Source: Devosia sp. LC5 (GTDB lineage: Bacteria; Pseudomonadota; Alphaproteobacteria; Rhizobiales; Devosiaceae). From it: 64,000 bases of DNA. Shown one piece after another: positions 1 to 64,000 of this stretch. The notes below the pieces were generated by a model. The model had not been told where the DNA came from. It saw nothing but the letters and a program-made list of their open reading frames with translations, and did no database searches. The position numbers and the translations under genes were made by a program. The stretch is from the NCBI RefSeq assembly GCF_000735585.1, contig NZ_JNNO01000044.1:124001-188000 (forward strand), read 5' to 3'. Each line of letters opens with the position of its first letter. Position 1 is the first letter of the stretch.

Positions 1-1128
1 CTCCAAGGCCCCGTCAGTGCTGCCTATGCAGATCTGACGGGGCGGGGGGCGTTGAGCGCTGATCCAGCGCAGCTGGAGGCCGCGGCGCTGCTCGACGGGG
101 TGGCGGCGGGGCTCATGGCGGAAAAGCCCAAGCGGCTATTGGGACGGCTGTTCGACAAGCCGGAGCCGGTCAAGGGGCTCTATCTTTATGGCGAGGTGGG
201 CCGGGGCAAGACCATGCTGATGGATCTGTTCTTTGCCGCCGTGCCGATCAAGCAGAAGCGGCGGGTGCATTTCCATGAATTCATGGATGAGATCCATGCC
301 GGGATCGCTGCCTTCCGCAAGTCGCCGAAAAGCAAAAGCGATGATGCCGATCCGGTCGAAGCGGTGGTCAAGCCGATCGTCAAATCCGGGCTGCGGCTGC
401 TGTGCCTCGATGAATTCCACGTGCATGACATTACCAATGCCATGCTGCTCTACCGCCTGTTCGATAAGCTCTTTGCCAATGGCGTGACGCTGGTGGCCAC
501 CTCTAACGTGGCCCCCGACGAGCTTTACAAGGACGGCCTCAACCGGCAGCTGTTTTTGCCCTTTATCGACTTGCTCAAGCGGCAGGTCACAGTAGCGGCT
601 TTGCCGGCAGCGCGTGATTACCGGCGGCTCAAATTCGCCGGCCAGCATGTCTATGCCTTCGGCACGGGGCCACAGGCAAAGGCGGCGATGGACCAGCTCT
701 GGCTGCGTATCACCGGTGGCGTCGTGGGCGAGCCGGGCATAGTAGAAAGTATCGGGCGGGAAATCCCCGTGCCGCTCACGGCCATGGGCGCGGCGCGGTT
801 CGGCTTTGCCGACCTCTGCGAAAAGCCGCTGGGCTCGCGCGATTTCGTGCGCATTGCCCATCACTTCGATTCCATCATCATCGATGACGTGCCGCAGATG
901 GACCGCACCAAATCCAGCGCCGCCAAGCGCTTTATCCTGTTGATCGACAATCTCTACGACCGCGGCGTCAAGCTGGGCGCCAGCTTCGCCGTGCCGCTCG
1001 AGCAATTGGGCAAGGACGACAAGACTGCGTTCGAGTTCCAGCGCACAATATCGCGGCTCGATGAGATGCAGTCGGAAGAGTATTTAGGCAAGGCACTGCG
1101 GGGCGTGGAGCCGGCCAGCGCGGGGTGA
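1..1128 (+). CDS. zapE: Cell division protein ZapE (AFG1-like ATPase), 5' end outside window
   Basis: ATPase of the ZapE/AFG1 family, which acts at the division ring in proteobacteria. The frame is open from base 1, and the residues before the first internal start (GPVSAAYADL, then a Gly-x-Leu-x-x-Asp stretch) look like the normal ZapE N-terminus, so the true start lies upstream and 375 codons are visible. Walker A is GEVGRGKT (about bases 193-216) and Walker B is LLCLDEFHV (about 397-423). The family characteristically precedes mdh in Rhizobiales. Family assignment is firm; the start is unseen. Confidence 0.93.
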   Translation, partial: LQGPVSAAYADLTGRGALSADPAQLEAAALLDGVAAGLMAEKPKRLLGRLFDKPEPVKGLYLYGEVGRGKTMLMDLFFAAVPIKQKRRVHFHEFMDEIHAGIAAFRKSPKSKSDDADPVEAVVKPIVKSGLRLLCLDEFHVHDITNAMLLYRLFDKLFANGVTLVATSNVAPDELYKDGLNRQLFLPFIDLLKRQVTVAALPAARDYRRLKFAGQHVYAFGTGPQAKAAMDQLWLRITGGVVGEPGIVESIGREIPVPLTAMGAARFGFADLCEKPLGSRDFVRIAHHFDSIIIDDVPQMDRTKSSAAKRFILLIDNLYDRGVKLGASFAVPLEQLGKDDKTAFEFQRTISRLDEMQSEEYLGKALRGVEPASAG

Positions 1129-1160
1129 TCGCGCTTCCCACGATGTTATCCCCCACCGGT

Positions 1161-1239
1161 TCTCCCTCGGGCCTGACCCGAGGGCCTCCCTCAACCCGGC
1201 ACAAGCGACGAGTGGCCCTCGGGTCAAGCCCGAGGGAGA
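1161..1239. repeat. Intergenic inverted repeat between zapE and mdh
   Basis: Two 26-base arms (1161-1186 and 1214-1239) are reverse complements with one mismatch. Each arm is itself a hairpin with a perfect 8-bp stem (CCCTCGGG/CCCGAGGG). No T-run follows, so this is a palindromic intergenic repeat more than a classical terminator, although it could protect or end the zapE transcript. The rest of the gap to mdh shows no gene. Confidence 0.75.
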
Positions 1240-1403
1240 GCCGTGGCTGACACGCATCCCTCACACCAAATCCTTCCTTGCCCATCCGGCACGACCCCAT
1301 CACCCATGAGCAAGGCTGAAATCGGGGTTTAGACGAAGGGTTCACTTGCCCCCCACAGCCCAGGGGGTTAAGAGGTGCGCCAATTCAACGCAGTCTGGGA
1401 TGA

Positions 1404-2372
<969 letters not shown>

Positions 2373-2380
2373 ACCTGTTA

Positions 2381-2470
2381 GTAGACCTCATCCTGAGCCT
2401 GTCGAAGGACGAGGTCGTGGCAATATAGTGGTACGGCCTCGTGGTTCGACAAGCTCACCATGAGGTCTAC
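2381..2470. repeat. Inverted repeat between mdh and sucC
   Basis: The outer arms GTAGACCTCA (2381-2390) and TGAGGTCTAC (2461-2470) are perfect reverse complements. They enclose further imperfectly paired sequence around a central ATATAG. The core resembles a dispersed intergenic repeat common in alphaproteobacterial genomes (recollection, not a search). It probably folds in the mdh-sucC transcript. Confidence 0.7.
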
Positions 2471-2514
2471 TGTTACTTCGGCCCGGGCCGAACACCCATC
2501 CAAGGGGAACACGA

Positions 2515-3708
2515 ATGAACATCCATGAACACCAGGCCAAAGAGCTGCTGAAGTCCTACGGCGCGCCGGTCGCTGCGGGCGTGGCGATCTTTTCGGCTGA
2601 CGAAGCCGAGGCCGCTGCCAAGTCGCTGCCGGGTCCGCTCTATGTGGTCAAGAGCCAGATCCATGCCGGCGGGCGCGGCAAGGGCAAGTTCAAGGAACTG
2701 GGCCCCGATGCCAAGGGCGGCGTGCGCCTCGCCAAGACCATCGACGATGTCGTGGCCTTCTCCAGGGAAATGCTGGGCAATACGCTCGTGACCAAGCAGA
2801 CCGGGGAAGCCGGCAAGCAGGTCAATCGCCTCTATATCGAGGATGGCGCCGACATTGCCCGCGAGCTTTACACGTCGTTGCTGGTCGATCGCACCACCGG
2901 CCGTGTTTCCTTCGTGATCTCCACCGAAGGCGGCATGGATATCGAAGCGGTGGCCCATGACACGCCCGAAAAGATCATCGCGGTCGATATCGACCCGATG
3001 ACCGGCGTGACCGAAGCCAACATTGCCGAGATCGTTGCCGCGCTCAAGCTCGATAGCGATGCCAAGGCGGATGCCGCCAAGCTGTTCCCGATCCTCTACA
3101 AGGCCTTTGTCGATACCGACATGAGCCTGCTTGAAGTCAACCCGCTGATCGTGATGACCGATGGCCATCTGCGCGTGCTCGACGCCAAGGTGAGCTTCGA
3201 CAACAATGCCGCCTTCCGCCATGAAGAGCTCAAGGCGCTGCGCGACCTTTCCGAAGAAGACGCCAAGGAAATCGAAGCGTCCAAGTTCGACCTCGCCTAT
3301 GTGGCGCTCGATGGCAATATCGGCTGCATGGTCAATGGCGCAGGTCTTGCCATGTCGACGATGGACATCATCAAGCTCTACGGCGCCGAGCCGGCCAATT
3401 TCCTCGACGTTGGTGGCGGCGCGTCCAAGGAGAAGGTGACGGCGGCTTTCAAGATCATCACGGCCGATCCGGCGGTGAAGGGCATTCTGGTCAACATCTT
3501 CGGCGGCATCATGCGCTGCGACGTGATCGCCGAAGGCGTGATCGCTGCGGTCAAGGAAGTGGGCCTCGAAGTCCCGCTGGTGGTGCGTCTCGAAGGCACC
3601 AATGTCAAAGAGGGCAAGGCGATCCTCGATCAATCCGGCCTCAACGTGATTTCGGCCGACGATCTTGACGATGCCGCCCAGAAGATCGTCAAGGCGGTGC
3701 AGGGCTAG
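2515..3708 (+). CDS. sucC: Succinyl-CoA synthetase (ADP-forming) beta subunit
   Basis: The beta subunit supplies the ATP-grasp nucleotide site and part of the CoA/succinate site of succinyl-CoA synthetase (TCA cycle, substrate-level phosphorylation). At 397 residues it has full length. It starts with the typical [12 protein letters not shown], has the ATP-grasp segment [14 protein letters not shown] near residue 46 and the C-terminal ligase domain with [11 protein letters not shown] (about 335). AAGGGGA precedes the ATG. It is unusual that sucD does not follow directly: two small genes come between. Confidence 0.97.
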
Positions 3709-3712
3709 CGCC

Positions 3713-4225
3713 ATGCGCGCCGGTCCCGCCCTTTTGCTCCTCTTGGCCTGCGCGACGCCCGCCGTCGCCCAGGGCAAGACCAAGGTGCCCCAATCGGTGC
3801 AGGTCCTCGACGTCTGCGAGGCCTTCGCCAAGGGGGATGTACTGGCGCGGGAAAATGCGGAAGAGCAGGGCTGGGCCATTTACGACGAAGACGGGGAAAG
3901 CCCCTATGTCCGCTTCTATTCGGGCAGCAAGGATATTCCCGGCATTGGCTATGCCGAGATGACCGTGCTGATCGAAGACTATCCGGGCAAGCTGTTCGGC
4001 TATTGCCGGGTGGATGTCACCGAGCCGGCTGGCGATGCGGTGGCCGAGATCGAGCCCATCGATGCGCTCGAGCGCTATGAGGGCAAGACGGACAAGACGG
4101 ACGCGGGCATGTTCGGCAGTTTTACCGGCGCGGACGATCCGGACACCCTGCTGCTGGCCCATCACAGCGAAACCAGTTTTGTGATCCAGCTGACGGTGAT
4201 CAAGCCGCAGGCCGAGGCACAATGA
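3713..4225 (+). CDS. Secreted hypothetical protein between sucC and sucD
   Basis: Unrecognised 170-residue protein. The ATG 4 bases after the sucC stop was chosen because it gives a clean signal peptide (MRAGPALLLLLACATPAVAQ, cleavage after AVA). The mature part is acidic and has two conspicuous Cys (in DVCEAF and GYCRVDV), which could form a disulfide. Its end overlaps the next start (ATGA), so it is probably translated with sucC and the cupin gene. No enzyme motif is visible. Function unknown; periplasmic location is inferred. Confidence 0.75.
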   Translation: MRAGPALLLLLACATPAVAQGKTKVPQSVQVLDVCEAFAKGDVLARENAEEQGWAIYDEDGESPYVRFYSGSKDIPGIGYAEMTVLIEDYPGKLFGYCRVDVTEPAGDAVAEIEPIDALERYEGKTDKTDAGMFGSFTGADDPDTLLLAHHSETSFVIQLTVIKPQAEAQ

Positions 4226-4599
4226 CCGTTCCCCGCAAGATCAATCTCGTCCAGGCCGCTACCGACACGATCAAGGCCGTGTGGCAGCCTCATATTGCCG
4301 GCGATATCAATGATAGCCAGGTCAAGATCGCCAAGTTTGGCGAGGTGTTTGACTGGCATGCCCATGCCAATGAGGACGAAGGCTTTCTCGTGCTGCAGGG
4401 CCGCATCGCCATCGATTTCCGCGACGGGGTAGTGGAATTGGGCGAGGGAGAATTCCTCGTCGTGCCCAAATCTGTCGAGCACCGTCCGCGGGCGCTGACC
4501 CATGAGCCGATCGTGCTTATGGTCGAGCCATCCACCACCATCAACACCGGCACTGCGACGTCCAGCACGCGCACTGTCACCGAACTCAACCGACTATAG
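4222..4599 (+). CDS. Small cupin-domain protein
   Basis: Single cupin domain of 125 residues. The first cupin motif includes [17 protein letters not shown] (about 44-60), with the His-x-His and Glu expected for metal binding; the second is near [15 protein letters not shown] (about 77-91). The start overlaps the previous stop (ATGA at 4222), which suggests translational coupling; the stop is 8 bases before sucD. The substrate cannot be told from sequence. Its place inside the sucCD operon is unusual. Confidence 0.85.
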
Positions 4600-4607
4600 G
4601 AAAATCC

Positions 4608-5516
4608 ATGTCCATCCTGGTCAATAAAGATACCAAGGTTCTCGTACAGGGCCTGACCGGCAAGACCGGTACGTTCCACACCGAGCAGGCTTTGGCCTAT
4701 TACGGCACCAAGATGGTGGGTGGGGTGAACCCCAAAAAGGCCGGCGAAATCTGGACCTCTGGCGTTGATGCCTCGGCCAGCCTGCCGGTTTTCGCTACCG
4801 TTGCCGAAGGCAAGGAACGCACCGGCGCCAATGCCTCGGTGATCTATGTGCCGCCGGCCGGCGCTGCCGCTGCCATCGAAGAAGCCATCGATGCGGAAAT
4901 CCCGCTGATCGTGTGCATCACCGAAGGCGTGCCGGTGCTCGACATGGTGCGGGTCAAGGCCAAGCTTGACAAGTCCAAGTCGCGCCTGATCGGGCCGAAC
5001 TGCCCGGGCGTGCTGACGCCCGAAGAATGCAAGATCGGCATCATGCCGGGTTCGATCTTCTCCAAGGGCAGCGTGGGCATTGTTTCCCGCTCGGGCACGC
5101 TTACCTATGAAGCAGTGTTCCAGACCACCAATGAAGGCCTTGGCCAGACCACTGCCGTCGGCATCGGCGGCGATCCGGTCAAGGGCACTGAGTTCATCGA
5201 CATGCTCGAAATGTTCCTGGCCGACGAAGCCACCAAGTCGATCATCATGATCGGCGAAATCGGCGGTTCGGCCGAGGAAGACGCCGCCCAGTTCCTGATC
5301 GACGAAGCCAAGCGCGGCCGCAAGAAGCCGATGGCCGGCTTCATCGCGGGCCTGACGGCACCGGCCGGTCGCACCATGGGCCATGCTGGCGCCGTAATTT
5401 CAGGTGGTAAGGGCGGCGCCGAAGACAAGATCGCTGCGATGGAAGCCGCCGGCATCCGCGTATCGAAGTCGCCGGCCCGGATCGGCCGGACTTTGGCTGA
5501 AGTGCTGAAGGGCTGA
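4608..5516 (+). CDS. sucD: Succinyl-CoA synthetase (ADP-forming) alpha subunit
   Basis: Catalytic partner of SucC. The alpha subunit binds CoA through its N-terminal Rossmann domain ([16 protein letters not shown]) and carries the phosphohistidine, here His259 in GRTMGHAGA. At 302 residues it has the family length and a typical [15 protein letters not shown] start. AGGA stands 6 bases before the ATG. A 357-base gap with an inverted repeat separates it from sucA. Confidence 0.97.
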
Positions 5517-5873
5517 GATCGGAATGCCCCCTCCTAGCCTCCCCCTGATAAGGGGAGGAACGGGCCGGTGGGTGTGCTGCGATCTGGGGAAGCCAGAATG
5601 GTATCCCTCCCCCTAATAGGGGGGGAGGTTAGGAGGGGGTATCCCCTCGAATGCGACCAATGTCGGTCGCGCTTCGGACACAGAACGGTGTTACGCCAGC
5701 TGTGCCCGAAACGGGTATAGACGAATTGAGCCGCGGCCCTGCTCAGGGGCCGTTACACTTAACAGGATACTAAGGATAAGCGGTCAGTATCCGACAAGAC
5801 ATTGAGGACCGCGTGAGCCGGCTTGCCGGTTCGTTGAGAAGGATGGCGGGGCGTGGGCCTCGCATAAAAAGCG
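5517..5873. repeat. sucD-sucA gap with large inverted repeat
   Basis: No gene is visible in these 357 bases. The first part (about 5524-5643) is a large inverted repeat: the left arm holds CCCCCTCCTAGCCTCCCCCT and the right arm GGGGGGAGGTTAGGAGGGGG, nearly complementary, around about 60 bases. The remainder (5644-5873) should hold the sucA promoter and leader; I can point to no convincing -35/-10 pair and no strong ribosome binding site before sucA. Confidence 0.6.
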
Positions 5874-8800
5874 ATGACACGACAGGAAAAGAACGACACG
5901 TTCTTGCTGACCTCGTTCCTCTATGGGGGGAACGCCGACTACATCGAACAACTCTATTCTCGCTTCAAGAGCGACCCCGACAGCGTCGATGAGACCTGGA
6001 AGAGCTTTTTCGGGCGGCTCGATGATAATGACAGCGACGCGCACAAGAGCGCCGATGGTCCGAGCTGGGGCCGCAAGGACTGGCCGCAGAGCGCCAATGG
6101 CGAACTGGTCAGCGCGCTGGACGGCAATTGGGGCGAAGTCGCCATCAAGACCGAAAAGGCCATCGCCAAGAAGGCCGAGGCCATGGGCGTGGCCAAGGCC
6201 AGCGTCGCCGATGTGCTGCAGGCCACCCGCGATTCCATTCGCGCCATCATGATGATCCGCGCCTATCGCATGCGCGGGCATCTGCATGCCGATCTCGACC
6301 CGCTCAAGATGAAGGAAGACGAGCCGGCGCCCGAGCTCGATCCCAAGAGCTACGGCTTCACCGAAGCCGATTATGGCCGCAAGATCTTCATCGACAATTA
6401 TCTGGGCCTTGAATACGCCACCATCCCCGAAATGCTGACGATCCTGGAGCGCACCTATTGCGGCACGCTCGGTATCGAATTCATGCATATCTCCGATCCT
6501 GAAGCCAAGCAGTGGATTCAGGAACGGATCGAAGGGCCGGACAAGGAAATCACCTTCACGCCCGAGGGCAAGAAGGCCATCCTCAACAAGCTGATCGAGT
6601 CCGAAGGCTTCGAGAAGTTCATCGACGTCAAATATACCGGCACCAAGCGCTTTGGCCTTGACGGCTCGGAAGCGACGATCCCGGCGCTTGAGCAGATCAT
6701 CAAGCGCGGCGGCGCGCTGGGCATCAAGGATATCGTCTTGGGCATGGCCCATCGCGGGCGCCTCAACGTGCTGACGCAGGTGCTGCAAAAGCCCCATCGC
6801 GCGCTGTTCCACGAGTTCAAGGGTGGTGCATTCTACCCCGACGACGTGGAAGGCTCGGGGGACGTGAAGTACCATTTGGGTGCTTCGTCCGACCGCGAGT
6901 TTGATGGCAACAAGGTTCACCTGTCGCTGACCGCCAACCCATCCCACCTCGAGATCGTGGATCCGGTGGTGCTGGGCAAGGCGCGCGCCAAGCAGGACCA
7001 GCACATCGCTCCCGATGGCAAGCTGGTCAATATCGCGACGGACGGTAAGCCGGATCGCTCGATGGTGCTGCCGCTGCTGATCCATGGCGATGCGGCCTTT
7101 GCCGGCCAGGGCGTGGTTGCCGAATGCCTGGGGCTTTCGGGGCTCAAGGGGCACCGTACGGGCGGTTCGATCCATTTCGTCATCAACAACCAGATCGGGT
7201 TCACGACGGCGCCGATGTATTCGCGCTCCTCGCCCTATCCGACCGATGTGGCCAAGATGATCGAGGCGCCGGTGCTGCATGTGAACGGGGATGACCCGGA
7301 AGCTGTGGTGTTCGCGGCCAAGATCGCTGTCGAATACCGGCAGAAGTTCGCCAAGCCGGTCGTCATCGACATGTTCTGCTATCGCCGCTTCGGCCATAAC
7401 GAAGGCGACGAGCCCAGCTTCACCCAGCCGCTGATGTATTCCAAGATCCGCGCGCACAAGTCGACGCTGGATCTCTATGCGGCCAAGCTGGTGGGCGAAG
7501 GCCTGCTGACCGAGGCTGACATCGACAAGCTCAAGGCCGATTGGCGCGCCAAGCTGGACGCCGAATACGAGGCCGGTCAGGATTATCGTCCGAACAAGGC
7601 CGATTGGCTCGATGGCGTGTGGAAGGATTTCCGCCCCGCCGACCAGGAAGGCCCGCGCCGTGGCGATACGGGCGTCGATATCGACCGGCTGGTCAAGATC
7701 GGCACCGCGCTGACCCGTGTGCCCGAGGGCTTCAATGTGCACCGCACGGTCAAGAAGTTCATGGACAACCGGCTCGCCGCCATTGAATCGGGCGAAGGCA
7801 TCGACTGGGCAACGGCCGAAGCGCTGGCGCTTGGCACGCTGGTCACCGAGGGGCACCCGGTGCGTCTTTCAGGGCAGGACGTCGAGCGCGGCACGTTCAG
7901 CCAGCGGCATTCGGTGCTGAACGACCAGCAGGTCGACAACAAGACCTATACTCCGCTCAACAACCTCTCCGAGGACCAGAGCCGCTACGAGGTCATCAAT
8001 TCGATGCTCTCGGAAGAAGCGGTGCTGGGCTTCGAATACGGCTACTCGCTGGCCGAGCCCAAGGCGCTGACCATCTGGGAAGCCCAGTTTGGTGATTTCG
8101 TCAACGGCGCCCAGGTGGTGATCGACCAGTTCATCTCCTCGGGTGAGCGCAAGTGGTTCCGCATGTCGGGCCTCGTGATGCTGTTGCCGCATGGCTATGA
8201 AGGACAGGGGCCGGAGCATTCCTCCGCCCGTCCCGAGCGCTTCCTGCAGCTGTGCGCGGAAGACAATATGCAGGTCGCCAATTGCACGACGCCGGCGAAC
8301 TATTTCCACGCCCTGCGCCGCCAGGTGACCCGCGATTTCCGCAAGCCGCTGATCCTGATGACGCCCAAGAGCCTGCTGCGCCACAAGCGCGCCACTTCGG
8401 GCCTGGTCGAAATGGGCCCGGATTCCTGCTTCCATCGCCTGCTCTGGGACGATGCTGAAGCCCCTGGCGCCCCCAAGACCTCGATCAAGCTCAAGAGCGA
8501 CGAGCAGATCCGCCGCGTCGTGCTGTGCACGGGCAAGGTCTATTATGACCTGTTGGAAGATCGCGAGAAGAAGGGCATCGACGATGTCTATCTGCTGCGT
8601 ATCGAACAGCTCTATCCGTTCCCGGCCAAGGCGCTGCTGGACGAATTGAGCCGCTTCCAGAATGCCGAGATCATCTGGTGCCAGGAAGAGCCCAAGAATA
8701 TGGGGGCCTGGGCCTTTATCCAGCCCTATGTGGAATGGGTGTTCGACCAGATGGGCCGCACCGGCCAGCGTGTGCGCTATACCGGCCGGCCGGCTTCCGC

Positions 8801-8876
8801 CTCCACTGCTACGGGTCTGATGCGGACCCATCTTGCCCAATTGCAGGCCTTCCTCGACGAAGCCCTTGGTAATTAA
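5874..8876 (+). CDS. sucA: 2-Oxoglutarate dehydrogenase E1 component
   Basis: Thiamine-diphosphate-dependent E1 that decarboxylates 2-oxoglutarate and passes the succinyl group to SucB. At 1000 residues it is full length for alphaproteobacteria. It has the N-terminal E2-binding segment (FLYGGNADYIEQLYSRF, about 16-32), the conserved GMAHRGRLNVL (about 290), the ThDP/Mg motif beginning HGDAAFAGQG (about 408) and a transketolase-like C-terminal half with GYEGQGPEHSSARPERFLQL. The ATG at 5874 is the first usable start but has only a weak upstream ribosome binding site. It forms a tight operon with sucB (12-base gap). Confidence 0.97.
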   Translation: MTRQEKNDTFLLTSFLYGGNADYIEQLYSRFKSDPDSVDETWKSFFGRLDDNDSDAHKSADGPSWGRKDWPQSANGELVSALDGNWGEVAIKTEKAIAKKAEAMGVAKASVADVLQATRDSIRAIMMIRAYRMRGHLHADLDPLKMKEDEPAPELDPKSYGFTEADYGRKIFIDNYLGLEYATIPEMLTILERTYCGTLGIEFMHISDPEAKQWIQERIEGPDKEITFTPEGKKAILNKLIESEGFEKFIDVKYTGTKRFGLDGSEATIPALEQIIKRGGALGIKDIVLGMAHRGRLNVLTQVLQKPHRALFHEFKGGAFYPDDVEGSGDVKYHLGASSDREFDGNKVHLSLTANPSHLEIVDPVVLGKARAKQDQHIAPDGKLVNIATDGKPDRSMVLPLLIHGDAAFAGQGVVAECLGLSGLKGHRTGGSIHFVINNQIGFTTAPMYSRSSPYPTDVAKMIEAPVLHVNGDDPEAVVFAAKIAVEYRQKFAKPVVIDMFCYRRFGHNEGDEPSFTQPLMYSKIRAHKSTLDLYAAKLVGEGLLTEADIDKLKADWRAKLDAEYEAGQDYRPNKADWLDGVWKDFRPADQEGPRRGDTGVDIDRLVKIGTALTRVPEGFNVHRTVKKFMDNRLAAIESGEGIDWATAEALALGTLVTEGHPVRLSGQDVERGTFSQRHSVLNDQQVDNKTYTPLNNLSEDQSRYEVINSMLSEEAVLGFEYGYSLAEPKALTIWEAQFGDFVNGAQVVIDQFISSGERKWFRMSGLVMLLPHGYEGQGPEHSSARPERFLQLCAEDNMQVANCTTPANYFHALRRQVTRDFRKPLILMTPKSLLRHKRATSGLVEMGPDSCFHRLLWDDAEAPGAPKTSIKLKSDEQIRRVVLCTGKVYYDLLEDREKKGIDDVYLLRIEQLYPFPAKALLDELSRFQNAEIIWCQEEPKNMGAWAFIQPYVEWVFDQMGRTGQRVRYTGRPASASTATGLMRTHLAQLQAFLDEALGN

Positions 8877-8888
8877 AAGGACAAAACA

Positions 8889-10157
8889 ATGTCGACAGAA
8901 ATCCGCGTACCGACCCTGGGCGAAAGCGTGACCGAGGCCACGATCGGCCAGTGGTTCAAGCAGGTTGGCGACAGCGTTGCCGCCGATGAGCCGCTAGTCG
9001 AGCTTGAAACCGACAAGGTGACCATTGAAGTGCCGGCGCCCGCTGCCGGCGTGCTCGAAGCCATTTCCGCCCAGCCGGGCGAGACGGTGGATGTGGGCGC
9101 GCTGCTGGGCGCCATCGGTGGGGCCGGGGCGGTTGTTACGCCCAAGCCTGCCGAGGCGCCCAAGGCTGCCGAAGCCAAGGCCGAAGTGCCTGCCGCCAAT
9201 GCGGCCGGTCCCGAACCGGTCAAGCCCGAGCCTGCTGCCGCTGCCGCGACCAGCATGCCGCCGGCTCCCTCGACGCAGAAGCTGATCAACGAAAAGGGCC
9301 TCAATGGCTCGGAGATCGAAGGATCTGGCAAGCGCGGCCAGGTGCTCAAGGAAGACGTGCTGGCGGCCCTTGCCAAGCCTGTTGCCGCTCCTGCGGCCAA
9401 GGCTGTCGAAGCCAAGGCACCGGCTGCGCCCCGCGCTCCGGTTGCTGCGGACGATGCCGCCAAGGAAGAGCGGATCAAGATGACCCGCCTGCGCCAGACC
9501 ATTGCGCGCCGCCTCAAGGATGCGCAGAACACCGCCGCCATGCTCACCACCTTCAACGAGGTGGACATGAAGCCGGTGATGGACCTGCGCAATCAGTACA
9601 AGGAGCTGTTCGAGAAGAAGCACGGCGTCAAGCTGGGCTTCATGGGCTTCTTCACCAAGGCGGTGGTGCATGCGCTCAAGGAAATCCCGGCGGTCAATGC
9701 CGAGATCGATGGTGATGACCTGATCTACAAGAACTACGCTCACATTGGCGTTGCCGTTGGCACCGACAAGGGTCTGGTCGTGCCGGTGGTGCGCAATGCC
9801 GACCAGATGAGCATTGCCGAGATCGAGAAGGAAATTGGCAATCTGGGCAAGAAGGCCCGCGATGGTCAGCTTTCGATGGCGGACATGCAGGGCGGCACCT
9901 TCACCATCTCCAATGGTGGCGTCTACGGCTCGCTGATGAGTACACCTATCCTCAATGCCCCCCAGTCTGGTATTCTGGGCATGCACAAGATCCAGGAGCG
10001 TCCGGTCGCCGTTGGCGGCCAGGTCGTCATCCGCCCGATGATGTATCTGGCGCTGTCCTATGATCACCGCGTGGTCGATGGCAAGGAAGCCGTCACCTTC
10101 CTCGTGCGCGTCAAGGAAAGCCTTGAGGCCCCCGAGCGTCTGGTTCTCGACCTCTAA
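8889..10157 (+). CDS. sucB: Dihydrolipoamide succinyltransferase (E2 of 2-oxoglutarate dehydrogenase)
   Basis: E2 core of the 2-oxoglutarate dehydrogenase complex. The lipoyl domain occupies residues 1-76, with the lipoylated Lys43 in ETDKVTIEV. An Ala/Pro/Glu-rich linker runs to about 125. The peripheral subunit-binding domain is about 128-162 ([20 protein letters not shown]), and the catalytic domain ends with the DHRVVDG motif (His about 393, Asp about 397). It starts after AAAAGGACAAAACA. A factor-independent terminator follows, so lpd, two genes further on, may have its own promoter. Confidence 0.97.
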
Positions 10158-10181
10158 TCGCCTTATTGAAGTGCAGATATG

Positions 10182-10208
10182 AAGGGTCCGCTCCGGCGGG
10201 CCCTTTTT
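10182..10208 (+). terminator. Rho-independent terminator of the suc operon
   Basis: Ten-pair stem (10182-10191 with 10196-10205, one G-T wobble) around a TCCG loop, ending in a TTTTT run. It lies 25 bases after the sucB stop. Confidence 0.88.
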
Positions 10209-10281
10209 GTTGGCATTATCGTGATCGATGTTGTTCTCGGCGCTAACAGTCCGTTAACGCCAAGGCCTCAGATGACACGGT

Positions 10282-10764
10282 GTGCTGTTCAGTTTTTTCG
10301 GAGTAGATCGCCTGTTGCGCCCCCTGTTTTTCCCGGCCATTTTTTGCTTTGCCGCACTTATCTCCGCCGCGAGGGCGCAGGAGAATGCCGACGCGGAACT
10401 GGTCGGCGAGCTGATGGCCTTTCACGGCTCCAGGGCTATTGTTTCGGCCATGACCACCCATTGCTACGAAACCACCGGGCTCGATGGCGCCTACAAAACT
10501 GCCAATGATAACTGGTACTTACGCAATGTCGGCTTTCTCGATCTGGCCGATCGCGTGATCACCAAGCTGGGCGGCACCAGTCCCGGCCAGATCGAAGCCG
10601 CCGAAACCTATGGCGGCACCCAGATCATGAGCGCCTTCAACCAGGCCGAGGACAAGGAGGCCTTCTGCCGCTCCTTCCTCGAACGCGTGGAGAATGGCGC
10701 CCTTGATATCGACAAGCAATTGGCCGGAATTCTCAAGCGCGCTCAAGACATTGCGGCCGATTAG
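10282..10764 (+). CDS. Secreted hypothetical protein
   Basis: Up to 160 residues, of unrecognised family. The GTG at 10282 gives an N-terminus with a long hydrophobic stretch ending in an AxA-type site (FAALISAARAQ), so it is probably exported; a TTG at 10315 would give a more compact signal peptide and cannot be excluded. The mature part has single Cys residues in THCYETTG and KEAFCRSF. It lies between the suc terminator and a LysE-type exporter on the same strand. No function can be assigned. Confidence 0.6.
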   Translation: MLFSFFGVDRLLRPLFFPAIFCFAALISAARAQENADAELVGELMAFHGSRAIVSAMTTHCYETTGLDGAYKTANDNWYLRNVGFLDLADRVITKLGGTSPGQIEAAETYGGTQIMSAFNQAEDKEAFCRSFLERVENGALDIDKQLAGILKRAQDIAAD

Positions 10765-10858
10765 CCCATTCCGGCAAGGGGCAATGCCGAGCACATGCGT
10801 TGCCCGGCGGAGCAGGCTGGTGTAACTGCTGTGGCACAATGACTCGGCGGTGCCCGTG

Positions 10859-11491
10859 ATGGACTTTCCCTGGCTTGAATTTGCCGGCCTGATGCTGGCC
10901 TTCGGCATCAATGCGGTCATCCCCGGCGCCGATTTCGCCATGGTGCTGCGCCAGTCCATCGCTCATGACCGCCGCGCCGCGCTCTTCACTTCAGCTGGCA
11001 TTGCCACGTCAATCCTGGTCCATGGCAGCTATACCCTGCTCGGGGTCGGTGTGATCGTCGGGCAGTCGCTGCTTTTGTTCAATATTCTCAAATGGTTGGG
11101 CGCGGCCTATCTCGTGTATCTGGCGATCTCGGCATTGCGCAGCCCGCCACCAAAGGCGCCCGAGTCCGGTGATCTGAGCGGCGCCAGGCGCGGGGATCTC
11201 GCCGCGTTCGCGCTGGGCTTCTTGACCAATCTGCTCAATCCCAAGGCCGTGCTGTTCTTTCTGGCGCTGTTCACGAGTCTGGTTTCCGTCCGTACCGGCG
11301 GCGACGTCAAAGTTATCTACGTGCTGGCGATGAGCATTATGCTTTTTGCCTGGTTCGCATTGGTCTCGATTTTCTTTACGACACCTTCCGTACGGCAAGG
11401 CTTTTTCCGGTTCGGCCGGTGGTTTAATCGGGTAACCGGCATTACATTCATCCTGCTGGCTTTTCGCGTGGCGATCGCGCAGCAACACTAG
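10859..11491 (+). CDS. LysE/RhtB-family amino acid exporter
   Basis: Membrane exporter of the LysE/RhtB/CadD superfamily, about 210 residues and six predicted membrane helices. The N-terminal family signature lies in FGINAVIPGADFAMVLRQS (about 17-35) and the second conserved loop is GFLTNLLNPKAVLFF (about 120). The ATG at 10859 fits the family N-terminus; a GTG at 10850 in the same frame adds three residues. The exported amino acid cannot be deduced. It sits just ahead of lpd. Confidence 0.88.
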   Translation: MDFPWLEFAGLMLAFGINAVIPGADFAMVLRQSIAHDRRAALFTSAGIATSILVHGSYTLLGVGVIVGQSLLLFNILKWLGAAYLVYLAISALRSPPPKAPESGDLSGARRGDLAAFALGFLTNLLNPKAVLFFLALFTSLVSVRTGGDVKVIYVLAMSIMLFAWFALVSIFFTTPSVRQGFFRFGRWFNRVTGITFILLAFRVAIAQQH

Positions 11492-11518
11492 GCACCTCTT
11501 TGTAATCGGGGCATCAGA

Positions 11519-12928
11519 ATGGCAGACATCTTCGACCTCACCATCATCGGCTCGGGCCCGGGCGGCTATGTCGCGGCCATCCGCGCAGCGCAGTTGGGGA
11601 TGAAGGTTGCCGTGGTGGAGAAATGGCCGACCCTGGGCGGCACATGCCTCAATATCGGGTGTATCCCGTCCAAGGCGCTGCTGCATGCCTCCGAATTGTT
11701 CGAGGAAGCCGGCCACAGTTTCAAGGCGCTGGGCATAGATATCCCCGCCCCGGTTTTGAACCTGCCGCAGATGATGAACCACCGAATCGAAACCGTTGCC
11801 GCCAATGTCGGCGGGGTGGATTATCTGTTTAAAAAGAACAAGATAACCGTGTTCCGCGGCACCGGCACCATCGCTGCGCCGGGCAAGGTTTTGGTGACGC
11901 CGCAGTCGGGTTCAGCCCAAACCGTCGAGACCAGGAATATAGTTATCGCCACCGGTTCGGTATCGGCTAACCTGCCGGGTATCGAGGTCGACGAGAAGCA
12001 GATCGTCAGCTCCACTGGCGCGCTGACGCTCGACAAGGTGCCGAATAGACTGCTGGTGATTGGCGCCGGCGTGATCGGTCTGGAGCTGGGCTCGGTCTGG
12101 GCGCGGCTGGGCGCCAAGGTGACGGTGGTTGAATATCTCGACCGCATCCTGCCGGGCATGGACAGCGAAGTGGCGCGCCAGTTCCAGCGCATGCTGCAAA
12201 AGCAGGGCATGGACTTCAAGCTGTCGAGCAAGGTTGCCGGCATCGACAAGCAGGATGACGGTTCGCTCAAGGTGCGGGTCGAACCGGCCAAGGGCGGTGA
12301 TATGGAAATCCTTGATGCCGACGTGGCTCTCGTGGCCATCGGCCGCAAGCCCTATACCGAAGGGCTGGGGCTGGATATCGTTGGCGTGGCGCTGGACGAG
12401 CGCGGCCGGGTCCGGGTCGATGGGCATTACAAGAGCTCGGTCGACGGCATCTATGCCATTGGCGACGTGATTGCCGGGCCGATGCTGGCGCACAAGGCCG
12501 AAGACGAGGGCATTGCCGTCGCCGAAATCCTCAGCGGACAGGCCGGCCATGTCAATTACGGCGCCATCCCGGCCGTGGTCTACACCAATCCCGAAATTGC
12601 TTCGGTCGGCAAGACCGAAGACGAGCTCAAGGCCGATGGCGTCGAATACAAGATCGGCAAATTTCCCTTTACCGCCAATGGCCGCGCCAAGGCGATGCTG
12701 GCGACGCAGGGCTTTGTGAAGATCCTGTCCGACGTCAATACCGACCGGGTGCTGGGCGCCCATATCGTGGGCAAGAATGCCGGCGAGATGATCCACGAAC
12801 TGGTCGTGCTGATGGAATTTTCTGGCTCTTCCGAAGACCTGGCCCGGAGCACGCATGCTCACCCGACCATGTCGGAAGCCGTGCGCGAAGCGGCCTTGTC
12901 GCTGGGCGATGGGGCTATTCACATCTGA
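11519..12928 (+). CDS. lpd: Dihydrolipoyl dehydrogenase (E3)
   Basis: FAD-dependent E3 that reoxidises dihydrolipoamide of SucB (and perhaps other lipoyl complexes) with NAD. At 469 residues it is full length. The FAD-binding GSGPGG is at about 11-16, the redox disulfide Cys43/Cys48 in GGTCLNIGC, the NAD-binding GAGVIG in the middle, and the C-terminal His-Glu pair in HAHPTMSE. It is the last gene of the TCA run and is closed by a strong terminator. Confidence 0.97.
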
Positions 12929-12949
12929 TTGGCGAAAGCTGGTCGTTGC

Positions 12950-12980
12950 AGAACCCCGGCATCTACCGGGGTTCTTTTTT
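12950..12980 (+). terminator. Rho-independent terminator after lpd
   Basis: Perfect 10-bp stem AGAACCCCGG/CCGGGGTTCT (12950-12959 and 12966-12975), 6-base loop, then TTTTT. Confidence 0.95.
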
Positions 12981-13052
12981 GTCCGCTGCGTTCTTCCATA
13001 CCAGATTGATGCAAGGTAGAAGGGCGGGGTTCGGTTGCGTTTGGAGGATCGC

Positions 13053-13091
13053 ATGAGCACCTACGATAGTCCGGCCGAGGCGATACGATGA
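13053..13091 (+). CDS. 12-codon upstream ORF coupled to kduD
   Basis: ATG at 13053 follows a strong Shine-Dalgarno (TTGGAGGATCGC). The reading frame encodes MSTYDSPAEAIR and stops at 13089-13091, so its TGA overlaps the kduD ATG as ATGA. kduD has no comparable ribosome binding site of its own, so translation of this peptide may deliver ribosomes to kduD. It could also be a remnant of a lost upstream gene. No homolog is recognised. Confidence 0.45.
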   Translation: MSTYDSPAEAIR

Positions 13092-13840
13092 GCGATCTGT
13101 CGGCTTTTAGCCTTTCGGGCAAGACAATCATGGTGACCGGCGCCAATACCGGCATCGGGCAGGGCATCGCGGTGTCGATCGGGCGAGCCGGTGGCCGGGT
13201 GATCGGCGTAGGGCGCTCCTCCATGGCCGAAACGGCGCGGCTGGTGGGCGACGGCTTTGTCGGTGTCGCGGCCGATCTGGGTTCGGCCAAGGCGGCGCAG
13301 GCCATGTTCGAGGCGGCTTGGGCCGAGCATGGGCCGATCGACGGGCTGGTCAACAATGCCGGCATCATCAAACGGGTCGACGCGGTGGACTTCACCGAGG
13401 AGGACTGGTCCAGTGTGATGGACATCAACCTCAAGACGATGTTCTTCCTCTGCCAATCCTTCGGGCGCAAGGCGCTGGAGCGGGGCCATGGCAGCGTGGT
13501 CAATATCGCTTCGATGCTGAGCTTTCAGGGCGGCATACGGGTCGCGAGCTACACCGCCTCCAAGAGCGGCGTGCTGGGCATTACCAGGCTCCTCGCCAAT
13601 GAATGGGCGGCCAAGGGCATCAATGTCAACGCCATCGCGCCGGGCTATATCGAAACCAATAATACCGAGGCGCTGCGGGCCGATCCCGATCGTTCGGCCT
13701 CGATCCTGGGCCGCATTCCGGCGGGGCGTTGGGGCGAGCCGTCCGACATTGGCGATGCGGCGGTATTCCTGCTGTCGCGGGCGTCCAAATATATGCATGG
13801 CGCCGTCATCCCGGTGGATGGCGGGTGGCTGGCACGATGA
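13088..13840 (+). CDS. kduD: 2-Dehydro-3-deoxy-D-gluconate 5-dehydrogenase (SDR)
   Basis: Short-chain dehydrogenase that reduces the diketo acid from unsaturated uronates towards KDG during pectin or alginate catabolism. At 250 residues it has family length. The cofactor loop is TGANTGIGQG (17-26), then NNAG (89-92), and the catalytic Ser142, Tyr155 and Lys159 lie in the segment from NIASMLSFQGGIR to YTASKSG. The C-terminus RIPAGRWG...VDGGWLAR is typical of KduD. kdgF follows after 10 bases, which supports a role in uronate use. Confidence 0.92.
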   Translation: MSDLSAFSLSGKTIMVTGANTGIGQGIAVSIGRAGGRVIGVGRSSMAETARLVGDGFVGVAADLGSAKAAQAMFEAAWAEHGPIDGLVNNAGIIKRVDAVDFTEEDWSSVMDINLKTMFFLCQSFGRKALERGHGSVVNIASMLSFQGGIRVASYTASKSGVLGITRLLANEWAAKGINVNAIAPGYIETNNTEALRADPDRSASILGRIPAGRWGEPSDIGDAAVFLLSRASKYMHGAVIPVDGGWLAR

Positions 13841-13850
13841 GGAGACAGCG

Positions 13851-14186
13851 ATGAGCAGACAGGCAGTTTTTGCGCAGCCGGGAGCGACGGAATGGACCGA
13901 GCTGGCGCCGGGCAATCGGCGCCGCGTGCTGATCCACACGCCTGAGTTGATGCAGGTGGAATTCGGCTTTGAGCAGGGGGCAGTGGGCGCGCTGCATTCG
14001 CACCCGCACATCCAGGTAAGCTATGTCGCTGAGGGCCGGTTCGAGGTGACCATTGGCGGCAAGACCGAAGTGGTTGAGCAGGGCGGCAGCTTCATCGTCC
14101 CCAGCGGCGTCGAGCACGGTGTGGTGGCGCTGACCGAGGGTCGTCTGATCGACGTCTTCACCCCGATGCGGCAGGATTTTCTCTAG
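13851..14186 (+). CDS. kdgF: KdgF-type cupin (unsaturated uronate ring-opening)
   Basis: Small cupin of 111 residues resembling KdgF, which opens 4,5-unsaturated galacturonate/mannuronate rings to linear keto sugars upstream of KduI/KduD. The metal ligands are visible as His49, His51, Gln55 and His89 (HSHPHIQ and VEHG). The ending LIDVFTPMRQDFL is family-typical. GAGGAGA precedes the ATG. It forms an operon with kduD; kduI and kdgK are not in the window. Confidence 0.9.
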   Translation: MSRQAVFAQPGATEWTELAPGNRRRVLIHTPELMQVEFGFEQGAVGALHSHPHIQVSYVAEGRFEVTIGGKTEVVEQGGSFIVPSGVEHGVVALTEGRLIDVFTPMRQDFL

Positions 14187-14189
14187 CAT

Positions 14190-14810
14190 CTACCCAATCT
14201 CCGCCAGCATCGCTGCATAGGCCGGCTCATGTTTCCCCGCCCAGTTCGCCTTGCCCGGTTCGGTCAGCCGCCCGCGCCGTGGCGGGATGAAGCTATAAAT
14301 GCCCCGGATCGGGTCTTCGCGCCATTGCAGGTTGAAGGCGGCGTATTTGGGGAAGAATTCCATGTCGGAATAGGGCAGGTGGTCATGTACCCACCAAGCG
14401 ATGGCCTCCCAATCGCCGGTGCGCTCGTAATAGGAAATGAAGCGGTTGACCACGACGCAGGCGGTGGCGCCCATGCGGCCCTGGGCGTCGCGCCGGTCCC
14501 AGATATGGCCGGCAAAGTTGCTGTCATTGCTGCCGCAATTGAGCTTGTTGGCATTGCCAAAGCCATTGACCTCGGGTGAACGATAGGCCGAACGCACCGA
14601 GATGCGGCCGAAGCGGGCTTGCAGCGGTTCGAGCAGGGTTTCGCACAGCACCTTGCCGGCGGCGATGGCGAGATCCGGGTCCGAGGGAATGTTCTGAAAT
14701 CCATTGATGGCGGCGATTTCCGAATAGAGAAAATCGCGCATAAAGAAATTCTCCGACAGGCGGATGCGGCCGAACTCTTCGAGCCCCTTGATGGATTTGG
14801 GCTGGCGCAT
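14190..14810 (-). CDS. M15-like (D-Ala-D-Ala carboxypeptidase fold) hypothetical protein
   Basis: A 206-residue cytoplasmic-looking protein without a signal peptide. Start chosen at 14810 because GGAGG lies 7 bases upstream; an ATG at 14834 lies before this signal. The central segment, with SAYRSPEVN (about 74-82), AGHIWDRRD (about 100-108) and a later HDHLPYSDMEFF, has the layout of peptidase M15-type zinc folds, where a His/Asp pair and a later His bind metal. This is a resemblance by eye. It converges on kdgF (3-base gap). Confidence 0.6.
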   Translation of the reverse strand: MRQPKSIKGLEEFGRIRLSENFFMRDFLYSEIAAINGFQNIPSDPDLAIAAGKVLCETLLEPLQARFGRISVRSAYRSPEVNGFGNANKLNCGSNDSNFAGHIWDRRDAQGRMGATACVVVNRFISYYERTGDWEAIAWWVHDHLPYSDMEFFPKYAAFNLQWREDPIRGIYSFIPPRRGRLTEPGKANWAGKHEPAYAAMLAEIG

Positions 14811-14897
14811 TGCTCTGCCTCCGGGTTGATGCATGGGGCATTGTCTTGAGGTAACGTTGGGACGACAACCCGGTTTCGACGCCAGCAGGACAATCCA

Positions 14898-15512
14898 ATG
14901 CTTGAAGCGATGTTCTTTATCGCCATTACCGCCGAGGCGATGACCGCAGCGCTCGCCGCAGGGCGGCGCAAGATGGATTGGTTCGGCGTGTGTCTATTGG
15001 CTTGCGTCACTGCGCTGGGTGGCGGCACGACGCGTGACGTGCTGCTGGGACATTACCCGCTCTACTGGGTGCACAATCCCTATGTGCTGCTGCTGGTCTG
15101 CGCGGCAGCGCTATTGACCATTGCCATGGCCCGAGTGGTGGACCGGCTGCGGTGGCCCTTCCTGCTGCTCGACGCGCTTGGGTTGGTGGTGTTCACCATT
15201 GTGGGGTGCAATGTGGCCATCGAGATGGGGCAGCATCCACTGATCGTCATTGTGGCGGGCATGGTCACCGGGATTGTCGGCGGCATATTGCGCGACGTGC
15301 TGTGCAACGACGTACCCCTGGTGTTTTCGAGCGAACTTTACGCGACCGTGTCGATTGTCACCGGCGTGATTTATTATTTCGGTCTCAAGGCGGATTTGCC
15401 GGCGGACCTGGTGATGTTGGTGGCGATTGCCGTGGGATTTGCCTTGCGCGTCGTCGCGCTGATCCGGAAATGGGAAATGCCCAAATTCGTCTATGACAAG
15501 GATTTGCGATGA
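14898..15512 (+). CDS. TRIC-family (UPF0126) membrane channel protein
   Basis: Membrane protein of 204 residues with about seven helices and the internal duplication of the UPF0126/TRIC cation channel family. The two Gly-rich kinks are GGGTTRDVLLG (about 41) and GGILRDVLCN (about 128). Bacterial members form trimeric cation channels; the physiological role here is unknown. The stop overlaps the next start (ATGA at 15509), a sign of translational coupling to the DUF4326 gene. Confidence 0.9.
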   Translation: MLEAMFFIAITAEAMTAALAAGRRKMDWFGVCLLACVTALGGGTTRDVLLGHYPLYWVHNPYVLLLVCAAALLTIAMARVVDRLRWPFLLLDALGLVVFTIVGCNVAIEMGQHPLIVIVAGMVTGIVGGILRDVLCNDVPLVFSSELYATVSIVTGVIYYFGLKADLPADLVMLVAIAVGFALRVVALIRKWEMPKFVYDKDLR

Positions 15513-15856
15513 CGCCGCAGCGGATCGTCTTGTCGCGCCGCGCGGGGTTCGATCTGCAGGCATTGTCGCACGCCTTGAACGGATTGCCGGCGCAATCGGT
15601 GGCGCGGCCGGGCCGATGGGGCAATCCGTTCACTATTGACGATGTTGTGGCGGAGCTAGGCGTCGACGGGGCCAAGGCGCAGGCCGAGGCGGTGGCGCGC
15701 TATAGCCGCTGGGTGCGCGGGGAATTGGTGATGGAGCGGGCTCCTCCAGCGCTGGAGGAGATTCGCGCGGCGCTGGCGGGGCGGAACCTTGCCTGCTGGT
15801 GCAAGGCGGGAACGCCATGCCATGCCGACACGCTGATTGCGCTGGCAAACGCCTGA
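15509..15856 (+). CDS. DUF4326 protein
   Basis: A 115-residue protein with the DUF4326 signature: RPGRWGNPF near residue 33 and the Cys-rich end GRNLACWCKAGTPCHADTL (about 91-109), with Cys and His spaced as in a possible metal site. The family has no established function and is often seen in phage and plasmid genomes. Coupled by ATGA overlap to the TRIC-like gene. Confidence 0.85.
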   Translation: MTPQRIVLSRRAGFDLQALSHALNGLPAQSVARPGRWGNPFTIDDVVAELGVDGAKAQAEAVARYSRWVRGELVMERAPPALEEIRAALAGRNLACWCKAGTPCHADTLIALANA

Positions 15857-15984
15857 CAAGGCAATTTTTGACGATTATTGCCGATTTCCTATGAAATAGC
15901 GCGTCTGGAGCGGCGTGATTTACCACTTGTCAAAGTGTTAAGATCACTGTGAGCCTCCGGCATTGGCCGGTTCGAGGCACTACC

Positions 15985-17853
15985 ATGGACCCATTGGCTC
16001 TGTTCCAGCGAACGATGGCATGGTTCACGCCGCAGGAATTGCAGCGCGACCTGCATACGCGCAAACGCGTGCAGATGTTCGTCATCAGCCACATGTTCGG
16101 GCCGATTATCGCTACGCCGATCCCGCTGTTTCTGTGGTTCGCCGACCCGGCGCCCATGCCGCATGTGCTGATCCTGGCGGCGTCGATCTACGCATTCTGG
16201 CCGTTCCTGGCGCTGCTGAAACTGTTCCCGCGCGCCTATGCACAACTGGCCATGCTCTCGGTGCTGAACCTGACCTTCTGTATCCTGTGGGGCACTTATA
16301 ATTACGGGGGCACCAGCTCGCCCTTCCTCGTCTGGCTGGTGCTGACGCCGCTTTTGGCCTTCATGTATCTGGGGGCGAGCTGGACGGCGCGCATCTTCGT
16401 GTTTTCGCAGTTCACGCTGGGGCTTGGCGCGCTCTATATTTTCTATCTGCTGGGGGATTTCCCGAGCCACATCCCGGTCGAGAACATGGTGGTCGCCGGC
16501 GTGCTGTCGGCGCTGGGCTGCAATATCTACGTCTTCATGATGGCGGCCTATTATTCGAGCGTGGTGGATAGCCAGTCCGAACTGATCCGCGAAGTCGAGC
16601 GCCACCAGGAAACCCTCAAGGCGCTGACCCTGGCCAAGGACGAGGCCGAGCGGGCCAATGGCGCCAAATCGGAATTCCTCGCCAAGATGAGCCACGAACT
16701 GCGCACCCCACTCAATGCGGTGCTCGGCTATTCGGAAATCCTGCTTGAGGACGCCGAACTCGATGGGCGCGGCGAGCAGATTGCCGACCTGCAGAAGATC
16801 AGTGCGGCGGGCAAGCACCTGCTGGCCATGGTCAATGACATTCTCGATATCTCCAAGATCGAGGCCGGCAAGATGTCCCTGCATATCGAGACGGTCGATT
16901 TGGATCTGCTGATCAACGAGGTTGAATCCACCGCAAGGCCGCTGGCCGCCAAAAATGCCAATAGTTTCGTGGTCGAGCGCCATGGCGAATTGGGCACGAT
17001 ACGGTGCGACGCGACCAAGTTGCGGCAGGCAATTTTCAACCTGCTCTCCAATGCCGCCAAATTCACCCATAATGGCAGCATCACGCTCTCCATCCTGCGC
17101 CGCCCCGAGGCGGGGCAGGAATGGATCGAGATTGCCGTGGCAGACACGGGGATCGGCATTTCGGCGCAGCAGCAGAAGGCGCTGTTCAACAATTTTGCGC
17201 AGGCCAATCCCAAGATTGCTGCGGTTTATGGCGGTACGGGGCTTGGGCTGTCGCTAAGCCAGAATCTGTGCCGGCTGATGGGCGGGCAGATCGATGTCGA
17301 GAGCGAATTGGGCAAAGGCTCGTGCTTTACCATTCGCTTGCCGGCGCAAAGTGAGGAGGCGGCGCACGACCCGCTGGCCAATGTACGCGGGGCGATCGTG
17401 CCGCTGCATGGCGAGCAGGTGCAGGATTTCAATGACCGCATTGCGGGCACGGGCAGTAACGAGCGGCAGCGTTTGCTGATCATCGACGACGACCGCAATT
17501 TCCTGGAGGTTGCCGAGCGCTTGTTCGCCAAGGAGGGCGTGACACCCATCTGTACCGATGCGCCGCAATCGGCGCTGCAGATTGCCCGCACGGTCAAGCC
17601 CTCGGCGATTTTCCTCGATATCCTGATGCCGGGCTTTGATGGCTGGGATGTGCTGGCGGCGCTCAAGGCCGACCCCATCACGCGCGATATTCCGGTGCTG
17701 ATGATTTCAATCCTGTCCGAGCGCAGCAAGGCGCTGGCGGCGGGGGCCGACGGCATTTTGCTCAAGCCGTTGGATGGCGACAAGGTCCGGACGGCCATTG
17801 CCAGCCTCAAGGCGGCGCGCGGGGCGCGTCCGCCTCGGGCGGTCAACGAGTAG
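15985..17853 (+). CDS. Membrane hybrid sensor histidine kinase
   Basis: 622 residues from the ATG at 15985, which has GAGG 8 bases upstream; a GTG at 15949 is less likely. Five or six membrane helices (about 33-193) are followed by a coiled linker, HisKA with His237 in MSHELRTPLN, the HATPase domain (N box FNLLSNAAKFT, G boxes DTGIGIS and GTGLGLS) and a C-terminal receiver with the phospho-acceptor Asp at about 545 in FLDILMPGFDGWD. The signal is unknown. Twelve bases downstream is a receiver-only protein, so a phosphorelay is likely. Confidence 0.92.
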   Translation: MDPLALFQRTMAWFTPQELQRDLHTRKRVQMFVISHMFGPIIATPIPLFLWFADPAPMPHVLILAASIYAFWPFLALLKLFPRAYAQLAMLSVLNLTFCILWGTYNYGGTSSPFLVWLVLTPLLAFMYLGASWTARIFVFSQFTLGLGALYIFYLLGDFPSHIPVENMVVAGVLSALGCNIYVFMMAAYYSSVVDSQSELIREVERHQETLKALTLAKDEAERANGAKSEFLAKMSHELRTPLNAVLGYSEILLEDAELDGRGEQIADLQKISAAGKHLLAMVNDILDISKIEAGKMSLHIETVDLDLLINEVESTARPLAAKNANSFVVERHGELGTIRCDATKLRQAIFNLLSNAAKFTHNGSITLSILRRPEAGQEWIEIAVADTGIGISAQQQKALFNNFAQANPKIAAVYGGTGLGLSLSQNLCRLMGGQIDVESELGKGSCFTIRLPAQSEEAAHDPLANVRGAIVPLHGEQVQDFNDRIAGTGSNERQRLLIIDDDRNFLEVAERLFAKEGVTPICTDAPQSALQIARTVKPSAIFLDILMPGFDGWDVLAALKADPITRDIPVLMISILSERSKALAAGADGILLKPLDGDKVRTAIASLKAARGARPPRAVNE

Positions 17854-17864
17854 GGAGAGCGCTG

Positions 17865-18260
17865 ATGGCACTGGTGTTGATCGTTGAGGACAATCCTATC
17901 AATCGCGACGTGCTTGGGCGGCGGCTGGAGCGGCGCGGTTACGCCATCCGCTTTGCCGAGGATGGCCCCAGTGGAATTGCCGCCGCGCTCGAATTGATGC
18001 CCGACGTGATCCTGATGGATATGGGGCTGGGCGAAATGGACGGCTGCGAGGCCACGCGCCACATCCGCTCCAACCCGGAAACAGCCGCGCTGCCGATCAT
18101 TGCGCTGACAGCGAGCGCGTTTGAATCCGATCGTGCCAAGGCGCTGGCCGCCGGCTGCATCGATTTCGACACCAAGCCGGTCGACCTGCCGCGTCTATTG
18201 GGCAAGATGCAAGCCGTGCTGGGGCCCAAGACCCCAGCAGCGGCGTATGTCGAGGGGTAG
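17865..18260 (+). CDS. Single-domain response regulator
   Basis: A 131-residue protein that is one receiver domain with no output domain. The acidic pocket is Glu8/Asp9, the phospho-acceptor is Asp52 (LMDMGLGEMDG), with the conserved Thr in LTASAF and Lys in TKPVD. It resembles DivK-class receivers. Placed 11 bases after the hybrid kinase, it probably accepts or shuttles phosphate from it. Confidence 0.92.
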   Translation: MALVLIVEDNPINRDVLGRRLERRGYAIRFAEDGPSGIAAALELMPDVILMDMGLGEMDGCEATRHIRSNPETAALPIIALTASAFESDRAKALAAGCIDFDTKPVDLPRLLGKMQAVLGPKTPAAAYVEG

Positions 18261-18348
18261 GGGACTACCACCGGCCTCGGTGGCGCTTATCCCCCTCAGC
18301 CCTCCCCGCGCGGGGAAGGAGGCAGATCGGGGCCCGCGTTGGAACCGG

Positions 18349-19713
18349 CTATTCTGCGGGAATGGCGCTGGTTTCTTCCATGGGCTCGCTGACATGGTAC
18401 GGGGCTTCGTGGCCCAGCCGATATTCCATATCCGCATCCTGCATGGCCTGGGCCAGGATTTCCACGACCTGGTCAATGTCCTCGTGGGTATGGGCGGCCA
18501 TGACCTGGAAGCGGAAGCGAGCGCCGCCCTGGGGCACGGCCGGGTATTCGACGAGATTGGCGATGCCGCCCATGGCCATCAAATGGCGGGAGGCAAAACG
18601 CCCCACGCTTTCCAAACCCAGGCTGACCGGCACGATGGGCGATGGATTGCCTAGTACTTCCAGACCCGCTGCGGTCATTTCCTGGCGCAGATAGAGGATA
18701 TTGTCCATCAGCTTGTCGCGCAGGGCGCGGCCTTCCTCGGAGCGCACGATATTGAGCGCGGCCAGGATAGTGGCTGCCTGCACCGGCGAGAGGGCATTGG
18801 AGAAGGTGTGGGTGGCGCTGTAATATTTGAGATATTCGGCGGTCGCCTTGTCGCGGACGGCAATGAAGCCGCCATTGGAGCCGAAAGTCTTGGAAAAGCT
18901 GCCGATAATGATGTCGGCGGCGTCGACCATGTTCTGCAGGCCCAGATGGCCCAGGCCGTCCTCGCCCATCGAGCCCATGTCATGAGCGCAGTCGACCAGC
19001 AGGGTAGCATCGTATTGGTCGCAGAGCGCGCGCATGGCGCCCAGATCCGGCGTGTCGGAATGCATGGAGAACAGGCTCTCCGTCACCACCATGATGCCAT
19101 TTTTCGTATCGGTGGCGCGAATGCGGGAGAGCTTGCGCTCCAGCGCCTGCAGATTGAGGTGGCCGTGATGATGCACGTTCTGCGTTGCGGCCTTGGCGCC
19201 TTCCTGCAGGCACGAATGGGCCAGGATATCCATGACCACATGATCATTGGCCCGCACAAAGCCCTGTACTGAGCCATAGCCGGCAGCCCAGCCCGTGGGG
19301 TAAAGCACGATTTCGCGGCCGCCGATGAAATCGGACAGAGCGCGCTCGAGCTGGAGCGAGTTGGTGGTGTTGCCCAGCAGAGCCGCGGAGCCGGCGCTAT
19401 GGACGCCATATTCGTCAATGGCCTCGATGGCCGCCTGCTTTACGGCCGGGTGGGAGGAGAGGCTGAGATAATCCTGGCTGGCGAAATTAATGCCGGAGAA
19501 CTTCTGCCCGATATCGCTGCGGGCATCGCAGCGGGCCTTGGGAGCCGTTGAGGTCGAACGGGCATAGGGCCACAATTCGTGCTGACGGCGCAGGTTCTGC
19601 CACTCGTAAAAACCGGCTACGCGGCTGATGAGGTCCGGTCCGGCGGGGGCGCGAAAATCTCGCAAGCTGCCCTTCAAAGCGGCCTCTGGCGCGGACTTAT
19701 ACTTACTCTCCAT
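18349..19713 (-). CDS. Alpha-oxoamine synthase family PLP enzyme
   Basis: PLP enzyme of the family that joins an amino acid to an acyl-CoA (8-amino-7-oxononanoate synthase, KBL, 5-aminolevulinate synthase, serine palmitoyltransferase). Key features in 454 residues are DYLSLSSHP (81-89), HSAGSAALLGNT, Asp241/His244 and the PLP lysine Lys275 in GSFSKTFGSNGG. An extra N-terminal 70 residues (FYEWQNLRRQHELWPYARS) recalls serine palmitoyltransferase-like enzymes more than BioF. It does not have the ALAS-type start. It is monocistronic, with a TTAA array in its promoter. The substrate is uncertain. Confidence 0.8.
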   Translation of the reverse strand: MESKYKSAPEAALKGSLRDFRAPAGPDLISRVAGFYEWQNLRRQHELWPYARSTSTAPKARCDARSDIGQKFSGINFASQDYLSLSSHPAVKQAAIEAIDEYGVHSAGSAALLGNTTNSLQLERALSDFIGGREIVLYPTGWAAGYGSVQGFVRANDHVVMDILAHSCLQEGAKAATQNVHHHGHLNLQALERKLSRIRATDTKNGIMVVTESLFSMHSDTPDLGAMRALCDQYDATLLVDCAHDMGSMGEDGLGHLGLQNMVDAADIIIGSFSKTFGSNGGFIAVRDKATAEYLKYYSATHTFSNALSPVQAATILAALNIVRSEEGRALRDKLMDNILYLRQEMTAAGLEVLGNPSPIVPVSLGLESVGRFASRHLMAMGGIANLVEYPAVPQGGARFRFQVMAAHTHEDIDQVVEILAQAMQDADMEYRLGHEAPYHVSEPMEETSAIPAE

Positions 19714-19814
19714 GACGCTCTCCTAATCTGACTTACGGGCCTTACTCTGGCGAAACTACGGAGGGCGCTTGAAAAACCTCCGCCACCACCTCTAGTCGAG
19801 TGCAGCGCAGCTTT

Positions 19815-19840
19815 TTAACAATTCTTTAACCTTTGTTTAA
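19815..19840. promoter_or_regulatory. Phased TTAA array, candidate CtrA-binding site
   Basis: Three TTAA elements start at 19815, 19826 and 19837, exactly 11 bases apart (TTAA-N7-TTAA-N7-TTAA). The first pair matches the full CtrA consensus TTAA-N7-TTAAC. Two further TTAAC copies lie at 19855 and 19896. They sit 100-190 bases upstream of the alpha-oxoamine synthase start in an AT-rich stretch (19800-19900) of a GC-rich region. CtrA control is an inference from consensus only. Confidence 0.55.
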
Positions 19841-19995
19841 AATGCAGTGTTTTGTTAACTTTGCATAGAGGGCGTCGGAGAGAATTTTAGTAAGGTTAAC
19901 GTGCGTCAAGGTGCCCGCTCACTTGCTTTCCGCAAATGGCGGGGCCTGTTCTTCGCTATTTCGTGAACGGGCGGAATCCGCCTGCTTGGCCGGTT

Positions 19996-21135
19996 CTAGT
20001 CTTCGAGGAGATAGCCGCCGGCGCGCGCGGGCAGTATTTTGCTGCCGACAATCTTGGCGATTGCGGCGCCACGGGCGACATATTTGGCGCTGGCGCGGGA
20101 CAGCACGAAACCGTCGGTGCCGGCCAGGATGGGTCGGCGAGCTAGGAAGGCCTGCGGTCCGTCCATGGCGATCAGATCGGCGATGGGCTGGCCCTTGGTG
20201 ACGCGGTCCCCCAAAGCGACGTGATAGGCGAGCAGGCCTGGCGCGTCGGTGCGAAGCACTTCGGTGGCTTCGAATGGAGTGGGTAAGGGCGCCGCTGGCG
20301 GAGCCTCGACATCGGCCGCGATCAAGCCGCGACTGGCGAAAAAGCCGAACAGACCTTCGGCATCGACCTTGCCCAGGGCATCGAAACTGTCGGCGCGGCC
20401 GCGATATTCGAGCGTCGCGGTCTCGGCGCCATTGGGGATGGGGTAGCCGGGATTGGCGAGACGCGCCTTGCGGTAAAGCGATGGCAGCACTTCATCGAAC
20501 GATCCGCCGCCGCTATCTTCGGCGGTGAGAGTGGCGGCGGTGCCCATCCAGTCGGCCAGATCCTGCAGGCCCGGCATCAGTTCGGGCGAAGTGAAGATGT
20601 GCATCAGGCTATCGTCGTCGCAATGCAGATCGAGCACGATATCGGCGTCATGGGCGGATTTGAGCACGAAGAGGCGCAATTGCTGGGCCGCCGAGCCCGG
20701 CGTCTGCGATGCGATCCAGGCGCCGACGGCGGCGCGGATGGTGGCGATATTGGCCTTTGGATCTGTGCCGAGTCTGCCGGCAATGGCGTCGGCGATCAGC
20801 GGGTAGAGATCGGGCCAGCGGCGGTTGTAATTGACGCCGGTCTCGACGTCATAGCGACCGATATGGTGGCGTAGCGAGCGATTGGCGAGGCCCAGCGGAT
20901 TGACCGAGGGGAAGATGATAAAGCGCGCATTGAGCTGGCCCGCCGCATCGGCCTCGGCCAGCATGGGCAGCAGATGGTGCAGCGCCATGGTGCCGGGCTG
21001 CTCATCGGCATGGAGCGCGGCTTGCAGATGCACCTTGGCTTGAGCGTCCTCGGGGCCGGCGCTGTACCAATAGAGATTGGCGGAGGTGCCGGGCGTGTCG
21101 CCGGAAAAGGAGGTCTCGTGCAGTTGCAAAGTCAT
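19996..21135 (-). CDS. Succinylglutamate desuccinylase/aspartoacylase-like zinc deacylase
   Basis: Zinc-dependent M14-like deacylase of 379 residues. The metal ligands appear in HADEQPG (about 42-48, His and Glu) and DLHCDDD (about 174-180, His); the catalytic Glu is probably in EYRGRAD. The C-terminal third (about 290-379) is a barrel-sandwich domain like those of aspartoacylase relatives. It is the last gene of a polar amino acid ABC importer operon, 4 bases after a permease gene, which suggests that it deacylates the imported N-acyl amino acid. Exact substrate unknown. Confidence 0.82.
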   Translation of the reverse strand: MTLQLHETSFSGDTPGTSANLYWYSAGPEDAQAKVHLQAALHADEQPGTMALHHLLPMLAEADAAGQLNARFIIFPSVNPLGLANRSLRHHIGRYDVETGVNYNRRWPDLYPLIADAIAGRLGTDPKANIATIRAAVGAWIASQTPGSAAQQLRLFVLKSAHDADIVLDLHCDDDSLMHIFTSPELMPGLQDLADWMGTAATLTAEDSGGGSFDEVLPSLYRKARLANPGYPIPNGAETATLEYRGRADSFDALGKVDAEGLFGFFASRGLIAADVEAPPAAPLPTPFEATEVLRTDAPGLLAYHVALGDRVTKGQPIADLIAMDGPQAFLARRPILAGTDGFVLSRASAKYVARGAAIAKIVGSKILPARAGGYLLED

Positions 21136-21139
21136 GGGC

Positions 21140-21877
21140 TCAGCGGATCCATTTTGGCTGGAAGCGCATGCGCGGCGGCGCCGGCATGTGTCGCATCAAC
21201 CTCTGGTAGACCAGCCCGAACAGGAAGAAAACCACTAGCGAGACGGCGAGGAAATAGAGGGCGGCGACCGAAAAATGCAGGAACGCATTGTAGTCACGCT
21301 CGAACAATTCCTTGGCAGTGATCATCAGGTCCTTTTGCAGGCCGATGACGGGCAGGGCGAAATAGACGATGGCCGTGGCGTGGAACAGGAAAACCACTTC
21401 ATTGGTATAGGCGGGCCAGGCGAGCCGGATGAGATTGGGCCAGATCACCTGGCGGAATTGCTGGGCGCGGGACATGCCATAGGCGCGGGCTGCCTCGACC
21501 TCACCACGCGGTACCGCGCGCAGGGCGCCATAGAAGATTTCGGCGGTATAGGCCCCGGTATTCAGCGTCAGCACCAGCGGGCCGATGAACAGCGGATGCA
21601 GCACAAACCAGGACACGCCCCAGGGCTTCCACAGGCTGACATTGAACGAGAGCGCCAGCGAATAGAACATGAAGAACTGGATGAAGAGCGGGGAGCCGCG
21701 AAAGGCATAGACAAAGGCGCGGCTGGGGCGCGACAGCCATGGATTGGACGATGCCTTGCCCAACGCCAGCCCGATCGCCAGCACGAAGCCGATGGGGATC
21801 GATGCGGCGGCAAAGTAGATGTTGAATAGCACGGCTGGAGCGAACAGGGCCAGTTCCTGGATAAAGCGCTCCATCAT
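21140..21877 (-). CDS. Polar amino acid ABC transporter permease (HisM/GlnP type)
   Basis: Inner-membrane permease of the His/Glu/Gln/Arg family. Start set at the ATGATG of 21877, which overlaps the preceding stop (ATGA); about 245 residues. It has five membrane helices and the EAA-loop motif EVEAARAYGMSRAQQFRQVIW for contact with the ATPase. It pairs with the other permease of the operon to form the heterodimeric channel. Confidence 0.92.
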   Translation of the reverse strand: MMERFIQELALFAPAVLFNIYFAAASIPIGFVLAIGLALGKASSNPWLSRPSRAFVYAFRGSPLFIQFFMFYSLALSFNVSLWKPWGVSWFVLHPLFIGPLVLTLNTGAYTAEIFYGALRAVPRGEVEAARAYGMSRAQQFRQVIWPNLIRLAWPAYTNEVVFLFHATAIVYFALPVIGLQKDLMITAKELFERDYNAFLHFSVAALYFLAVSLVVFFLFGLVYQRLMRHMPAPPRMRFQPKWIR

Positions 21878-22683
21878 TGCGCCTCGCTCAAGATGCCGCG
21901 CCCGGCGCGGCGCATGATGGCGTTGAAGGCTTTTTCGGAGATCAGGGTCACCAGGATATAGAAGACGAAGAGTACGAGGTAATAACGCCAGCGCCAATCC
22001 TCATGCACCAGCCCTACTGTGGGCAGGAAGTTGGGGGCGCCAAGCCGGTCGGCCCACAGCACGATATCGGCGATCTGCAGCAGCGAGAGCAGGGACGTCG
22101 CCTTGACGATCAGCATCCACACATTGGAGAGACCGGGCAGGGCGTAGACCCACATTTGCCTGATATGAACACGCCACAGAACCTGGGCGGCCGACATGCC
22201 ATAGGCGCGCGCCGCTTCGAGTTGGCCATGGGGCACCGAGCGCAACGCGCCATGGATCACATTGGTGGCGAATGCGCCATAGACCAGGCCCAGCGAGACG
22301 GAGGCCAGGATGAGATATTCGGGTGTGCCGAGAAACCAGTTGGCTTCCTTGCAGGGCGGCCAGGCGGCGGTCTGGACGGCGATAGCCTCGGGTGAGCAGA
22401 CCTGGGTGGCCACCAGCCATTCGACGGCCTGCTCGAAGGCGAGCGGAAAGAACAGGAAGAACAGCACATCGGGCACGCCGCGCACGATGGAGGAATAGGT
22501 GGTGCCGATCAGCCGCAGCGGAAAGAAGCGCGAATTCTTGAGGGTGGCGCCGATCAGCCCGAAGACCACCGCGAGGGTGCCGCCGGCCAGGGCGGCGAAA
22601 ATGGTGAACTGGAAGCTCGCATACCAGGTGAGATGCTTGCCATTGGTCAGGTAGGAGAACCAGTAGGCGATGTCGTCGGTCAT
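21874..22683 (-). CDS. Polar amino acid ABC transporter permease (HisQ type)
   Basis: A 269-residue inner-membrane permease with the EAA motif QLEAARAYGMSAAQVLWRV. An extended loop between the early helices carries Cys residues (VCSPEAIA, WPPCKEAN), a feature of some rhizobial HisQ-like permeases. It is separated from the binding-protein gene by a 170-base gap holding hairpin repeats, and overlaps the next permease by 4 bases. Confidence 0.9.
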   Translation of the reverse strand: MTDDIAYWFSYLTNGKHLTWYASFQFTIFAALAGGTLAVVFGLIGATLKNSRFFPLRLIGTTYSSIVRGVPDVLFFLFFPLAFEQAVEWLVATQVCSPEAIAVQTAAWPPCKEANWFLGTPEYLILASVSLGLVYGAFATNVIHGALRSVPHGQLEAARAYGMSAAQVLWRVHIRQMWVYALPGLSNVWMLIVKATSLLSLLQIADIVLWADRLGAPNFLPTVGLVHEDWRWRYYLVLFVFYILVTLISEKAFNAIMRRAGRGILSEAQ

Positions 22684-22703
22684 GCTCGGTATGCACCAGC
22701 TTG

Positions 22704-22842
22704 CCTTCTCCCCGTGTGGGAGAAGGTGCCCCGAAGGGGCGGATGAGGGGGCTGCGGTCGTTCAGCAATCGGCATATGCGGGGATAACCCCTCGCCCGTC
22801 TCGACCTTTGGTCGACCCACCCTCTCCCGCAAGGGGAGAGGG
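22704..22842. repeat. Pair of hairpin repeats inside the amino acid ABC operon
   Basis: Two stem-loops lie between the binding-protein and permease genes: CCTTCTCCC/GGGAGAAGG (22704-22726) and CCCTCTCC/GGAGAGGG (22820-22842). Position after a highly expressed binding-protein gene fits an mRNA-stabilising or attenuating role, but the sequences look like a dispersed intergenic repeat. Confidence 0.65.
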
Positions 22843-22855
22843 CAGAACGCGTTGC

Positions 22856-23608
22856 TTACTCTGCGAAATACGGACCGCGGCCTTCGAACCATTTGGCGAT
22901 CAGGGTGTCGAGCGTGCCGTCTGCCTTGAGCGCGGTGATGGCGGTATCGAACTTGCCCTTGAGCTCGGCTTCATCCTTGCGCACGCCGGCGCCCACGCCG
23001 TCACCGATCAGGATGTCCTCGCCCACAAATTCGAGCGTGCCGCCCGAGGCGGTGACGACGGGTTCGAGATAGGCAGCGTCAGCCAGGATGGTGTCGAGAT
23101 TGCCGGCGGCAAGGTCGGCCATGGCCTGGTCGGCCGTGCCGAACGAAACGATCGTATTGTTGCCGGCCAGGTTTTCCTGGGCATAGGCGGCCTGGATGGT
23201 GCTGCCCTGCACACCGACGCGCTTGCCCTCAAGGGCGGACGGATCGATTGCTTTGCCAGTGGTGGCGACGAATTTGGACGGATCGGGCGGGAAATAGTTC
23301 TGGGTGAAGTCAATGGTTTCCAGCCGCTCGTCGGTGATCGACATGCCGGCCATGATCACATCATAATTGCCCGCGAGCAGGTTGGGGATGATGGAATCCC
23401 AGTCATTGATGATGAATTCGCAGGTGAGGGCGGCCTTTTCGCAAATGGCATTGCCCAATTCGATTTCAAAGCCGGCGGGCTTGCCGGCGTCATCGAGGAA
23501 GTTCCACGGGGCATAGGCGCCCTCAGTGGCGATGCGGATGGTTTCCTGGGCCTGGCTCACTGAGGTCAGCGACAGGATTGCCGCAGCGGCAAGGATAATC
23601 TTCTTCAT
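22856..23608 (-). CDS. Polar amino acid ABC transporter substrate-binding protein
   Basis: Periplasmic binding protein family 3, 250 residues. The ATG at 23608 follows GGAGAG and gives a signal peptide MKKIILAAAAILSLTSVSQA. Features of Lys/Arg/Orn/His-binding proteins are present: EGAYAPWNF near the mature N-terminus and the ligand loop AGMSITDERLETIDFTQNY. The ligand is probably a basic or N-acylated amino acid given the deacylase in the operon (inference). Confidence 0.92.
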   Translation of the reverse strand: MKKIILAAAAILSLTSVSQAQETIRIATEGAYAPWNFLDDAGKPAGFEIELGNAICEKAALTCEFIINDWDSIIPNLLAGNYDVIMAGMSITDERLETIDFTQNYFPPDPSKFVATTGKAIDPSALEGKRVGVQGSTIQAAYAQENLAGNNTIVSFGTADQAMADLAAGNLDTILADAAYLEPVVTASGGTLEFVGEDILIGDGVGAGVRKDEAELKGKFDTAITALKADGTLDTLIAKWFEGRGPYFAE

Positions 23609-23651
23609 CTTCACGTCTCTCCGTTGAATGTTGTTATGGCGCCGCAATGGG

Positions 23652-24449
23652 TCAGGCGTGGCTGGCGGCATTGAGGAATTGTCTGAGGCGGGCCGATTTG
23701 GTGGCGCCGAATACCTGGTCGGGTGTGCCCTCCTCTTCGATCAGCCCCTGATGCAGAAAGATCACCCGGTCGGAGACGGAGCGCGCAAATTCCATGTCAT
23801 GGGTTACCAGCACCATGGTGCGGCCCTCATCGGCCAGCAGTTTGATGACGCGCAGCACTTCGACTTCAAGCTCGGGATCGAGCGCGGAAGTGGGTTCATC
23901 GAACAGCATGACGCGGGGATTGATGCACAGCGCCCGAGCGATGGCGGCGCGCTGTTGCTGGCCACCTGAAAGCTGGCTGGGATAATTCGAGGCCTTGGCT
24001 CCGATTCCGACCTTATCCAGCATGGCCAGCGCTTCGGCTTCGACTTCCGCGCGGGCGCGGCGCTGCACGATCAGCGGCGCCTCCATGACGTTTTCGAGGA
24101 TCGTCATGTGGGCCCACAGATTGAACGACTGGAACACCATGCCCAGTTCGGAGCGGATGCGGCGGATTTGGTCTTCATTGCCGATATGGCGGCGTTTGCC
24201 ACTGCCGCGCAGCTCGATTTCCTCGCCATCAATGGCGACGTTGCCCTGGTCGGGCACTTCGAGCATGTTGATGCAGCGCAGGAGCGTGGATTTGCCGGAG
24301 CCGGACGAGCCGATCAGCGAGATGACTTCGCCTTCGCGTGCGGTGAAGGATATGCCCTTGAGAACCTCAAGGTCGCCGAAAGACTTGTGCAAGTCGTGAA
24401 TGGCCACGACCGGCCACTTCGCAGCCCCTGCGGGCTTCGATTGTGCCAT
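23652..24449 (-). CDS. Polar amino acid ABC transporter ATP-binding protein (HisP/GlnQ type)
   Basis: ATPase of the importer and first gene of the operon. Start at ATG 24449 with AGGTGAG just upstream; a GTG at 24455 is possible. Walker A GSSGSGKS (about 47-54), Q-loop FQSFNLW, signature LSGGQQQR, Walker [15 protein letters not shown] and H-loop VTHDME are all intact. It contains the [12 protein letters not shown] region typical of HisP relatives. Confidence 0.94.
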
Positions 24450-24771
24450 GCTCACCTGTTGCCCGCTTGGACGGGTTTCCTGACTGGTGACTGCCTTATT
24501 TTGAGGCGGGCAGTCTTGACCGCCTGCAACAAAAGCAGAAGTGGGGCAGATGGCAAGCGAAATGAGCGGGGATGCACAATTGTGCGACTGGCATCAGCGC
24601 TTCCCGCTCACGGATGGCAGCACGACATGTTCGAGCGTTCACACCACATTTGCAACTGACGCTCGGCTAATGCCGAAGGTATAGCGGTGGTCCTTGCATG
24701 GTCGGCGGGATGTAAAAGGCGGCTGCGCCGGGGCGGAGCCGCCTTTTGGTCCAGCGTATCGATCGCCATGG
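24450..24771. other. Gap upstream of the amino acid ABC operon
   Basis: About 320 bases without a convincing gene. The part next to the ATPase start (24450-24660) should contain that operon's promoter on the minus strand; I see no clear consensus. The distal part holds a terminator (24714-24747) for the DUF1328 gene. Confidence 0.5.
24714..24747 (-). terminator. Terminator downstream of the DUF1328 gene
   Basis: Perfect 11-bp stem AAAAGGCGGCT/AGCCGCCTTTT (24714-24724 and 24737-24747) with a 12-base loop. T-tracts on both strands make it bidirectional; it lies 25 bases beyond the DUF1328 stop. Confidence 0.85.
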
Positions 24772-24936
24772 CTAAACCCGGCGGATCAAGCCGATAACCA
24801 GCGAGATGACGAGGAAGGCCAGGAACAGGAAGAACAGAATCTGGGCTATACCGGCCGAGGCGCCGGCAATGCCGCCAAAGCCGAGAACACCCGCAATCAA
24901 GGCGATCACGAAGAAGACGAGGGCATAGTAGAGCAT
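24772..24936 (-). CDS. DUF1328 (YtjA-like) small membrane protein
   Basis: A 54-residue, almost wholly hydrophobic protein with two membrane helices ([20 protein letters not shown] and [20 protein letters not shown]), separated by [10 protein letters not shown], which is the DUF1328/YtjA pattern. AGAGGAGA precedes the ATG. An exact EcfG-type promoter lies 32-57 bases upstream, so it is probably induced in the general stress response. Members are frequent in such regulons, but the function is unknown. Confidence 0.92.
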
Positions 24937-24967
24937 GAGAACTCTCCTCTGATTATCTTGTCAAACC

Positions 24968-24993
24968 AACGTGCGGGCCGGTGAAGCGGTTCC
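24968..24993 (-). promoter_or_regulatory. EcfG promoter of the DUF1328 gene
   Basis: On the minus strand GGAAC (24993-24989), 17-base spacer, CGTT (24971-24968), an exact match to the EcfG consensus GGAAC-N16/17-CGTT. It places the start of transcription about 20 bases before the DUF1328 ATG. Confidence 0.82.
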
Positions 24994-25004
24994 GGCGCGC
25001 GAAC

Positions 25005-25030
25005 AAAAAGGCCGGGAAACCCCGGCCTTT
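25005..25030 (-). terminator. Terminator of phyR
   Basis: Perfect 10-bp stem AAAGGCCGGG/CCCGGCCTTT (25007-25016, 25021-25030), 4-base loop, with a T-run on the minus strand. It begins 29 bases after the phyR stop and lies just upstream of the next promoter. Confidence 0.92.
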
Positions 25031-25058
25031 AGCGCATTTCGCGATGACAAATTGTATC

Positions 25059-25853
25059 TCAGGCCGCGGCGCGGGAGCCCTCGTCAAAGAACAGGGCTTG
25101 GCTGATCAGGGCTTTGACCATATCCGGGTTGAAGGGCTTGGTGACGAGGAATGTCGGCTCCGGGCGTTCACCGGTCAGCAGGCGTTCGGGGAAAGCCGTG
25201 ATGAAGATCACCGGCACAGAATGGGTATTGAGGATGTCGTTTACCGCATCAATCCCCGAGCTGCCGTCGGCCAGTTGGATATCGGCAAGAATCATGCGGG
25301 GACGGGTCTGGCCGAAGAGGTTGACCGCTTCCTTGTGGGTGCGGGCGACGCTGACCACCTTATGGCCCAGGCTTTCTACCAATTGCTCGATATCCATGGC
25401 AATCAGCGGCTCGTCCTCGATGATCATGATTTCCGTCGCGACCTGGCGGGAAATATCGACTGAAGCCTCATCAAGCAGGTCGGCGAATTTGCTGTCGCTG
25501 ACGCCCAGGATTTCGGCGGCCTGGGCATGGGTGAAGCCCTCTACCGCTACAAGCAGGAAGGCCTGGCGCGGCTTGGGGCCCAGATTGGCGAGGTTGCGCG
25601 CTGCGCGTTTTTCCCAGGCAAAGCTGGAGGCTGGTTCAGGCACCGGAATGGTCGAGGACGAGAACAGGGCGGAGAACAGCTTATAGAGCGCGATACGATC
25701 GCTGGATGCTTCGGGAAACAGGGAAATGTCTGCAATGAGAGCTTCGAGAGTTGCCGCTACATAGGCGTCTCCGGATGTCTGCGATCCGGTTACGGCGCGG
25801 GAAAACCGCCGCAGATACGGCAAATGCGGAGCAATCCGCGTGGACAAAGTCAT
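25059..25853 (-). CDS. phyR: General stress response regulator PhyR
   Basis: Anti-anti-sigma factor: an EcfG-like N-terminal domain (about 1-135) titrates NepR once the C-terminal receiver (about 141-258) is phosphorylated. Start at 25853 gives 264 residues, the family length. The receiver has Glu146/Asp147, phospho-acceptor Asp191 (ILADIQLADGSSG), the characteristic FITAFPERLLTGERPEPTF and Lys239. It is divergent from nepR-ecfG, with an exact EcfG promoter 48-72 bases upstream, so the switch is self-reinforcing. Confidence 0.97.
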   Translation of the reverse strand: MTLSTRIAPHLPYLRRFSRAVTGSQTSGDAYVAATLEALIADISLFPEASSDRIALYKLFSALFSSSTIPVPEPASSFAWEKRAARNLANLGPKPRQAFLLVAVEGFTHAQAAEILGVSDSKFADLLDEASVDISRQVATEIMIIEDEPLIAMDIEQLVESLGHKVVSVARTHKEAVNLFGQTRPRMILADIQLADGSSGIDAVNDILNTHSVPVIFITAFPERLLTGERPEPTFLVTKPFNPDMVKALISQALFFDEGSRAAA

Positions 25854-25900
25854 ATAAGAACTCCCAATGACGCTTAGATCGTGGACCCACGAAACCCTTA

Positions 25901-25925
25901 AACGGGCCGTGAATGCAAAAGTTCC
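25901..25925 (-). promoter_or_regulatory. EcfG promoter of phyR
   Basis: Minus strand GGAAC (25925-25921), N16, CGTT (25904-25901): exact consensus. Its -35 element is the left arm of GTTCC-N8-GGAAC, whose right arm is the -35 of the divergent nepR promoter. Confidence 0.88.
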
Positions 25926-25933
25926 GCCATTGT

Positions 25934-25958
25934 GGAACTTTTTGAGCGGTTGCACATT
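25934..25958 (+). promoter_or_regulatory. Near-consensus EcfG promoter of nepR-ecfG
   Basis: GGAAC (25934-25938), N16, CATT (25955-25958), one mismatch to CGTT. It lies 46 bases upstream of the nepR ATG and back-to-back with the phyR promoter. The mismatch suggests a weaker promoter than that of phyR. Confidence 0.6.
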
Positions 25959-26003
25959 TAGCTCGCCAAAGGGCGGACCAACTTGGACGGCAAAGACTTA
26001 CGC

Positions 26004-26225
26004 ATGATAAAGGACAAACTGGTGACCCAGCAACGTATGCGAACGCAGACGGGGCGGGCAGATGATGGGCTGGGTCCAAATTCGGACATCGGCGCGCGTT
26101 TGCGTGCACTCTATGGGGCCGTGCAGGACGAAGGTGTTCCCGAGCAACTCCTCGATTTGCTGGAAAAGCTCGATAGCGCCGAGCAGGCGCAGAAGGCCAA
26201 GACCGCTGCTCGTGACGGGGAGTGA
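26004..26225 (+). CDS. nepR: Anti-sigma factor NepR
   Basis: Small anti-sigma factor (about 73 residues) that holds EcfG until bound by phosphorylated PhyR. The conserved core IGARLRALYGAVQDEGVPEQ with following LLDLLEKLD forms the two NepR helices. ATG at 26004 was chosen; ATG 26037 would still keep the core, and an upstream TTG at 25983 is less likely. ecfG starts 4 bases after the stop. Confidence 0.93.
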   Translation: MIKDKLVTQQRMRTQTGRADDGLGPNSDIGARLRALYGAVQDEGVPEQLLDLLEKLDSAEQAQKAKTAARDGE

Positions 26226-26229
26226 CGGC

Positions 26230-26784
26230 ATGTCAGCCGAACCGACCTCGTTCAAGCGCGAGATGCTTGCTACATTGCCCAGCCTGCGCGCCTTTGCCGT
26301 CTCCCTGACGGGCAAGCATGACAAGGCGGACGATCTGGTGCAGGACACCGTCATGAAGGCCTGGGCCAAGCAGTCCAGCTTCGAGATGGGCACCAATATC
26401 AAGGCCTGGCTTTTCACTATTCTGCGCAACGAATTTTACAGCCAGATGCGCAAGCGTGGCCGCGAAGTGCAGGATAGCGACGGCGCGTTCACCGAGCGGC
26501 TTTCCGTGCATCCATCTCAATATGGCTCGATGGACATGCAGGACTTCAAGAAGGCTCTGGCCCAATTGCCCGATGATCAGCGCGAGGCGGTGATCCTGAT
26601 CGGGGCCTCGGGGTTTTCCTATGAGGAGGCTGCCGAGATCTGCGATTGCGCCATTGGCACGATGAAGAGCCGCGTCAGTCGCGCCCGCACGCGATTGCAG
26701 GACATTCTCAAGATCAGCGGCGAAGCCGATTATGGTCCCGATGCTGTCTCGGCACAGGTGACCACGCATAATCACTCGTTCTAA
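26230..26784 (+). CDS. ecfG: General stress ECF sigma factor EcfG
   Basis: Sigma factor of the ECF15/EcfG type, 184 residues from ATG 26230. Region 2 is visible as KADDLVQDTVMKAWAKQSSF (about 32-51) with TNIKAWLFTILRNEFYSQMRK, and region 4 as LPDDQREAVILIGASGFSYEEAAEIC with the DNA-contacting GTMKSRVSRARTRL. Co-transcribed with nepR. Directs transcription from GGAAC/CGTT promoters, several of which occur within 7 kb. Confidence 0.96.
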   Translation: MSAEPTSFKREMLATLPSLRAFAVSLTGKHDKADDLVQDTVMKAWAKQSSFEMGTNIKAWLFTILRNEFYSQMRKRGREVQDSDGAFTERLSVHPSQYGSMDMQDFKKALAQLPDDQREAVILIGASGFSYEEAAEICDCAIGTMKSRVSRARTRLQDILKISGEADYGPDAVSAQVTTHNHSF

Positions 26785-26962
26785 CTCGATTGAATGAGCG
26801 CCAGAATGATGGACCTGTCCGGTGGAAGGGGCCGTCCGGCGCCGTCGGCCATTGATCTGACGGCATGGCCGCAAAACCGCCATCGCCATGGTGCAAATGC
26901 ATAGCCACAATTGTTCCAGCGGGGCGCGGCCGTCCTGAGCTTTCCACTGGACTGCCGGGATA

Positions 26963-28366
26963 ATGATGGTGGCCGAAGCACGCAATCAGGAACGCGACGT
27001 CAAGCCGCCGCGCCGGGCAAGGCCCCGGCTCGCCGTGCTGGCGTCATTGGCGTTGGTCGTGCTGGCCGCAGCCGCCGCGCTTATCATGACAGCGGGCATT
27101 GATCGGCAATTGGTCGATGTTACCCAGACCTATGAGGTGCGCAACCAGGCGCGCGAACTGACCATTGCCTTGACTGAGGCCGAGAGCAGCCAGCGCGGTT
27201 TTATGCTGACGCGCGACCAGGAATATCTCGAGCCCTACCGGCGGGCGGTTGCCGGCATCGATACGCGGATCAAGACGCTTGTCGCTATTACCGCCGCCGA
27301 CCCAAGGCAGGCCGACCGCGTGGCGGCGATCTCGGATTCGATCTCCATCAAACTGGCGGAGATGGCGCGGACAGTGGACCTGATCCAGTCAGACCGTCCT
27401 GGTGAGGCGCAGACGCTGATCCAAAGCGGAATGGGCGCGCGGCTGATGGACGAGTTGCGTATCGGGCTCGAACAATTCATCGGTGAGGAAAACGCCAAGC
27501 TGCTGGAGCGTAACAGGGGGATCGATCTGTCGCGCCGTGCTCTGGTGTTGGCGATCATCGTGGCGCTGGCGGGTGCGGCGATCCTGTCCTATTCGCTCTT
27601 GTCGCGCACCCAGCGCCAGGTTAGCGCACTGGCCGAAAGCCGCACGCAATTGCTGACGCAGAACGAGGCGCTGGAAGCCCAGGTGCGGGAACGCACCCAG
27701 GCCATCGAGGAAGCGCGCGAGCATGCCGAACATGAACGCCAGCGCGTCGAGGCCCTGTTGCGCGATACCAATCACCGCGTGGGCAATTCGCTGGCGACCG
27801 TTTCGTCCCTGCTCGGGCTGCAGTTGATGCGCACCGGTTCAGACGAGGTGCGCGAGGCACTCGAGGCGGCGCGGGCACGGGTTCATGCGGTGGCCTCGGC
27901 CCATCGGCGGCTGCGGCTGGGGGACGATCTGGAAACCGTCAGCGCGGCGGAATTCTTGAGCGCGGTGCTGGACGATCTGCACGACACCGCCACCACCGCC
28001 AAGGCGGTGACGCTCAAGGGGGACTTTGCCCCGGTGGAGATTGGTGCGCGGGATGCCACGACGATCGGAATCCTGGTGGGTGAGCTGGTGACCAATGCGC
28101 TCAAGCATGCGTTTCCCGATGGCCGGCAGGGGCAAATCGCGGTGAGTTTCAAGCGCGACGCGGCCAATGTGCCGACGTTGCGGGTGGCCGATGATGGGGT
28201 GGGCATCGCTGCCGAGCGAACGCCCGGTGAAGGCGGGCTTGGATCTGTGATCATCAAGCAATTGGCCAATCAGTTCGACGGCAAGCCGCACTATGAACGA
28301 GGACCCCATGGCGGCATTGTAGTGACGGTGCCGCTGCCCGGCGTCGCGCGGGCGGCAGCGGGCTAA
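26963..28366 (+). CDS. CHASE3-type HisKA_2 sensor kinase, probable PhyR kinase
   Basis: A 467-residue membrane kinase. It has a helix at about 23-45, a periplasmic CHASE3-like domain (46-190, with ESSQRGFMLT), a second helix (193-214), a coiled coil, then a HisKA_2 dimerisation domain with His271 in RDTNHRVGNSLATV and a HATPase domain (ELVTNALKHAFPDG; DDGVGI; GGLGSVII). Kinases of this class phosphorylate PhyR in many alphaproteobacteria, and it lies 178 bases after ecfG. No receiver is attached. The starts ATG 26963 and 26966 are equivalent. Confidence 0.9.
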   Translation: MMVAEARNQERDVKPPRRARPRLAVLASLALVVLAAAAALIMTAGIDRQLVDVTQTYEVRNQARELTIALTEAESSQRGFMLTRDQEYLEPYRRAVAGIDTRIKTLVAITAADPRQADRVAAISDSISIKLAEMARTVDLIQSDRPGEAQTLIQSGMGARLMDELRIGLEQFIGEENAKLLERNRGIDLSRRALVLAIIVALAGAAILSYSLLSRTQRQVSALAESRTQLLTQNEALEAQVRERTQAIEEAREHAEHERQRVEALLRDTNHRVGNSLATVSSLLGLQLMRTGSDEVREALEAARARVHAVASAHRRLRLGDDLETVSAAEFLSAVLDDLHDTATTAKAVTLKGDFAPVEIGARDATTIGILVGELVTNALKHAFPDGRQGQIAVSFKRDAANVPTLRVADDGVGIAAERTPGEGGLGSVIIKQLANQFDGKPHYERGPHGGIVVTVPLPGVARAAAG

Positions 28367-28390
28367 TGCCAGCGGCGCCCGGAGACAGCG

Positions 28391-29308
28391 ATGCATATCG
28401 TAGCAATTCTCAACCGCGATGGCGGCACCCTGCGGACCATGGATCTAGCCGCCCTTGCCGGCCAGGCGGTGGAGATTTTCAGGCGGAACGGCCATGATCT
28501 CGAGTGCCGTATCGTTGCCGGGCGCAATGTCGAGACCGAACTGCGCCGGGTCGCGGGCACCAGGGGCGTGGACGTCATGCTGGTTGGGGGCGGCGATGGC
28601 ACGATTTCGACGGCGGCAGGGATCGCCTTTGAAACCGGAGTCCCGTTGGCCATCTTGCCCGCAGGGACGATGAATCTCTTCGCCCGGGCGCTGCAGTTGC
28701 CGCTCGATCTGACAGCGGCGATGGAGGCCATCGCCGATGGCGAGATCGCCGCGGTGGATATCGCAACGGCCAATGGCCGCGTCTTTGTGCACCAGTTCGG
28801 CGTCGGCGTACATGCAAGGCTGGTGCGTATTCGCGAGCGCATGACCTATCGCAGCCGCATCGGCAAGATGCTGGCGAGTTTGCGCGCCATTGCCGAGGCC
28901 GTGCTGCACCCGCCTGAATTCGAAGCGGAAATCCATACGAGAAACGGGAGCGAGCGCCAGCGGGTTTCGGGCATCGCGGTTTCCAACAATCCAGTGGGTG
29001 ACGGGCACATTCCTTATGCCGACCGGCTCGATGCGGGCCTGTTAGGCGTCTATATGGCTGCGCCAATGTCGACCTGGGCATTGATCCGGCTGGCAGTGGA
29101 TGTGCTGCTGGGCAAATGGCGGGCGAGCGATGCGGTTACCGAGCAGGAAGTCGAGCAGGTGACGCTGAGTTTTCCCTGGCGCAAGCACGATGCCCATGCG
29201 GTGATCGACGGCGAATTGATCAAGCTGGCGCCTTCGGTCACCCTCAAGGTGCATCCCGGTGCGCTCAAGGTGCTGTTGCCTAAGCCCCCCGAAACGGGCG
29301 GTTCGTGA
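28391..29308 (+). CDS. Diacylglycerol/lipid kinase family protein (YegS-like)
   Basis: A 305-residue protein of the DAGK catalytic superfamily. The nucleotide-binding loop is VGGGDGTISTAAG (about 65-77), followed by LPAGTMNLFARAL, a family hallmark. The C-terminal beta-sandwich has DAGLLGVYMA. No signal peptide. GGAGA stands 7 bases before the ATG. Such proteins phosphorylate lipids, but the acceptor is unknown. Located between two stress-type sensor kinases, it may be part of the same unit. Confidence 0.88.
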   Translation: MHIVAILNRDGGTLRTMDLAALAGQAVEIFRRNGHDLECRIVAGRNVETELRRVAGTRGVDVMLVGGGDGTISTAAGIAFETGVPLAILPAGTMNLFARALQLPLDLTAAMEAIADGEIAAVDIATANGRVFVHQFGVGVHARLVRIRERMTYRSRIGKMLASLRAIAEAVLHPPEFEAEIHTRNGSERQRVSGIAVSNNPVGDGHIPYADRLDAGLLGVYMAAPMSTWALIRLAVDVLLGKWRASDAVTEQEVEQVTLSFPWRKHDAHAVIDGELIKLAPSVTLKVHPGALKVLLPKPPETGGS

Positions 29309-29321
29309 TTTTTCCAGCTTG

Positions 29322-29346
29322 GGAACCATATTGCTTGACCCGAGTT
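29322..29346 (+). promoter_or_regulatory. Possible EcfG-like promoter before the HWE kinase
   Basis: GGAAC (29322-29326), N16, AGTT (29343-29346): one mismatch from the -10 consensus. It lies in the correct orientation, about 145 bases upstream of the chosen start of the kinase gene. Confidence 0.35.
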
Positions 29347-29489
29347 TAACGGCATCGGGCCTAACTTTAGCGGCAGTTTGACAGAAGTCAGGCCGTGTTC
29401 ACGCCCGTGTCCGCAAGGCTTCCGGTTTGCCCGTTTGCGTCTTGCTCAGGTTTGAATGCGCAGTTGTCGCGGAAGCGTCAGGACGAAAA

Positions 29490-31001
29490 GTGACAGAAGT
29501 GAGTTCCTCCCTTCCGGACGAGGTCCGCAGGGTTCTGGATGATCCATCCCGCCTGCAGGCGCTGGCGGCGCTGGAGGTTCTCGGTACAGATCCCGATGCC
29601 GATTTCGACCGCCTCACCCGGGTCGCGGCCCATATTTTTGGTGCCGAAATCGCCCTGGTGACGCTGATCGACAACGAACGGCAATGGTTCCGCGCCTGCT
29701 ATGGTACTGACCTCTCCAGTATATCGGACGATGACTCGTTTTGCGCGCATACCCTGGCCGGGTCCGAGGTGATGGTGGTCCTCGACGCTACGGCCGATCC
29801 GCGTTTCATCCACAATCCACTGGTGACGGGCGAAGCCGGCATCCGGTTTTATGCCGGGGCGCCGATCGTGGTCGCTGGGCAGCGCCTGGGCTCGCTTTGC
29901 GTGCTTGGCCGCAAAACCAGAGATGCGGTTGAGCCGGCATTGCTCAACCAGCTTGCCGATCTGGCGAGCCTTGCCTCCACGCTATTCTCTCTCAAGGACG
30001 AAGCACGGGTGCGGGCGCGCACGGCTGCGGCTTTGCTCAGGGAAGAATGGCGCCATGCCTTGACGCTGGAAGCGGGCAATGTGGGCAGCTGGATCTGGGA
30101 TATCCGCAGCGGGGAAGTGGTCTGCAACGACATGTTCCGGCGCATGTATCACCTGCCCGAAAGCGGCACGATCCAGTTCGAACAGGTGCTTGACGTGGTC
30201 CATGCCAGCGATCGCGCCGCCATCGAAGCCAGTATCCAGGCGAGTCTCGACGAGGGTGTCGATTTTGCCGCCGAGGTGCGAGTGGAGCCGACAATCCGGT
30301 GGCTGACCATGCGGGGCCGGGTCTATCAGCGCGATGCCGAGGGGCGGGCGCTGGTCATGATGGGTGCCTCCACCGATATTACCGAAGCCAAGCAGAGCGC
30401 CGAGCACACGCGGCTCCTGCTGCGCGAGCTCAACCACCGGGTCAAGAACACGCTGGCCATGATTCAGTCGGTGGCGCGTCAGACGATCCGGCAGAATCCC
30501 GATCCCAGGGCCTTTATCGAGGCCTTTTCCGGGCGGTTGCGCACGATTTCGGATGCCCATGTGCTGTTGGCCGATCGCGACTGGAGCGGGGTGCATCTTT
30601 ATGAGGTGATCGCTTCCCAGCTAGGGCCGGACTTCCTTGAGCATCCCGACCGCGCCACCGTCAACGGACCGGACATGATGCTGCCGGCCGACCATGCAGT
30701 TGGCCTGGGTTTGATCCTGCATGAATTGACCACCAATGCGCATCGTCATGGGGCCTGGTCCACCAATCGGGGCGTGGTCAATATCGACTGGGAAAAGCGG
30801 GAAGCGCCGGTGCTCGGGCTGATGCTGCGCTGGCGTGAAAGCGAGGGCCCCGCCGTAGCGCCGCCGCGTGATTATGGCCTGGGTACCAGGCTGATCGAGC
30901 GCAGCCTGGCCAAGGTGCTCAATAGCGATGTCACGCTGCGATTCGATCCCGGCGGTGTCGCCGCCGAGATCTGGATGCCGCTGCCCGCCGAACAAGATTG
31001 A
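29490..31001 (+). CDS. GAF-PAS-HWE sensor histidine kinase
   Basis: A 503-residue soluble kinase from GTG 29490, preceded by AGGA; an upstream TTG at 29427 would add 21 unlike residues. A GAF domain (about 20-170, with DNERQWFRACYG and SFCAHTLAG) is followed by a short helix, a PAS domain (about 195-310, ending GASTDITEAK), and an HWE kinase core with the phospho-His in RELNHRVKNTLAMIQSVARQ and ATPase boxes LILHELTTNAHRHGA and YGLGTRLIE. No receiver. It may sense redox or light and feed PhyR, judging by its neighbourhood. Confidence 0.9.
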   Translation: MTEVSSSLPDEVRRVLDDPSRLQALAALEVLGTDPDADFDRLTRVAAHIFGAEIALVTLIDNERQWFRACYGTDLSSISDDDSFCAHTLAGSEVMVVLDATADPRFIHNPLVTGEAGIRFYAGAPIVVAGQRLGSLCVLGRKTRDAVEPALLNQLADLASLASTLFSLKDEARVRARTAAALLREEWRHALTLEAGNVGSWIWDIRSGEVVCNDMFRRMYHLPESGTIQFEQVLDVVHASDRAAIEASIQASLDEGVDFAAEVRVEPTIRWLTMRGRVYQRDAEGRALVMMGASTDITEAKQSAEHTRLLLRELNHRVKNTLAMIQSVARQTIRQNPDPRAFIEAFSGRLRTISDAHVLLADRDWSGVHLYEVIASQLGPDFLEHPDRATVNGPDMMLPADHAVGLGLILHELTTNAHRHGAWSTNRGVVNIDWEKREAPVLGLMLRWRESEGPAVAPPRDYGLGTRLIERSLAKVLNSDVTLRFDPGGVAAEIWMPLPAEQD

Positions 31002-31007
31002 CGCGGA

Positions 31008-31442
31008 TCAATCGTCCTTGTCGCCGGCGTTGCGGATCAGCAGGAACGCTGCCAGGGCCGCGGCGGGAAGACCGAGCGTGCGGATGGCCGGCGAGCGCAG
31101 CAGGACCGGCAATGCGGTCAATGCTGCCGTAGTAACGAAAGCGCCGGTTTCGCTGGAGCGGCGGCGTTCGGAGGCGCGGCGTTTCCGGTTGCTCTCGCCG
31201 ATCTGCGCGCCGGCAAAGACCGCCAGTGCCAGGACGATAAAAACGCCGCCCAGAACCAGCGCCGCGTAGATCGGCCCGATCTGGGTGGTGAGAGCAAAAA
31301 AGCCCGCCGCCACGAGAAAAAAGCAACCCAGCAGCAGGAAGAGGCTGATCACCGCATAGACAATTGCGAGCTTTTTGGCCCGATCGGTAATCGCCTCGAC
31401 CTCGATGCCGAGCAGGGCCGCGAGGGGGACCAGTAAATTCAT
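31008..31442 (-). CDS. YqjE/holin-X-like membrane protein
   Basis: A 144-residue membrane protein with two adjacent N-terminal helices (about 25-50 and 55-80) and another hydrophobic stretch near the C-terminus, separated by a basic region (NRKRRASERRR). It is usually annotated as a phage-holin-family or YqjE-like protein. It follows the DUF883 gene by 5 bases, the same pairing as yqjD-yqjE in enterobacteria. Convergent with the HWE kinase (6-base gap). Confidence 0.75.
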   Translation of the reverse strand: MNLLVPLAALLGIEVEAITDRAKKLAIVYAVISLFLLLGCFFLVAAGFFALTTQIGPIYAALVLGGVFIVLALAVFAGAQIGESNRKRRASERRRSSETGAFVTTAALTALPVLLRSPAIRTLGLPAAALAAFLLIRNAGDKDD

Positions 31443-31447
31443 GATGC

Positions 31448-31813
31448 CTAGCGCCGCGAGAGCAGAGCGAGGATAAACCCGATGCCCACCGCGCTTGCCA
31501 CCGCGGTTAGCGGCTTTTCGCGAATGGTGTCTTTTAGTTGCCGCTCAAGTTCTCCGGCCTGGTCCTGCACGTCCTCGATGACGTTCTGGCCCTGGCGTTG
31601 CAGATGGCGGGCTTCGCTCTTGGCGACGTCCCTGACCTCGTTGACCTTATTGCTGCTGAGATGGGCCAGTGTCGCGGCGATCCCCTTGAGATCGTCCTGC
31701 AACTGGGCAATCTGGTCTTCGAGTTGCTTTTCCTTGGCGCGGCTGGACGCCGCACGCGAGCCTCCGTTGGGTCTCTTGCCGCGGGTCGGTGCCATTTCAG
31801 GTGTATCAGCCAT
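31448..31813 (-). CDS. DUF883 (YqjD/ElaB-like) membrane-anchored protein
   Basis: A 121-residue protein: basic N-terminus (RGKRPNGGSRAASSRAK), a long amphipathic helical region (about 30-95) with Gln/Glu heptads, and a single C-terminal anchor (LTAVASAVGIGFILALLSRR), as in ElaB/YqjD, which tether stationary-phase ribosomes to the membrane in E. coli. Start at 31813, with GGAG 8 bases upstream. An exact EcfG promoter lies 28-52 bases upstream, so stress induction is expected. Confidence 0.88.
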   Translation of the reverse strand: MADTPEMAPTRGKRPNGGSRAASSRAKEKQLEDQIAQLQDDLKGIAATLAHLSSNKVNEVRDVAKSEARHLQRQGQNVIEDVQDQAGELERQLKDTIREKPLTAVASAVGIGFILALLSRR

Positions 31814-31840
31814 TAAACGCTCCATTCATTGATGTCATTC

Positions 31841-31865
31841 AACGCCATAACGTGTGGTAGGTTCC
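31841..31865 (-). promoter_or_regulatory. EcfG promoter of the YqjD-YqjE-like pair
   Basis: Minus strand GGAAC (31865-31861), N16, CGTT (31844-31841): exact consensus. Transcription should start about 20 bases before the DUF883 ATG. Confidence 0.85.
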
Positions 31866-31888
31866 GGGCCAGTGGGCCGACAGAAAGA

Positions 31889-31919
31889 CACCCCGGTACG
31901 TATTAAACGTATCGGGGTG
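31889..31919. repeat. 12-bp stem-loop in stress island
   Basis: CACCCCGGTACG (31889-31900) pairs with CGTATCGGGGTG (31908-31919), with one G-T wobble and an AT-only 7-base loop. There is no T-run on either strand. It lies between the DUF883 promoter and the end of the DUF3309 gene and may end the minus-strand DUF3309 transcript. Confidence 0.6.
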
Positions 31920-32014
31920 ACCAGGGCGGGTGAAAGGGGGGCGACCTTCAACCCGCGGGGCGCATTCCACTAACGTGGACTCCAATACTGGTCGCGCCCT
32001 TTATCGGCTGTGCG

Positions 32015-32173
32015 TCAAATTCGTCCCATCAATACAAGAATGAGGATGACGACGAGGACGACGCCCAGAATACCGGATGGCCCATAACCGAAGCCGCGGG
32101 AATAGCCCCAATTGGGCAATGCGCCGATCAACAGCAGAATAAGAACGATGATGAGAATTGTGCCTAAGGTCAT
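32015..32173 (-). CDS. DUF3309 small membrane protein
   Basis: A 52-residue protein. Two hydrophobic helices (TLGTILIIVLILLLIGALP and GILGVVLVVILILVLMG) flank the motif NWGYSRGFGYGPSG, which is the DUF3309 signature. It follows the 54-residue membrane protein gene by 43 bases and probably shares its EcfG promoter. Function unknown; relatives are often near stress genes. Confidence 0.9.
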   Translation of the reverse strand: MTLGTILIIVLILLLIGALPNWGYSRGFGYGPSGILGVVLVVILILVLMGRI

Positions 32174-32216
32174 AGGACGCATCCTTCTTTTGTTATTGTG
32201 ACGCCAAGCCGCCGGG

Positions 32217-32381
32217 TCAAACCAAGGCGAGCAATAGACCTGTGGCGGCGAGTAGAATAAGAAATGCCGGCGTCAGTGCCTTGAGTATGTCGGCATAATG
32301 GGTCCGGCCATCGTAGCTTTCGCTCGACCAGGCCATACTCGCGCGGGCGTCTTCGATTTCCTTGATTTCAGCATGTGTCAT
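32217..32381 (-). CDS. 54-residue single-helix membrane protein, EcfG-controlled
   Basis: Unrecognised small protein. The N-terminal half is charged (MTHAEIKEIEDARASMAW) and the C-terminus is one helix (ALTPAFLILLAATGLLLALV), so it is probably anchored with its N-terminus in the cytoplasm. It was chosen as real because an exact EcfG promoter lies 49-74 bases upstream and a DUF3309 gene follows. No function can be given. Confidence 0.7.
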   Translation of the reverse strand: MTHAEIKEIEDARASMAWSSESYDGRTHYADILKALTPAFLILLAATGLLLALV

Positions 32382-32429
32382 GTCGGCCAATACCTTCAGA
32401 ACGCCGCGCTCTATTGCGCTTGCTCTAAG

Positions 32430-32455
32430 AACGGCGAGGAAGGGACTTTAGTTCC
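32430..32455 (-). promoter_or_regulatory. EcfG promoter of the small membrane protein pair
   Basis: Minus strand GGAAC (32455-32451), N17, CGTT (32433-32430): exact consensus. It lies 32 bases downstream of the end of the transglutaminase operon. Confidence 0.84.
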
Positions 32456-32486
32456 GCATACCTGGTGAAACAGGGGTGCGGCGGCT

Positions 32487-33365
32487 CTATTCGACGCGTA
32501 TCACGTCGACCGATTGGGTCGTCTCATGCGAGCCATGGGTCTTGAGTACGCCCACGATCGGGGAGATGTCGGCATAGTCCCGGCCATGGCCGATCGAGAT
32601 GTGGTCGCCGCCCGCAATCATGGCATTGGTGGGGTCGAACTCGACCCAACCCATATGTTGGCCGCACCAGACACGCACCCAGGCATGCATGGCGTCGCTG
32701 CCTTCTAGTCGTGCCTTGCCGGGTGGCGGATTGGTGCGCAGGAAACCCGAGACATAGCCGGCGGGAATGCCGGCGCCGCGCAGACCGGCGATCATCACAT
32801 GGGCAAAATCCTGGCACACGCCCTTGCGCAGCGCAAAGGCTTCAGCGGGCGTGGTCTGCACGTCAGTCGCCTTGGAATCGTAGATGAAGTCGCGATGGAT
32901 CGCCATGCAGAGGTCATTGGCGGACGCCAATACTGAAGGGGCGCCGGCCATGGCGGCCCTGGCATAGGCGGTAATGGCGGGGACGAGCTGCACACTGCCG
33001 GATTCGGCGAGGAAATGATGCGGGCTATCGGGTTCGACCGACCAGAACCGGCTGATCTCCTGCCGCAAATGCTCGAGGGTCGGCGATAGATCGGCGGGAG
33101 GATGAATGTCCTCCACCTGAACGCGCGCGGTCAGGCGGATATCGAGATGATCGTGCGGCGTCAGATAGGTGATGGTGGTCACCGCATTGCCGAAAAAATC
33201 GGTGAAGGCGCTTTCGCGCTGCGGGCGCGGCTCGAAGGAGAGGCTTGCCGCGATGACGCGTTGGGTGCCGGGCACGCTGATCGGCGCAACACGGATGAGG
33301 TGGCGGCCGCCATGCACGGGTGCGTCGTAATCGTAATGCAGATCGAGGCGGACATCGTAGAGCAT
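32487..33365 (-). CDS. Transglutaminase-like cysteine protease family protein
   Basis: A 292-residue protein with an N-terminal beta domain (about 1-100, MLYDVRLDLHYDYDAPV) and a transglutaminase-like core carrying Cys184 (RKGVCQDFAHV), His227 (DAMHAWVRVW) and Asp244 (VEFDPTN). No signal peptide, so probably cytoplasmic. Last gene of a three-gene operon with 4-base spacing. Relatives are predicted peptidases or amide-bond hydrolases acting with ATP-grasp ligases; the substrate is unknown. Confidence 0.92.
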   Translation of the reverse strand: MLYDVRLDLHYDYDAPVHGGRHLIRVAPISVPGTQRVIAASLSFEPRPQRESAFTDFFGNAVTTITYLTPHDHLDIRLTARVQVEDIHPPADLSPTLEHLRQEISRFWSVEPDSPHHFLAESGSVQLVPAITAYARAAMAGAPSVLASANDLCMAIHRDFIYDSKATDVQTTPAEAFALRKGVCQDFAHVMIAGLRGAGIPAGYVSGFLRTNPPPGKARLEGSDAMHAWVRVWCGQHMGWVEFDPTNAMIAGGDHISIGHGRDYADISPIVGVLKTHGSHETTQSVDVIRVE

Positions 33366-33369
33366 GGCG

Positions 33370-35781
33370 CTACACGAAATAGGCTGCGGCCACGAGGCTG
33401 GAGAGAACGCCGAGATCGGCGGCCAGCTTGTCGAGGCGATCAGGGGTCATGTCCGCGGGTTCGGCGATGCGCAATTCGGTGTGCAATTGCAGGGCAGCCT
33501 TAGCGGCGGGCGAGAGCTGACCATCGCCAATGCCGCCGGGCAGCATTTCGATCTGCTTTTGCAGTTCGGCCAATTGGAACAGCACCGAGCGTGGATTGAG
33601 CGGGTCCAGCGTAAGCAGATCGACGGCACTTTGCGTACCCGCGCTCACTGAATAGCGGCGACGGTGCGACATGACGCTGTCGCCGATTTCCAGCAGCATT
33701 TCGAGCGAGCCATCCGGCGCATCCTTATGGGTGAACCAGGCAGTGGCGCGAGCGATCTGCATGGCACGCTCAAGCCGTCGGCCCAGTTCGAGAAAGCGCC
33801 AGCCGGCAAAGCGGTACATGTTTTCGTGCACGAGGCCGGAAAAGCCTGCCAGCTTGCGCAGCAGCACGGTCATGGCGCGCGTGGCATCGTCGCCGAGCTG
33901 GACGCGGGTGGCAAAGCGCTGGGCGGTCTTTTGCAGATCAACCAGAGCCAGCCAGCCGTCCGGCGAGAAGCGGTCGCGGATCTGGCCGGCGCTGTGCACG
34001 GCGCTATCGATGGAGGAGAGCAAGCCCAGCGGCATGGCATCAGCGGCATCGACATCGATGGTTTCGAGGAATGCCGCACAGTGGGTCAGGATCGGCAGGT
34101 CGGTCTTGGAGAGTTCGGCCTGGCGGGCATTATAGGCGCGCAGGATGCGCACCGTAGCCTCGCAGCGCTCGGCATAGCGCCCCAGCCAGATCAGATTGTC
34201 GGCGGCGCGGCTGGGCAGACTACCGGGCGAGTTCCGCACCAGTTTCTGGCCATCGCGCGGCAGCAGCGAGACCTGTTCCACCGGCTTGGATGACACGACC
34301 CAGACGTCGGCTGCCTGGCCGCCGCGCTGCATGGCGATGGCCGAGGCATCGTTGGTGGAGCCGACCCGGGCAAAGCCGCCGGGCATGATGGTCCAGCCAT
34401 CGTCGGTCCGAGCCGCGTAGACGCGCAGGGTAATGGCGCGGGGTTCGAGCTTGCCATCGACATAGACCGGGGCGGTGGAGAGCTGCACCTGTTCCTGGCC
34501 GACATAGCCGGCGCCATTGGTGCGGATACGCTCAAGCAGCGCCTCGCGCTGGTCGGCAGGCACGGCGGAGCCGAGCATGGTGCCGCGCTGGTCATCGAAG
34601 GGAAGCGTCGTGGCGAAGGCGGGGCCGATCATCAGCTTGTCGAAATTGTCGAGCACATGGCGCTGCTCGCCTGGCTGACCGCACCACCAGGTGGCAATTT
34701 CGGGCAGCAGCAGATTGGTGCCGAGCAGCTTTTGCGCCAGTCGCGGCATGAAGGCGGCCAGCGCGCGGGTTTCGAGCAGGCCGGTGCCCAGCGCATTGAT
34801 CATGGAGATCGAGCCGTGGCGCAATGCCTCGACCATGCCGGGCGTGCCGATGCGGCTATCGTAGCGCAGCTCAAGCGGGTCGACGAAGGAGGCGTCCATG
34901 CGCCGCCACAGCACGGTCACCGGCTTGAGTCCGGCCACCGTGCGCACCATGACGCGCTCGTCCTCGACCACCAGATCCTCGCCTTCAAGCAACATGAGGC
35001 CGAGATAGCGGGCAATATAGGCGTGTTCGAAATAGGTTTCGTTGAGCTGGCCCGGCGTCAAAATGCCGACCCGACCGCCATCGCGCTTGGCCTGCGCGAA
35101 AAGCGTATCGCGGAAGGCGCGGAAGAAGCCGGCCAGCCGCTGGATATTCATGCCGGCATAGATATCGGACAGCGCGCGCGTAGTAGCGACGCGGTTTTCC
35201 AGCGCAAAGCCGGCGCCCGAAGGGGCCTGGGTGCGGTCGCCCAGCACCCACCAGGCGCCGTTGGGGCCGCGACCCAGCTCGAAGGCGCAGAAATGCAGGT
35301 AATGTCCGCTGGCCGGTTTGACGCCGACGAGGGGGCGCAGGAATTCGCCATTGCGCGCCACAAGTTCGGGCGGCAGCAGGCCTTGTTGCACCAGGGTATT
35401 GTCGCCATAGATATCGGCGATGACGGTTTCGAGCAGTTCGGCGCGCTGGACCAGGCCGGCGCTGATGGTGGCCCATTCGGCTTCATCGATCAGCAGCGGA
35501 ATTTTGGCGAGCGGCCAGTCGCGTTCCTTGCCCTCAGCGCCGTCATATTTGCGGTAGAACACACCGGCATCGCGCAGATATTGATCGGCGCGCTCGAAAC
35601 GCGCGGCAAGCTCGGTGGGGCCTAGCCTGTCGAAGGCAGCCATCAAGGCGGCCCAGCCCGGCCGGATGTTGCCGGCCGGGTCGACCATTTCGTCGGGTAC
35701 GCCCGGTTGCAGCCGGTAATCAGCAACAATGCTGGGCCCGGCAGGGGGCTTGCCGCGAGGCTTTTGATTCCGCGTATTCAT
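33370..35781 (-). CDS. Circularly permuted ATP-grasp / alpha-E fusion protein
   Basis: An 803-residue protein combining two families often encoded separately. Residues about 1-480 are the circularly permuted ATP-grasp (COG2308 type, with the segment from YGDNTLVQQGLLPPELV through GVLTPGQLNETYFEHAYIA-like sequence and MINALGTGLLE). Residues about 490-803 are the helical alpha-E domain (COG2307 type, beginning LPSRAADNLIWLGRYAERCE). Predicted amide-bond ligase. It lies between the two transglutaminase genes with 4- and 5-base gaps. Confidence 0.92.
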   Translation of the reverse strand: MNTRNQKPRGKPPAGPSIVADYRLQPGVPDEMVDPAGNIRPGWAALMAAFDRLGPTELAARFERADQYLRDAGVFYRKYDGAEGKERDWPLAKIPLLIDEAEWATISAGLVQRAELLETVIADIYGDNTLVQQGLLPPELVARNGEFLRPLVGVKPASGHYLHFCAFELGRGPNGAWWVLGDRTQAPSGAGFALENRVATTRALSDIYAGMNIQRLAGFFRAFRDTLFAQAKRDGGRVGILTPGQLNETYFEHAYIARYLGLMLLEGEDLVVEDERVMVRTVAGLKPVTVLWRRMDASFVDPLELRYDSRIGTPGMVEALRHGSISMINALGTGLLETRALAAFMPRLAQKLLGTNLLLPEIATWWCGQPGEQRHVLDNFDKLMIGPAFATTLPFDDQRGTMLGSAVPADQREALLERIRTNGAGYVGQEQVQLSTAPVYVDGKLEPRAITLRVYAARTDDGWTIMPGGFARVGSTNDASAIAMQRGGQAADVWVVSSKPVEQVSLLPRDGQKLVRNSPGSLPSRAADNLIWLGRYAERCEATVRILRAYNARQAELSKTDLPILTHCAAFLETIDVDAADAMPLGLLSSIDSAVHSAGQIRDRFSPDGWLALVDLQKTAQRFATRVQLGDDATRAMTVLLRKLAGFSGLVHENMYRFAGWRFLELGRRLERAMQIARATAWFTHKDAPDGSLEMLLEIGDSVMSHRRRYSVSAGTQSAVDLLTLDPLNPRSVLFQLAELQKQIEMLPGGIGDGQLSPAAKAALQLHTELRIAEPADMTPDRLDKLAADLGVLSSLVAAAYFV

Positions 35782-35786
35782 GGGTT

Positions 35787-38700
35787 CTACCAGAAGCGCG
35801 GCGGCCGGCGCAGGTCAAGCGTTAGCGGGAACTCGTCCGCAGGCTTTTCTGCGCGCAGATCATAGCCACCCGGGGTGTAATTGTGCGGCACGAAGCGAGC
35901 AAGGCGCCGCGCCTCGGCCTCGTTGCCGTTGACCGGGAAGGTTTCGTAATTGCGACCGCCGGGATGGGCTACGTGATAGGTGCAGCCGCCGACGGGCCGA
36001 CCGGTCCAGGTGTCGTAGATGTCGAACACCAGTGGGGTATTGACCGGCATGGCCGGATGCATGCCCGAGGCGGGTTGCCAGGCCTTGTAGCGGACGCCAG
36101 CAATGGCCGAGCCTGCCGTATCGGCCTTGTGCAGGGGAATGGGCCGCCGGTTGCAGGTGACGGCGTAGCGCTCGGGATTGAGGCCATCGAGCTTGACCTG
36201 TAGCCGTTCAACCGAGCTATCGACGAAGCGCACCGTGCCGCCGATGGCGCCCTGTTCGCCCATGACATGCCAGGGCTCGAGCGCCTGGCGCAGTTCGAGA
36301 CGGACGCCGTCATATTCGACCTCGCCGCAGAAGGGGAAACGGAATTCGAGCTGGGCGGCGAACCAGGCCGGATCGAGCTTGAAGCCGTGGGCGTCGAGGT
36401 CGGCGAGGACATCGAGAAAGTCCTGCCAGACATAGTGGGGCAGCATGAAACGATCATGCAGGGTGGTGCCCCAGCGGGTGAAACTGCCCTCCAGCGGATC
36501 GGTCCAGAACCGGGCGATGAGGGCGCGGATCAGCACTTGCTGGGCCAGCGACATGCGCGCATTGGGCGGCATTTCAAAGCCGCGGAATTCGACCAGGCCC
36601 AGCCGGCCGGTGGGGCCGTCGGGCGAATAGAGCTTGTCGATGCAGATTTCCGAGCGATGGGTATTGCCGGTGACGTCGACCAGAAGATTGCGGAACAGCC
36701 GATCGACCAGCCAGGGCAAAGGCGGCAAGGCGCCCGAGGCGGGGTGAGGCACCTGCGCCATGGCGATTTCGAGTTCGTAGAGGCTGTCGTGCCGGGCTTC
36801 GTCGAAGCGAGGGGCCTGGCTTGTCGGTCCGATGAACAGGCCCGAAAACAGATAGCTCATCGCCGGATGGCGCTGCCAATGCAGCACCAGTGACTTGAGC
36901 AGATCGGGCCGCCGCAGGAAGGGGCTGTCATCGGGTGTGGCGCCGCCCACGACCACGTGATTGCCGCCGCCGGTGCCGGTGTGGCGGCCATCGATCATGA
37001 ATTTGTCGGCACCCAGCCGCGACAGGCGGGCTTCTTCATAGATCGCGGTGGTCGTGGCGACGCAATCGTCCCAGTTCGAAGCGGGGTGAATATTGACCTC
37101 GATGACGCCCGGATCGGGCGCCACGCGGATGACATTGAGGCGCGGATCGTGCGGCGGGGAATAGCCTTCGACATGCACGGGGAAGCCGATGGCCTTGGCG
37201 GCGGCTTCGACGGCGGCGATCAGTTCGAGATAGTCCTCGAGTTTTTCGACCGGCGGCAGGAAGACGCAGAGCCTATGGTCGCGGATTTCGGCGGTGACAG
37301 CAGTGCGCACCTCGCCCTCGATCTCGCTGATTTCCTGCTCGATGCGGTCCTGCTGCTCGGTGGCGGCGGTAAATTCTGCAGCAACCTGGGCGCGGGGGTC
37401 GGCGGCAAGGCCAGCAGTTTTGCGCGACAGGATTTCCACCGGATCGGGCAGGGGGCCGCGCGGTGCACCGGGGTCCTGCGCCACCACATGGGGGTATTCG
37501 GTGGGCTTGATGTGCTTGAGCGAAGTCAGCGGCAGGCGATAGCCGGCGGGGCTGTCGCCGGGGGCGAGGAAGAGTTTGCCGCGCCGTGTCTTCCACTTTT
37601 CGGTGAGCCAGGGGCTCGACGCGGCCGCGTTCCAGCGCTGTACGGGCAGTACATAGCCGGTGGGGTTAGTCAGGCCTCGCTCGAACACTTTGGCGATGCG
37701 CGAGCGGGCTTCGGGGTCGGCCAGTTCGGAATTGGCCGGGTCGACATTGGCGGGCAGATTGGCTTCCTTGAGCAGCCATTCGCCGGGGTCTTCATAGGCC
37801 TCGTCAATGGTTTCCCCGGTCAGCCCGAGATTGTTCGCAAAGGCAGCGAGGAATTTGCGGGCGTCGGCATGGGTCGCGGCGGTTTTGACGCCTTCGCGCG
37901 CCACCAGCGCCTCATCTTGCCAGACGGGTTTGCCATCGACGCGCCAATAGAGGGAAAAGGTCCAGCGCGGCAGGGTTTCGCCGGGATACCATTTACCTTG
38001 GCCATAATGCAGCAGGCCAGCTGGCGCGAAGCGCTGGCGTAGCCGGCGGATCAAATCGTCGGCAAGGGCGCGCTTGGTGGGGCCAACGGCGCCGGTATTC
38101 CACTCGTCGGCCTCGAAATCATCGATGGAAACGAAAGTGGGCTCGCCGCCCATGGTGAGGCGCACGTCGTTTTCGGCGAGGACTTTATCGACCTGCTTGC
38201 CCAGGGCATTGAGCTGGTCCCATGCGGCGTCGGAAAAGGGCTTGGTGATACGCGGATGTTCGGCGACGCGGGTCACCTTCATATCGAAGGCGAAATCGAC
38301 TTCAGCGTAGCTGGCAAAGCCCGAGATCGGCGCGGCATTTCGATAATGCGGGGTGGCGGCCAGCGGTACATGGCTTTCGCCGGTCAGTAGGCCCGAAGTG
38401 GGGTCGAGGCCGACCCATCCGGCGCCGGGCAGATAGACTTCGCACCAGGCATGCAGGTCAGTAAAATCATGGTCGGTGCCGGCGGGGCCATCGAGCGAGA
38501 CCAGATCGGGCTTGAGCTGGATCAGGTAGCCCGACACGAAGCGGGCGGCAAAGCCCAGATGCCTGAGGGTCTGGACCAGCAGCCAGCTGGAATCCCGGCA
38601 CGAGCCTTTGGCGTTGCCCAGGGTTTCCTCGGGCGTCCACACGCCGGTTTCCATGCGCACGATATAGGCGATGTGCTGCTGGATGGAGGCATTGATGGCG

Positions 38701-39137
38701 GTGACGAAATTGACCGTATTCATCGGCGTCTTGTCGATGCCATCGATGAAACGCTGCAGCAGCGGGCCGGCTGGCTCGGGCCGCATATAGATGGACAGGT
38801 CCTCGCGAATATCTTCGGGATATTGGAAGGGGAAAGTTTCCGCTGTTTCCTCGACGAAGAAATCGAAGGGATTATAGACCGTCATGTCGGCGACGAGATC
38901 GACTTCGATCTTGAGCTCGGTGACCGGCTCGGGGAAGACGAAGCGGGTTAGGAAATTGCCATAGGCATCCTGCTGCACATTGACGAAATGCAGCGACGGA
39001 GACACCCGCAGGGAGTGGCTCAGCACCTTGGTTCTGGAATGCGGCGCCGGTTGCAGCCTGATGATCTGGGGCTGGAGGAAGACCGGACGGTCATATTTGT
39101 AGTGAGTCAGATGGTAGACGGCGGCTTTGATCGACAT
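35787..39137 (-). CDS. Transglutaminase-DUF2126 fusion (predicted peptide ligase)
   Basis: A 1116-residue protein. Residues 1-280 form a beta domain plus transglutaminase core with Cys180 ([12 protein letters not shown]), His229 (DLHAWCEVY) and Asp245 (LDPTSG). Residues about 300-1116 are DUF2126 (COG4196), with [28 protein letters not shown] and [10 protein letters not shown], a family placed by comparative genomics among glutamine-synthetase-like COOH-NH2 ligases (recollection). So one chain may both form and cut amide bonds. First gene of the operon; no signal peptide. The promoter (39138-39253) shows no clear consensus. Confidence 0.92.
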
Positions 39138-39253
39138 GCGTTCCAGTCGCTCACTTCAGGCCACGAATTTTGACTTCCCGGGAAGGAGCTTAGCGGGGTT
39201 TGGCGTGCAGGGATAGGCGGTGTTGGTGGTTAGGTGGGTTGCGCGGGCAGTCG

Positions 39254-40840
39254 CTACCCCATCGCGTCGATCAGCTGCCGTTGCCGCAGCATTTCGAGAA
39301 AAATCCGATAGTCCCGGTCGAACTGGATGCGGGCAGCCGGGTCTGGCGAACGCGCCGCACCCGGTTGGTGCATCGCCACACAAGCCGCATCGAGGCTCGG
39401 ATAAAGCCCCGCGGCAGTCGCTGCGACCATGGCCATGCCGAGCAGCGTTGCGTCCTGCGCCGAGGATTGCACCACCGTGCAGCCGGTGGCGTCGGCATAG
39501 AGTTCCATCAGCAGCGGGTTCCTGGTGTGCCCGCCGGTAATGTGCAGCGTGTCGATGGCATAGCCGCGCGTGTTGAGCGTTTCGAGGATGTGGCGGACGC
39601 CCAAGGCAATGGCGACGCAGCTGCGCCAATAGAGCCGGCAGAGGCTATCGAAATCGCTGTCGAGGGTCAGGCCGGAGATGACGCCCAGCGCAAAGGGATC
39701 GCCCAAAGGGGAACGATTGCCATGGAAATCGGGCAGAACATGCAAGCGTTTGGCGAGGCCCAGGCCTTCGCTGGCGCGTAGCGCAATGATGCGCTCAGCA
39801 ATGGCGCGGTGGCGTTCCGGGGTTGGGTCGCCGCCCGCGCCATGCCAGCGGATGAGGTGATCGAGCAAGGCGCCGGTGGCCGATTGGCCGCCTTCATTGA
39901 GCCAGACACCGGGGAGCACGGCACCATAATAGGGGCCCCAGACGCCGGAGGTCGCGCGGTCTTCGGCAGAGAGCGCCATGACGCAGCTGGAGGTTCCAGC
40001 GATCAGGGCCAGGTGGCGATCGATCGTGCCGATATCGCTGGCGAAGGCGCCGAGCAGGCCCAGCGCACCGGCATGGGCGTCGATCAGGCCGGCGCCGACA
40101 TGGCAATTGGCGGTGAGGCCCAGATCGGCGGCGGCCGCTGCGGTCAGCGTGCCCAGATCGGTGCCGATGGGGCTGGCCGTCTGCGGCAGGGCGGCGCGGT
40201 CGAGCAGGTCTTCGAGACCCACCAGCTCAAGAAAATCCTGCCGCCAGGATGGGTTGGTATGACCTAGGTAAGTCCATTTGCAGGTGAGGGTGGATTGGCT
40301 GCGGGCGAGCGAGCCGGTGGCTTTCCACGAAAGAAAATCGGCCAGGTCGAACATCATGCCGGCACTGGCCCAGGTCTGCGGCATGTGCCGCTTGAGCCAC
40401 ATCAGCTTGGGCACTTCCATTTCCGGCGACATGACGCCGCCGGCAAAATTGAGCACGAGATGGCCGGTTTCGGTGCATTCCCCGGCTTCGGCCAGCGCCC
40501 GGTGATCGAGCCAGACAATGGTGTCCCAACGCGCTTCGCCATTGGTGGAGACGGTGAGCGGGGCGCCGTTAGCATCGCGGACGACGAGGGAGCAGGTGGC
40601 ATCGAAGGCCAGGCCCACCACGGCGTCGGGGCTGGCTCCGGCGGCAGCCATGGCGTTGCGCACGGCTGCGCAGACGGCGCGCCAGATGTCCTCGCTGTCA
40701 TGCTCGGCATGGTTGGCATCGGTGCGATTCATGGCGATGGGATGCTCGGCGCGGCCCAGCAGCAGGCCTTCGGGCGTCAGCACGCCCGCCCGGGCGCTCC
40801 CCGTGCCCACATCCACTGCCACCAGGAGGCTTTGCAACAA
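39254..40840 (-). CDS. FGGY-family pentulose (D-ribulokinase-like) kinase
   Basis: Carbohydrate kinase of about 528 residues. It starts with VAVDVGTGSARAGVL, contains FDATCSLVV and KWTYLGH typical of FGGY ribulose-type kinases, and has the C-terminal ITGGHTRNPLL nucleotide loop. No ATG is available: tandem TTG codons at 40840 and 40837 directly follow the HAD stop codon. It probably phosphorylates the ketose made by the polyol dehydrogenase of the same operon; it differs from XylB-type kinases (which have DCGTQS). Confidence 0.87.
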   Translation of the reverse strand: MLQSLLVAVDVGTGSARAGVLTPEGLLLGRAEHPIAMNRTDANHAEHDSEDIWRAVCAAVRNAMAAAGASPDAVVGLAFDATCSLVVRDANGAPLTVSTNGEARWDTIVWLDHRALAEAGECTETGHLVLNFAGGVMSPEMEVPKLMWLKRHMPQTWASAGMMFDLADFLSWKATGSLARSQSTLTCKWTYLGHTNPSWRQDFLELVGLEDLLDRAALPQTASPIGTDLGTLTAAAAADLGLTANCHVGAGLIDAHAGALGLLGAFASDIGTIDRHLALIAGTSSCVMALSAEDRATSGVWGPYYGAVLPGVWLNEGGQSATGALLDHLIRWHGAGGDPTPERHRAIAERIIALRASEGLGLAKRLHVLPDFHGNRSPLGDPFALGVISGLTLDSDFDSLCRLYWRSCVAIALGVRHILETLNTRGYAIDTLHITGGHTRNPLLMELYADATGCTVVQSSAQDATLLGMAMVAATAAGLYPSLDAACVAMHQPGAARSPDPAARIQFDRDYRIFLEMLRQRQLIDAMG

Positions 40841-40841
40841 A

Positions 40842-41525
40842 CTAGAGCGCCTTCTTCTCGGTTCGGAGCGATCGTACAAGATCGGGCAAGGCATGCATAT
40901 CGTCAAAAATCCGGTCGGGGTGGAGCGCGGCGATGGTGTCGGCGAGCCCGGCGGGGGCGGTATGGCCGCCGCCGAGATAGCCGAATACCGCCATGCCGGC
41001 GGCGCGGGCGGCGGTGATGCCGGCGGGGCTGTCTTCGATGACAAGGCAATTGGTGGGTGGAATGCCCATGGCGTGGGCGGCGTGAAGGAAGAGATCGGGG
41101 GCGGGTTTGCCGTTTTTGACCATGGTGGCGGAGAAGATATTGGGTTCGAAGGCGGCCAGCATGCCGGTCAGTTCGAGGCTGATGCGGATGCGTTCGGGTT
41201 GGCTGGAGGAGGCGACGCAGAATGGAATGTCAAGATTTTCCAGGATGTTAGGGAGGCCTGGACTGGCCCGCAACTCGCGGCGGTAGAGCGCGTACAGATC
41301 GCTGCGCATGGAGGCGAGTGCCGCCGGACCGAGTGGCATGCCGTGGCTATCGAGCAGGCTGGCGGAGATCGAGGCGAGGGAGCGGCCGAGGTAATCGCGA
41401 TAGGCCATGGCGGGGGTGATTGCGGGGCCCTGGGCGCCGATGGCGGCGATCAGGATCTGCATGGCGAGGGGTTCGCTATCGACGAGGACGCCGTCGCAAT
41501 CGAAGATGATGAGCTCGAGGGTCAA
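40842..41525 (-). CDS. HAD-family phosphatase/phosphoglucomutase-like
   Basis: A 227-residue HAD subfamily I protein. The nucleophile motif is FDCDGVLVDSEP (8-19), with a helical cap, a Ser in VASSSQPERI, Lys in KNGKPAPDLF and acidic motif IEDSPAGITAA. It starts with TTG, the codon directly after the TAG of the upstream dehydrogenase, so translation probably depends on coupling. It is likely a sugar-phosphate phosphatase in polyol catabolism. Confidence 0.88.
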   Translation of the reverse strand: MTLELIIFDCDGVLVDSEPLAMQILIAAIGAQGPAITPAMAYRDYLGRSLASISASLLDSHGMPLGPAALASMRSDLYALYRRELRASPGLPNILENLDIPFCVASSSQPERIRISLELTGMLAAFEPNIFSATMVKNGKPAPDLFLHAAHAMGIPPTNCLVIEDSPAGITAARAAGMAVFGYLGGGHTAPAGLADTIAALHPDRIFDDMHALPDLVRSLRTEKKAL

Positions 41526-42998
41526 CTAGATCTGGCCTTCGATGTAGCGCTCAAGCGTGGCTTTGGTGCCGATATTCCACAGCGTTTCCAAGGCTTTGGT
41601 AAAGGCGGCAATGAAACGTTGATGGGTGGCGAGTTCGCCGTAGATGTCGGTCATTTCCAGCCAGGCCTGGGGATTGATCTTGGCTTTTTGGGCTTGGGCG
41701 GTCAGGCGATCCCAGCTTGGATCATTGGGTTCGATGACGGCGCCGCTCTCGGAAATGCCGTAGCAATAGCGACACCAAAGTGCTGACACGAGCGCCAATC
41801 CGTTAACGGACTGTTGACGTTGAGAACGCTCCAGGGCCGATGGAATGATGAATTTGGGCTGCCGGTTGGAGCCATCGAGCGCGAGGCGGCGAATAGTGTC
41901 GCCAATCTTGGGATTGGCGAAGCGGCGCTGGCAGAGGGCGAAGTAATCGTCGAGATTGGTATCGGGGACCGGGGGGACGATGGGGATGATCTCATCGCGC
42001 TCGACCTTGGCGAGGAAGGCGGCGACCAGGGGGTGCTCCATGGCTTCATGGACGAAGTGGATATCGAGCAGGCCGGCCGGATAGGCGATGGTGGCGTGGC
42101 CGCCGTTGAGGATGCGGATTTTCATGTGCTCGTAGGGGGCGACGTCCTTGACGAATTGAACGCCGACCTTTTCCAGCGCCGGGCGGCCGGCGGGGAAATT
42201 GTCTTCGAGCACCCATTGCTTGAAGCTCTCGCAGAAGACGGGCCAATTGTCCTCGATGCCGAAATTGTCGGCCAGGAGGGTTTTTTCGCGATCGGAGGTG
42301 GCGGGGGTGATGCGGTCCACCATGCCATTGGGGAAGGCGACATTGGCTTTGACCCATTGGGCGAGGGCCGGGTCGATCAGCGCGGCAAGGCCGGCGACGG
42401 CGTTTTCGGTGACGTGGCCATTGCCGGGGATGTTATCGCAACTCATGACGGTGAAGGGGAGGATGCCGAGGTCACGGCGGCGGATAAGACCGGCGAGGAT
42501 GAGGCCGAAGGCGGTTTTGGGGGAGGTGATATTGGCGGCGTCGTACGCGATGTCGTGATGGGTCGGATCGAACTTCTGGCTGGCCGGATCGATGTAATAG
42601 CCACCTTCGGTGATGGTGAGCGAGACGATGCGGATGGCGTGGTCGGTCAGGCGCTCGATTACCGCGTCGCTGTCGCCGGGGCGGAGATAGTCGATCATGG
42701 GACCAGTGATGCGGGCGGCGCTGGTGTCGGCTTCCTGTTCGACCACGGTGGTCAGCCAGTCCTGGGACTTGAGCTTTTGCCGCATGGCCTCATCGGCCTC
42801 GCGGACGCCGGCGCCGATGAGGGCCCAATCATGGTCGGAGCCGGTGGCAAAGAGATCGTCGAGATAGACGGCCTGGTGAGCGCGATGGAAATTGCCGACG
42901 CCGAAATGGACGATGCCGGCGGTGAGGGCGTCGCGGTTGTAAGTGGGTGTCGCGGCAGTGGTGATGGAGGAGAGGGTGGCGGCGGAGAGTTTGGTCAT
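41526..42998 (-). CDS. mtlK: Mannitol dehydrogenase family protein (polyol 2-dehydrogenase)
   Basis: A 490-residue long-chain polyol dehydrogenase, oxidising mannitol, arabinitol or sorbitol to the ketose with NAD. The N-terminal nucleotide-binding part has IVHFGVGNFHRAHQAVYLDD (about 29-48), the middle PFTVMSCDNIPGNG, and the active-site Lys/Asn/His segment KIRILNGGHATIAYPAGLLD. ATG at 42998. The Smo-type ABC transporter is upstream on the same strand. The exact polyol cannot be told. Confidence 0.9.
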   Translation of the reverse strand: MTKLSAATLSSITTAATPTYNRDALTAGIVHFGVGNFHRAHQAVYLDDLFATGSDHDWALIGAGVREADEAMRQKLKSQDWLTTVVEQEADTSAARITGPMIDYLRPGDSDAVIERLTDHAIRIVSLTITEGGYYIDPASQKFDPTHHDIAYDAANITSPKTAFGLILAGLIRRRDLGILPFTVMSCDNIPGNGHVTENAVAGLAALIDPALAQWVKANVAFPNGMVDRITPATSDREKTLLADNFGIEDNWPVFCESFKQWVLEDNFPAGRPALEKVGVQFVKDVAPYEHMKIRILNGGHATIAYPAGLLDIHFVHEAMEHPLVAAFLAKVERDEIIPIVPPVPDTNLDDYFALCQRRFANPKIGDTIRRLALDGSNRQPKFIIPSALERSQRQQSVNGLALVSALWCRYCYGISESGAVIEPNDPSWDRLTAQAQKAKINPQAWLEMTDIYGELATHQRFIAAFTKALETLWNIGTKATLERYIEGQI

Positions 42999-43013
42999 GG
43001 GTTAGGTCCCGGA

Positions 43014-43177
43014 GTCATTCCCGCGAAAGCGGGAACCTCCGTTGAAAGGAAACAGGGGTTCCCGCTTTCGCGGGAATGACCCGGTGGGCGATATCCCGTT
43101 TTCTCCGTCATTGCCCGGCTTGTCCGGGCAATCCAGTTTGTGGAGGCGTGGATCACCGGGACAAGCCCGGTGATGAC
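43014..43177. repeat. Two palindromic repeats between ABC ATPase and dehydrogenase genes
   Basis: Element 1: perfect 23-bp inverted repeat, arms 43014-43036 and 43058-43080, each with an internal hairpin (CCCGC/GCGGG). Element 2 (43107-43177): GTCAT...ATGAC ends with two internal hairpins (GCCCGG/CCGGGC; ACCGGG/CCCGGT). Both contain no gene and no T-run. Confidence 0.8.
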
Positions 43178-43203
43178 GAAGGAGGGGAGGGCGCGGAGCA
43201 TAG

Positions 43204-44208
43204 TTAGATCGCCTTGCCCGCTGCATCGAATTTATAGATGCGGGTCTGGTCGGGCGTCAGATAGACTTCGTCGCCATGGGCAAAGGTCTGGTCGCCGTCG
43301 GTGCGGATGGTCATCAGGCCTAGGCCTCCGACATGGACGTGGAGGAACGTGTCTGATCCCAGCTGTTCGGCGACCCCGACCTTGCCTTTCCAGGTGCCGG
43401 GAACATTGTCGCGGCTGAGCTTGAAGTGTTCGGGGCGCACGCCGATGGAATGGGCGTTGTGCTTGGCCGCTTCGGGGCCATCGACGAAGTTCATCTTCGG
43501 GCTGCCGATGAAGCCGGCGACGAAGCGGTTGGCGGGCTTCTTGTAGAGGTCGAGCGGGGAGCCGAATTGCTCCACGTTCCCCGCGTTGAGCACGACGATG
43601 CGGTCGGCCATGGTCATGGCTTCCACCTGATCGTGGGTGACGTAGATCATCGTGGTCTTGAGCTGCTGGTGCAGTTCGGTGATTTCCAGCCGCATGTTGA
43701 CGCGTAGCGCCGCGTCGAGATTGGACAGGGGCTCGTCGAACAGGAAGGCCTTGGGTTCGCGCACGATGGCGCGGCCGATGGCAACACGCTGCCGCTGGCC
43801 GCCGGACAGGGCGCGGGGGCGGCGGTCGAGATAAGAGGATAGGTTCAGCGTGCGGGCGGCATATTCGACCTTCTGATCGATCACTTCCTTTGATGCCTTG
43901 GCCATCTTGAGCGGGAAGGCAATGTTGTCGCGCACCGTCATATGCGGATAGAGCGCGTAGGACTGGAACACCATGGCGAGGCCCCGCCGCGCGGGGGGAG
44001 CCTTTGTCATGTCCTGCCCGTCGAGCAGGATGGTGCCGGACGTGGTGTCTTCAAGCCCGGCGATCAGGCGGAGGAGGGTGGATTTGCCACAGCCGGATGG
44101 GCCAACGAAAACGACGAATTCCCCATCATTGATGTCGAGGGAGATGTCCGGGATGACCTGGACGTCGCCGAAGGACTTGTTGACGTGGGAGAGGGAGATG
44201 GAACCCAT
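43204..44208 (-). CDS. smoK: Polyol ABC transporter ATP-binding protein (SmoK/UgpC type)
   Basis: ATPase of 334 residues of the CUT1 (MalK/UgpC) class with a regulatory C-terminal TOBE domain (about 235-334). Walker A GPSGCGKS (36-43), Q-loop [12 protein letters not shown], signature [15 protein letters not shown], Walker [13 protein letters not shown] and [10 protein letters not shown] are intact. The regulator, binding protein and permeases precede it on the same strand and mtlK follows, which identifies a sorbitol/mannitol (Smo) transport set; the symbol is by context. Confidence 0.9.
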
Positions 44209-44219
44209 TTTCTAAGTCC

Positions 44220-45050
44220 TTATTTCACTGCGCCGAAGGTGAGGCCGCGGACGAGTTGTTTCTGGCTGAACCAGCCCATGAGCAGGATTGGTGCGATGGC
44301 GAGCAGGGAGGCGGCGGAGAGCTTGGCGAGGAACAGGCCTTGCGGCGAGGAGAATGAGGAGATGAAGGCGGTGAGCGTGCCGGCGCGGCCCGAGGTCAGG
44401 GTGATGGTCCAGAAGGCTTCGTTCCAGGCGAGGATCACATTGAGCAGGAGCGTCGAGGCGATGCCGGGCACGGCCATGGGGACGAGGACGTGGACGATTT
44501 CATTCCAGAGTTCGGCACCGTCCATGCGGGCGGCTTCCAGGATATCGACCGGGATTTCCTTGAAGTAGGTGTAGAGCATCCAGATGATGATCGGCAGGTT
44601 GATCAGCGTCATGATCAGGGTCAGGCCATGCACGGTGTCGAGCAGGCGCAGATCGCGGAAGATCAGGTAGATCGGGATGAGAACGCCCACGGCGGGCATC
44701 ATCTTGGTGGAGAGCATCCACATCAAGACGTCCTTGGTGCGCTTGGTGGGCGCGAAGGCCATGGCCCAGGCGGCTGGGATGCCGATGGCGAGGCCCAATA
44801 GGGTGGAGCCGACCGAGACCAGGATCGAATTGATGGCGTGCTTGATATAGTCGGAGCGATCCTGCACGGCGCCGAAATTTTCCAGCGTGAAGGTTTCCGG
44901 GAAGAAGGTGGGCCGGGACGCGATGGCTTCGGCCTCGGTTTTGAATGCGGTGAGGATCGTCCACAGGATGGGCGAGAACAGCAGGAGGGCGACAATCCAG
45001 GCGAGGGCGGTAAAGCCGATGCGGGTCCGGGTGGAGACGGTGCGGGCCAT
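44220..45050 (-). CDS. smoG: Polyol ABC transporter permease (SmoG/MalG type)
   Basis: A 276-residue CUT1 permease with six helices and the EAA motif EAARMDGAELWNEIVHVLVP (about 172-191). It ends with WFSQKQLVRGLTFGAVK, a typical MalG-family C-terminus. 11 bases before the ATPase gene. Confidence 0.92.
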   Translation of the reverse strand: MARTVSTRTRIGFTALAWIVALLLFSPILWTILTAFKTEAEAIASRPTFFPETFTLENFGAVQDRSDYIKHAINSILVSVGSTLLGLAIGIPAAWAMAFAPTKRTKDVLMWMLSTKMMPAVGVLIPIYLIFRDLRLLDTVHGLTLIMTLINLPIIIWMLYTYFKEIPVDILEAARMDGAELWNEIVHVLVPMAVPGIASTLLLNVILAWNEAFWTITLTSGRAGTLTAFISSFSSPQGLFLAKLSAASLLAIAPILLMGWFSQKQLVRGLTFGAVK

Positions 45051-45085
45051 GATTTAGTTCCTTGCGCCGGAGGGAGGGGCAGCCT

Positions 45086-45216
45086 CACCTCTCCCTTTGG
45101 GGGAGAGGTCGGCGGCGAAGCCGACGGGTGAGGGGGCCTTTTTCCTGGCCCGGTGCTTGGGGAAGGCCCCCTCACCCGACCCAAGGGGGTCGACCTCTCC
45201 CCCAAAGGGAGAGGTG
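45086..45216. repeat. Nested inverted repeat inside the polyol operon
   Basis: Outer arms of 26 bases (45086-45111 and 45191-45216) are perfect reverse complements, and an inner pair of 16 bases (45125-45140 and 45163-45178) is also perfect. Each outer arm has its own CCTCTCCC/GGGAGAGG hairpin. It fills most of the gap between the two permease genes. Confidence 0.85.
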
Positions 45217-45246
45217 AAGAGGGGTCGGCTACACAATTTGGAAAAC

Positions 45247-46119
45247 TCACGCATCCAAGTTCTTCCCCACTGCGCGCATCAGGAAGAAGGCCACGATATT
45301 GGCGATGATGACGGCGACGACGCCGCCGGCCGAGCCGGCGCCGATGTCATTGGACAAGATGCCGGTGCGGAAAACCAGGAAGGTGATATTGGTGGAGGCA
45401 TAACCTGGCCCGCCCCCGGTGGTGACGCGGATTTCGGCGAAGATGCCGAGCAGGAAAATGGTCTGGATCAGGATGACGATGGTGATGGCCCGGGCCATAT
45501 GGGGCAGGATGATGTAGTAGAAGCGGTTGAGCGCATTGGCGCCGTCCATTTCGGCGGCTTCGCGCTGTTCTTCGGACAAAGATTGCAATGCGGTGAGCAG
45601 GATCAGCGTGGCGAAGGGCAGCCATTGCCAGGCCACGATGACGATCACCGAAAACAGCGGATATTGATTGAACCAATCGACTGGCTGCAGGCCGAAGGCC
45701 TTCCACAGGTGGCCGAGCATGCCATAGCCGGGATGCATGAAGCCGTTCTTCCAGATCAGTGCCGCGACGGGCGGCATGACGAAGAAGGGCGAGATGACCA
45801 GGATGCGCAAAATGCCCTGGCCCCAGATCGGCTGATCGAGCAGGAGCGCCAGCAGGGTGCCGCCGATGACGGTGATGGCCAGCACGCCGCCAACGAGAAT
45901 GAGGGTATTGACCAGCGACTGGGTGAAGCTGGGATCGCCGATGACATAGATATAGTTGGCCCAGCCGGCAAAGCCGGTCATCATCGGGTTGATCAGGCTA
46001 TAATTCTGGAAGCTGAACCACAGGGTCATCACCAGCGGAACGATCATCCAGATCAGCAGCACGATGACGGCGGGCGCCATCATGATGCGGGAGAGGGTGC
46101 GGGTTTGGGCGGTGGCCAT
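45247..46119 (-). CDS. smoF: Polyol ABC transporter permease (SmoF/MalF type)
   Basis: A 290-residue CUT1 permease from ATG 46119 (MATAQTRTLSR); the frame stays open upstream, but through repeat sequence. Six helices; EAA motif EAAEMDGANALNRFYYIILP. C-terminus AFFLMRAVGKNLDA. It pairs with the MalG-type permease. No clear ribosome binding site. Confidence 0.91.
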   Translation of the reverse strand: MATAQTRTLSRIMMAPAVIVLLIWMIVPLVMTLWFSFQNYSLINPMMTGFAGWANYIYVIGDPSFTQSLVNTLILVGGVLAITVIGGTLLALLLDQPIWGQGILRILVISPFFVMPPVAALIWKNGFMHPGYGMLGHLWKAFGLQPVDWFNQYPLFSVIVIVAWQWLPFATLILLTALQSLSEEQREAAEMDGANALNRFYYIILPHMARAITIVILIQTIFLLGIFAEIRVTTGGGPGYASTNITFLVFRTGILSNDIGAGSAGGVVAVIIANIVAFFLMRAVGKNLDA

Positions 46120-46158
46120 GCTGGTGATCCCGGTGTGGCGGAGGGAACCCCCTCCCTT

Positions 46159-46178
46159 CCCTCCCCGCAAGGGGAGGG
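46159..46178. repeat. 8-bp hairpin repeat between binding protein and permease genes
   Basis: CCCTCCCC-GCAA-GGGGAGGG. A second, imperfect copy (CCCCTC/GAGGGG type) lies near 46250-46271. Together they occupy the 46120-46350 gap, where a hairpin after the binding-protein gene could raise its relative expression. Confidence 0.65.
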
Positions 46179-46350
46179 CGACTGCGGTGGTTGTGGCGGG
46201 ATGGTGCGCCGGTGAGCGTGGCACCATCGCGCCACGGTCTCGATTTGTCCCCTCGCCCCTCAGGGGAGAGGTGATCTGTGGCATAGCCGATTGATCCTGC
46301 CGGTTTGGGTGGGGGTGCGCGACGCATCCCCACCCCATGCGGGAGAAAAC

Positions 46351-47661
46351 CTACTTGATATAACCGGCGCGGGTCATGTCGCGGGTGGCGGCGTCCTGGG
46401 CTTGAGCCAGGGCGTCGTCGGCGGACATCTGGCCGGCGAGAGCCGCCGAGAAGAGCTGGCCGACATTGGTGGCGATACCGGCGAATTCGGGGATCGCCAC
46501 GAATTGCACGCCGGTATAGGGCACGGGCTGGACGGTCGGTTCGCTCGGATTGGCTGAGTTGATGGAATCCAGCGTCATCTTGGCGAAGGGCGCGGCGGCC
46601 TGATAATCGGCATTGGCATAGAGCGAGGCGCGGGTGCCCGGAGGCACGTTGGCCCAACCGTCCTGCGCGGCGACCGTCTCGAGATAGGCCTTGTTGGTCG
46701 CCCAATTGATGAACTGGACGGCCGCATCCTGGTTCTGCGAGCTGGTGGGGATGGCCAGCGACCACGCCCAGAGCCAGTTGCCGCGCTTGCCCAGGCCATT
46801 ATCGGGCGCCAGGGCAAAGCCGACCTGGTCGGCGACGGTGGAGTCCGTCGGGTTGATCACGAAGGAGGCGGCGACGGTGGCGTCGATCCACATGCCGCAT
46901 TTGCCCTGCTGGAACAGGGTGAGGTTTTCGTTGAAGCCGTTGGACGAGGCGCCGGCGGGGCCGGCATCAGCCATCAGGGAAAGATAGGTGTCGAGGGTGG
47001 ACTTCCATTCGGGCTGATCGAACTGGGGCTTCCAGCTTTCATCGAACCAGCGGGCGCCGAAGGAATTGGACATGGCGGTGAGGAAAGCCATGTTCTCGCC
47101 CCAGCCGGCCTTGCCGCGCAGGCAGATGCCGTTGATGTCATTGGCACGGTCGGTCATGGCGCGGGCGGCCTCGCCGATGAATTCCCAGGTAGGGGCGTCG
47201 GGCATGGTGAGGCCCGCCTTTTCCATCAGGTCCTTGCGATACATGACCATGGAGCTTTCGCCATAGAAGGGGGCCGCATAGAGCTTGCCTTCGTAGGAGA
47301 GACCATCGCGGATGGGCGGCAGCAGATCATCGACGTCATAGGCGGCGTCGGCGCTCAGACCATCGAGCGGGACCAGCCAGCCCTGCTTGGCCCAGATCGG
47401 GGCTTCATAGGTGCCGATGGTCATCACGTCATATTGGCCGCCATTGGTGGCGATGTCGGTGGTGACGTTCTGGCGCAGGGTGTTTTCTTCGAGCACCACC
47501 CAGTTGAGTTCGATGCCGGTATCGGCGGTGAAGGCGGACGACAGGCCCTGCATGCGCACCATGTCGCCATTGTTCACAGTGGCAATGGTGAGGGTCTGCG
47601 CGGATGCGGATGTGGCCAGCGCAAGCGTCAAAGCGCCCACGAAAAGGGGTGTAAGTTTCAT
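46351..47661 (-). CDS. smoE: Polyol ABC transporter substrate-binding protein (SmoE type)
   Basis: Periplasmic binding protein family 1, 436 residues. Start at 47661 with an excellent GGGAGGAATTTG before it, giving the signal peptide MKLTPLFVGALTLALATSASA. The mature chain has the segments TNGGQYDVMTIGTYEAPIWAKQGWL and GKLYAAPFYGESSMVMYRKDL typical of SmoE/polyol-binding proteins. First transporter gene after the regulator. Confidence 0.93.
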   Translation of the reverse strand: MKLTPLFVGALTLALATSASAQTLTIATVNNGDMVRMQGLSSAFTADTGIELNWVVLEENTLRQNVTTDIATNGGQYDVMTIGTYEAPIWAKQGWLVPLDGLSADAAYDVDDLLPPIRDGLSYEGKLYAAPFYGESSMVMYRKDLMEKAGLTMPDAPTWEFIGEAARAMTDRANDINGICLRGKAGWGENMAFLTAMSNSFGARWFDESWKPQFDQPEWKSTLDTYLSLMADAGPAGASSNGFNENLTLFQQGKCGMWIDATVAASFVINPTDSTVADQVGFALAPDNGLGKRGNWLWAWSLAIPTSSQNQDAAVQFINWATNKAYLETVAAQDGWANVPPGTRASLYANADYQAAAPFAKMTLDSINSANPSEPTVQPVPYTGVQFVAIPEFAGIATNVGQLFSAALAGQMSADDALAQAQDAATRDMTRAGYIK

Positions 47662-47688
47662 CAAATTCCTCCCGTACCGGAACGGGCA

Positions 47689-47709
47689 TTTGTTCCAGTC
47701 ATGAGCAAA
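47689..47709. promoter_or_regulatory. Candidate SorC-type operator before the polyol binding protein gene
   Basis: Inverted repeat TTTGTTC-N7-GAGCAAA (one mismatch) 28 bases upstream of the smoE ATG. A TTGACT (minus strand, 47736-47731) lies just beyond and could be a -35 element. Regulator binding is inferred from position. Confidence 0.4.
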
Positions 47710-47822
47710 TACTCGCACATCATGCGGCAGAGTCAAGCGTGTCATGCGCCGGGCGCGTGACGTACGTGCCGCAGGAAATGGCCAATTTTGGGGGATTAAT
47801 GTGGTGGGTCAGCGGATTGGTG

Positions 47823-48776
47823 CTAGGCCAGCAGGCCTTCGGCGGTAGCTTCATCGGTGATGATGCCATTGACCAGGCGACGGTTCAGTGTGGCGCGGAT
47901 GCCGGGCAATTTTTTGCGGCCCATGGCAATTGCTATGACCAGGGAGTTTTCGCGTGAGGGAATCGAGGCGGAGGCAACGCGCTCATTGGTGAGGCCTTCG
48001 ATCAGCTTGCCCTCGGCGTCAAAGCTCCAGCCGCAGATCTCGCCGACGGCGCCGGCTTTCTGCAGGGCCTTGAGTTCGTCATCGGAGATAAAGCCATCGA
48101 GATAGAGCGGCGCGTCGGGGCCGATTTCGCCGACGCCGACAAAGGTGACGTCGGCCTGGGCGGCGAGAGCCAGGGTTTCGCGGATCATGGGCTGGGAATG
48201 CAGCATTTCGCGCTCGCGGGCCGAGGAGGCGATGACGGGCAGGGGCATGGGGAAACTGCGGGCCTTGACCGTGTCGGCGACGTTGAAAATGACGTTGTAG
48301 AAGGCGGCCGAGCCGTCGGGGGCGATACTGCCGGTCAGCGCCACCACCTTGTGGTGCGGGCATTCCATGGGCATGAGCTGCTCGATGGCGGCCTTGAGCG
48401 TGCGGCCGGTGCCGATGGCCATGATGATGGGATCGGCCCGCTTGAGCCAGCGTTCGATCTCGGCGGCGGCAGCTTCGGCCAGGCCAATCGTGGTGGAGGT
48501 GCTGGCCGGATCGGAGGGCACGATTTCTACCAGGTCGAGCGCAAAGCGGGATTTGAGGCGCGCGGCCAGGTCCATGCAGCGGCCGATGGGGTGGTCGAGC
48601 CGGACCTTGATCAGGCCTTCGCTGACCGAGAGGGAGACGAGGCGTTGGGCGGATTGGCGGGAAATGCCGAGTTTGGCCGCGATTTCTTCCTGGGTATTGC
48701 CGGCAACGTAATAGAGCCAGCCGGCCCGCGCAGCGTCATCGAGCCGCGTACTGGGGCTATCGGTTTTGTTGGCCAT
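47823..48776 (-). CDS. SorC/DeoR-type sugar-binding transcriptional regulator
   Basis: A 317-residue regulator: N-terminal helix-turn-helix (about 19-58, GNTQEEIAAKLGISRQSAQRLVSLS) and a sugar-phosphate-binding domain with GTGRTLKAAIEQL (about 122) and GVGEIGPDAPLYLDGFIS. This matches the SorC family, which senses a phosphorylated sugar or polyol. It precedes the transporter on the same strand and probably controls it. Confidence 0.92.
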   Translation of the reverse strand: MANKTDSPSTRLDDAARAGWLYYVAGNTQEEIAAKLGISRQSAQRLVSLSVSEGLIKVRLDHPIGRCMDLAARLKSRFALDLVEIVPSDPASTSTTIGLAEAAAAEIERWLKRADPIIMAIGTGRTLKAAIEQLMPMECPHHKVVALTGSIAPDGSAAFYNVIFNVADTVKARSFPMPLPVIASSAREREMLHSQPMIRETLALAAQADVTFVGVGEIGPDAPLYLDGFISDDELKALQKAGAVGEICGWSFDAEGKLIEGLTNERVASASIPSRENSLVIAIAMGRKKLPGIRATLNRRLVNGIITDEATAEGLLA

Positions 48777-48846
48777 GCCGATTCCTCGAAATCATGGGGC
48801 GGATATTGGGGCGAGGGTGGTGGCGCTGCAAGCGGTAGATTGGCCG

Positions 48847-49608
48847 CTAGCTCTTGGGGAGGCCCTGACGGAGCTGGCTGAGGGCGGTGCGGATGTCGCG
48901 TTCGGTGTCCTTGAGGTGCAGGCGCATGGCTTCGGCGGCGGCGCGGCCATTGCCTTGTCTGATACAGTCCAGGATGCGCTGATGGGCTTCGACGGTGTGG
49001 GCGAGGGTGTGACCGCGCTGTTCGTGGCCGCGGCGGCTGATGAAAAAGCCTTCGCGCAGGGGCTGGGCCATGGCTTCGAAGAGATAGCCGAGCACGCGAT
49101 TGCCGCTGGCGAGGGCCACGGCCTCGTGGAAGCCGACATCATAGGTGTGGAAGCGCAGTTCCTGCTCGGGGGTGTCGAGGCCCCCGGCGAGGGTTTCGCG
49201 CATGCCTTCGAGGGCGCTTTCAATGGCGGTCTGGCCGGCGCGGGTGGAGCGCTTGGCGGCCAGGGTCGCCGACTGAACTTCGAGGGAAAGCCGCACTTCG
49301 ATCAGATCGTACAGGCCCTTGGGGTCGTAGCGGATGATCGAGGTGAGAAAATCGGCGAAGGCGGCGCCATCGGGTTCGCGCACCACGGCGCGGCGGCCGC
49401 GCGCCAGTTCGAGCAGGCCGCGACCCTCGAGCAGTTTCACTGCCTCGCGAATGGTCAGGCGGCTGACCTCGTAGCGCCCCGCAAGTTCGGCTTCGCTGGG
49501 CAGGCTCGTGCCCGGCACCAATTCACCCAGAATCATGCTGGCCAGATCGTCCGCAACCACGCTTGCCGCCGATTGGTCGGGGCGAGCATCCCCATCGTGA
49601 TGGACCAT
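48847..49608 (-). CDS. GntR-family (FadR subfamily) transcriptional regulator
   Basis: A 253-residue repressor. ATG 49608 has AGGAGG 6 bases upstream. The winged helix (about 20-80) shows PSEAELAGRYEVSRLTIREAVKLLEGRGLLE, and the C-terminal FCD domain (about 100-235) has the metal-binding layout ending in HTVEAHQRILDCI. Divergent from the ChvE-like genes, with matching GGTATC(A/T)GA motifs near both starts; likely the local regulator of that sugar importer. Confidence 0.92.
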   Translation of the reverse strand: MVHHDGDARPDQSAASVVADDLASMILGELVPGTSLPSEAELAGRYEVSRLTIREAVKLLEGRGLLELARGRRAVVREPDGAAFADFLTSIIRYDPKGLYDLIEVRLSLEVQSATLAAKRSTRAGQTAIESALEGMRETLAGGLDTPEQELRFHTYDVGFHEAVALASGNRVLGYLFEAMAQPLREGFFISRRGHEQRGHTLAHTVEAHQRILDCIRQGNGRAAAEAMRLHLKDTERDIRTALSQLRQGLPKS

Positions 49609-49620
49609 TTTTCCTCCTGA

Positions 49621-49629
49621 TATCTGATA
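49621..49629. promoter_or_regulatory. Candidate GntR operator, autoregulatory
   Basis: TATC-T-GATA palindrome 13 bases upstream of the regulator ATG. Read on the minus strand it extends to GGTATCAGAT, sharing GGTATC(A/T)GA with the site at 49787. Confidence 0.4.
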
Positions 49630-49786
49630 CCTTTGCATCCGCCGGGGCCGTTTGAACGGCGCCTCATGCGAATGTCCTCCGAAGGCGGACAGACGATATA
49701 GGGCGCAGCGATGCACCGCAACTGCGACTATTGTCGGGCAAGACACAGGCTTGTTAGCCAGTTGCGCTGGAAGCCGCTTTACAAAA

Positions 49787-49796
49787 GGTATCTGAC
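49787..49796. promoter_or_regulatory. Candidate GntR operator towards the sugar importer
   Basis: GGTATCTGAC, the second copy of the shared motif, located between the divergent genes on the side of the ChvE-like operon. Confidence 0.38.
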
Positions 49797-49832
49797 TATT
49801 CTAGCTTCCGGGCGTGGGCTTGGGAGGGCCTA

Positions 49833-49848
49833 AACGGCAATTGCCGTT
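49833..49848. promoter_or_regulatory. Perfect 16-bp palindrome upstream of the ChvE-like gene
   Basis: AACGGCAATTGCCGTT, fully self-complementary, 18 bases before the start of a small ORF and about 180 bases before the first binding-protein gene. Size and symmetry suit a dimeric repressor such as a LacI-family protein; the protein is not identified. Confidence 0.5.
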
Positions 49849-49865
49849 CCTTGTGGAGGATTTTC

Positions 49866-50000
49866 ATGCAGCAACGAATGACGGCGAGCCTGCGGGTGTC
49901 TGCCCGCTGTTACCCGTCGCGGGATCGGTCTCGATTTCCGGTTTTTGCGCCCTGCATGTCGAGCCGGCTCTCCCCTGACGACCATTCCAACTCTTTATGA
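49866..50000 (+). CDS. 44-codon ORF upstream of the ChvE-like gene
   Basis: ATG at 49866 follows GGAGG with 6-base spacing, one of the best ribosome binding sites here. It encodes an Arg/Ser-rich peptide ([19 protein letters not shown]...) ending 28 bases before the binding-protein GTG. No signal peptide or known family. It could be a leader peptide, a small protein or chance; with the 49609-50028 gap otherwise free of genes it deserves listing. Confidence 0.45.
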
Positions 50001-50028
50001 ACTCGAAATACAAAAAGGGAGTCGAGAC

Positions 50029-51102
50029 GTGAAGGTTTTCAAAACGCTTGCCACCGTGCTGGCAGTCGGCGCCATGGCACTGACGGCTTCGACGGCGGCC
50101 TTCGCCCAGGACAAGGGCCAGATCGGCATCGCCATGCCGACCCAGTCGTCGCTGCGCTGGATCTCGGACGGCAACGAACTCAAGGCCGCGCTGGAAGGCA
50201 AGGGCTACACCGTCGACCTGCAATATGCGGAAGACGATATCCCCAACCAGCTTGCCCAGATCGAAAACATGGTCACCAAGGGCGTCAAGGCCCTGGTGGT
50301 TGCTTCGATCGACGGCACCACGCTGAGCGCCGTGCTGCAGCAGGCAGCTGATGCCGGCATCAAGGTCATCGCTTATGATCGCCTGATCCGCGAAACGGCC
50401 AACGTGGACTATTACACCACGTTCGACAATTTCCAGGTCGGCGTGCTGCAGGCCAATTCGATCCTGAAGGGTCTGGGCTATCCGGAAAACCAGGGTCCGT
50501 TCAATATCGAGCTGTTCGGCGGTTCCCCCGACGATAACAACGCCTTCTTCTTCTATGACGGCGCGATGAGCGTGTTCCAGCCGCTGATCGATTCCGGCGT
50601 GCTGGTGGTCAAGTCCGGCCAGCAGGGCATGGACACTGTCGGTACCCTGCGTTGGGACGGTGCTGTCGCACAGGCCCGCATGGACAATATCCTGTCCGCC
50701 AACTACTCGGACGGTTCGCGCGTTGACGCGGTTCTGTCCCCCTATGATGGTCTGAGCCGCGGTATCATCTCTTCGCTGCGCGGCATTGGCTACGGCTCTG
50801 CCGACCAGCCTTGGCCGGTCATTTCGGGCCAGGATGCCGAAGCCCCCTCGGTCAAGGCGATCATTGCCGGGGAGCAGTATTCGACCGTCTACAAGGACAC
50901 GCGCGAACTGGCCCGTGTCACTGGCGATCTGGTTGACACCGTGCTGAGCGGTGGCACGCCTGAGGGTCTGGACACCACGACCTACGACAACGGCGTCAAG
51001 GTCGTTCCCTCGATCCTGCTGACTCCCTATGAGGTCGACAAGTCGAACTACCAGGAACTGGTGATCGACTCTGGTTACCTCAAGCCTGAAGACGTGCAGT
51101 AA
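50029..51102 (+). CDS. chvE: ChvE-like sugar-binding protein, copy 1
   Basis: Periplasmic binding protein family 4 (357 residues) of the multiple-monosaccharide (ChvE) type. The GTG start at 50029 follows GGGAG and gives a signal peptide ending TASTAAFA. Typical segments are [51 protein letters not shown] and [18 protein letters not shown]. The ligand loop reads [11 protein letters not shown] terminator follows, separating it from copy 2. In Agrobacterium, ChvE binds aldoses. Confidence 0.92.
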
Positions 51103-51124
51103 GCAGCCTGCTGCCTGAATAAAG

Positions 51125-51154
51125 GGCCCCGCGGCGACGCGGGGCCTCGTTTTA
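51125..51154 (+). terminator. Terminator after ChvE-like copy 1
   Basis: Perfect 8-bp stem GGCCCCGC/GCGGGGCC (51125-51132 and 51139-51146), 6-base loop, then TCGTTTTA. Begins 23 bases after the stop. Confidence 0.8.
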
Positions 51155-51415
51155 TCTAACAATTTGAGGGACATCGAAATAATGAGTAAATCGATGCACG
51201 TACCTCAAAATTCTTGCGAAGGTTCATTGCGTGCCATATTCTCGGGTTGTTGGCTTGGGAAGGGCAAGGCGCAAGGCCGCCAACTGGATAGGTCAAGCAG
51301 ACCAGGATCTGGTGTCGTGTAAATCGGTTCGATCATTGCGCTGTCACAATGCAATGACGAGCTCGTCTTTGCGCGTTCCTGAACAAGACTGCACAACATC
51401 GTTAGGGAGAAAAGA
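51155..51415. other. Gap between the two ChvE-like genes
   Basis: About 260 bases. It should hold the promoter of copy 2. A 12-bp palindrome GACGAGCTCGTC lies at 51356-51367. A 46-codon ORF (51182-51322) lacks a good ribosome binding site. No match to the copy 1 upstream region is evident by eye, so only the gene, not its control region, seems duplicated. Confidence 0.5.
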
Positions 51416-52489
51416 ATGAACATTTTTAAGTCGTTCGCCGCCGTGGCTTTGACGGGGGCGTTCGTGCTGGGCTCGGCGGGCCTGGTCGCCGCCCAGGACA
51501 AGGGCACGATCGGCATTTCCATGCCGGAACAGACCACTTTGCGCTGGAATTCGGATGGTGCCGAGCTCAAGTCGGCGCTGGAGGCCAAGGGCTACACCGT
51601 CGATCTGCAATATGCGGGCGACGATATCCCTAACCAGCTCGCCCAGATCGAAAACATGGTCACCAAGGGTTCCAAGGCTCTGGTGATTGCGGCCCTGGAC
51701 GGCACGACGCTGAGCGCGGTGCTCGAGCAGGCTGCGGCCGCAGGCGTCAAGGTCATCGCCTATGACCGGCTGATCCGCGACACGGCCAATGTCGACTATT
51801 ACACCACGTTCGACAACTTCAAGGTTGGCGTGCTGCAGGCCAATTCGATCCTCAAGGGCCTGGGTTATCCCGAGAAGGCTGGCCCGTTCAATATCGAGCT
51901 GTTCGGCGGTTCGCCCGACGACAACAACGCCTTCTTCTTCTATGACGGCGCCATGAGCGTGCTGCAGCCGCTGATCGATTCCGGCGTGCTGGTGGTCAAG
52001 TCCGGCCAGCAGGGCATGGACAAGGTGGGCACGCTGCGCTGGGACGGGGCGACTGCCCAGGCCCGCATGGATAACCTGCTCTCGGCCTATTATTCGGACG
52101 GCAGCCATGTCGATGCCGTGCTTTCGCCCAATGATGGGGTGGCGCGTGGCATCATCTCCTCGCTCAAGGGCATCGGTTATGGTTCGGCCGATCTGGCCTA
52201 TCCGATCATTTCGGGCCAGGACGCTGAAATCCCCTCGATCAAGGCGATCATTGCCGGCGAGCAGTATTCCACAGTCTATAAGGATACGCGCGAGCTGGCC
52301 CGCGTCACCGGCGATCTCGTTGATACCGTGCTGAGCGGCGCCACACCCGAAGGGCTCGATACGACCACGTATAACAATGGCAACAAGGTCGTACCCTCGA
52401 TCCTTCTCACGCCCTATGAAGTGGACGCGGTCAACTACAAGGAACTCGTGGTTGACTCGGGCTACATCAAGGAAGAAGACCTGAAATAA
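51416..52489 (+). CDS. ChvE-like sugar-binding protein, copy 2
   Basis: Paralog of the previous binding protein with identical length (357 residues), ATG start after AGGGAGAAAAGA and a signal peptide ending GLVAAQ. Long stretches are identical to copy 1, but likely ligand-site positions differ: [14 protein letters not shown] in place of [14 protein letters not shown], and [10 protein letters not shown] in place of [10 protein letters not shown]. It is followed by gguA after 75 bases containing a hairpin, so this copy is the operonic partner of the importer. Confidence 0.93.
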
Positions 52490-52509
52490 AGACGATTGAC
52501 CAAACCGGG

Positions 52510-52535
52510 GGCCCGCAGATAAAGCGGGCCTCTTT
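52510..52535 (+). terminator. Hairpin between binding protein and gguA (attenuator-like)
   Basis: 7-bp stem GGCCCGC/GCGGGCC (52510-52516, 52524-52530), AGATAAA loop, short TCTTTC tail. The weak T-run suggests partial termination or 3' protection of the binding-protein mRNA. Confidence 0.55.
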
Positions 52536-52564
52536 CGAGCGACCCTACCGCCGGTGAGTGCAGT

Positions 52565-54097
52565 ATGAGCGAAACTATTCTAGAGATGCGCGGCATCACC
52601 AAGACGTTTCCGGGCGTCAAGGCGCTGCAGGACGTCAATCTCGATGTCCGCGAAGCCGAGATCCACGCCATTGTGGGCGAAAACGGCGCGGGCAAGTCCA
52701 CGCTGATGAAGGTGCTGAGCGGGGTTTATCCCGCAGGCAGCTATGACGGCCAGATCGTCTACAAGGGCCAGGAACAGCATTTCAAATCCATCCGCGACAG
52801 CGAGCATGTCGGCATCGTCATCATCCATCAGGAGCTGGCGCTGGTGCCGCTGCTGTCGATCGCGGAAAACATCTTTTTGGGTAATGAGCAGGCCAAGGCC
52901 GGCATTGTCGATTGGGACGAGACCCGTGATGGCGCGCGCAAGCTGCTGTCCATGGTCGGGCTCAAGGAAGACCCCGATACGCTGGTGACCAATATCGGGG
53001 TGGGCAAGCAGCAATTGGTGGAAATCGCCAAGGCCCTTTCCAAAGAGGTCAAGCTGCTGATCCTGGACGAGCCCACGGCCAGCCTGTCGGAAAAGGACAG
53101 TGCGGCGCTGCTCGACCTGCTGGTCGAATTCCGGCGCCAGGGCATTACCTCGATCCTGATCTCGCACAAGCTCAACGAAATCAGCAAGGTCGCCGACCGG
53201 ATCACGGTGATCCGCGATGGGCGCACCATCGAGACCATGAACAAAGAGCAGATCTCGGAAGACCGGATCATCACCTCCATGGTGGGCCGTTCGCTCGATG
53301 ATCGCTATCCCGGCCGCACGCCGCAGATCGGGGAGGTGGTGTTCGAGGTCAAGAACTGGAGCGTTTATCACCCCCAGCATCGCGACCGGCAGGTGATCAA
53401 GAATATCGACATCAATATCCGCAAAGGTGAAGTTGTCGGCATTGCCGGGCTGATGGGCTCGGGCCGCACTGAATTCGCCATGAGCCTGTTCGGCAAATCT
53501 TATGGCCAGAAGATCTCCGGCGAGGTTTTCCTGCATGGCAAGAAAGTCGATACCTCCAGCGTCGGCAAGGCCGTTTCCCACGGCATCGCCTATGCCACCG
53601 AGGACCGCAAGACCTATGGCCTTAACCTGATCGATCACATCAAGCACAATACCACGCTCGCCAATCTGGCAGGGGTGTCCAAGTTTGGCGTGATCGATGA
53701 TATGGCCGAAATGGATGTCGCCAACGATTATCGCAAACGCACCAATATCCGCTCATCGAGCGTCTATCAGGTGACGGGCAATCTTTCGGGCGGCAACCAG
53801 CAAAAGGTGGTGCTCAGCAAGTGGCTGTTCGCCAATCCTGAAGTGCTGATCCTGGACGAGCCGACGCGCGGTATCGATGTCGGCGCGAAATACGAAATCT
53901 ACACCATCATCAACCAGCTGGCGGCGCAGGGTAAGGCTATCCTGGTCATCTCCTCGGAAATGCCCGAACTGCTCGGCATCACCGACCGGCTTTATGTAAT
54001 GAATGAAGGCCGCATGGTGGGCGAGATGCCCACTGCCGAGGCGAGCCAGGAAAAGATCATGCGCGCGATCGTTCGCGCGGAAGGGAAGGCATCATGA
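52565..54097 (+). CDS. gguA: Sugar ABC transporter ATP-binding protein GguA
   Basis: Double-ATPase protein of the CUT2 class, 510 residues. N-terminal domain: Walker A GENGAGKS (about 38-45), signature replaced by [13 protein letters not shown], Walker [17 protein letters not shown]-terminal domain: degenerate GLMGSGRTE, signature [15 protein letters not shown], Walker [17 protein letters not shown] at 52565. Overlaps gguB by ATGA. Energises uptake of aldoses delivered by the ChvE-like proteins. Confidence 0.95.
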
Positions 54098-55374
54098 CCA
54101 CAGAAACTGCCCCGTCGGGCATCACCGCAACCGGCGAAAAGGTCAAGGTTCAGGAGCTCAGCGTCTGGGGCGCCCTGCAGGCCAATATGCGCGATTACGG
54201 CCTGATGCTGGCGCTCATCCTGATCATGCTGTTCTTCCAGTATTTCACCAACGGCGTGCTGTTCAAGCCGGTGAACCTGACCAATATCATCCTGCAGAAC
54301 AGCTATATCATCGTGATGGCGCTGGGCATGTTGCTGGTCATCGTGGCCGGCCATATCGATCTGTCGGTGGGCTCGGTTTCGGGCTTTGTGGGTGCCCTGG
54401 CCGCTATGCTGATGGTGGGCTGGCGCTTCCCGCCCGAGCTGGCATTCCTGGCCAACCCCTTCGTTGCCGGGGCGATCTGTATCGTCGTGGGCGCAGTGAT
54501 CGGGGCGGCGCAGGGGTATCTGATCGCCTATCACAAGATCCCCAGCTTCATCGTGACGCTGGCTGGCATGCTGATCTTCAAGGGGCTGTCGCTCGCCATC
54601 CTGGCCGGCAAGTCGGTTGGGCCGTTCCCGGCTGAATTCCAGCTGCTGTCGGCCGGCTTCATTCCCGATTTGATCGGGCCGACCACGCTGGTTGCCGCCA
54701 GCGAAGGCGTGCAGCCGCTGGTGCTGCATACGACGAGCCTGGTCATCGCCATTATCGGCGTGGTCGCCATGATCGGCTTTGCCATTCACGGGCGCTCCCG
54801 CCGCAAGGCGCGCGGCTATGAAAGCGAGCCGTTCGGACTGTTCGTCGCCAAGAACCTGGTCATTGCTGCCATCGTGCTGTTCTTCGGCTATATGCTGGCC
54901 TCCTATCGCGGCCTGCCCAATGTGCTGGTGGTGATGGCGCTGCTGATCGCGCTCTTCGTGTTCATCACCAAGCGCATGACCTTTGGCCGTCGCATCTATG
55001 CACTGGGTGGGAACCTCAAGGCTGCGGCTTTGTCGGGCATCAAGACCGAACGGCTGACCTTCTATGTGTTCGCCATCATGGGTGCGCTGGCCGCCTTGGC
55101 CGGCATGATCTATGCGGCGCGCCTCAACTCCGCCACGCCCAAGGCCGGGCAGGGGCTGGAGCTGGACGTCATCGCCTCGGTCTTCATCGGCGGCGCTTCG
55201 GCGCTGGGCGGTGTGGGTGCCGTGGCCGGCGCGGTGATCGGCGCCTTCATCATGGGCGTGATGAACAATGGCATGTCGATCATGGGCGTCAACATCGATT
55301 GGCAGCAGATGATCAAGGGCATCGTGCTGCTCGCGGCGGTGTTCTTCGACCTCTACAACAAGAACAAGGCCTGA
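54094..55374 (+). CDS. gguB: Sugar ABC transporter permease GguB
   Basis: CUT2 permease of 426 residues with about ten to twelve helices. Typical segments: [20 protein letters not shown] (about 86-105), [19 protein letters not shown] and the Gly-rich [19 protein letters not shown]. The length with an internal charged loop ([15 protein letters not shown]) is that of GguB/XylH. Starts within the gguA stop (ATGA). Confidence 0.95.
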
Positions 55375-55394
55375 TTTTTCAGGTTGAAATGAGC

Positions 55395-55423
55395 AGGCCG
55401 CCGGGGTAACCCGGCGGCCTTTT
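55395..55423 (+). terminator. Terminator of the gguAB operon
   Basis: Perfect 11-bp stem AGGCCGCCGGG/CCCGGCGGCCT (55395-55405, 55410-55420), GTAA loop, TTT tail, 20 bases after the gguB stop. Confidence 0.9.
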
Positions 55424-55511
55424 GTTGCCGGCGTTGATCTGGCGGGATGCAGCGGCGATCATGGCGCTGGTCCCGGCTCGAGGCGGGCAGCACAACAGCG
55501 ATCGGCTTACC

Positions 55512-56561
55512 ATGCTCACTTATCTCTCCGAGTTCATTGCCCCGTTCTGGGGGCCGGCGCGACTGCTGGCCTCCTATCCGGTGCTGGCGGCATTGGGCGC
55601 GCTGCTATCGGCGACGCTATCCTTGCTGATGCTGCCGCGTGTCTGGCATGTGCTGACCAAGGACAAGGGGCGGGCGCATGCGGTGAACGCCGAGGAGAGC
55701 GTTGGCAAGCCGGTGGGGGTGGGCATTTTCATCGTGCTGATCACGGTGAGCGTGTTGCTGATCTGCCTGCCGTTTGATCCCAAACTCTATTTCTGCCTCG
55801 GGGCGCTGCTGATCGCCTCGGGCGTCGGGTATCTCGATGACAGCAAGCCGGGCGGGCTGAGCGAATTGACGCTGGGGCTGACGGACCTGGCGATCGCGCT
55901 GTTTGTTTGCGTGGTGCTGATGAACGGCGCCAATACCGAAATCTGGCTCCCGTTTACCTCGGCGCATTTCACGCTGCCCTGGTGGGGCGGGGTGTTGCTT
56001 TATACGCCGGTGGTGTGGCTGTGCATCAATGCGGTGAACTGCAATGACGGGGTGGATGGGGTGTCCGGTACGCTGTCGTCATTCACCATCTGCGTGCTGG
56101 GTTTCCTGCTGTATTTCGTGGTTGGGGATGTCAACAATGCGAAATACCTGCTGATCCCCTACAATCCCGATGCGGTCAGCTGGGCGCTGGCGGCGGCGGT
56201 GTTTTGCGGGGCCATTCTGGGCTATCTCTGGCACAATGCGCCGCCCAGCGCGGCCTTGATGGGCGATGCGGGATCGCGGCCGATCGGGCTGTTTGTGGGC
56301 ATGTGCGTGGTGGTCACCGGCAATCCGGCGACGGTGTTTTTCGTGGGCGCATTGCTGCTGTTCAATGGCGCGACGGGCTTGGCCAAGGTTGCGCTGATGC
56401 GGCTGTTCGGCTGGCGGATATTGGGATCGATCCGTTTTCCGTTTCATGACCATGTGCGCAAGAACCTGCACTGGTCCAATGCGCAGGTGCTGCTGCGGTT
56501 TTTGCTCATTCATGTGGCCAGCATCTGGCTGCTGGTGATTTTGCTGATCAAGGTACGATAG
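55512..56561 (+). CDS. MraY/WecA-type polyprenyl-phosphate glycosyl-1-phosphate transferase paralog
   Basis: Membrane enzyme of 349 residues in the family that moves a sugar-phosphate from UDP-sugar to undecaprenyl phosphate. It keeps the catalytic acidic pair in GYLDDSKP (Asp109/Asp110), NCNDGVDGVSG (about 176-186), LMGDAGSRPIG and the C-terminal FPFHDHVRKNLHWS. It most resembles MraY but is isolated from the mur cluster, so it may be a paralog with another role. The start is uncertain: ATG 55512 lacks a clear ribosome binding site. Its 3' end overlaps the convergent APH gene by 14 bases. Confidence 0.82.
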   Translation: MLTYLSEFIAPFWGPARLLASYPVLAALGALLSATLSLLMLPRVWHVLTKDKGRAHAVNAEESVGKPVGVGIFIVLITVSVLLICLPFDPKLYFCLGALLIASGVGYLDDSKPGGLSELTLGLTDLAIALFVCVVLMNGANTEIWLPFTSAHFTLPWWGGVLLYTPVVWLCINAVNCNDGVDGVSGTLSSFTICVLGFLLYFVVGDVNNAKYLLIPYNPDAVSWALAAAVFCGAILGYLWHNAPPSAALMGDAGSRPIGLFVGMCVVVTGNPATVFFVGALLLFNGATGLAKVALMRLFGWRILGSIRFPFHDHVRKNLHWSNAQVLLRFLLIHVASIWLLVILLIKVR

Positions 56562-57483
56562 GGGGCTTCATGATGTCCCTGCTGGCTGAAGCCAGCAGTT
56601 CGACCTTTGCCCGTTCGCGGTCAATCTCGGACCGGTCGCCCCAACTGATTCCCAGGAGAACAATAAGCTTCAGGGCATCAATGAGATGCTCTTTCTCGCT
56701 GTCACTCAGCGGACGATGTTTTCCGTACTCGGCTATGATGAAGCGTGCCACCTCGACCCTGAGCCCATCTGCGGGCGGCATTGCCCACCAATATATCAGG
56801 CTGGCAACGTCGTAGATCAGCGGACCATAAAAGCTCATGTCAAAGTCGAGGACCGCGACCACTTCATTCTCCCTCAGGAGGAAGTTGCCAAAATTGAGAT
56901 CGGCATGACAAAGACCCCGCGGCATGTCGGCGGGAAATGTCAGGCTATCGAGTTCGGCTTTGAACCATAGCCCGGCCTCGGTTTCAGTCAGGTCTTGGTG
57001 CTTCTTCTGAAACTGGCGCCAACAATAGGCGGCGTCAAACGCTTCGCGGTTGAGGAAGCATTGGGGGCGATATTCTTTGGTGAGAATATGCAGCCCGGCC
57101 ACCGATTCCACGACCGATGCTGCCTGTTCGGCGTCGAAGTGGTCATTGGGGTTCCTGCCATGCTCGCCCGATATGAGCTCCATCAGCACGTAAGGCTTGC
57201 CGCGATAGGTGCCGGCAAATTGGCCAGTCCGACTTTTGAGGATAGCTGGAACGGGGTATCGCTTGTCCCTCAGGAAAGCGAAAAGCTGCACCTCAAAATC
57301 CACATGCTGTTCAGTGCGATTTTCGTAATATCGCAACACGTATTTTCCACCATCCGTCTCCAGCAGGAGCGTAGTTTGCCCGGCGCCGTTGGCGAAGGTT
57401 CGGAAATTCTGGTAGCCGCCTACATCGTAGTTGGAGAGAATGGCGGGAAAGTCGCGCTCCGAAATGGTGGTTCTAACGGCCAT
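56548..57483 (-). CDS. APH/homoserine-kinase-like phosphotransferase
   Basis: A 311-residue kinase of the aminoglycoside-phosphotransferase fold, closest by eye to type II homoserine kinases. ATP lobe: NGAGQTTLLLETDGGKYVLRYYEN. Catalytic loop CHADLNFGNFLL (Brenner HxDxxxxN type, about 192-203), then the metal motif VLDFDMSFYGPLIYD. GGAGG lies just before the ATG. The start is 30 bases after the RND pump gene on the same strand. A drug-modifying role is possible but unproven. Its base composition looks somewhat less GC-rich than its neighbours. Confidence 0.82.
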   Translation of the reverse strand: MAVRTTISERDFPAILSNYDVGGYQNFRTFANGAGQTTLLLETDGGKYVLRYYENRTEQHVDFEVQLFAFLRDKRYPVPAILKSRTGQFAGTYRGKPYVLMELISGEHGRNPNDHFDAEQAASVVESVAGLHILTKEYRPQCFLNREAFDAAYCWRQFQKKHQDLTETEAGLWFKAELDSLTFPADMPRGLCHADLNFGNFLLRENEVVAVLDFDMSFYGPLIYDVASLIYWWAMPPADGLRVEVARFIIAEYGKHRPLSDSEKEHLIDALKLIVLLGISWGDRSEIDRERAKVELLASASRDIMKPPIVP

Positions 57484-57513
57484 ATCGCCTCCGAATGTTC
57501 TACAAGGGACTGC

Positions 57514-60500
57514 CTACTCCGCCGGCTTCGCCACTCCATTTGCCGCATCCAGTTCGCGTTCCAGACGGGCTTCTTCCTCGATCTTGGGTTTGCTGAAGCG
57601 GGCCATCAGGAGATAGGCCACGGGGGTCAGGTAGAGGGTGGAGACGGCGGCAAAGCTCAGGCCGCCGACCATGACCCAGCCCAGGGCGGCGCGGGCTTCG
57701 GCGCCGGCGCCGCGGGCCAGGACCAGGGGGAGGCCGCCCAGGATGGTGGCGATCATGGTCATCATGACGGGGCGGAGGCGGATATTGGAGGCTTCCTCGA
57801 TCGCCTCGCGTACCGGCATGCCGCGGTCGCGTAGCTGGTTGGCGAATTCGACGATCAGGATGCCATTCTTGGCCATGATGCCGACCACCAGCACCAGCCC
57901 GATCTGGCTGAAGATGTTCAAACTCCCGCCCGTCACCAGCAGCGCATAAAGCGCCGCTGCCACACCAAAGGGCACGGTGGTCATGACGATGACCGCGCTC
58001 CACACGCTTTCGAATTGCGCGGCGAGCACGAGCAGGATGATGACCAGCGCGAAGCCGAAGGTGACGAACAGGCCATTGGTGGATTCGCCCAGCGTCTTGG
58101 CCTCGGCGAGGGGCAGGATGGTGGTGCCTTCGGGCAGGATGGGGCGGGCCGTTTCGAGCATCTGGTTATAAGCGTCGCCTAGCGCCATGCCGTCTTCGAG
58201 GCTCGCCGTCACATTGACCGCGCGGCGCTGACCCTCGCGGCGCAGGGTGGGCGGCACGGCGGATTCGGTGATGGTGGCGATGGTGGACATGGGCACGTAG
58301 CGCCCGTCGCCGGTGCGCACGAAGAGGCTTTCGAGGTCGCGCGGATCGTTGATCGGATTACTGGTCGAGACCATGCGCACGGTATAGCTGGTGTCATCGA
58401 TGAAGACATTGCCGATATCGCTGCCATCGATCATGGCCTGCATGGTGGAGGCGAGCCCGTTGATATCGATGCCCAAATCATCGGCGCGCTCGCGATTGAC
58501 CACCAGGGTCAGCTGCGGCTGGGTGGTGTCGAAATTGACCGTGACGCGGCCAAAGCCGCCATCTTCTTCCATCAGATCGGCGATGGATTCGGCGGTATCG
58601 GCCAGCACGGTATAGTTGGAGCCGACCACGGCGAATTGCAGGCCGGAGCCGCCGCCACGAATGCCCAGGCTATTGCCCTGGCCCACCGAGGCGCGCACGC
58701 CGGGCACCTGCGCCATCAGTGCGGTAATATCGGCAGCGATCTGCTGCTGGCTGCGGGCGCGCTCGCCCCAGGGGGCCAGGGTGAGAGTCAGCCAGCCGCC
58801 GCTGCCCCAGCCCGAGATCACGAAAATGGAGCGCACTTCGCCGCTGGCGACGAAGGGCTGCAGCATGGTTTCGACCGTTGTCAGCTGGGTGCGGATATAA
58901 TCGAGGCTCGCCGTGGAGGGTGCTTGGATGCGCAGCTGGATCTGCGAGCGATCCTCTGGCGGGGTGATTTCCTGGCGCAGATTGCCATAAACGAAATAGG
59001 ACGAGGCGGCAAAAAGCAAGGCGATCAGCACAACGACGAAGGGATTGGCGAGGGCGACGCGCAGCGAGCCGCGATAGAAGCGGGCACAGCCGCGGCCGAA
59101 GGCGCCCAGAATACCGCCATGGCTTTTGTGCTCGCCGCTCCTGAGGAAACGGGAGGCGATCATCGGGCCCATGGAGAGGGCAACGATGGAGGAAAGCAGG
59201 ACCGCGATGGCGAGGGTGAAGCCGAATTCGCGGAACAGGCGGCCGGTTTGTCCGGAGAGGAAGGACAGGGGAATGAACACGGCGGCCAGGGTAAGCGTGG
59301 TGGCGATCACCGCGAAGAACACTTCCTGGGTGCCCAGCACGGCGGCGGCGCGCGGGCCGGCGCCCATGCTTTTGCGGCGAACGATATTTTCGAGCACGAC
59401 GATGGCGTCATCGACCACCAGCCCCGTCGCCAGCACCAGCGCCAATAGAGTGATGATGTTGAGCGAAAAGCCCATGACATAAATGCCCGCCACGGCGCCG
59501 AGCAGGGCGATGGGCATGGAAATGGCCGGAACGATGGTGGCGCGCCAATCGAGCAGGAAGAGGAAGATGATGGCGACGACGACGACGAGCGCGACAATCA
59601 GCGCGATCTCGACCTCGTGCAGTGCGCCTTCGATGAAGACGGCATCGTCGCTCGAAATGGTCACCTGGACGCCGGCAGGCAGGGTCTGGTTCAGCACCTC
59701 GACGGCGTTGTGAATGCCCTGGGAAATCTCGATCGTGTTGGACTGCGCCTGCCGCACAATGCCCAGCCCGACGCCCGGCTTGCCATTGGAGCGCAGCGAG
59801 GATGTGCTGGCCGAGGCATCGAACACCACGCTGGCCACATCACCCAAAAGGGTGCGGCCGTTGATGACGATGTTCTCGAAATCCTGGGGCGTGGTGACTT
59901 CGGAAATGGCGCGGACGGTGATGTTCTGGTTGGGGCCATTGATCGAGCCGGTGGGCGTATCCAGAGCAATGGTGGCGAGGGCGGTGCGTATATCGGCCAC
60001 GGTCAGGCCGTGACTGGCGAGCTTGATGGGGTCGACATCGACGTCGAAAGCGGTTTCGCGCGTACCATAGACTTGCACTTCGGCAACGCCGGCCACTGCG
60101 CCAAGGCGTTCGGAAATCACGTCTTCTACCAGCGCGCTGAGATCGCCCATGCTCATGGCATCAGAGGTAACGGCGAGCCGCATGACTGGCTGGGCGTCGG
60201 AATCGGCCTTGAAGATCACCGGGTCATCGACATTGTCGGGCAGGGAGCGGCCGATGCGGCTGAGGGCGTCGCGTACGTCGGACGTGGCGACATCGAGATT
60301 AGTGCTGTCAGAGAATTCGAGGGTGACCCGGCTTTGGCCAGTCGAGGAGCTGGAGGAAATGCCAGTGACGCCCTGTACGCGGGCCACGGCGCCTTCCACT
60401 ACGGCGGTGATTTCCCGGTCCACGGTTTCGGCGGCCGCGCCGGTGAAGCTGGTGGAGATGGAGAGCACGGGCTGCTCGACGCTGGGCAATTCGCGCACTT

Positions 60501-60627
60501 CGGCGCCAAGCAGGGCGGCAAGGCCGGCCACGACGATCATGGCGTTGACGACCACTGCCAGTACAGGCCGCCGCACGAACAGAGCGGCCAGGGTTCCGCC
60601 GCGTTCGTTCTTTTCAGCAATCGACAT
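57514..60627 (-). CDS. RND efflux pump inner-membrane transporter (AcrB/HAE1-like)
   Basis: A 1037-residue RND transporter with the expected twelve helices and two large periplasmic loops. The proton-relay Asp pair lies in TGLVVDDAIVVLENIVRRKS (TM4), and the Gly-rich IMAKNGILIVEFANQLRDRG is in the second half. Family-length and unbroken. Works with the adaptor gene 18 bases upstream; no outer-membrane channel gene is in the window. Substrate unknown (drugs or lipophilic compounds likely). Confidence 0.94.
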   Translation of the reverse strand: MSIAEKNERGGTLAALFVRRPVLAVVVNAMIVVAGLAALLGAEVRELPSVEQPVLSISTSFTGAAAETVDREITAVVEGAVARVQGVTGISSSSSTGQSRVTLEFSDSTNLDVATSDVRDALSRIGRSLPDNVDDPVIFKADSDAQPVMRLAVTSDAMSMGDLSALVEDVISERLGAVAGVAEVQVYGTRETAFDVDVDPIKLASHGLTVADIRTALATIALDTPTGSINGPNQNITVRAISEVTTPQDFENIVINGRTLLGDVASVVFDASASTSSLRSNGKPGVGLGIVRQAQSNTIEISQGIHNAVEVLNQTLPAGVQVTISSDDAVFIEGALHEVEIALIVALVVVVAIIFLFLLDWRATIVPAISMPIALLGAVAGIYVMGFSLNIITLLALVLATGLVVDDAIVVLENIVRRKSMGAGPRAAAVLGTQEVFFAVIATTLTLAAVFIPLSFLSGQTGRLFREFGFTLAIAVLLSSIVALSMGPMIASRFLRSGEHKSHGGILGAFGRGCARFYRGSLRVALANPFVVVLIALLFAASSYFVYGNLRQEITPPEDRSQIQLRIQAPSTASLDYIRTQLTTVETMLQPFVASGEVRSIFVISGWGSGGWLTLTLAPWGERARSQQQIAADITALMAQVPGVRASVGQGNSLGIRGGGSGLQFAVVGSNYTVLADTAESIADLMEEDGGFGRVTVNFDTTQPQLTLVVNRERADDLGIDINGLASTMQAMIDGSDIGNVFIDDTSYTVRMVSTSNPINDPRDLESLFVRTGDGRYVPMSTIATITESAVPPTLRREGQRRAVNVTASLEDGMALGDAYNQMLETARPILPEGTTILPLAEAKTLGESTNGLFVTFGFALVIILLVLAAQFESVWSAVIVMTTVPFGVAAALYALLVTGGSLNIFSQIGLVLVVGIMAKNGILIVEFANQLRDRGMPVREAIEEASNIRLRPVMMTMIATILGGLPLVLARGAGAEARAALGWVMVGGLSFAAVSTLYLTPVAYLLMARFSKPKIEEEARLERELDAANGVAKPAE

Positions 60628-60645
60628 GGGCGGTCCTCCTCGCGA

Positions 60646-61848
60646 TCAGTTTTGGGTGGCGACGGCCTCTTGCGGCGACACAGCGCCATCCGGGCCGCTG
60701 AGCAGGGTCACGTCGGCGCCTTCGCTGAGCTGCAGAATGCCTTCGGTGATGATGGCATCACCTGGCGCCAGATCGGCGCGCACCAATACGCCATCGCTAT
60801 TGCGCTGGATGATTTCGGCCATGACGCGACTGGCCTTGCCATCCACATATTTCCAGACATAGGAGCCCTGGGCCGACCACAGGATGGCCAGCGGATTGAC
60901 CGCCGGGAATTGCTCGCCGGGAAAGCGGAGCGCCACGGTGAAGGACATGCCGGCGCGCAGTGCTTTGTCCTCATTGGGAATTTCGGCTTGTACTTGTAGC
61001 GTGCGGCTGGCCGGGTCGATGCGGTTGTCGACGGCGTTGACTTCGCCATCAAAGACCCGGCCGGGCAGGGCCACGGCAGTGACGGTGACCGGCATTTGCG
61101 GGGCGATAGACACGGCATAGCGCTCGGGCACCCAGAAATCGACGAGGATGGCGGACGTATCGTCGATGGTGGTGACGGTGGTTTGTGCAGGGACGTAATT
61201 GCCGGGAGTGACCTGGATCAGCCCAACCGTGCCGGCAATGGGACTGGCTATGGTGCGGCGGCTGAGCGCCACCTGGGCATTGCGCAGCTCAAGCTCGGCA
61301 TTGGCGGCGGCGAGCTGGGCGGCGGTTACGACGGAGGGGGCGACGACATTGGAAGTGGCCAGCCCTTGCGTACGTGCCAGCGTGGCCTGGGCATCATCGA
61401 GCGCGAGCTTGGCACGGTCGAAGGCGATCTGTTCTGCATCGGAATCGAGCCGCGCGATGATGTCGCCTGCGGCCACGGTTTGACCCGGACGAACCAGCAC
61501 TTCGGCCAGCGTGCCGCCGACGGGGGAGGCGACGGTGACCGAGCGGGTGGCCGTGCCCTCGCCAATGGCCGACAGCGTTGAATTGATGGTGGCAAGGGTT
61601 ACCCCGGTTGTCACCACATTGGTCTGGCGGGCGCCGCCGGGCCTGCCGCCGCCGGGGCGCTGGCCTGGTGCTGCGGCGGTCTCGCCCGAGGAGGCGAAGG
61701 GTAGCACAATGCCGTAATTGGCCAGGGTCTGGCTGGCGCCGGGGACGAAAAACGCCCAGGCCGCCAACGCGGCGGCCAGAACGATAAGTGAAGCCAGAAG
61801 CTGCCGTATCAAGCCTTGGACCCTGAAAAAGTGCTGAAGTGCGCTCAA
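60646..61848 (-). CDS. RND efflux periplasmic adaptor (membrane fusion protein)
   Basis: A 400-residue adaptor: one N-terminal anchor (LLASLIVLAAALAAWAFFVPG), a Gly/Pro-rich linker, lipoyl-like halves (ASPVGGTLAEVLVRPGQTVAAGDIIARLDSD and SPIAGTVGLIQVTPGNYV) flanking a helical hairpin, and a beta-barrel domain. The only start in a sensible place is TTG 61848; a TTG at 61812 is the alternative, so the exact N-terminus is uncertain. Upstream of the pump gene in one operon. Confidence 0.88.
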   Translation of the reverse strand: MSALQHFFRVQGLIRQLLASLIVLAAALAAWAFFVPGASQTLANYGIVLPFASSGETAAAPGQRPGGGRPGGARQTNVVTTGVTLATINSTLSAIGEGTATRSVTVASPVGGTLAEVLVRPGQTVAAGDIIARLDSDAEQIAFDRAKLALDDAQATLARTQGLATSNVVAPSVVTAAQLAAANAELELRNAQVALSRRTIASPIAGTVGLIQVTPGNYVPAQTTVTTIDDTSAILVDFWVPERYAVSIAPQMPVTVTAVALPGRVFDGEVNAVDNRIDPASRTLQVQAEIPNEDKALRAGMSFTVALRFPGEQFPAVNPLAILWSAQGSYVWKYVDGKASRVMAEIIQRNSDGVLVRADLAPGDAIITEGILQLSEGADVTLLSGPDGAVSPQEAVATQN

Positions 61849-61936
61849 TCCGGCGGAAAGGGCGCCGGAAACCAGCGGGACTGTAGCAGCGGCTTTCTCG
61901 CCGCGACATTACAAAGCCGTAAGGATCGCAGGCTTG

Positions 61937-62767
61937 TTATTCGATCTCGGCGTCCGTCCGGCCGCCCCACTCGGCCCAGGAGCCGTCATAGACCGCGACA
62001 TTGTTGGCGCCGCTGATTTCGAGCGCCAGGGCGAGCGTGGCCGCGGTGATGCCCGAGCCGCAGGACGTGATGATGGGCTTGGTGGGGTCGATGCCGCGAT
62101 CGGCGAAGATTTGCTTGAGTTCAGCGATGGGGCGCATCTGGCCGTTGTCGGTGAGCAGGCCCACCGGCACATTGGTGCTGCCAGGGATGTGGCCGCCGCG
62201 CAGGCCGGGGCGCGGTTCGGGCACTTCGGCATGGAAGCGCGGGGCGGGGCGGGCATCGGCGATCTGGGCGGCGTGGTCGTGGCTGCGGTCGCGCACGGTT
62301 TCGAAGTCGGCAACGCGGTGCGGGTCGAAATGGGCTTCGAAGATGGCGGGGTGGCGGGTCACCGTGCCGGTTTGCACGGCGCGTTTTTCGGCGCGCCATT
62401 TGGGGCCGCCGCCGGCCAGGATGCGGACGTCGCGGGCGCCCATGGTGCGGAAGGTCCACCAGACGCGGGGGGCGGAGAAGAGGCCTAGCTCGTCGTAGAT
62501 GACGATGGTGGATTGGTCGGAAATGCCCAAGGCGCCCACCATATGGGCGAAATCGGCCGGGGAGGGCAGCATGTGGGGCAGTTTGGAGCTGGTATCGGCG
62601 ATGCCGTCGATGTCGAAGAAGACGGCGCCGGGGATGTGGCCGGAAAGATATTCGGCCTGGGCGTTGCGGGAGGCATTGGGCATGTGCCAGCTGGCGTCGA
62701 CCACCACGAGATTGGGGTCGCTCAAATGGGCGGCGAGCCATTCGGTGGTGACGAAAGGGGTATCCAT
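61937..62767 (-). CDS. sseA: 3-Mercaptopyruvate sulfurtransferase
   Basis: Two-domain rhodanese-fold enzyme of 276 residues. The C-terminal domain carries catalytic Cys236 in the loop CGSGIT, the pattern that separates mercaptopyruvate sulfurtransferases from thiosulfate sulfurtransferases (CRxGxT-like). The N-terminal domain has DASWHMPNASRNAQAEYLSGHIPGA with inactive loop YDELGLFSAPR. Cytoplasmic; cysteine/sulfur metabolism. 88 bases before the RND adaptor start, probably separate. Confidence 0.93.
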   Translation of the reverse strand: MDTPFVTTEWLAAHLSDPNLVVVDASWHMPNASRNAQAEYLSGHIPGAVFFDIDGIADTSSKLPHMLPSPADFAHMVGALGISDQSTIVIYDELGLFSAPRVWWTFRTMGARDVRILAGGGPKWRAEKRAVQTGTVTRHPAIFEAHFDPHRVADFETVRDRSHDHAAQIADARPAPRFHAEVPEPRPGLRGGHIPGSTNVPVGLLTDNGQMRPIAELKQIFADRGIDPTKPIITSCGSGITAATLALALEISGANNVAVYDGSWAEWGGRTDAEIE

Positions 62768-62861
62768 GCTGGGTTTCCTGTGCGGGTTATGAGCCTAGGA
62801 TGAGCTTTCCGCCGTACTACGTCAAACCCATATGTAGCTGATATAACAGGGTTTTTCACTG

Positions 62862-63929
62862 TCATATTTGCAGTGCCAGCAGGTCCTTGCTGGCGAGGCT
62901 GATGGTGACCGGCTCGCCTCGGCTGGGTGGGGCCGTACGTTGGTCGTTGAACGTATCGAGGCTCAGGATGTTCCTGCCAAGCGCCACGCGCAGGCGGATG
63001 ACCGAGCCCAGGAAGGTGACGTCGGCGATGGTGCCGGTGAGGGTAATGTCATTGCCATCACGAGCACCGATCGACAGCACTTCGGGCCGTAGTGTTAGCA
63101 GACTGTTAGCACCGACGCGCGCATCGGCGGGCAATTGGGCAACCTGGACGGTCTGGCCGTCAATGGAGACGGTTTTGGCTGCGACATCGAGAATGGTCGC
63201 TTCGATCGTGTTGAGCTGGCCGACGAAAGTAGCGACGAAACGGGTGGCCGGTTTGTTGTAGATTTCGTGCGGCGCGCCGAGCTGTTCGATATGACCTGAG
63301 TTCATCACCACGATGCGATCGGAGATGGAGAGGGCCTCTTCCTGGTCGTGGGTGACGAAGACGGTGGTGATGCCCAGGTCGAGCTGGATGGCGCGGATTT
63401 CTTCACGCAGGGAAACGCGGATTTTGGCGTCGAGGGCGGAGAGGGGTTCGTCGAGCAGCAGCATGCGGGGGCGGGGGGCGATGGCGCGCGCGAGAGCCAC
63501 GCGCTGCTGCTGGCCGCCGCTCATCTCGTAGGGGTAGCGCTTCTCGAAGCCGGGCAGGCCGATGAGCTTGAGCATTTCATCGACACGGGCGCGGCGTTCC
63601 TCCTTAGCCATGCCGGCGATCTTGAGGCCGAAGCCGATATTGTCGCCGACATTGAGGTTGGGGAACAGGGCATAGGCCTGGAACACCATGCCGAGCTGGC
63701 GCTGGTTCGGCTTGAGGTGGGTAATGTCTTCGCCATCGATGCGGATGGTGCCGGTGGTGGGATTTTCGAAGCCGGCGATCATGCGCAGGATGGTGGTCTT
63801 GCCGCAACCGGAGGGGCCGAGCAGGGAGATGAACTCGCCCTTGCCGAAGGCGAAGCTGACGGATTTGACGACGGTGTTGTTGCCGAAGGATTTGGTGAGG
63901 TTTTCGACGGACAGGAAATCTTGGTTCAT
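62862..63929 (-). CDS. ABC transporter ATP-binding protein (PotA/FbpC type)
   Basis: A 355-residue ATPase with C-terminal TOBE domain (about 275-355). Walker A GPSGCGKT (about 38-45), Q-loop FQAYALFPNLNV, signature MSGGQQQRVALARAI, Walker B LLLDEPLSALDA, VTHDQEEAL. ATG 63929 begins one base after the stop of an upstream permease gene. The class serves polyamines, ferric iron, thiamine or phosphonates; the binding protein lies outside the window. Confidence 0.9.
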   Translation of the reverse strand: MNQDFLSVENLTKSFGNNTVVKSVSFAFGKGEFISLLGPSGCGKTTILRMIAGFENPTTGTIRIDGEDITHLKPNQRQLGMVFQAYALFPNLNVGDNIGFGLKIAGMAKEERRARVDEMLKLIGLPGFEKRYPYEMSGGQQQRVALARAIAPRPRMLLLDEPLSALDAKIRVSLREEIRAIQLDLGITTVFVTHDQEEALSISDRIVVMNSGHIEQLGAPHEIYNKPATRFVATFVGQLNTIEATILDVAAKTVSIDGQTVQVAQLPADARVGANSLLTLRPEVLSIGARDGNDITLTGTIADVTFLGSVIRLRVALGRNILSLDTFNDQRTAPPSRGEPVTISLASKDLLALQI

Positions 63930-63930
63930 A

Positions 63931-64000
63931 TCAATCGGTCCGTGCGGAGGTGTGGGGGGCAAAGCGGCCGAGCACGTTGATCATGCCCATGGCGCCCCAG
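63931..64000 (-). CDS. ABC transporter permease, C-terminal end only
   Basis: Reading from the right edge, an open frame encodes WGAMGMINVLGRFAPHTSAR-TD and stops at 63931-63933, one base before the ATPase ATG. The hydrophobic-to-basic ending and its spacing fit the last helix end of the partner permease. Most of the gene is outside the window. Confidence 0.6.
   Translation of the reverse strand, partial: WGAMGMINVLGRFAPHTSARTD

Follow-up and report, generated by a model that had tools for sequence, protein, structure and literature searches.

The window, a stretch of 64,000 nucleotides from Devosia sp. LC5, carries an operon on its minus strand that runs from 39137 to 32487 and consists of three co-directional open reading frames (ORFs) with intergenic gaps of 5 and 4 bases, Table 1. 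These coordinates agree with a preliminary description of the same DNA that placed three genes in 6.65 kb with gaps of 4-5 bases. Pfam detects Bact_transglu_N, Transglut_core and DUF2126 (1328 bits, curated cut-off 27) in the 1116-residue protein, CP_ATPgrasp_2 (462 bits) and Alpha-E (199.6 bits, cut-off 20.8) in the 803-residue protein and Bact_transglu_N together with Transglut_core in the 292-residue protein, so that the Alpha-E fusion and the large DUF2126 region of that description are both recovered above cut-off. The Alpha-E part has conserved ER motifs at E538-R539 and E671-R672.

Table 1. Positions of the operon genes and of EcfG-type promoter motifs in the window
Feature	Position	Strand	Description
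Gene 1	35787..39137	-	1116 aa; transglutaminase, residues ~1-296, and DUF2126 region, residues ~298-1110, with a GS-like fold predicted by modeling
Gene 2	33370..35781	-	803 aa; putative pseudo-ATP-grasp, residues ~22-497, with catalytic-type residues lost, and Alpha-E, residues 522-802
Gene 3	32487..33365	-	292 aa; stand-alone transglutaminase-like cysteine enzyme (Pfam; phmmer to 3isr, 8e-9)
EcfG-type promoter motif GGAAC-N17-CGTT	32430..32455	-	32-57 bases past the operon 3' end; pattern search
Other EcfG-type motifs, GGAAC-N16/17-CGTT	24968-24993, 25901-25925, 31841-31865, 62950-62974	-	

Both transglutaminase cores had been reported to retain an intact Cys-His-Asp triad, and this is indeed the case: the triad C180/H229/D245 in the DUF2126 protein shows at least 97% conservation across 81 proteins and C184/H227/D244 in the 292-residue protein across 74, the window's own included, and 20/20 further DUF2126 proteins from the class and phylum likewise keep the first triad. 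A low-confidence structure model suggests a glutamine-synthetase (GS) fold for the DUF2126 part, its nearest folds being glutamine synthetases. Across 41 DUF2126 proteins 284 residues are invariant, among them E332, E657, E680, N682, N726, H727, E850 and E855. DUF2126 is labelled 'putative amidoligase' by Pfam, and amidoligase systems are reportedly treated by Iyer et al. in 2009.

The EcfG-type pattern occurs five times in the window, compared with 0.68 occurrences expected in shuffles, and all five lie on the minus strand. By position, the motif closest to the operon would serve the next small gene and not the operon itself; a small ORF, read by eye, does start about 105 bases beyond the operon 3' end, as described before, and the pattern search of the window located no such motif just upstream of the operon. 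Further upstream, on the same strand, positions 39254-45050 hold genes that appear by eye to encode a sugar kinase, a HAD phosphatase, a mannitol-dehydrogenase-like protein and an ABC transporter, with no link to the operon seen.

Conservation of the three-gene order

DUF2126 relatives in named genomes were compared at the best 80 of 589 loci. The closest named relatives are Devosia, with a DUF2126 protein that is 90% identical. The fused ATP-grasp/alpha-E gene follows DUF2126 at 77 of the 80 loci, some of them interrupted by contig ends, and the order of the three genes across the 80 loci is far beyond chance. In L016 and L049 the DUF2126 gene truly occurs without the other two, and these 2/80 loci could be taken to mean that the three genes are mere neighbours with no joint function. 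Such a reading is extremely improbable, however, given that all three genes are found in the same order at 73 of the 80 nearest loci, with 5 more interrupted by contig ends, and are separated by gaps of only 4-5 bases. No family of small ORFs (25-110 aa) was found within 2.5 kb of the operon in more than 20 of the 80 loci.

The same three-gene order is also seen in an actinobacterial genome record (Enemella, L081), where the DUF2126 protein is 64% identical. At Rhizobium-type loci, for example L024 (~17-23 kb), the downstream genes appear by eye to encode glycogen phosphorylase (family 3, 22 loci), branching enzyme (family 7, 15 loci) and GlgC (family 9, 12 loci), an arrangement that is probably local synteny.

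The fused ATP-grasp domain and a second cluster

As a reference for the ATP-grasp domain we used 15 sites that are invariant in 23 unfused relatives. Active circularly permuted (CP) ATP-grasp ligases of the COG2308 type bind metal through an ExN motif and ATP through a loop formed by a Lys and a Gly-rich segment, and use further acidic residues. The fused domain keeps only 2-4 of the 15 sites in 75/75 fused proteins compared, and 2-6 in 39 further fused-length Pseudomonadota proteins; in the window's 803-residue protein E159, N161, K320, K367, G373, G374, D427 and N458 are all substituted. The preliminary description had spoken of a 'full ATP-grasp' and had named loss of the active residues on alignment as evidence against its proposal. 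Such a loss is what the alignment shows: the domain spans its full length, but residues of the catalytic type are missing from it, leaving the 2-4 sites noted above. Since the CP_ATPgrasp fold and purifying selection remain despite the lost sites, we read the fused ATP-grasp as a conserved pseudo-enzyme that, judged from its sequence, is very unlikely to function as a ligase. The nearest fold to the ATP-grasp part is 3n6x, followed by glutathione and glutathionylspermidine synthetases.

It is conceivable that the domain has instead been re-tooled, with a different conserved pocket that binds another nucleotide or cofactor, or for chemistry independent of ATP. R183, R339, W177 and W292 (75/75) and P449 (74/75) are fixed in the fused family and differ in unfused proteins, the fold is maintained under purifying selection, and the Lys at site 367 is retained in 14 of the 39 further proteins. 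Nevertheless, loss of the ExN pair, the Gly-rich loop and D427 would make the usual ATP-grasp chemistry unlikely, no new motif with known activity was identified in the fused domain, and we consider re-tooling unlikely.

A search of the genome for more ATP-grasp/alpha-E copies, as proposed in the preliminary description, reveals a second CP-ATP-grasp cluster on another contig (L085). It encodes an unfused ATP-grasp of 473 aa in which 15/15 sites are intact, an alpha-E protein of 315 aa and a transglutaminase-like protein of 267 aa that has the His and Asp but in which the Cys is replaced by Ala; there is no Anbu gene at this cluster, and the next gene, on the opposite strand, is transporter-like by eye. 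The Cys-less transglutaminase is under purifying selection, with dN/dS of 0.15-0.28. Because this other cluster holds the intact-site ATP-grasp as well as a second alpha-E, the operon is probably not self-contained.

The preliminary description had envisaged a self-contained cycle of synthesis and removal, in which the operon alone would suffice and the fused ATP-grasp would be an active peptide ligase. While the conserved gene order and the two intact transglutaminase triads accord with that view, the ATP-grasp residues are lost in 75/75 and 39/39 fused proteins and none of the 44 DUF2126 genomes of the class lacks an unfused-length ATP-grasp, so that we regard it as very improbable. What survives is the idea that amide bonds are made and cut, which fits both the published prediction and the present data; the self-containment probably does not.

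The two clusters adjoin each other in L043, L063 and L078, and second-type unfused ATP-grasp, alpha-E or transglutaminase genes adjoin DUF2126 in at least 6 of 20 fetched stretches, which were short. Adjoining clusters support a joint function of both.

Anbu and the second-cluster cysteine

As had been described, no Anbu gene adjoins the operon, and the genome-wide search suggested at that time, carried out with an Anbu profile, also gives no match, at E up to 1e-10 or up to 1e-5. The genome's one proteasome-family match was rejected as Anbu, being HslV by eye. The profile was built from L043, L078 and L063, where Anbu genes lie beside the DUF2126 gene; for the Anbu of L078, matches to solved structures of Anbu range from 6e-71 to 2e-85. 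Anbu also adjoins a fused ATP-grasp gene in L182, L202 and L205. Anbu and the DUF2126-type operon can thus coexist.

Among 289 genomes of the class, Anbu is found in 92 (E up to 1e-10), DUF2126 in 44 and CP-ATP-grasp in 124, with DUF2126 and Anbu together in 32, DUF2126 alone in 12, Anbu alone in 60 and neither in 185. CP-ATP-grasp is present in 44/44 DUF2126 genomes and 92/92 Anbu genomes. All 44 DUF2126 genomes have an unfused copy as judged by frame length (fragmentary in G194 and G221), and where there is a single CP-ATP-grasp match (7/44) it is always of unfused length. Fused-length copies without DUF2126 occur at least in G010, G046 and G209, and that of G010 (L187) has lost the same sites. 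L132 and the matches of 100-139 bits in the profile search make up a divergent set of Anbu-like genes, of which the one examined, in G041, is not beside a CP-ATP-grasp. In one Anbu-positive relative (G561:C1:1796398-1800176, L293) the unfused ATP-grasp match falls into two segments separated by ~2.6 kb, which looks like an interruption.

Of 25 genomes of the genus (including the present one), 19 carry DUF2126 and 3 carry Anbu, none carries both and 3 carry neither (Fisher p 0.009, uncorrected for kinship); these last three also have no CP-ATP-grasp. The Cys of the second-cluster transglutaminase is lost in 17/17 DUF2126-positive genomes of the genus that have the gene, which was not found in the other two, and kept in 3/3 Anbu-positive genomes. 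Outside the DUF2126-positive members of the genus it is kept in 34/37 DUF2126-negative genomes (1 replaced, 2 absent) and in 7/20 DUF2126-positive ones (4 replaced, 9 absent; L115 set aside), Fisher 1.1e-5, in a non-random sample, uncorrected for kinship, that comprises the 30 best Anbu matches, hand-chosen stretches and transglutaminase matches. When L043 and L078, which retain the Cys, and L063, where the gene was not seen, are included, the DUF2126-positive count becomes 9/23 with the Cys kept and Fisher 1.7e-5. There are exceptions in both directions (L110, L233; L116, L118, L120).

Proposed function and relation to known systems

With modest confidence we favor a reading in which two loci together encode one amide ligase/hydrolase system in two parts, the operon supplying the half that contains DUF2126. 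Carboxylates would be activated with ATP, and amide or isopeptide bonds formed, by the GS-like DUF2126 domain and the second cluster's unfused ATP-grasp, and the two intact transglutaminase domains would cleave or transfer those amides. The pseudo-ATP-grasp/alpha-E protein may be a non-catalytic partner of the intact ATP-grasp/alpha-E pair, acting as a scaffold, in substrate binding or in allosteric control, and the operon transglutaminases may take over the role that Anbu and Anbu's own transglutaminase play in relatives. More tentatively, the DUF2126 and Anbu-type operons might be halves of one machine, each with one dead subunit in the genus (the pseudo-ATP-grasp and the pseudo-transglutaminase), in which a GS-like/transglutaminase protein can stand in for the Anbu protease; this would amount to Anbu-independent amide tagging or recycling with the pseudo-ATP-grasp as a regulatory subunit.

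The product could also be a small metabolite, a gamma-glutamyl or glutathione-like amide in place of a protein tag, with the transglutaminase domains serving as its amidases. The glutathione and glutathionylspermidine synthetases that follow 3n6x among the ATP-grasp folds, the glutamine synthetases suggested by the model of the DUF2126 part and the scarcity of a common small-ORF family beside the operon (none in more than 20/80 loci) all point in this direction. On the other hand, peptide and protein carboxylates are indistinguishable here, and the metabolite proposal, a serious contender if the less probable one, differs from the two-part ligase/hydrolase reading only in its substrate.

For that two-part system the substrate would most likely be a peptide or protein carboxylate under nitrogen limitation, to judge from expression data published for Anbu-type clusters. 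In P. putida the genes for a bacterial proteasome beta subunit, an annotation that we take as Anbu, and for a CP-ATP-grasp are up by log2 4.44 and 3.99 on nitrate versus ammonium (accessible text of PMC8050072), and in marine metagenomes the same domains follow those of urea metabolism (PMC3597751, likewise). Sigma-54-like sites scoring at least 8/10 are found upstream of 5/20 unfused ATP-grasp genes (6% in simple shuffles) and 7/79 DUF2126 genes (5% in shuffles), and the best scores in the present genome are 7 and 6 of 10. Nitrogen limitation is therefore a lead and not a result for this genome. In L117, L125, L133, L134 and L135 sites scoring at least 8/10 lie 42-71 bases upstream of the unfused ATP-grasp gene.

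The preliminary description considered the system undescribed. This has to be revised, as a fusion of transglutaminase and carboxylate-amine ligase (Rv2566 type) was described in 2008 (PMC2588565) and the association of Anbu, ATP-grasp, alpha-E and transglutaminase was predicted in 2008-2009 (cited in PMC5666114 and PMC6376114), according to the accessible parts of these sources; its statement that the families recur together and are predicted to make and cut amide bonds agrees with that prediction and with our data. The operon is a member of this predicted class, in a genus-level variant with Anbu not found, the second-cluster transglutaminase dead and the DUF2126 half present. Our literature search, outside of which lies the key 2009 amidoligase paper, yielded nothing on inactive, pseudo- or degenerate ATP-grasp or DUF2126 and no printed report of the conserved pseudo-ATP-grasp or of the reciprocal pattern with Anbu; priority is not claimed. 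The genes are widespread, with CP-ATP-grasp in 124/289 class genomes, and the pseudo-enzyme, the second-cluster ATP-grasp and the DUF2126/Anbu exclusion in the genus guide the choice of the protein to test for ATP-dependent ligation, of the pairs to co-purify and of the double mutants to construct, turning a vague guess of 'peptide tagging' into testable epistasis.

Gene 1 belongs to the Rv2566-type family, with its N-terminal transglutaminase, DUF2126 and modeled GS-like fold; the accessible part of the 2008 description (PMC2588565) says nothing about the condition of a fused ATP-grasp next to it or about a second cluster with a dead transglutaminase. It places PafA of the pupylation system (PafA/Dop/Pup) in the same carboxylate-amine ligase superfamily as the DUF2126 type, whereas a Pup-like small ORF is not widely conserved near the operon (80 loci). 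Anbu operons have the same three partner families (PMC5666114, PMC6376114, as far as accessible), and the genome's second cluster is such an operon without Anbu; the window operon differs in lacking Anbu and in having DUF2126 and the fused pseudo-ATP-grasp. In Y. bercovieri the ATP-grasp from the Anbu operon frees phosphate from ATP, with Anbu peptidase activity not seen (PMC6376114, accessible text), whereas the fused ATP-grasp here, by its residues, should not. In RloABC of Pseudomonas and in RimK/RimB, RloA and RimB are retropepsin-like and RloB is a 7-TM inactive transglutaminase, with DUF2126 and alpha-E unnamed in the accessible text (PMC12239564); in RloABC, likewise, an ATP-grasp, a protease and a transglutaminase-like protein occur together, one of them catalytically inactive.
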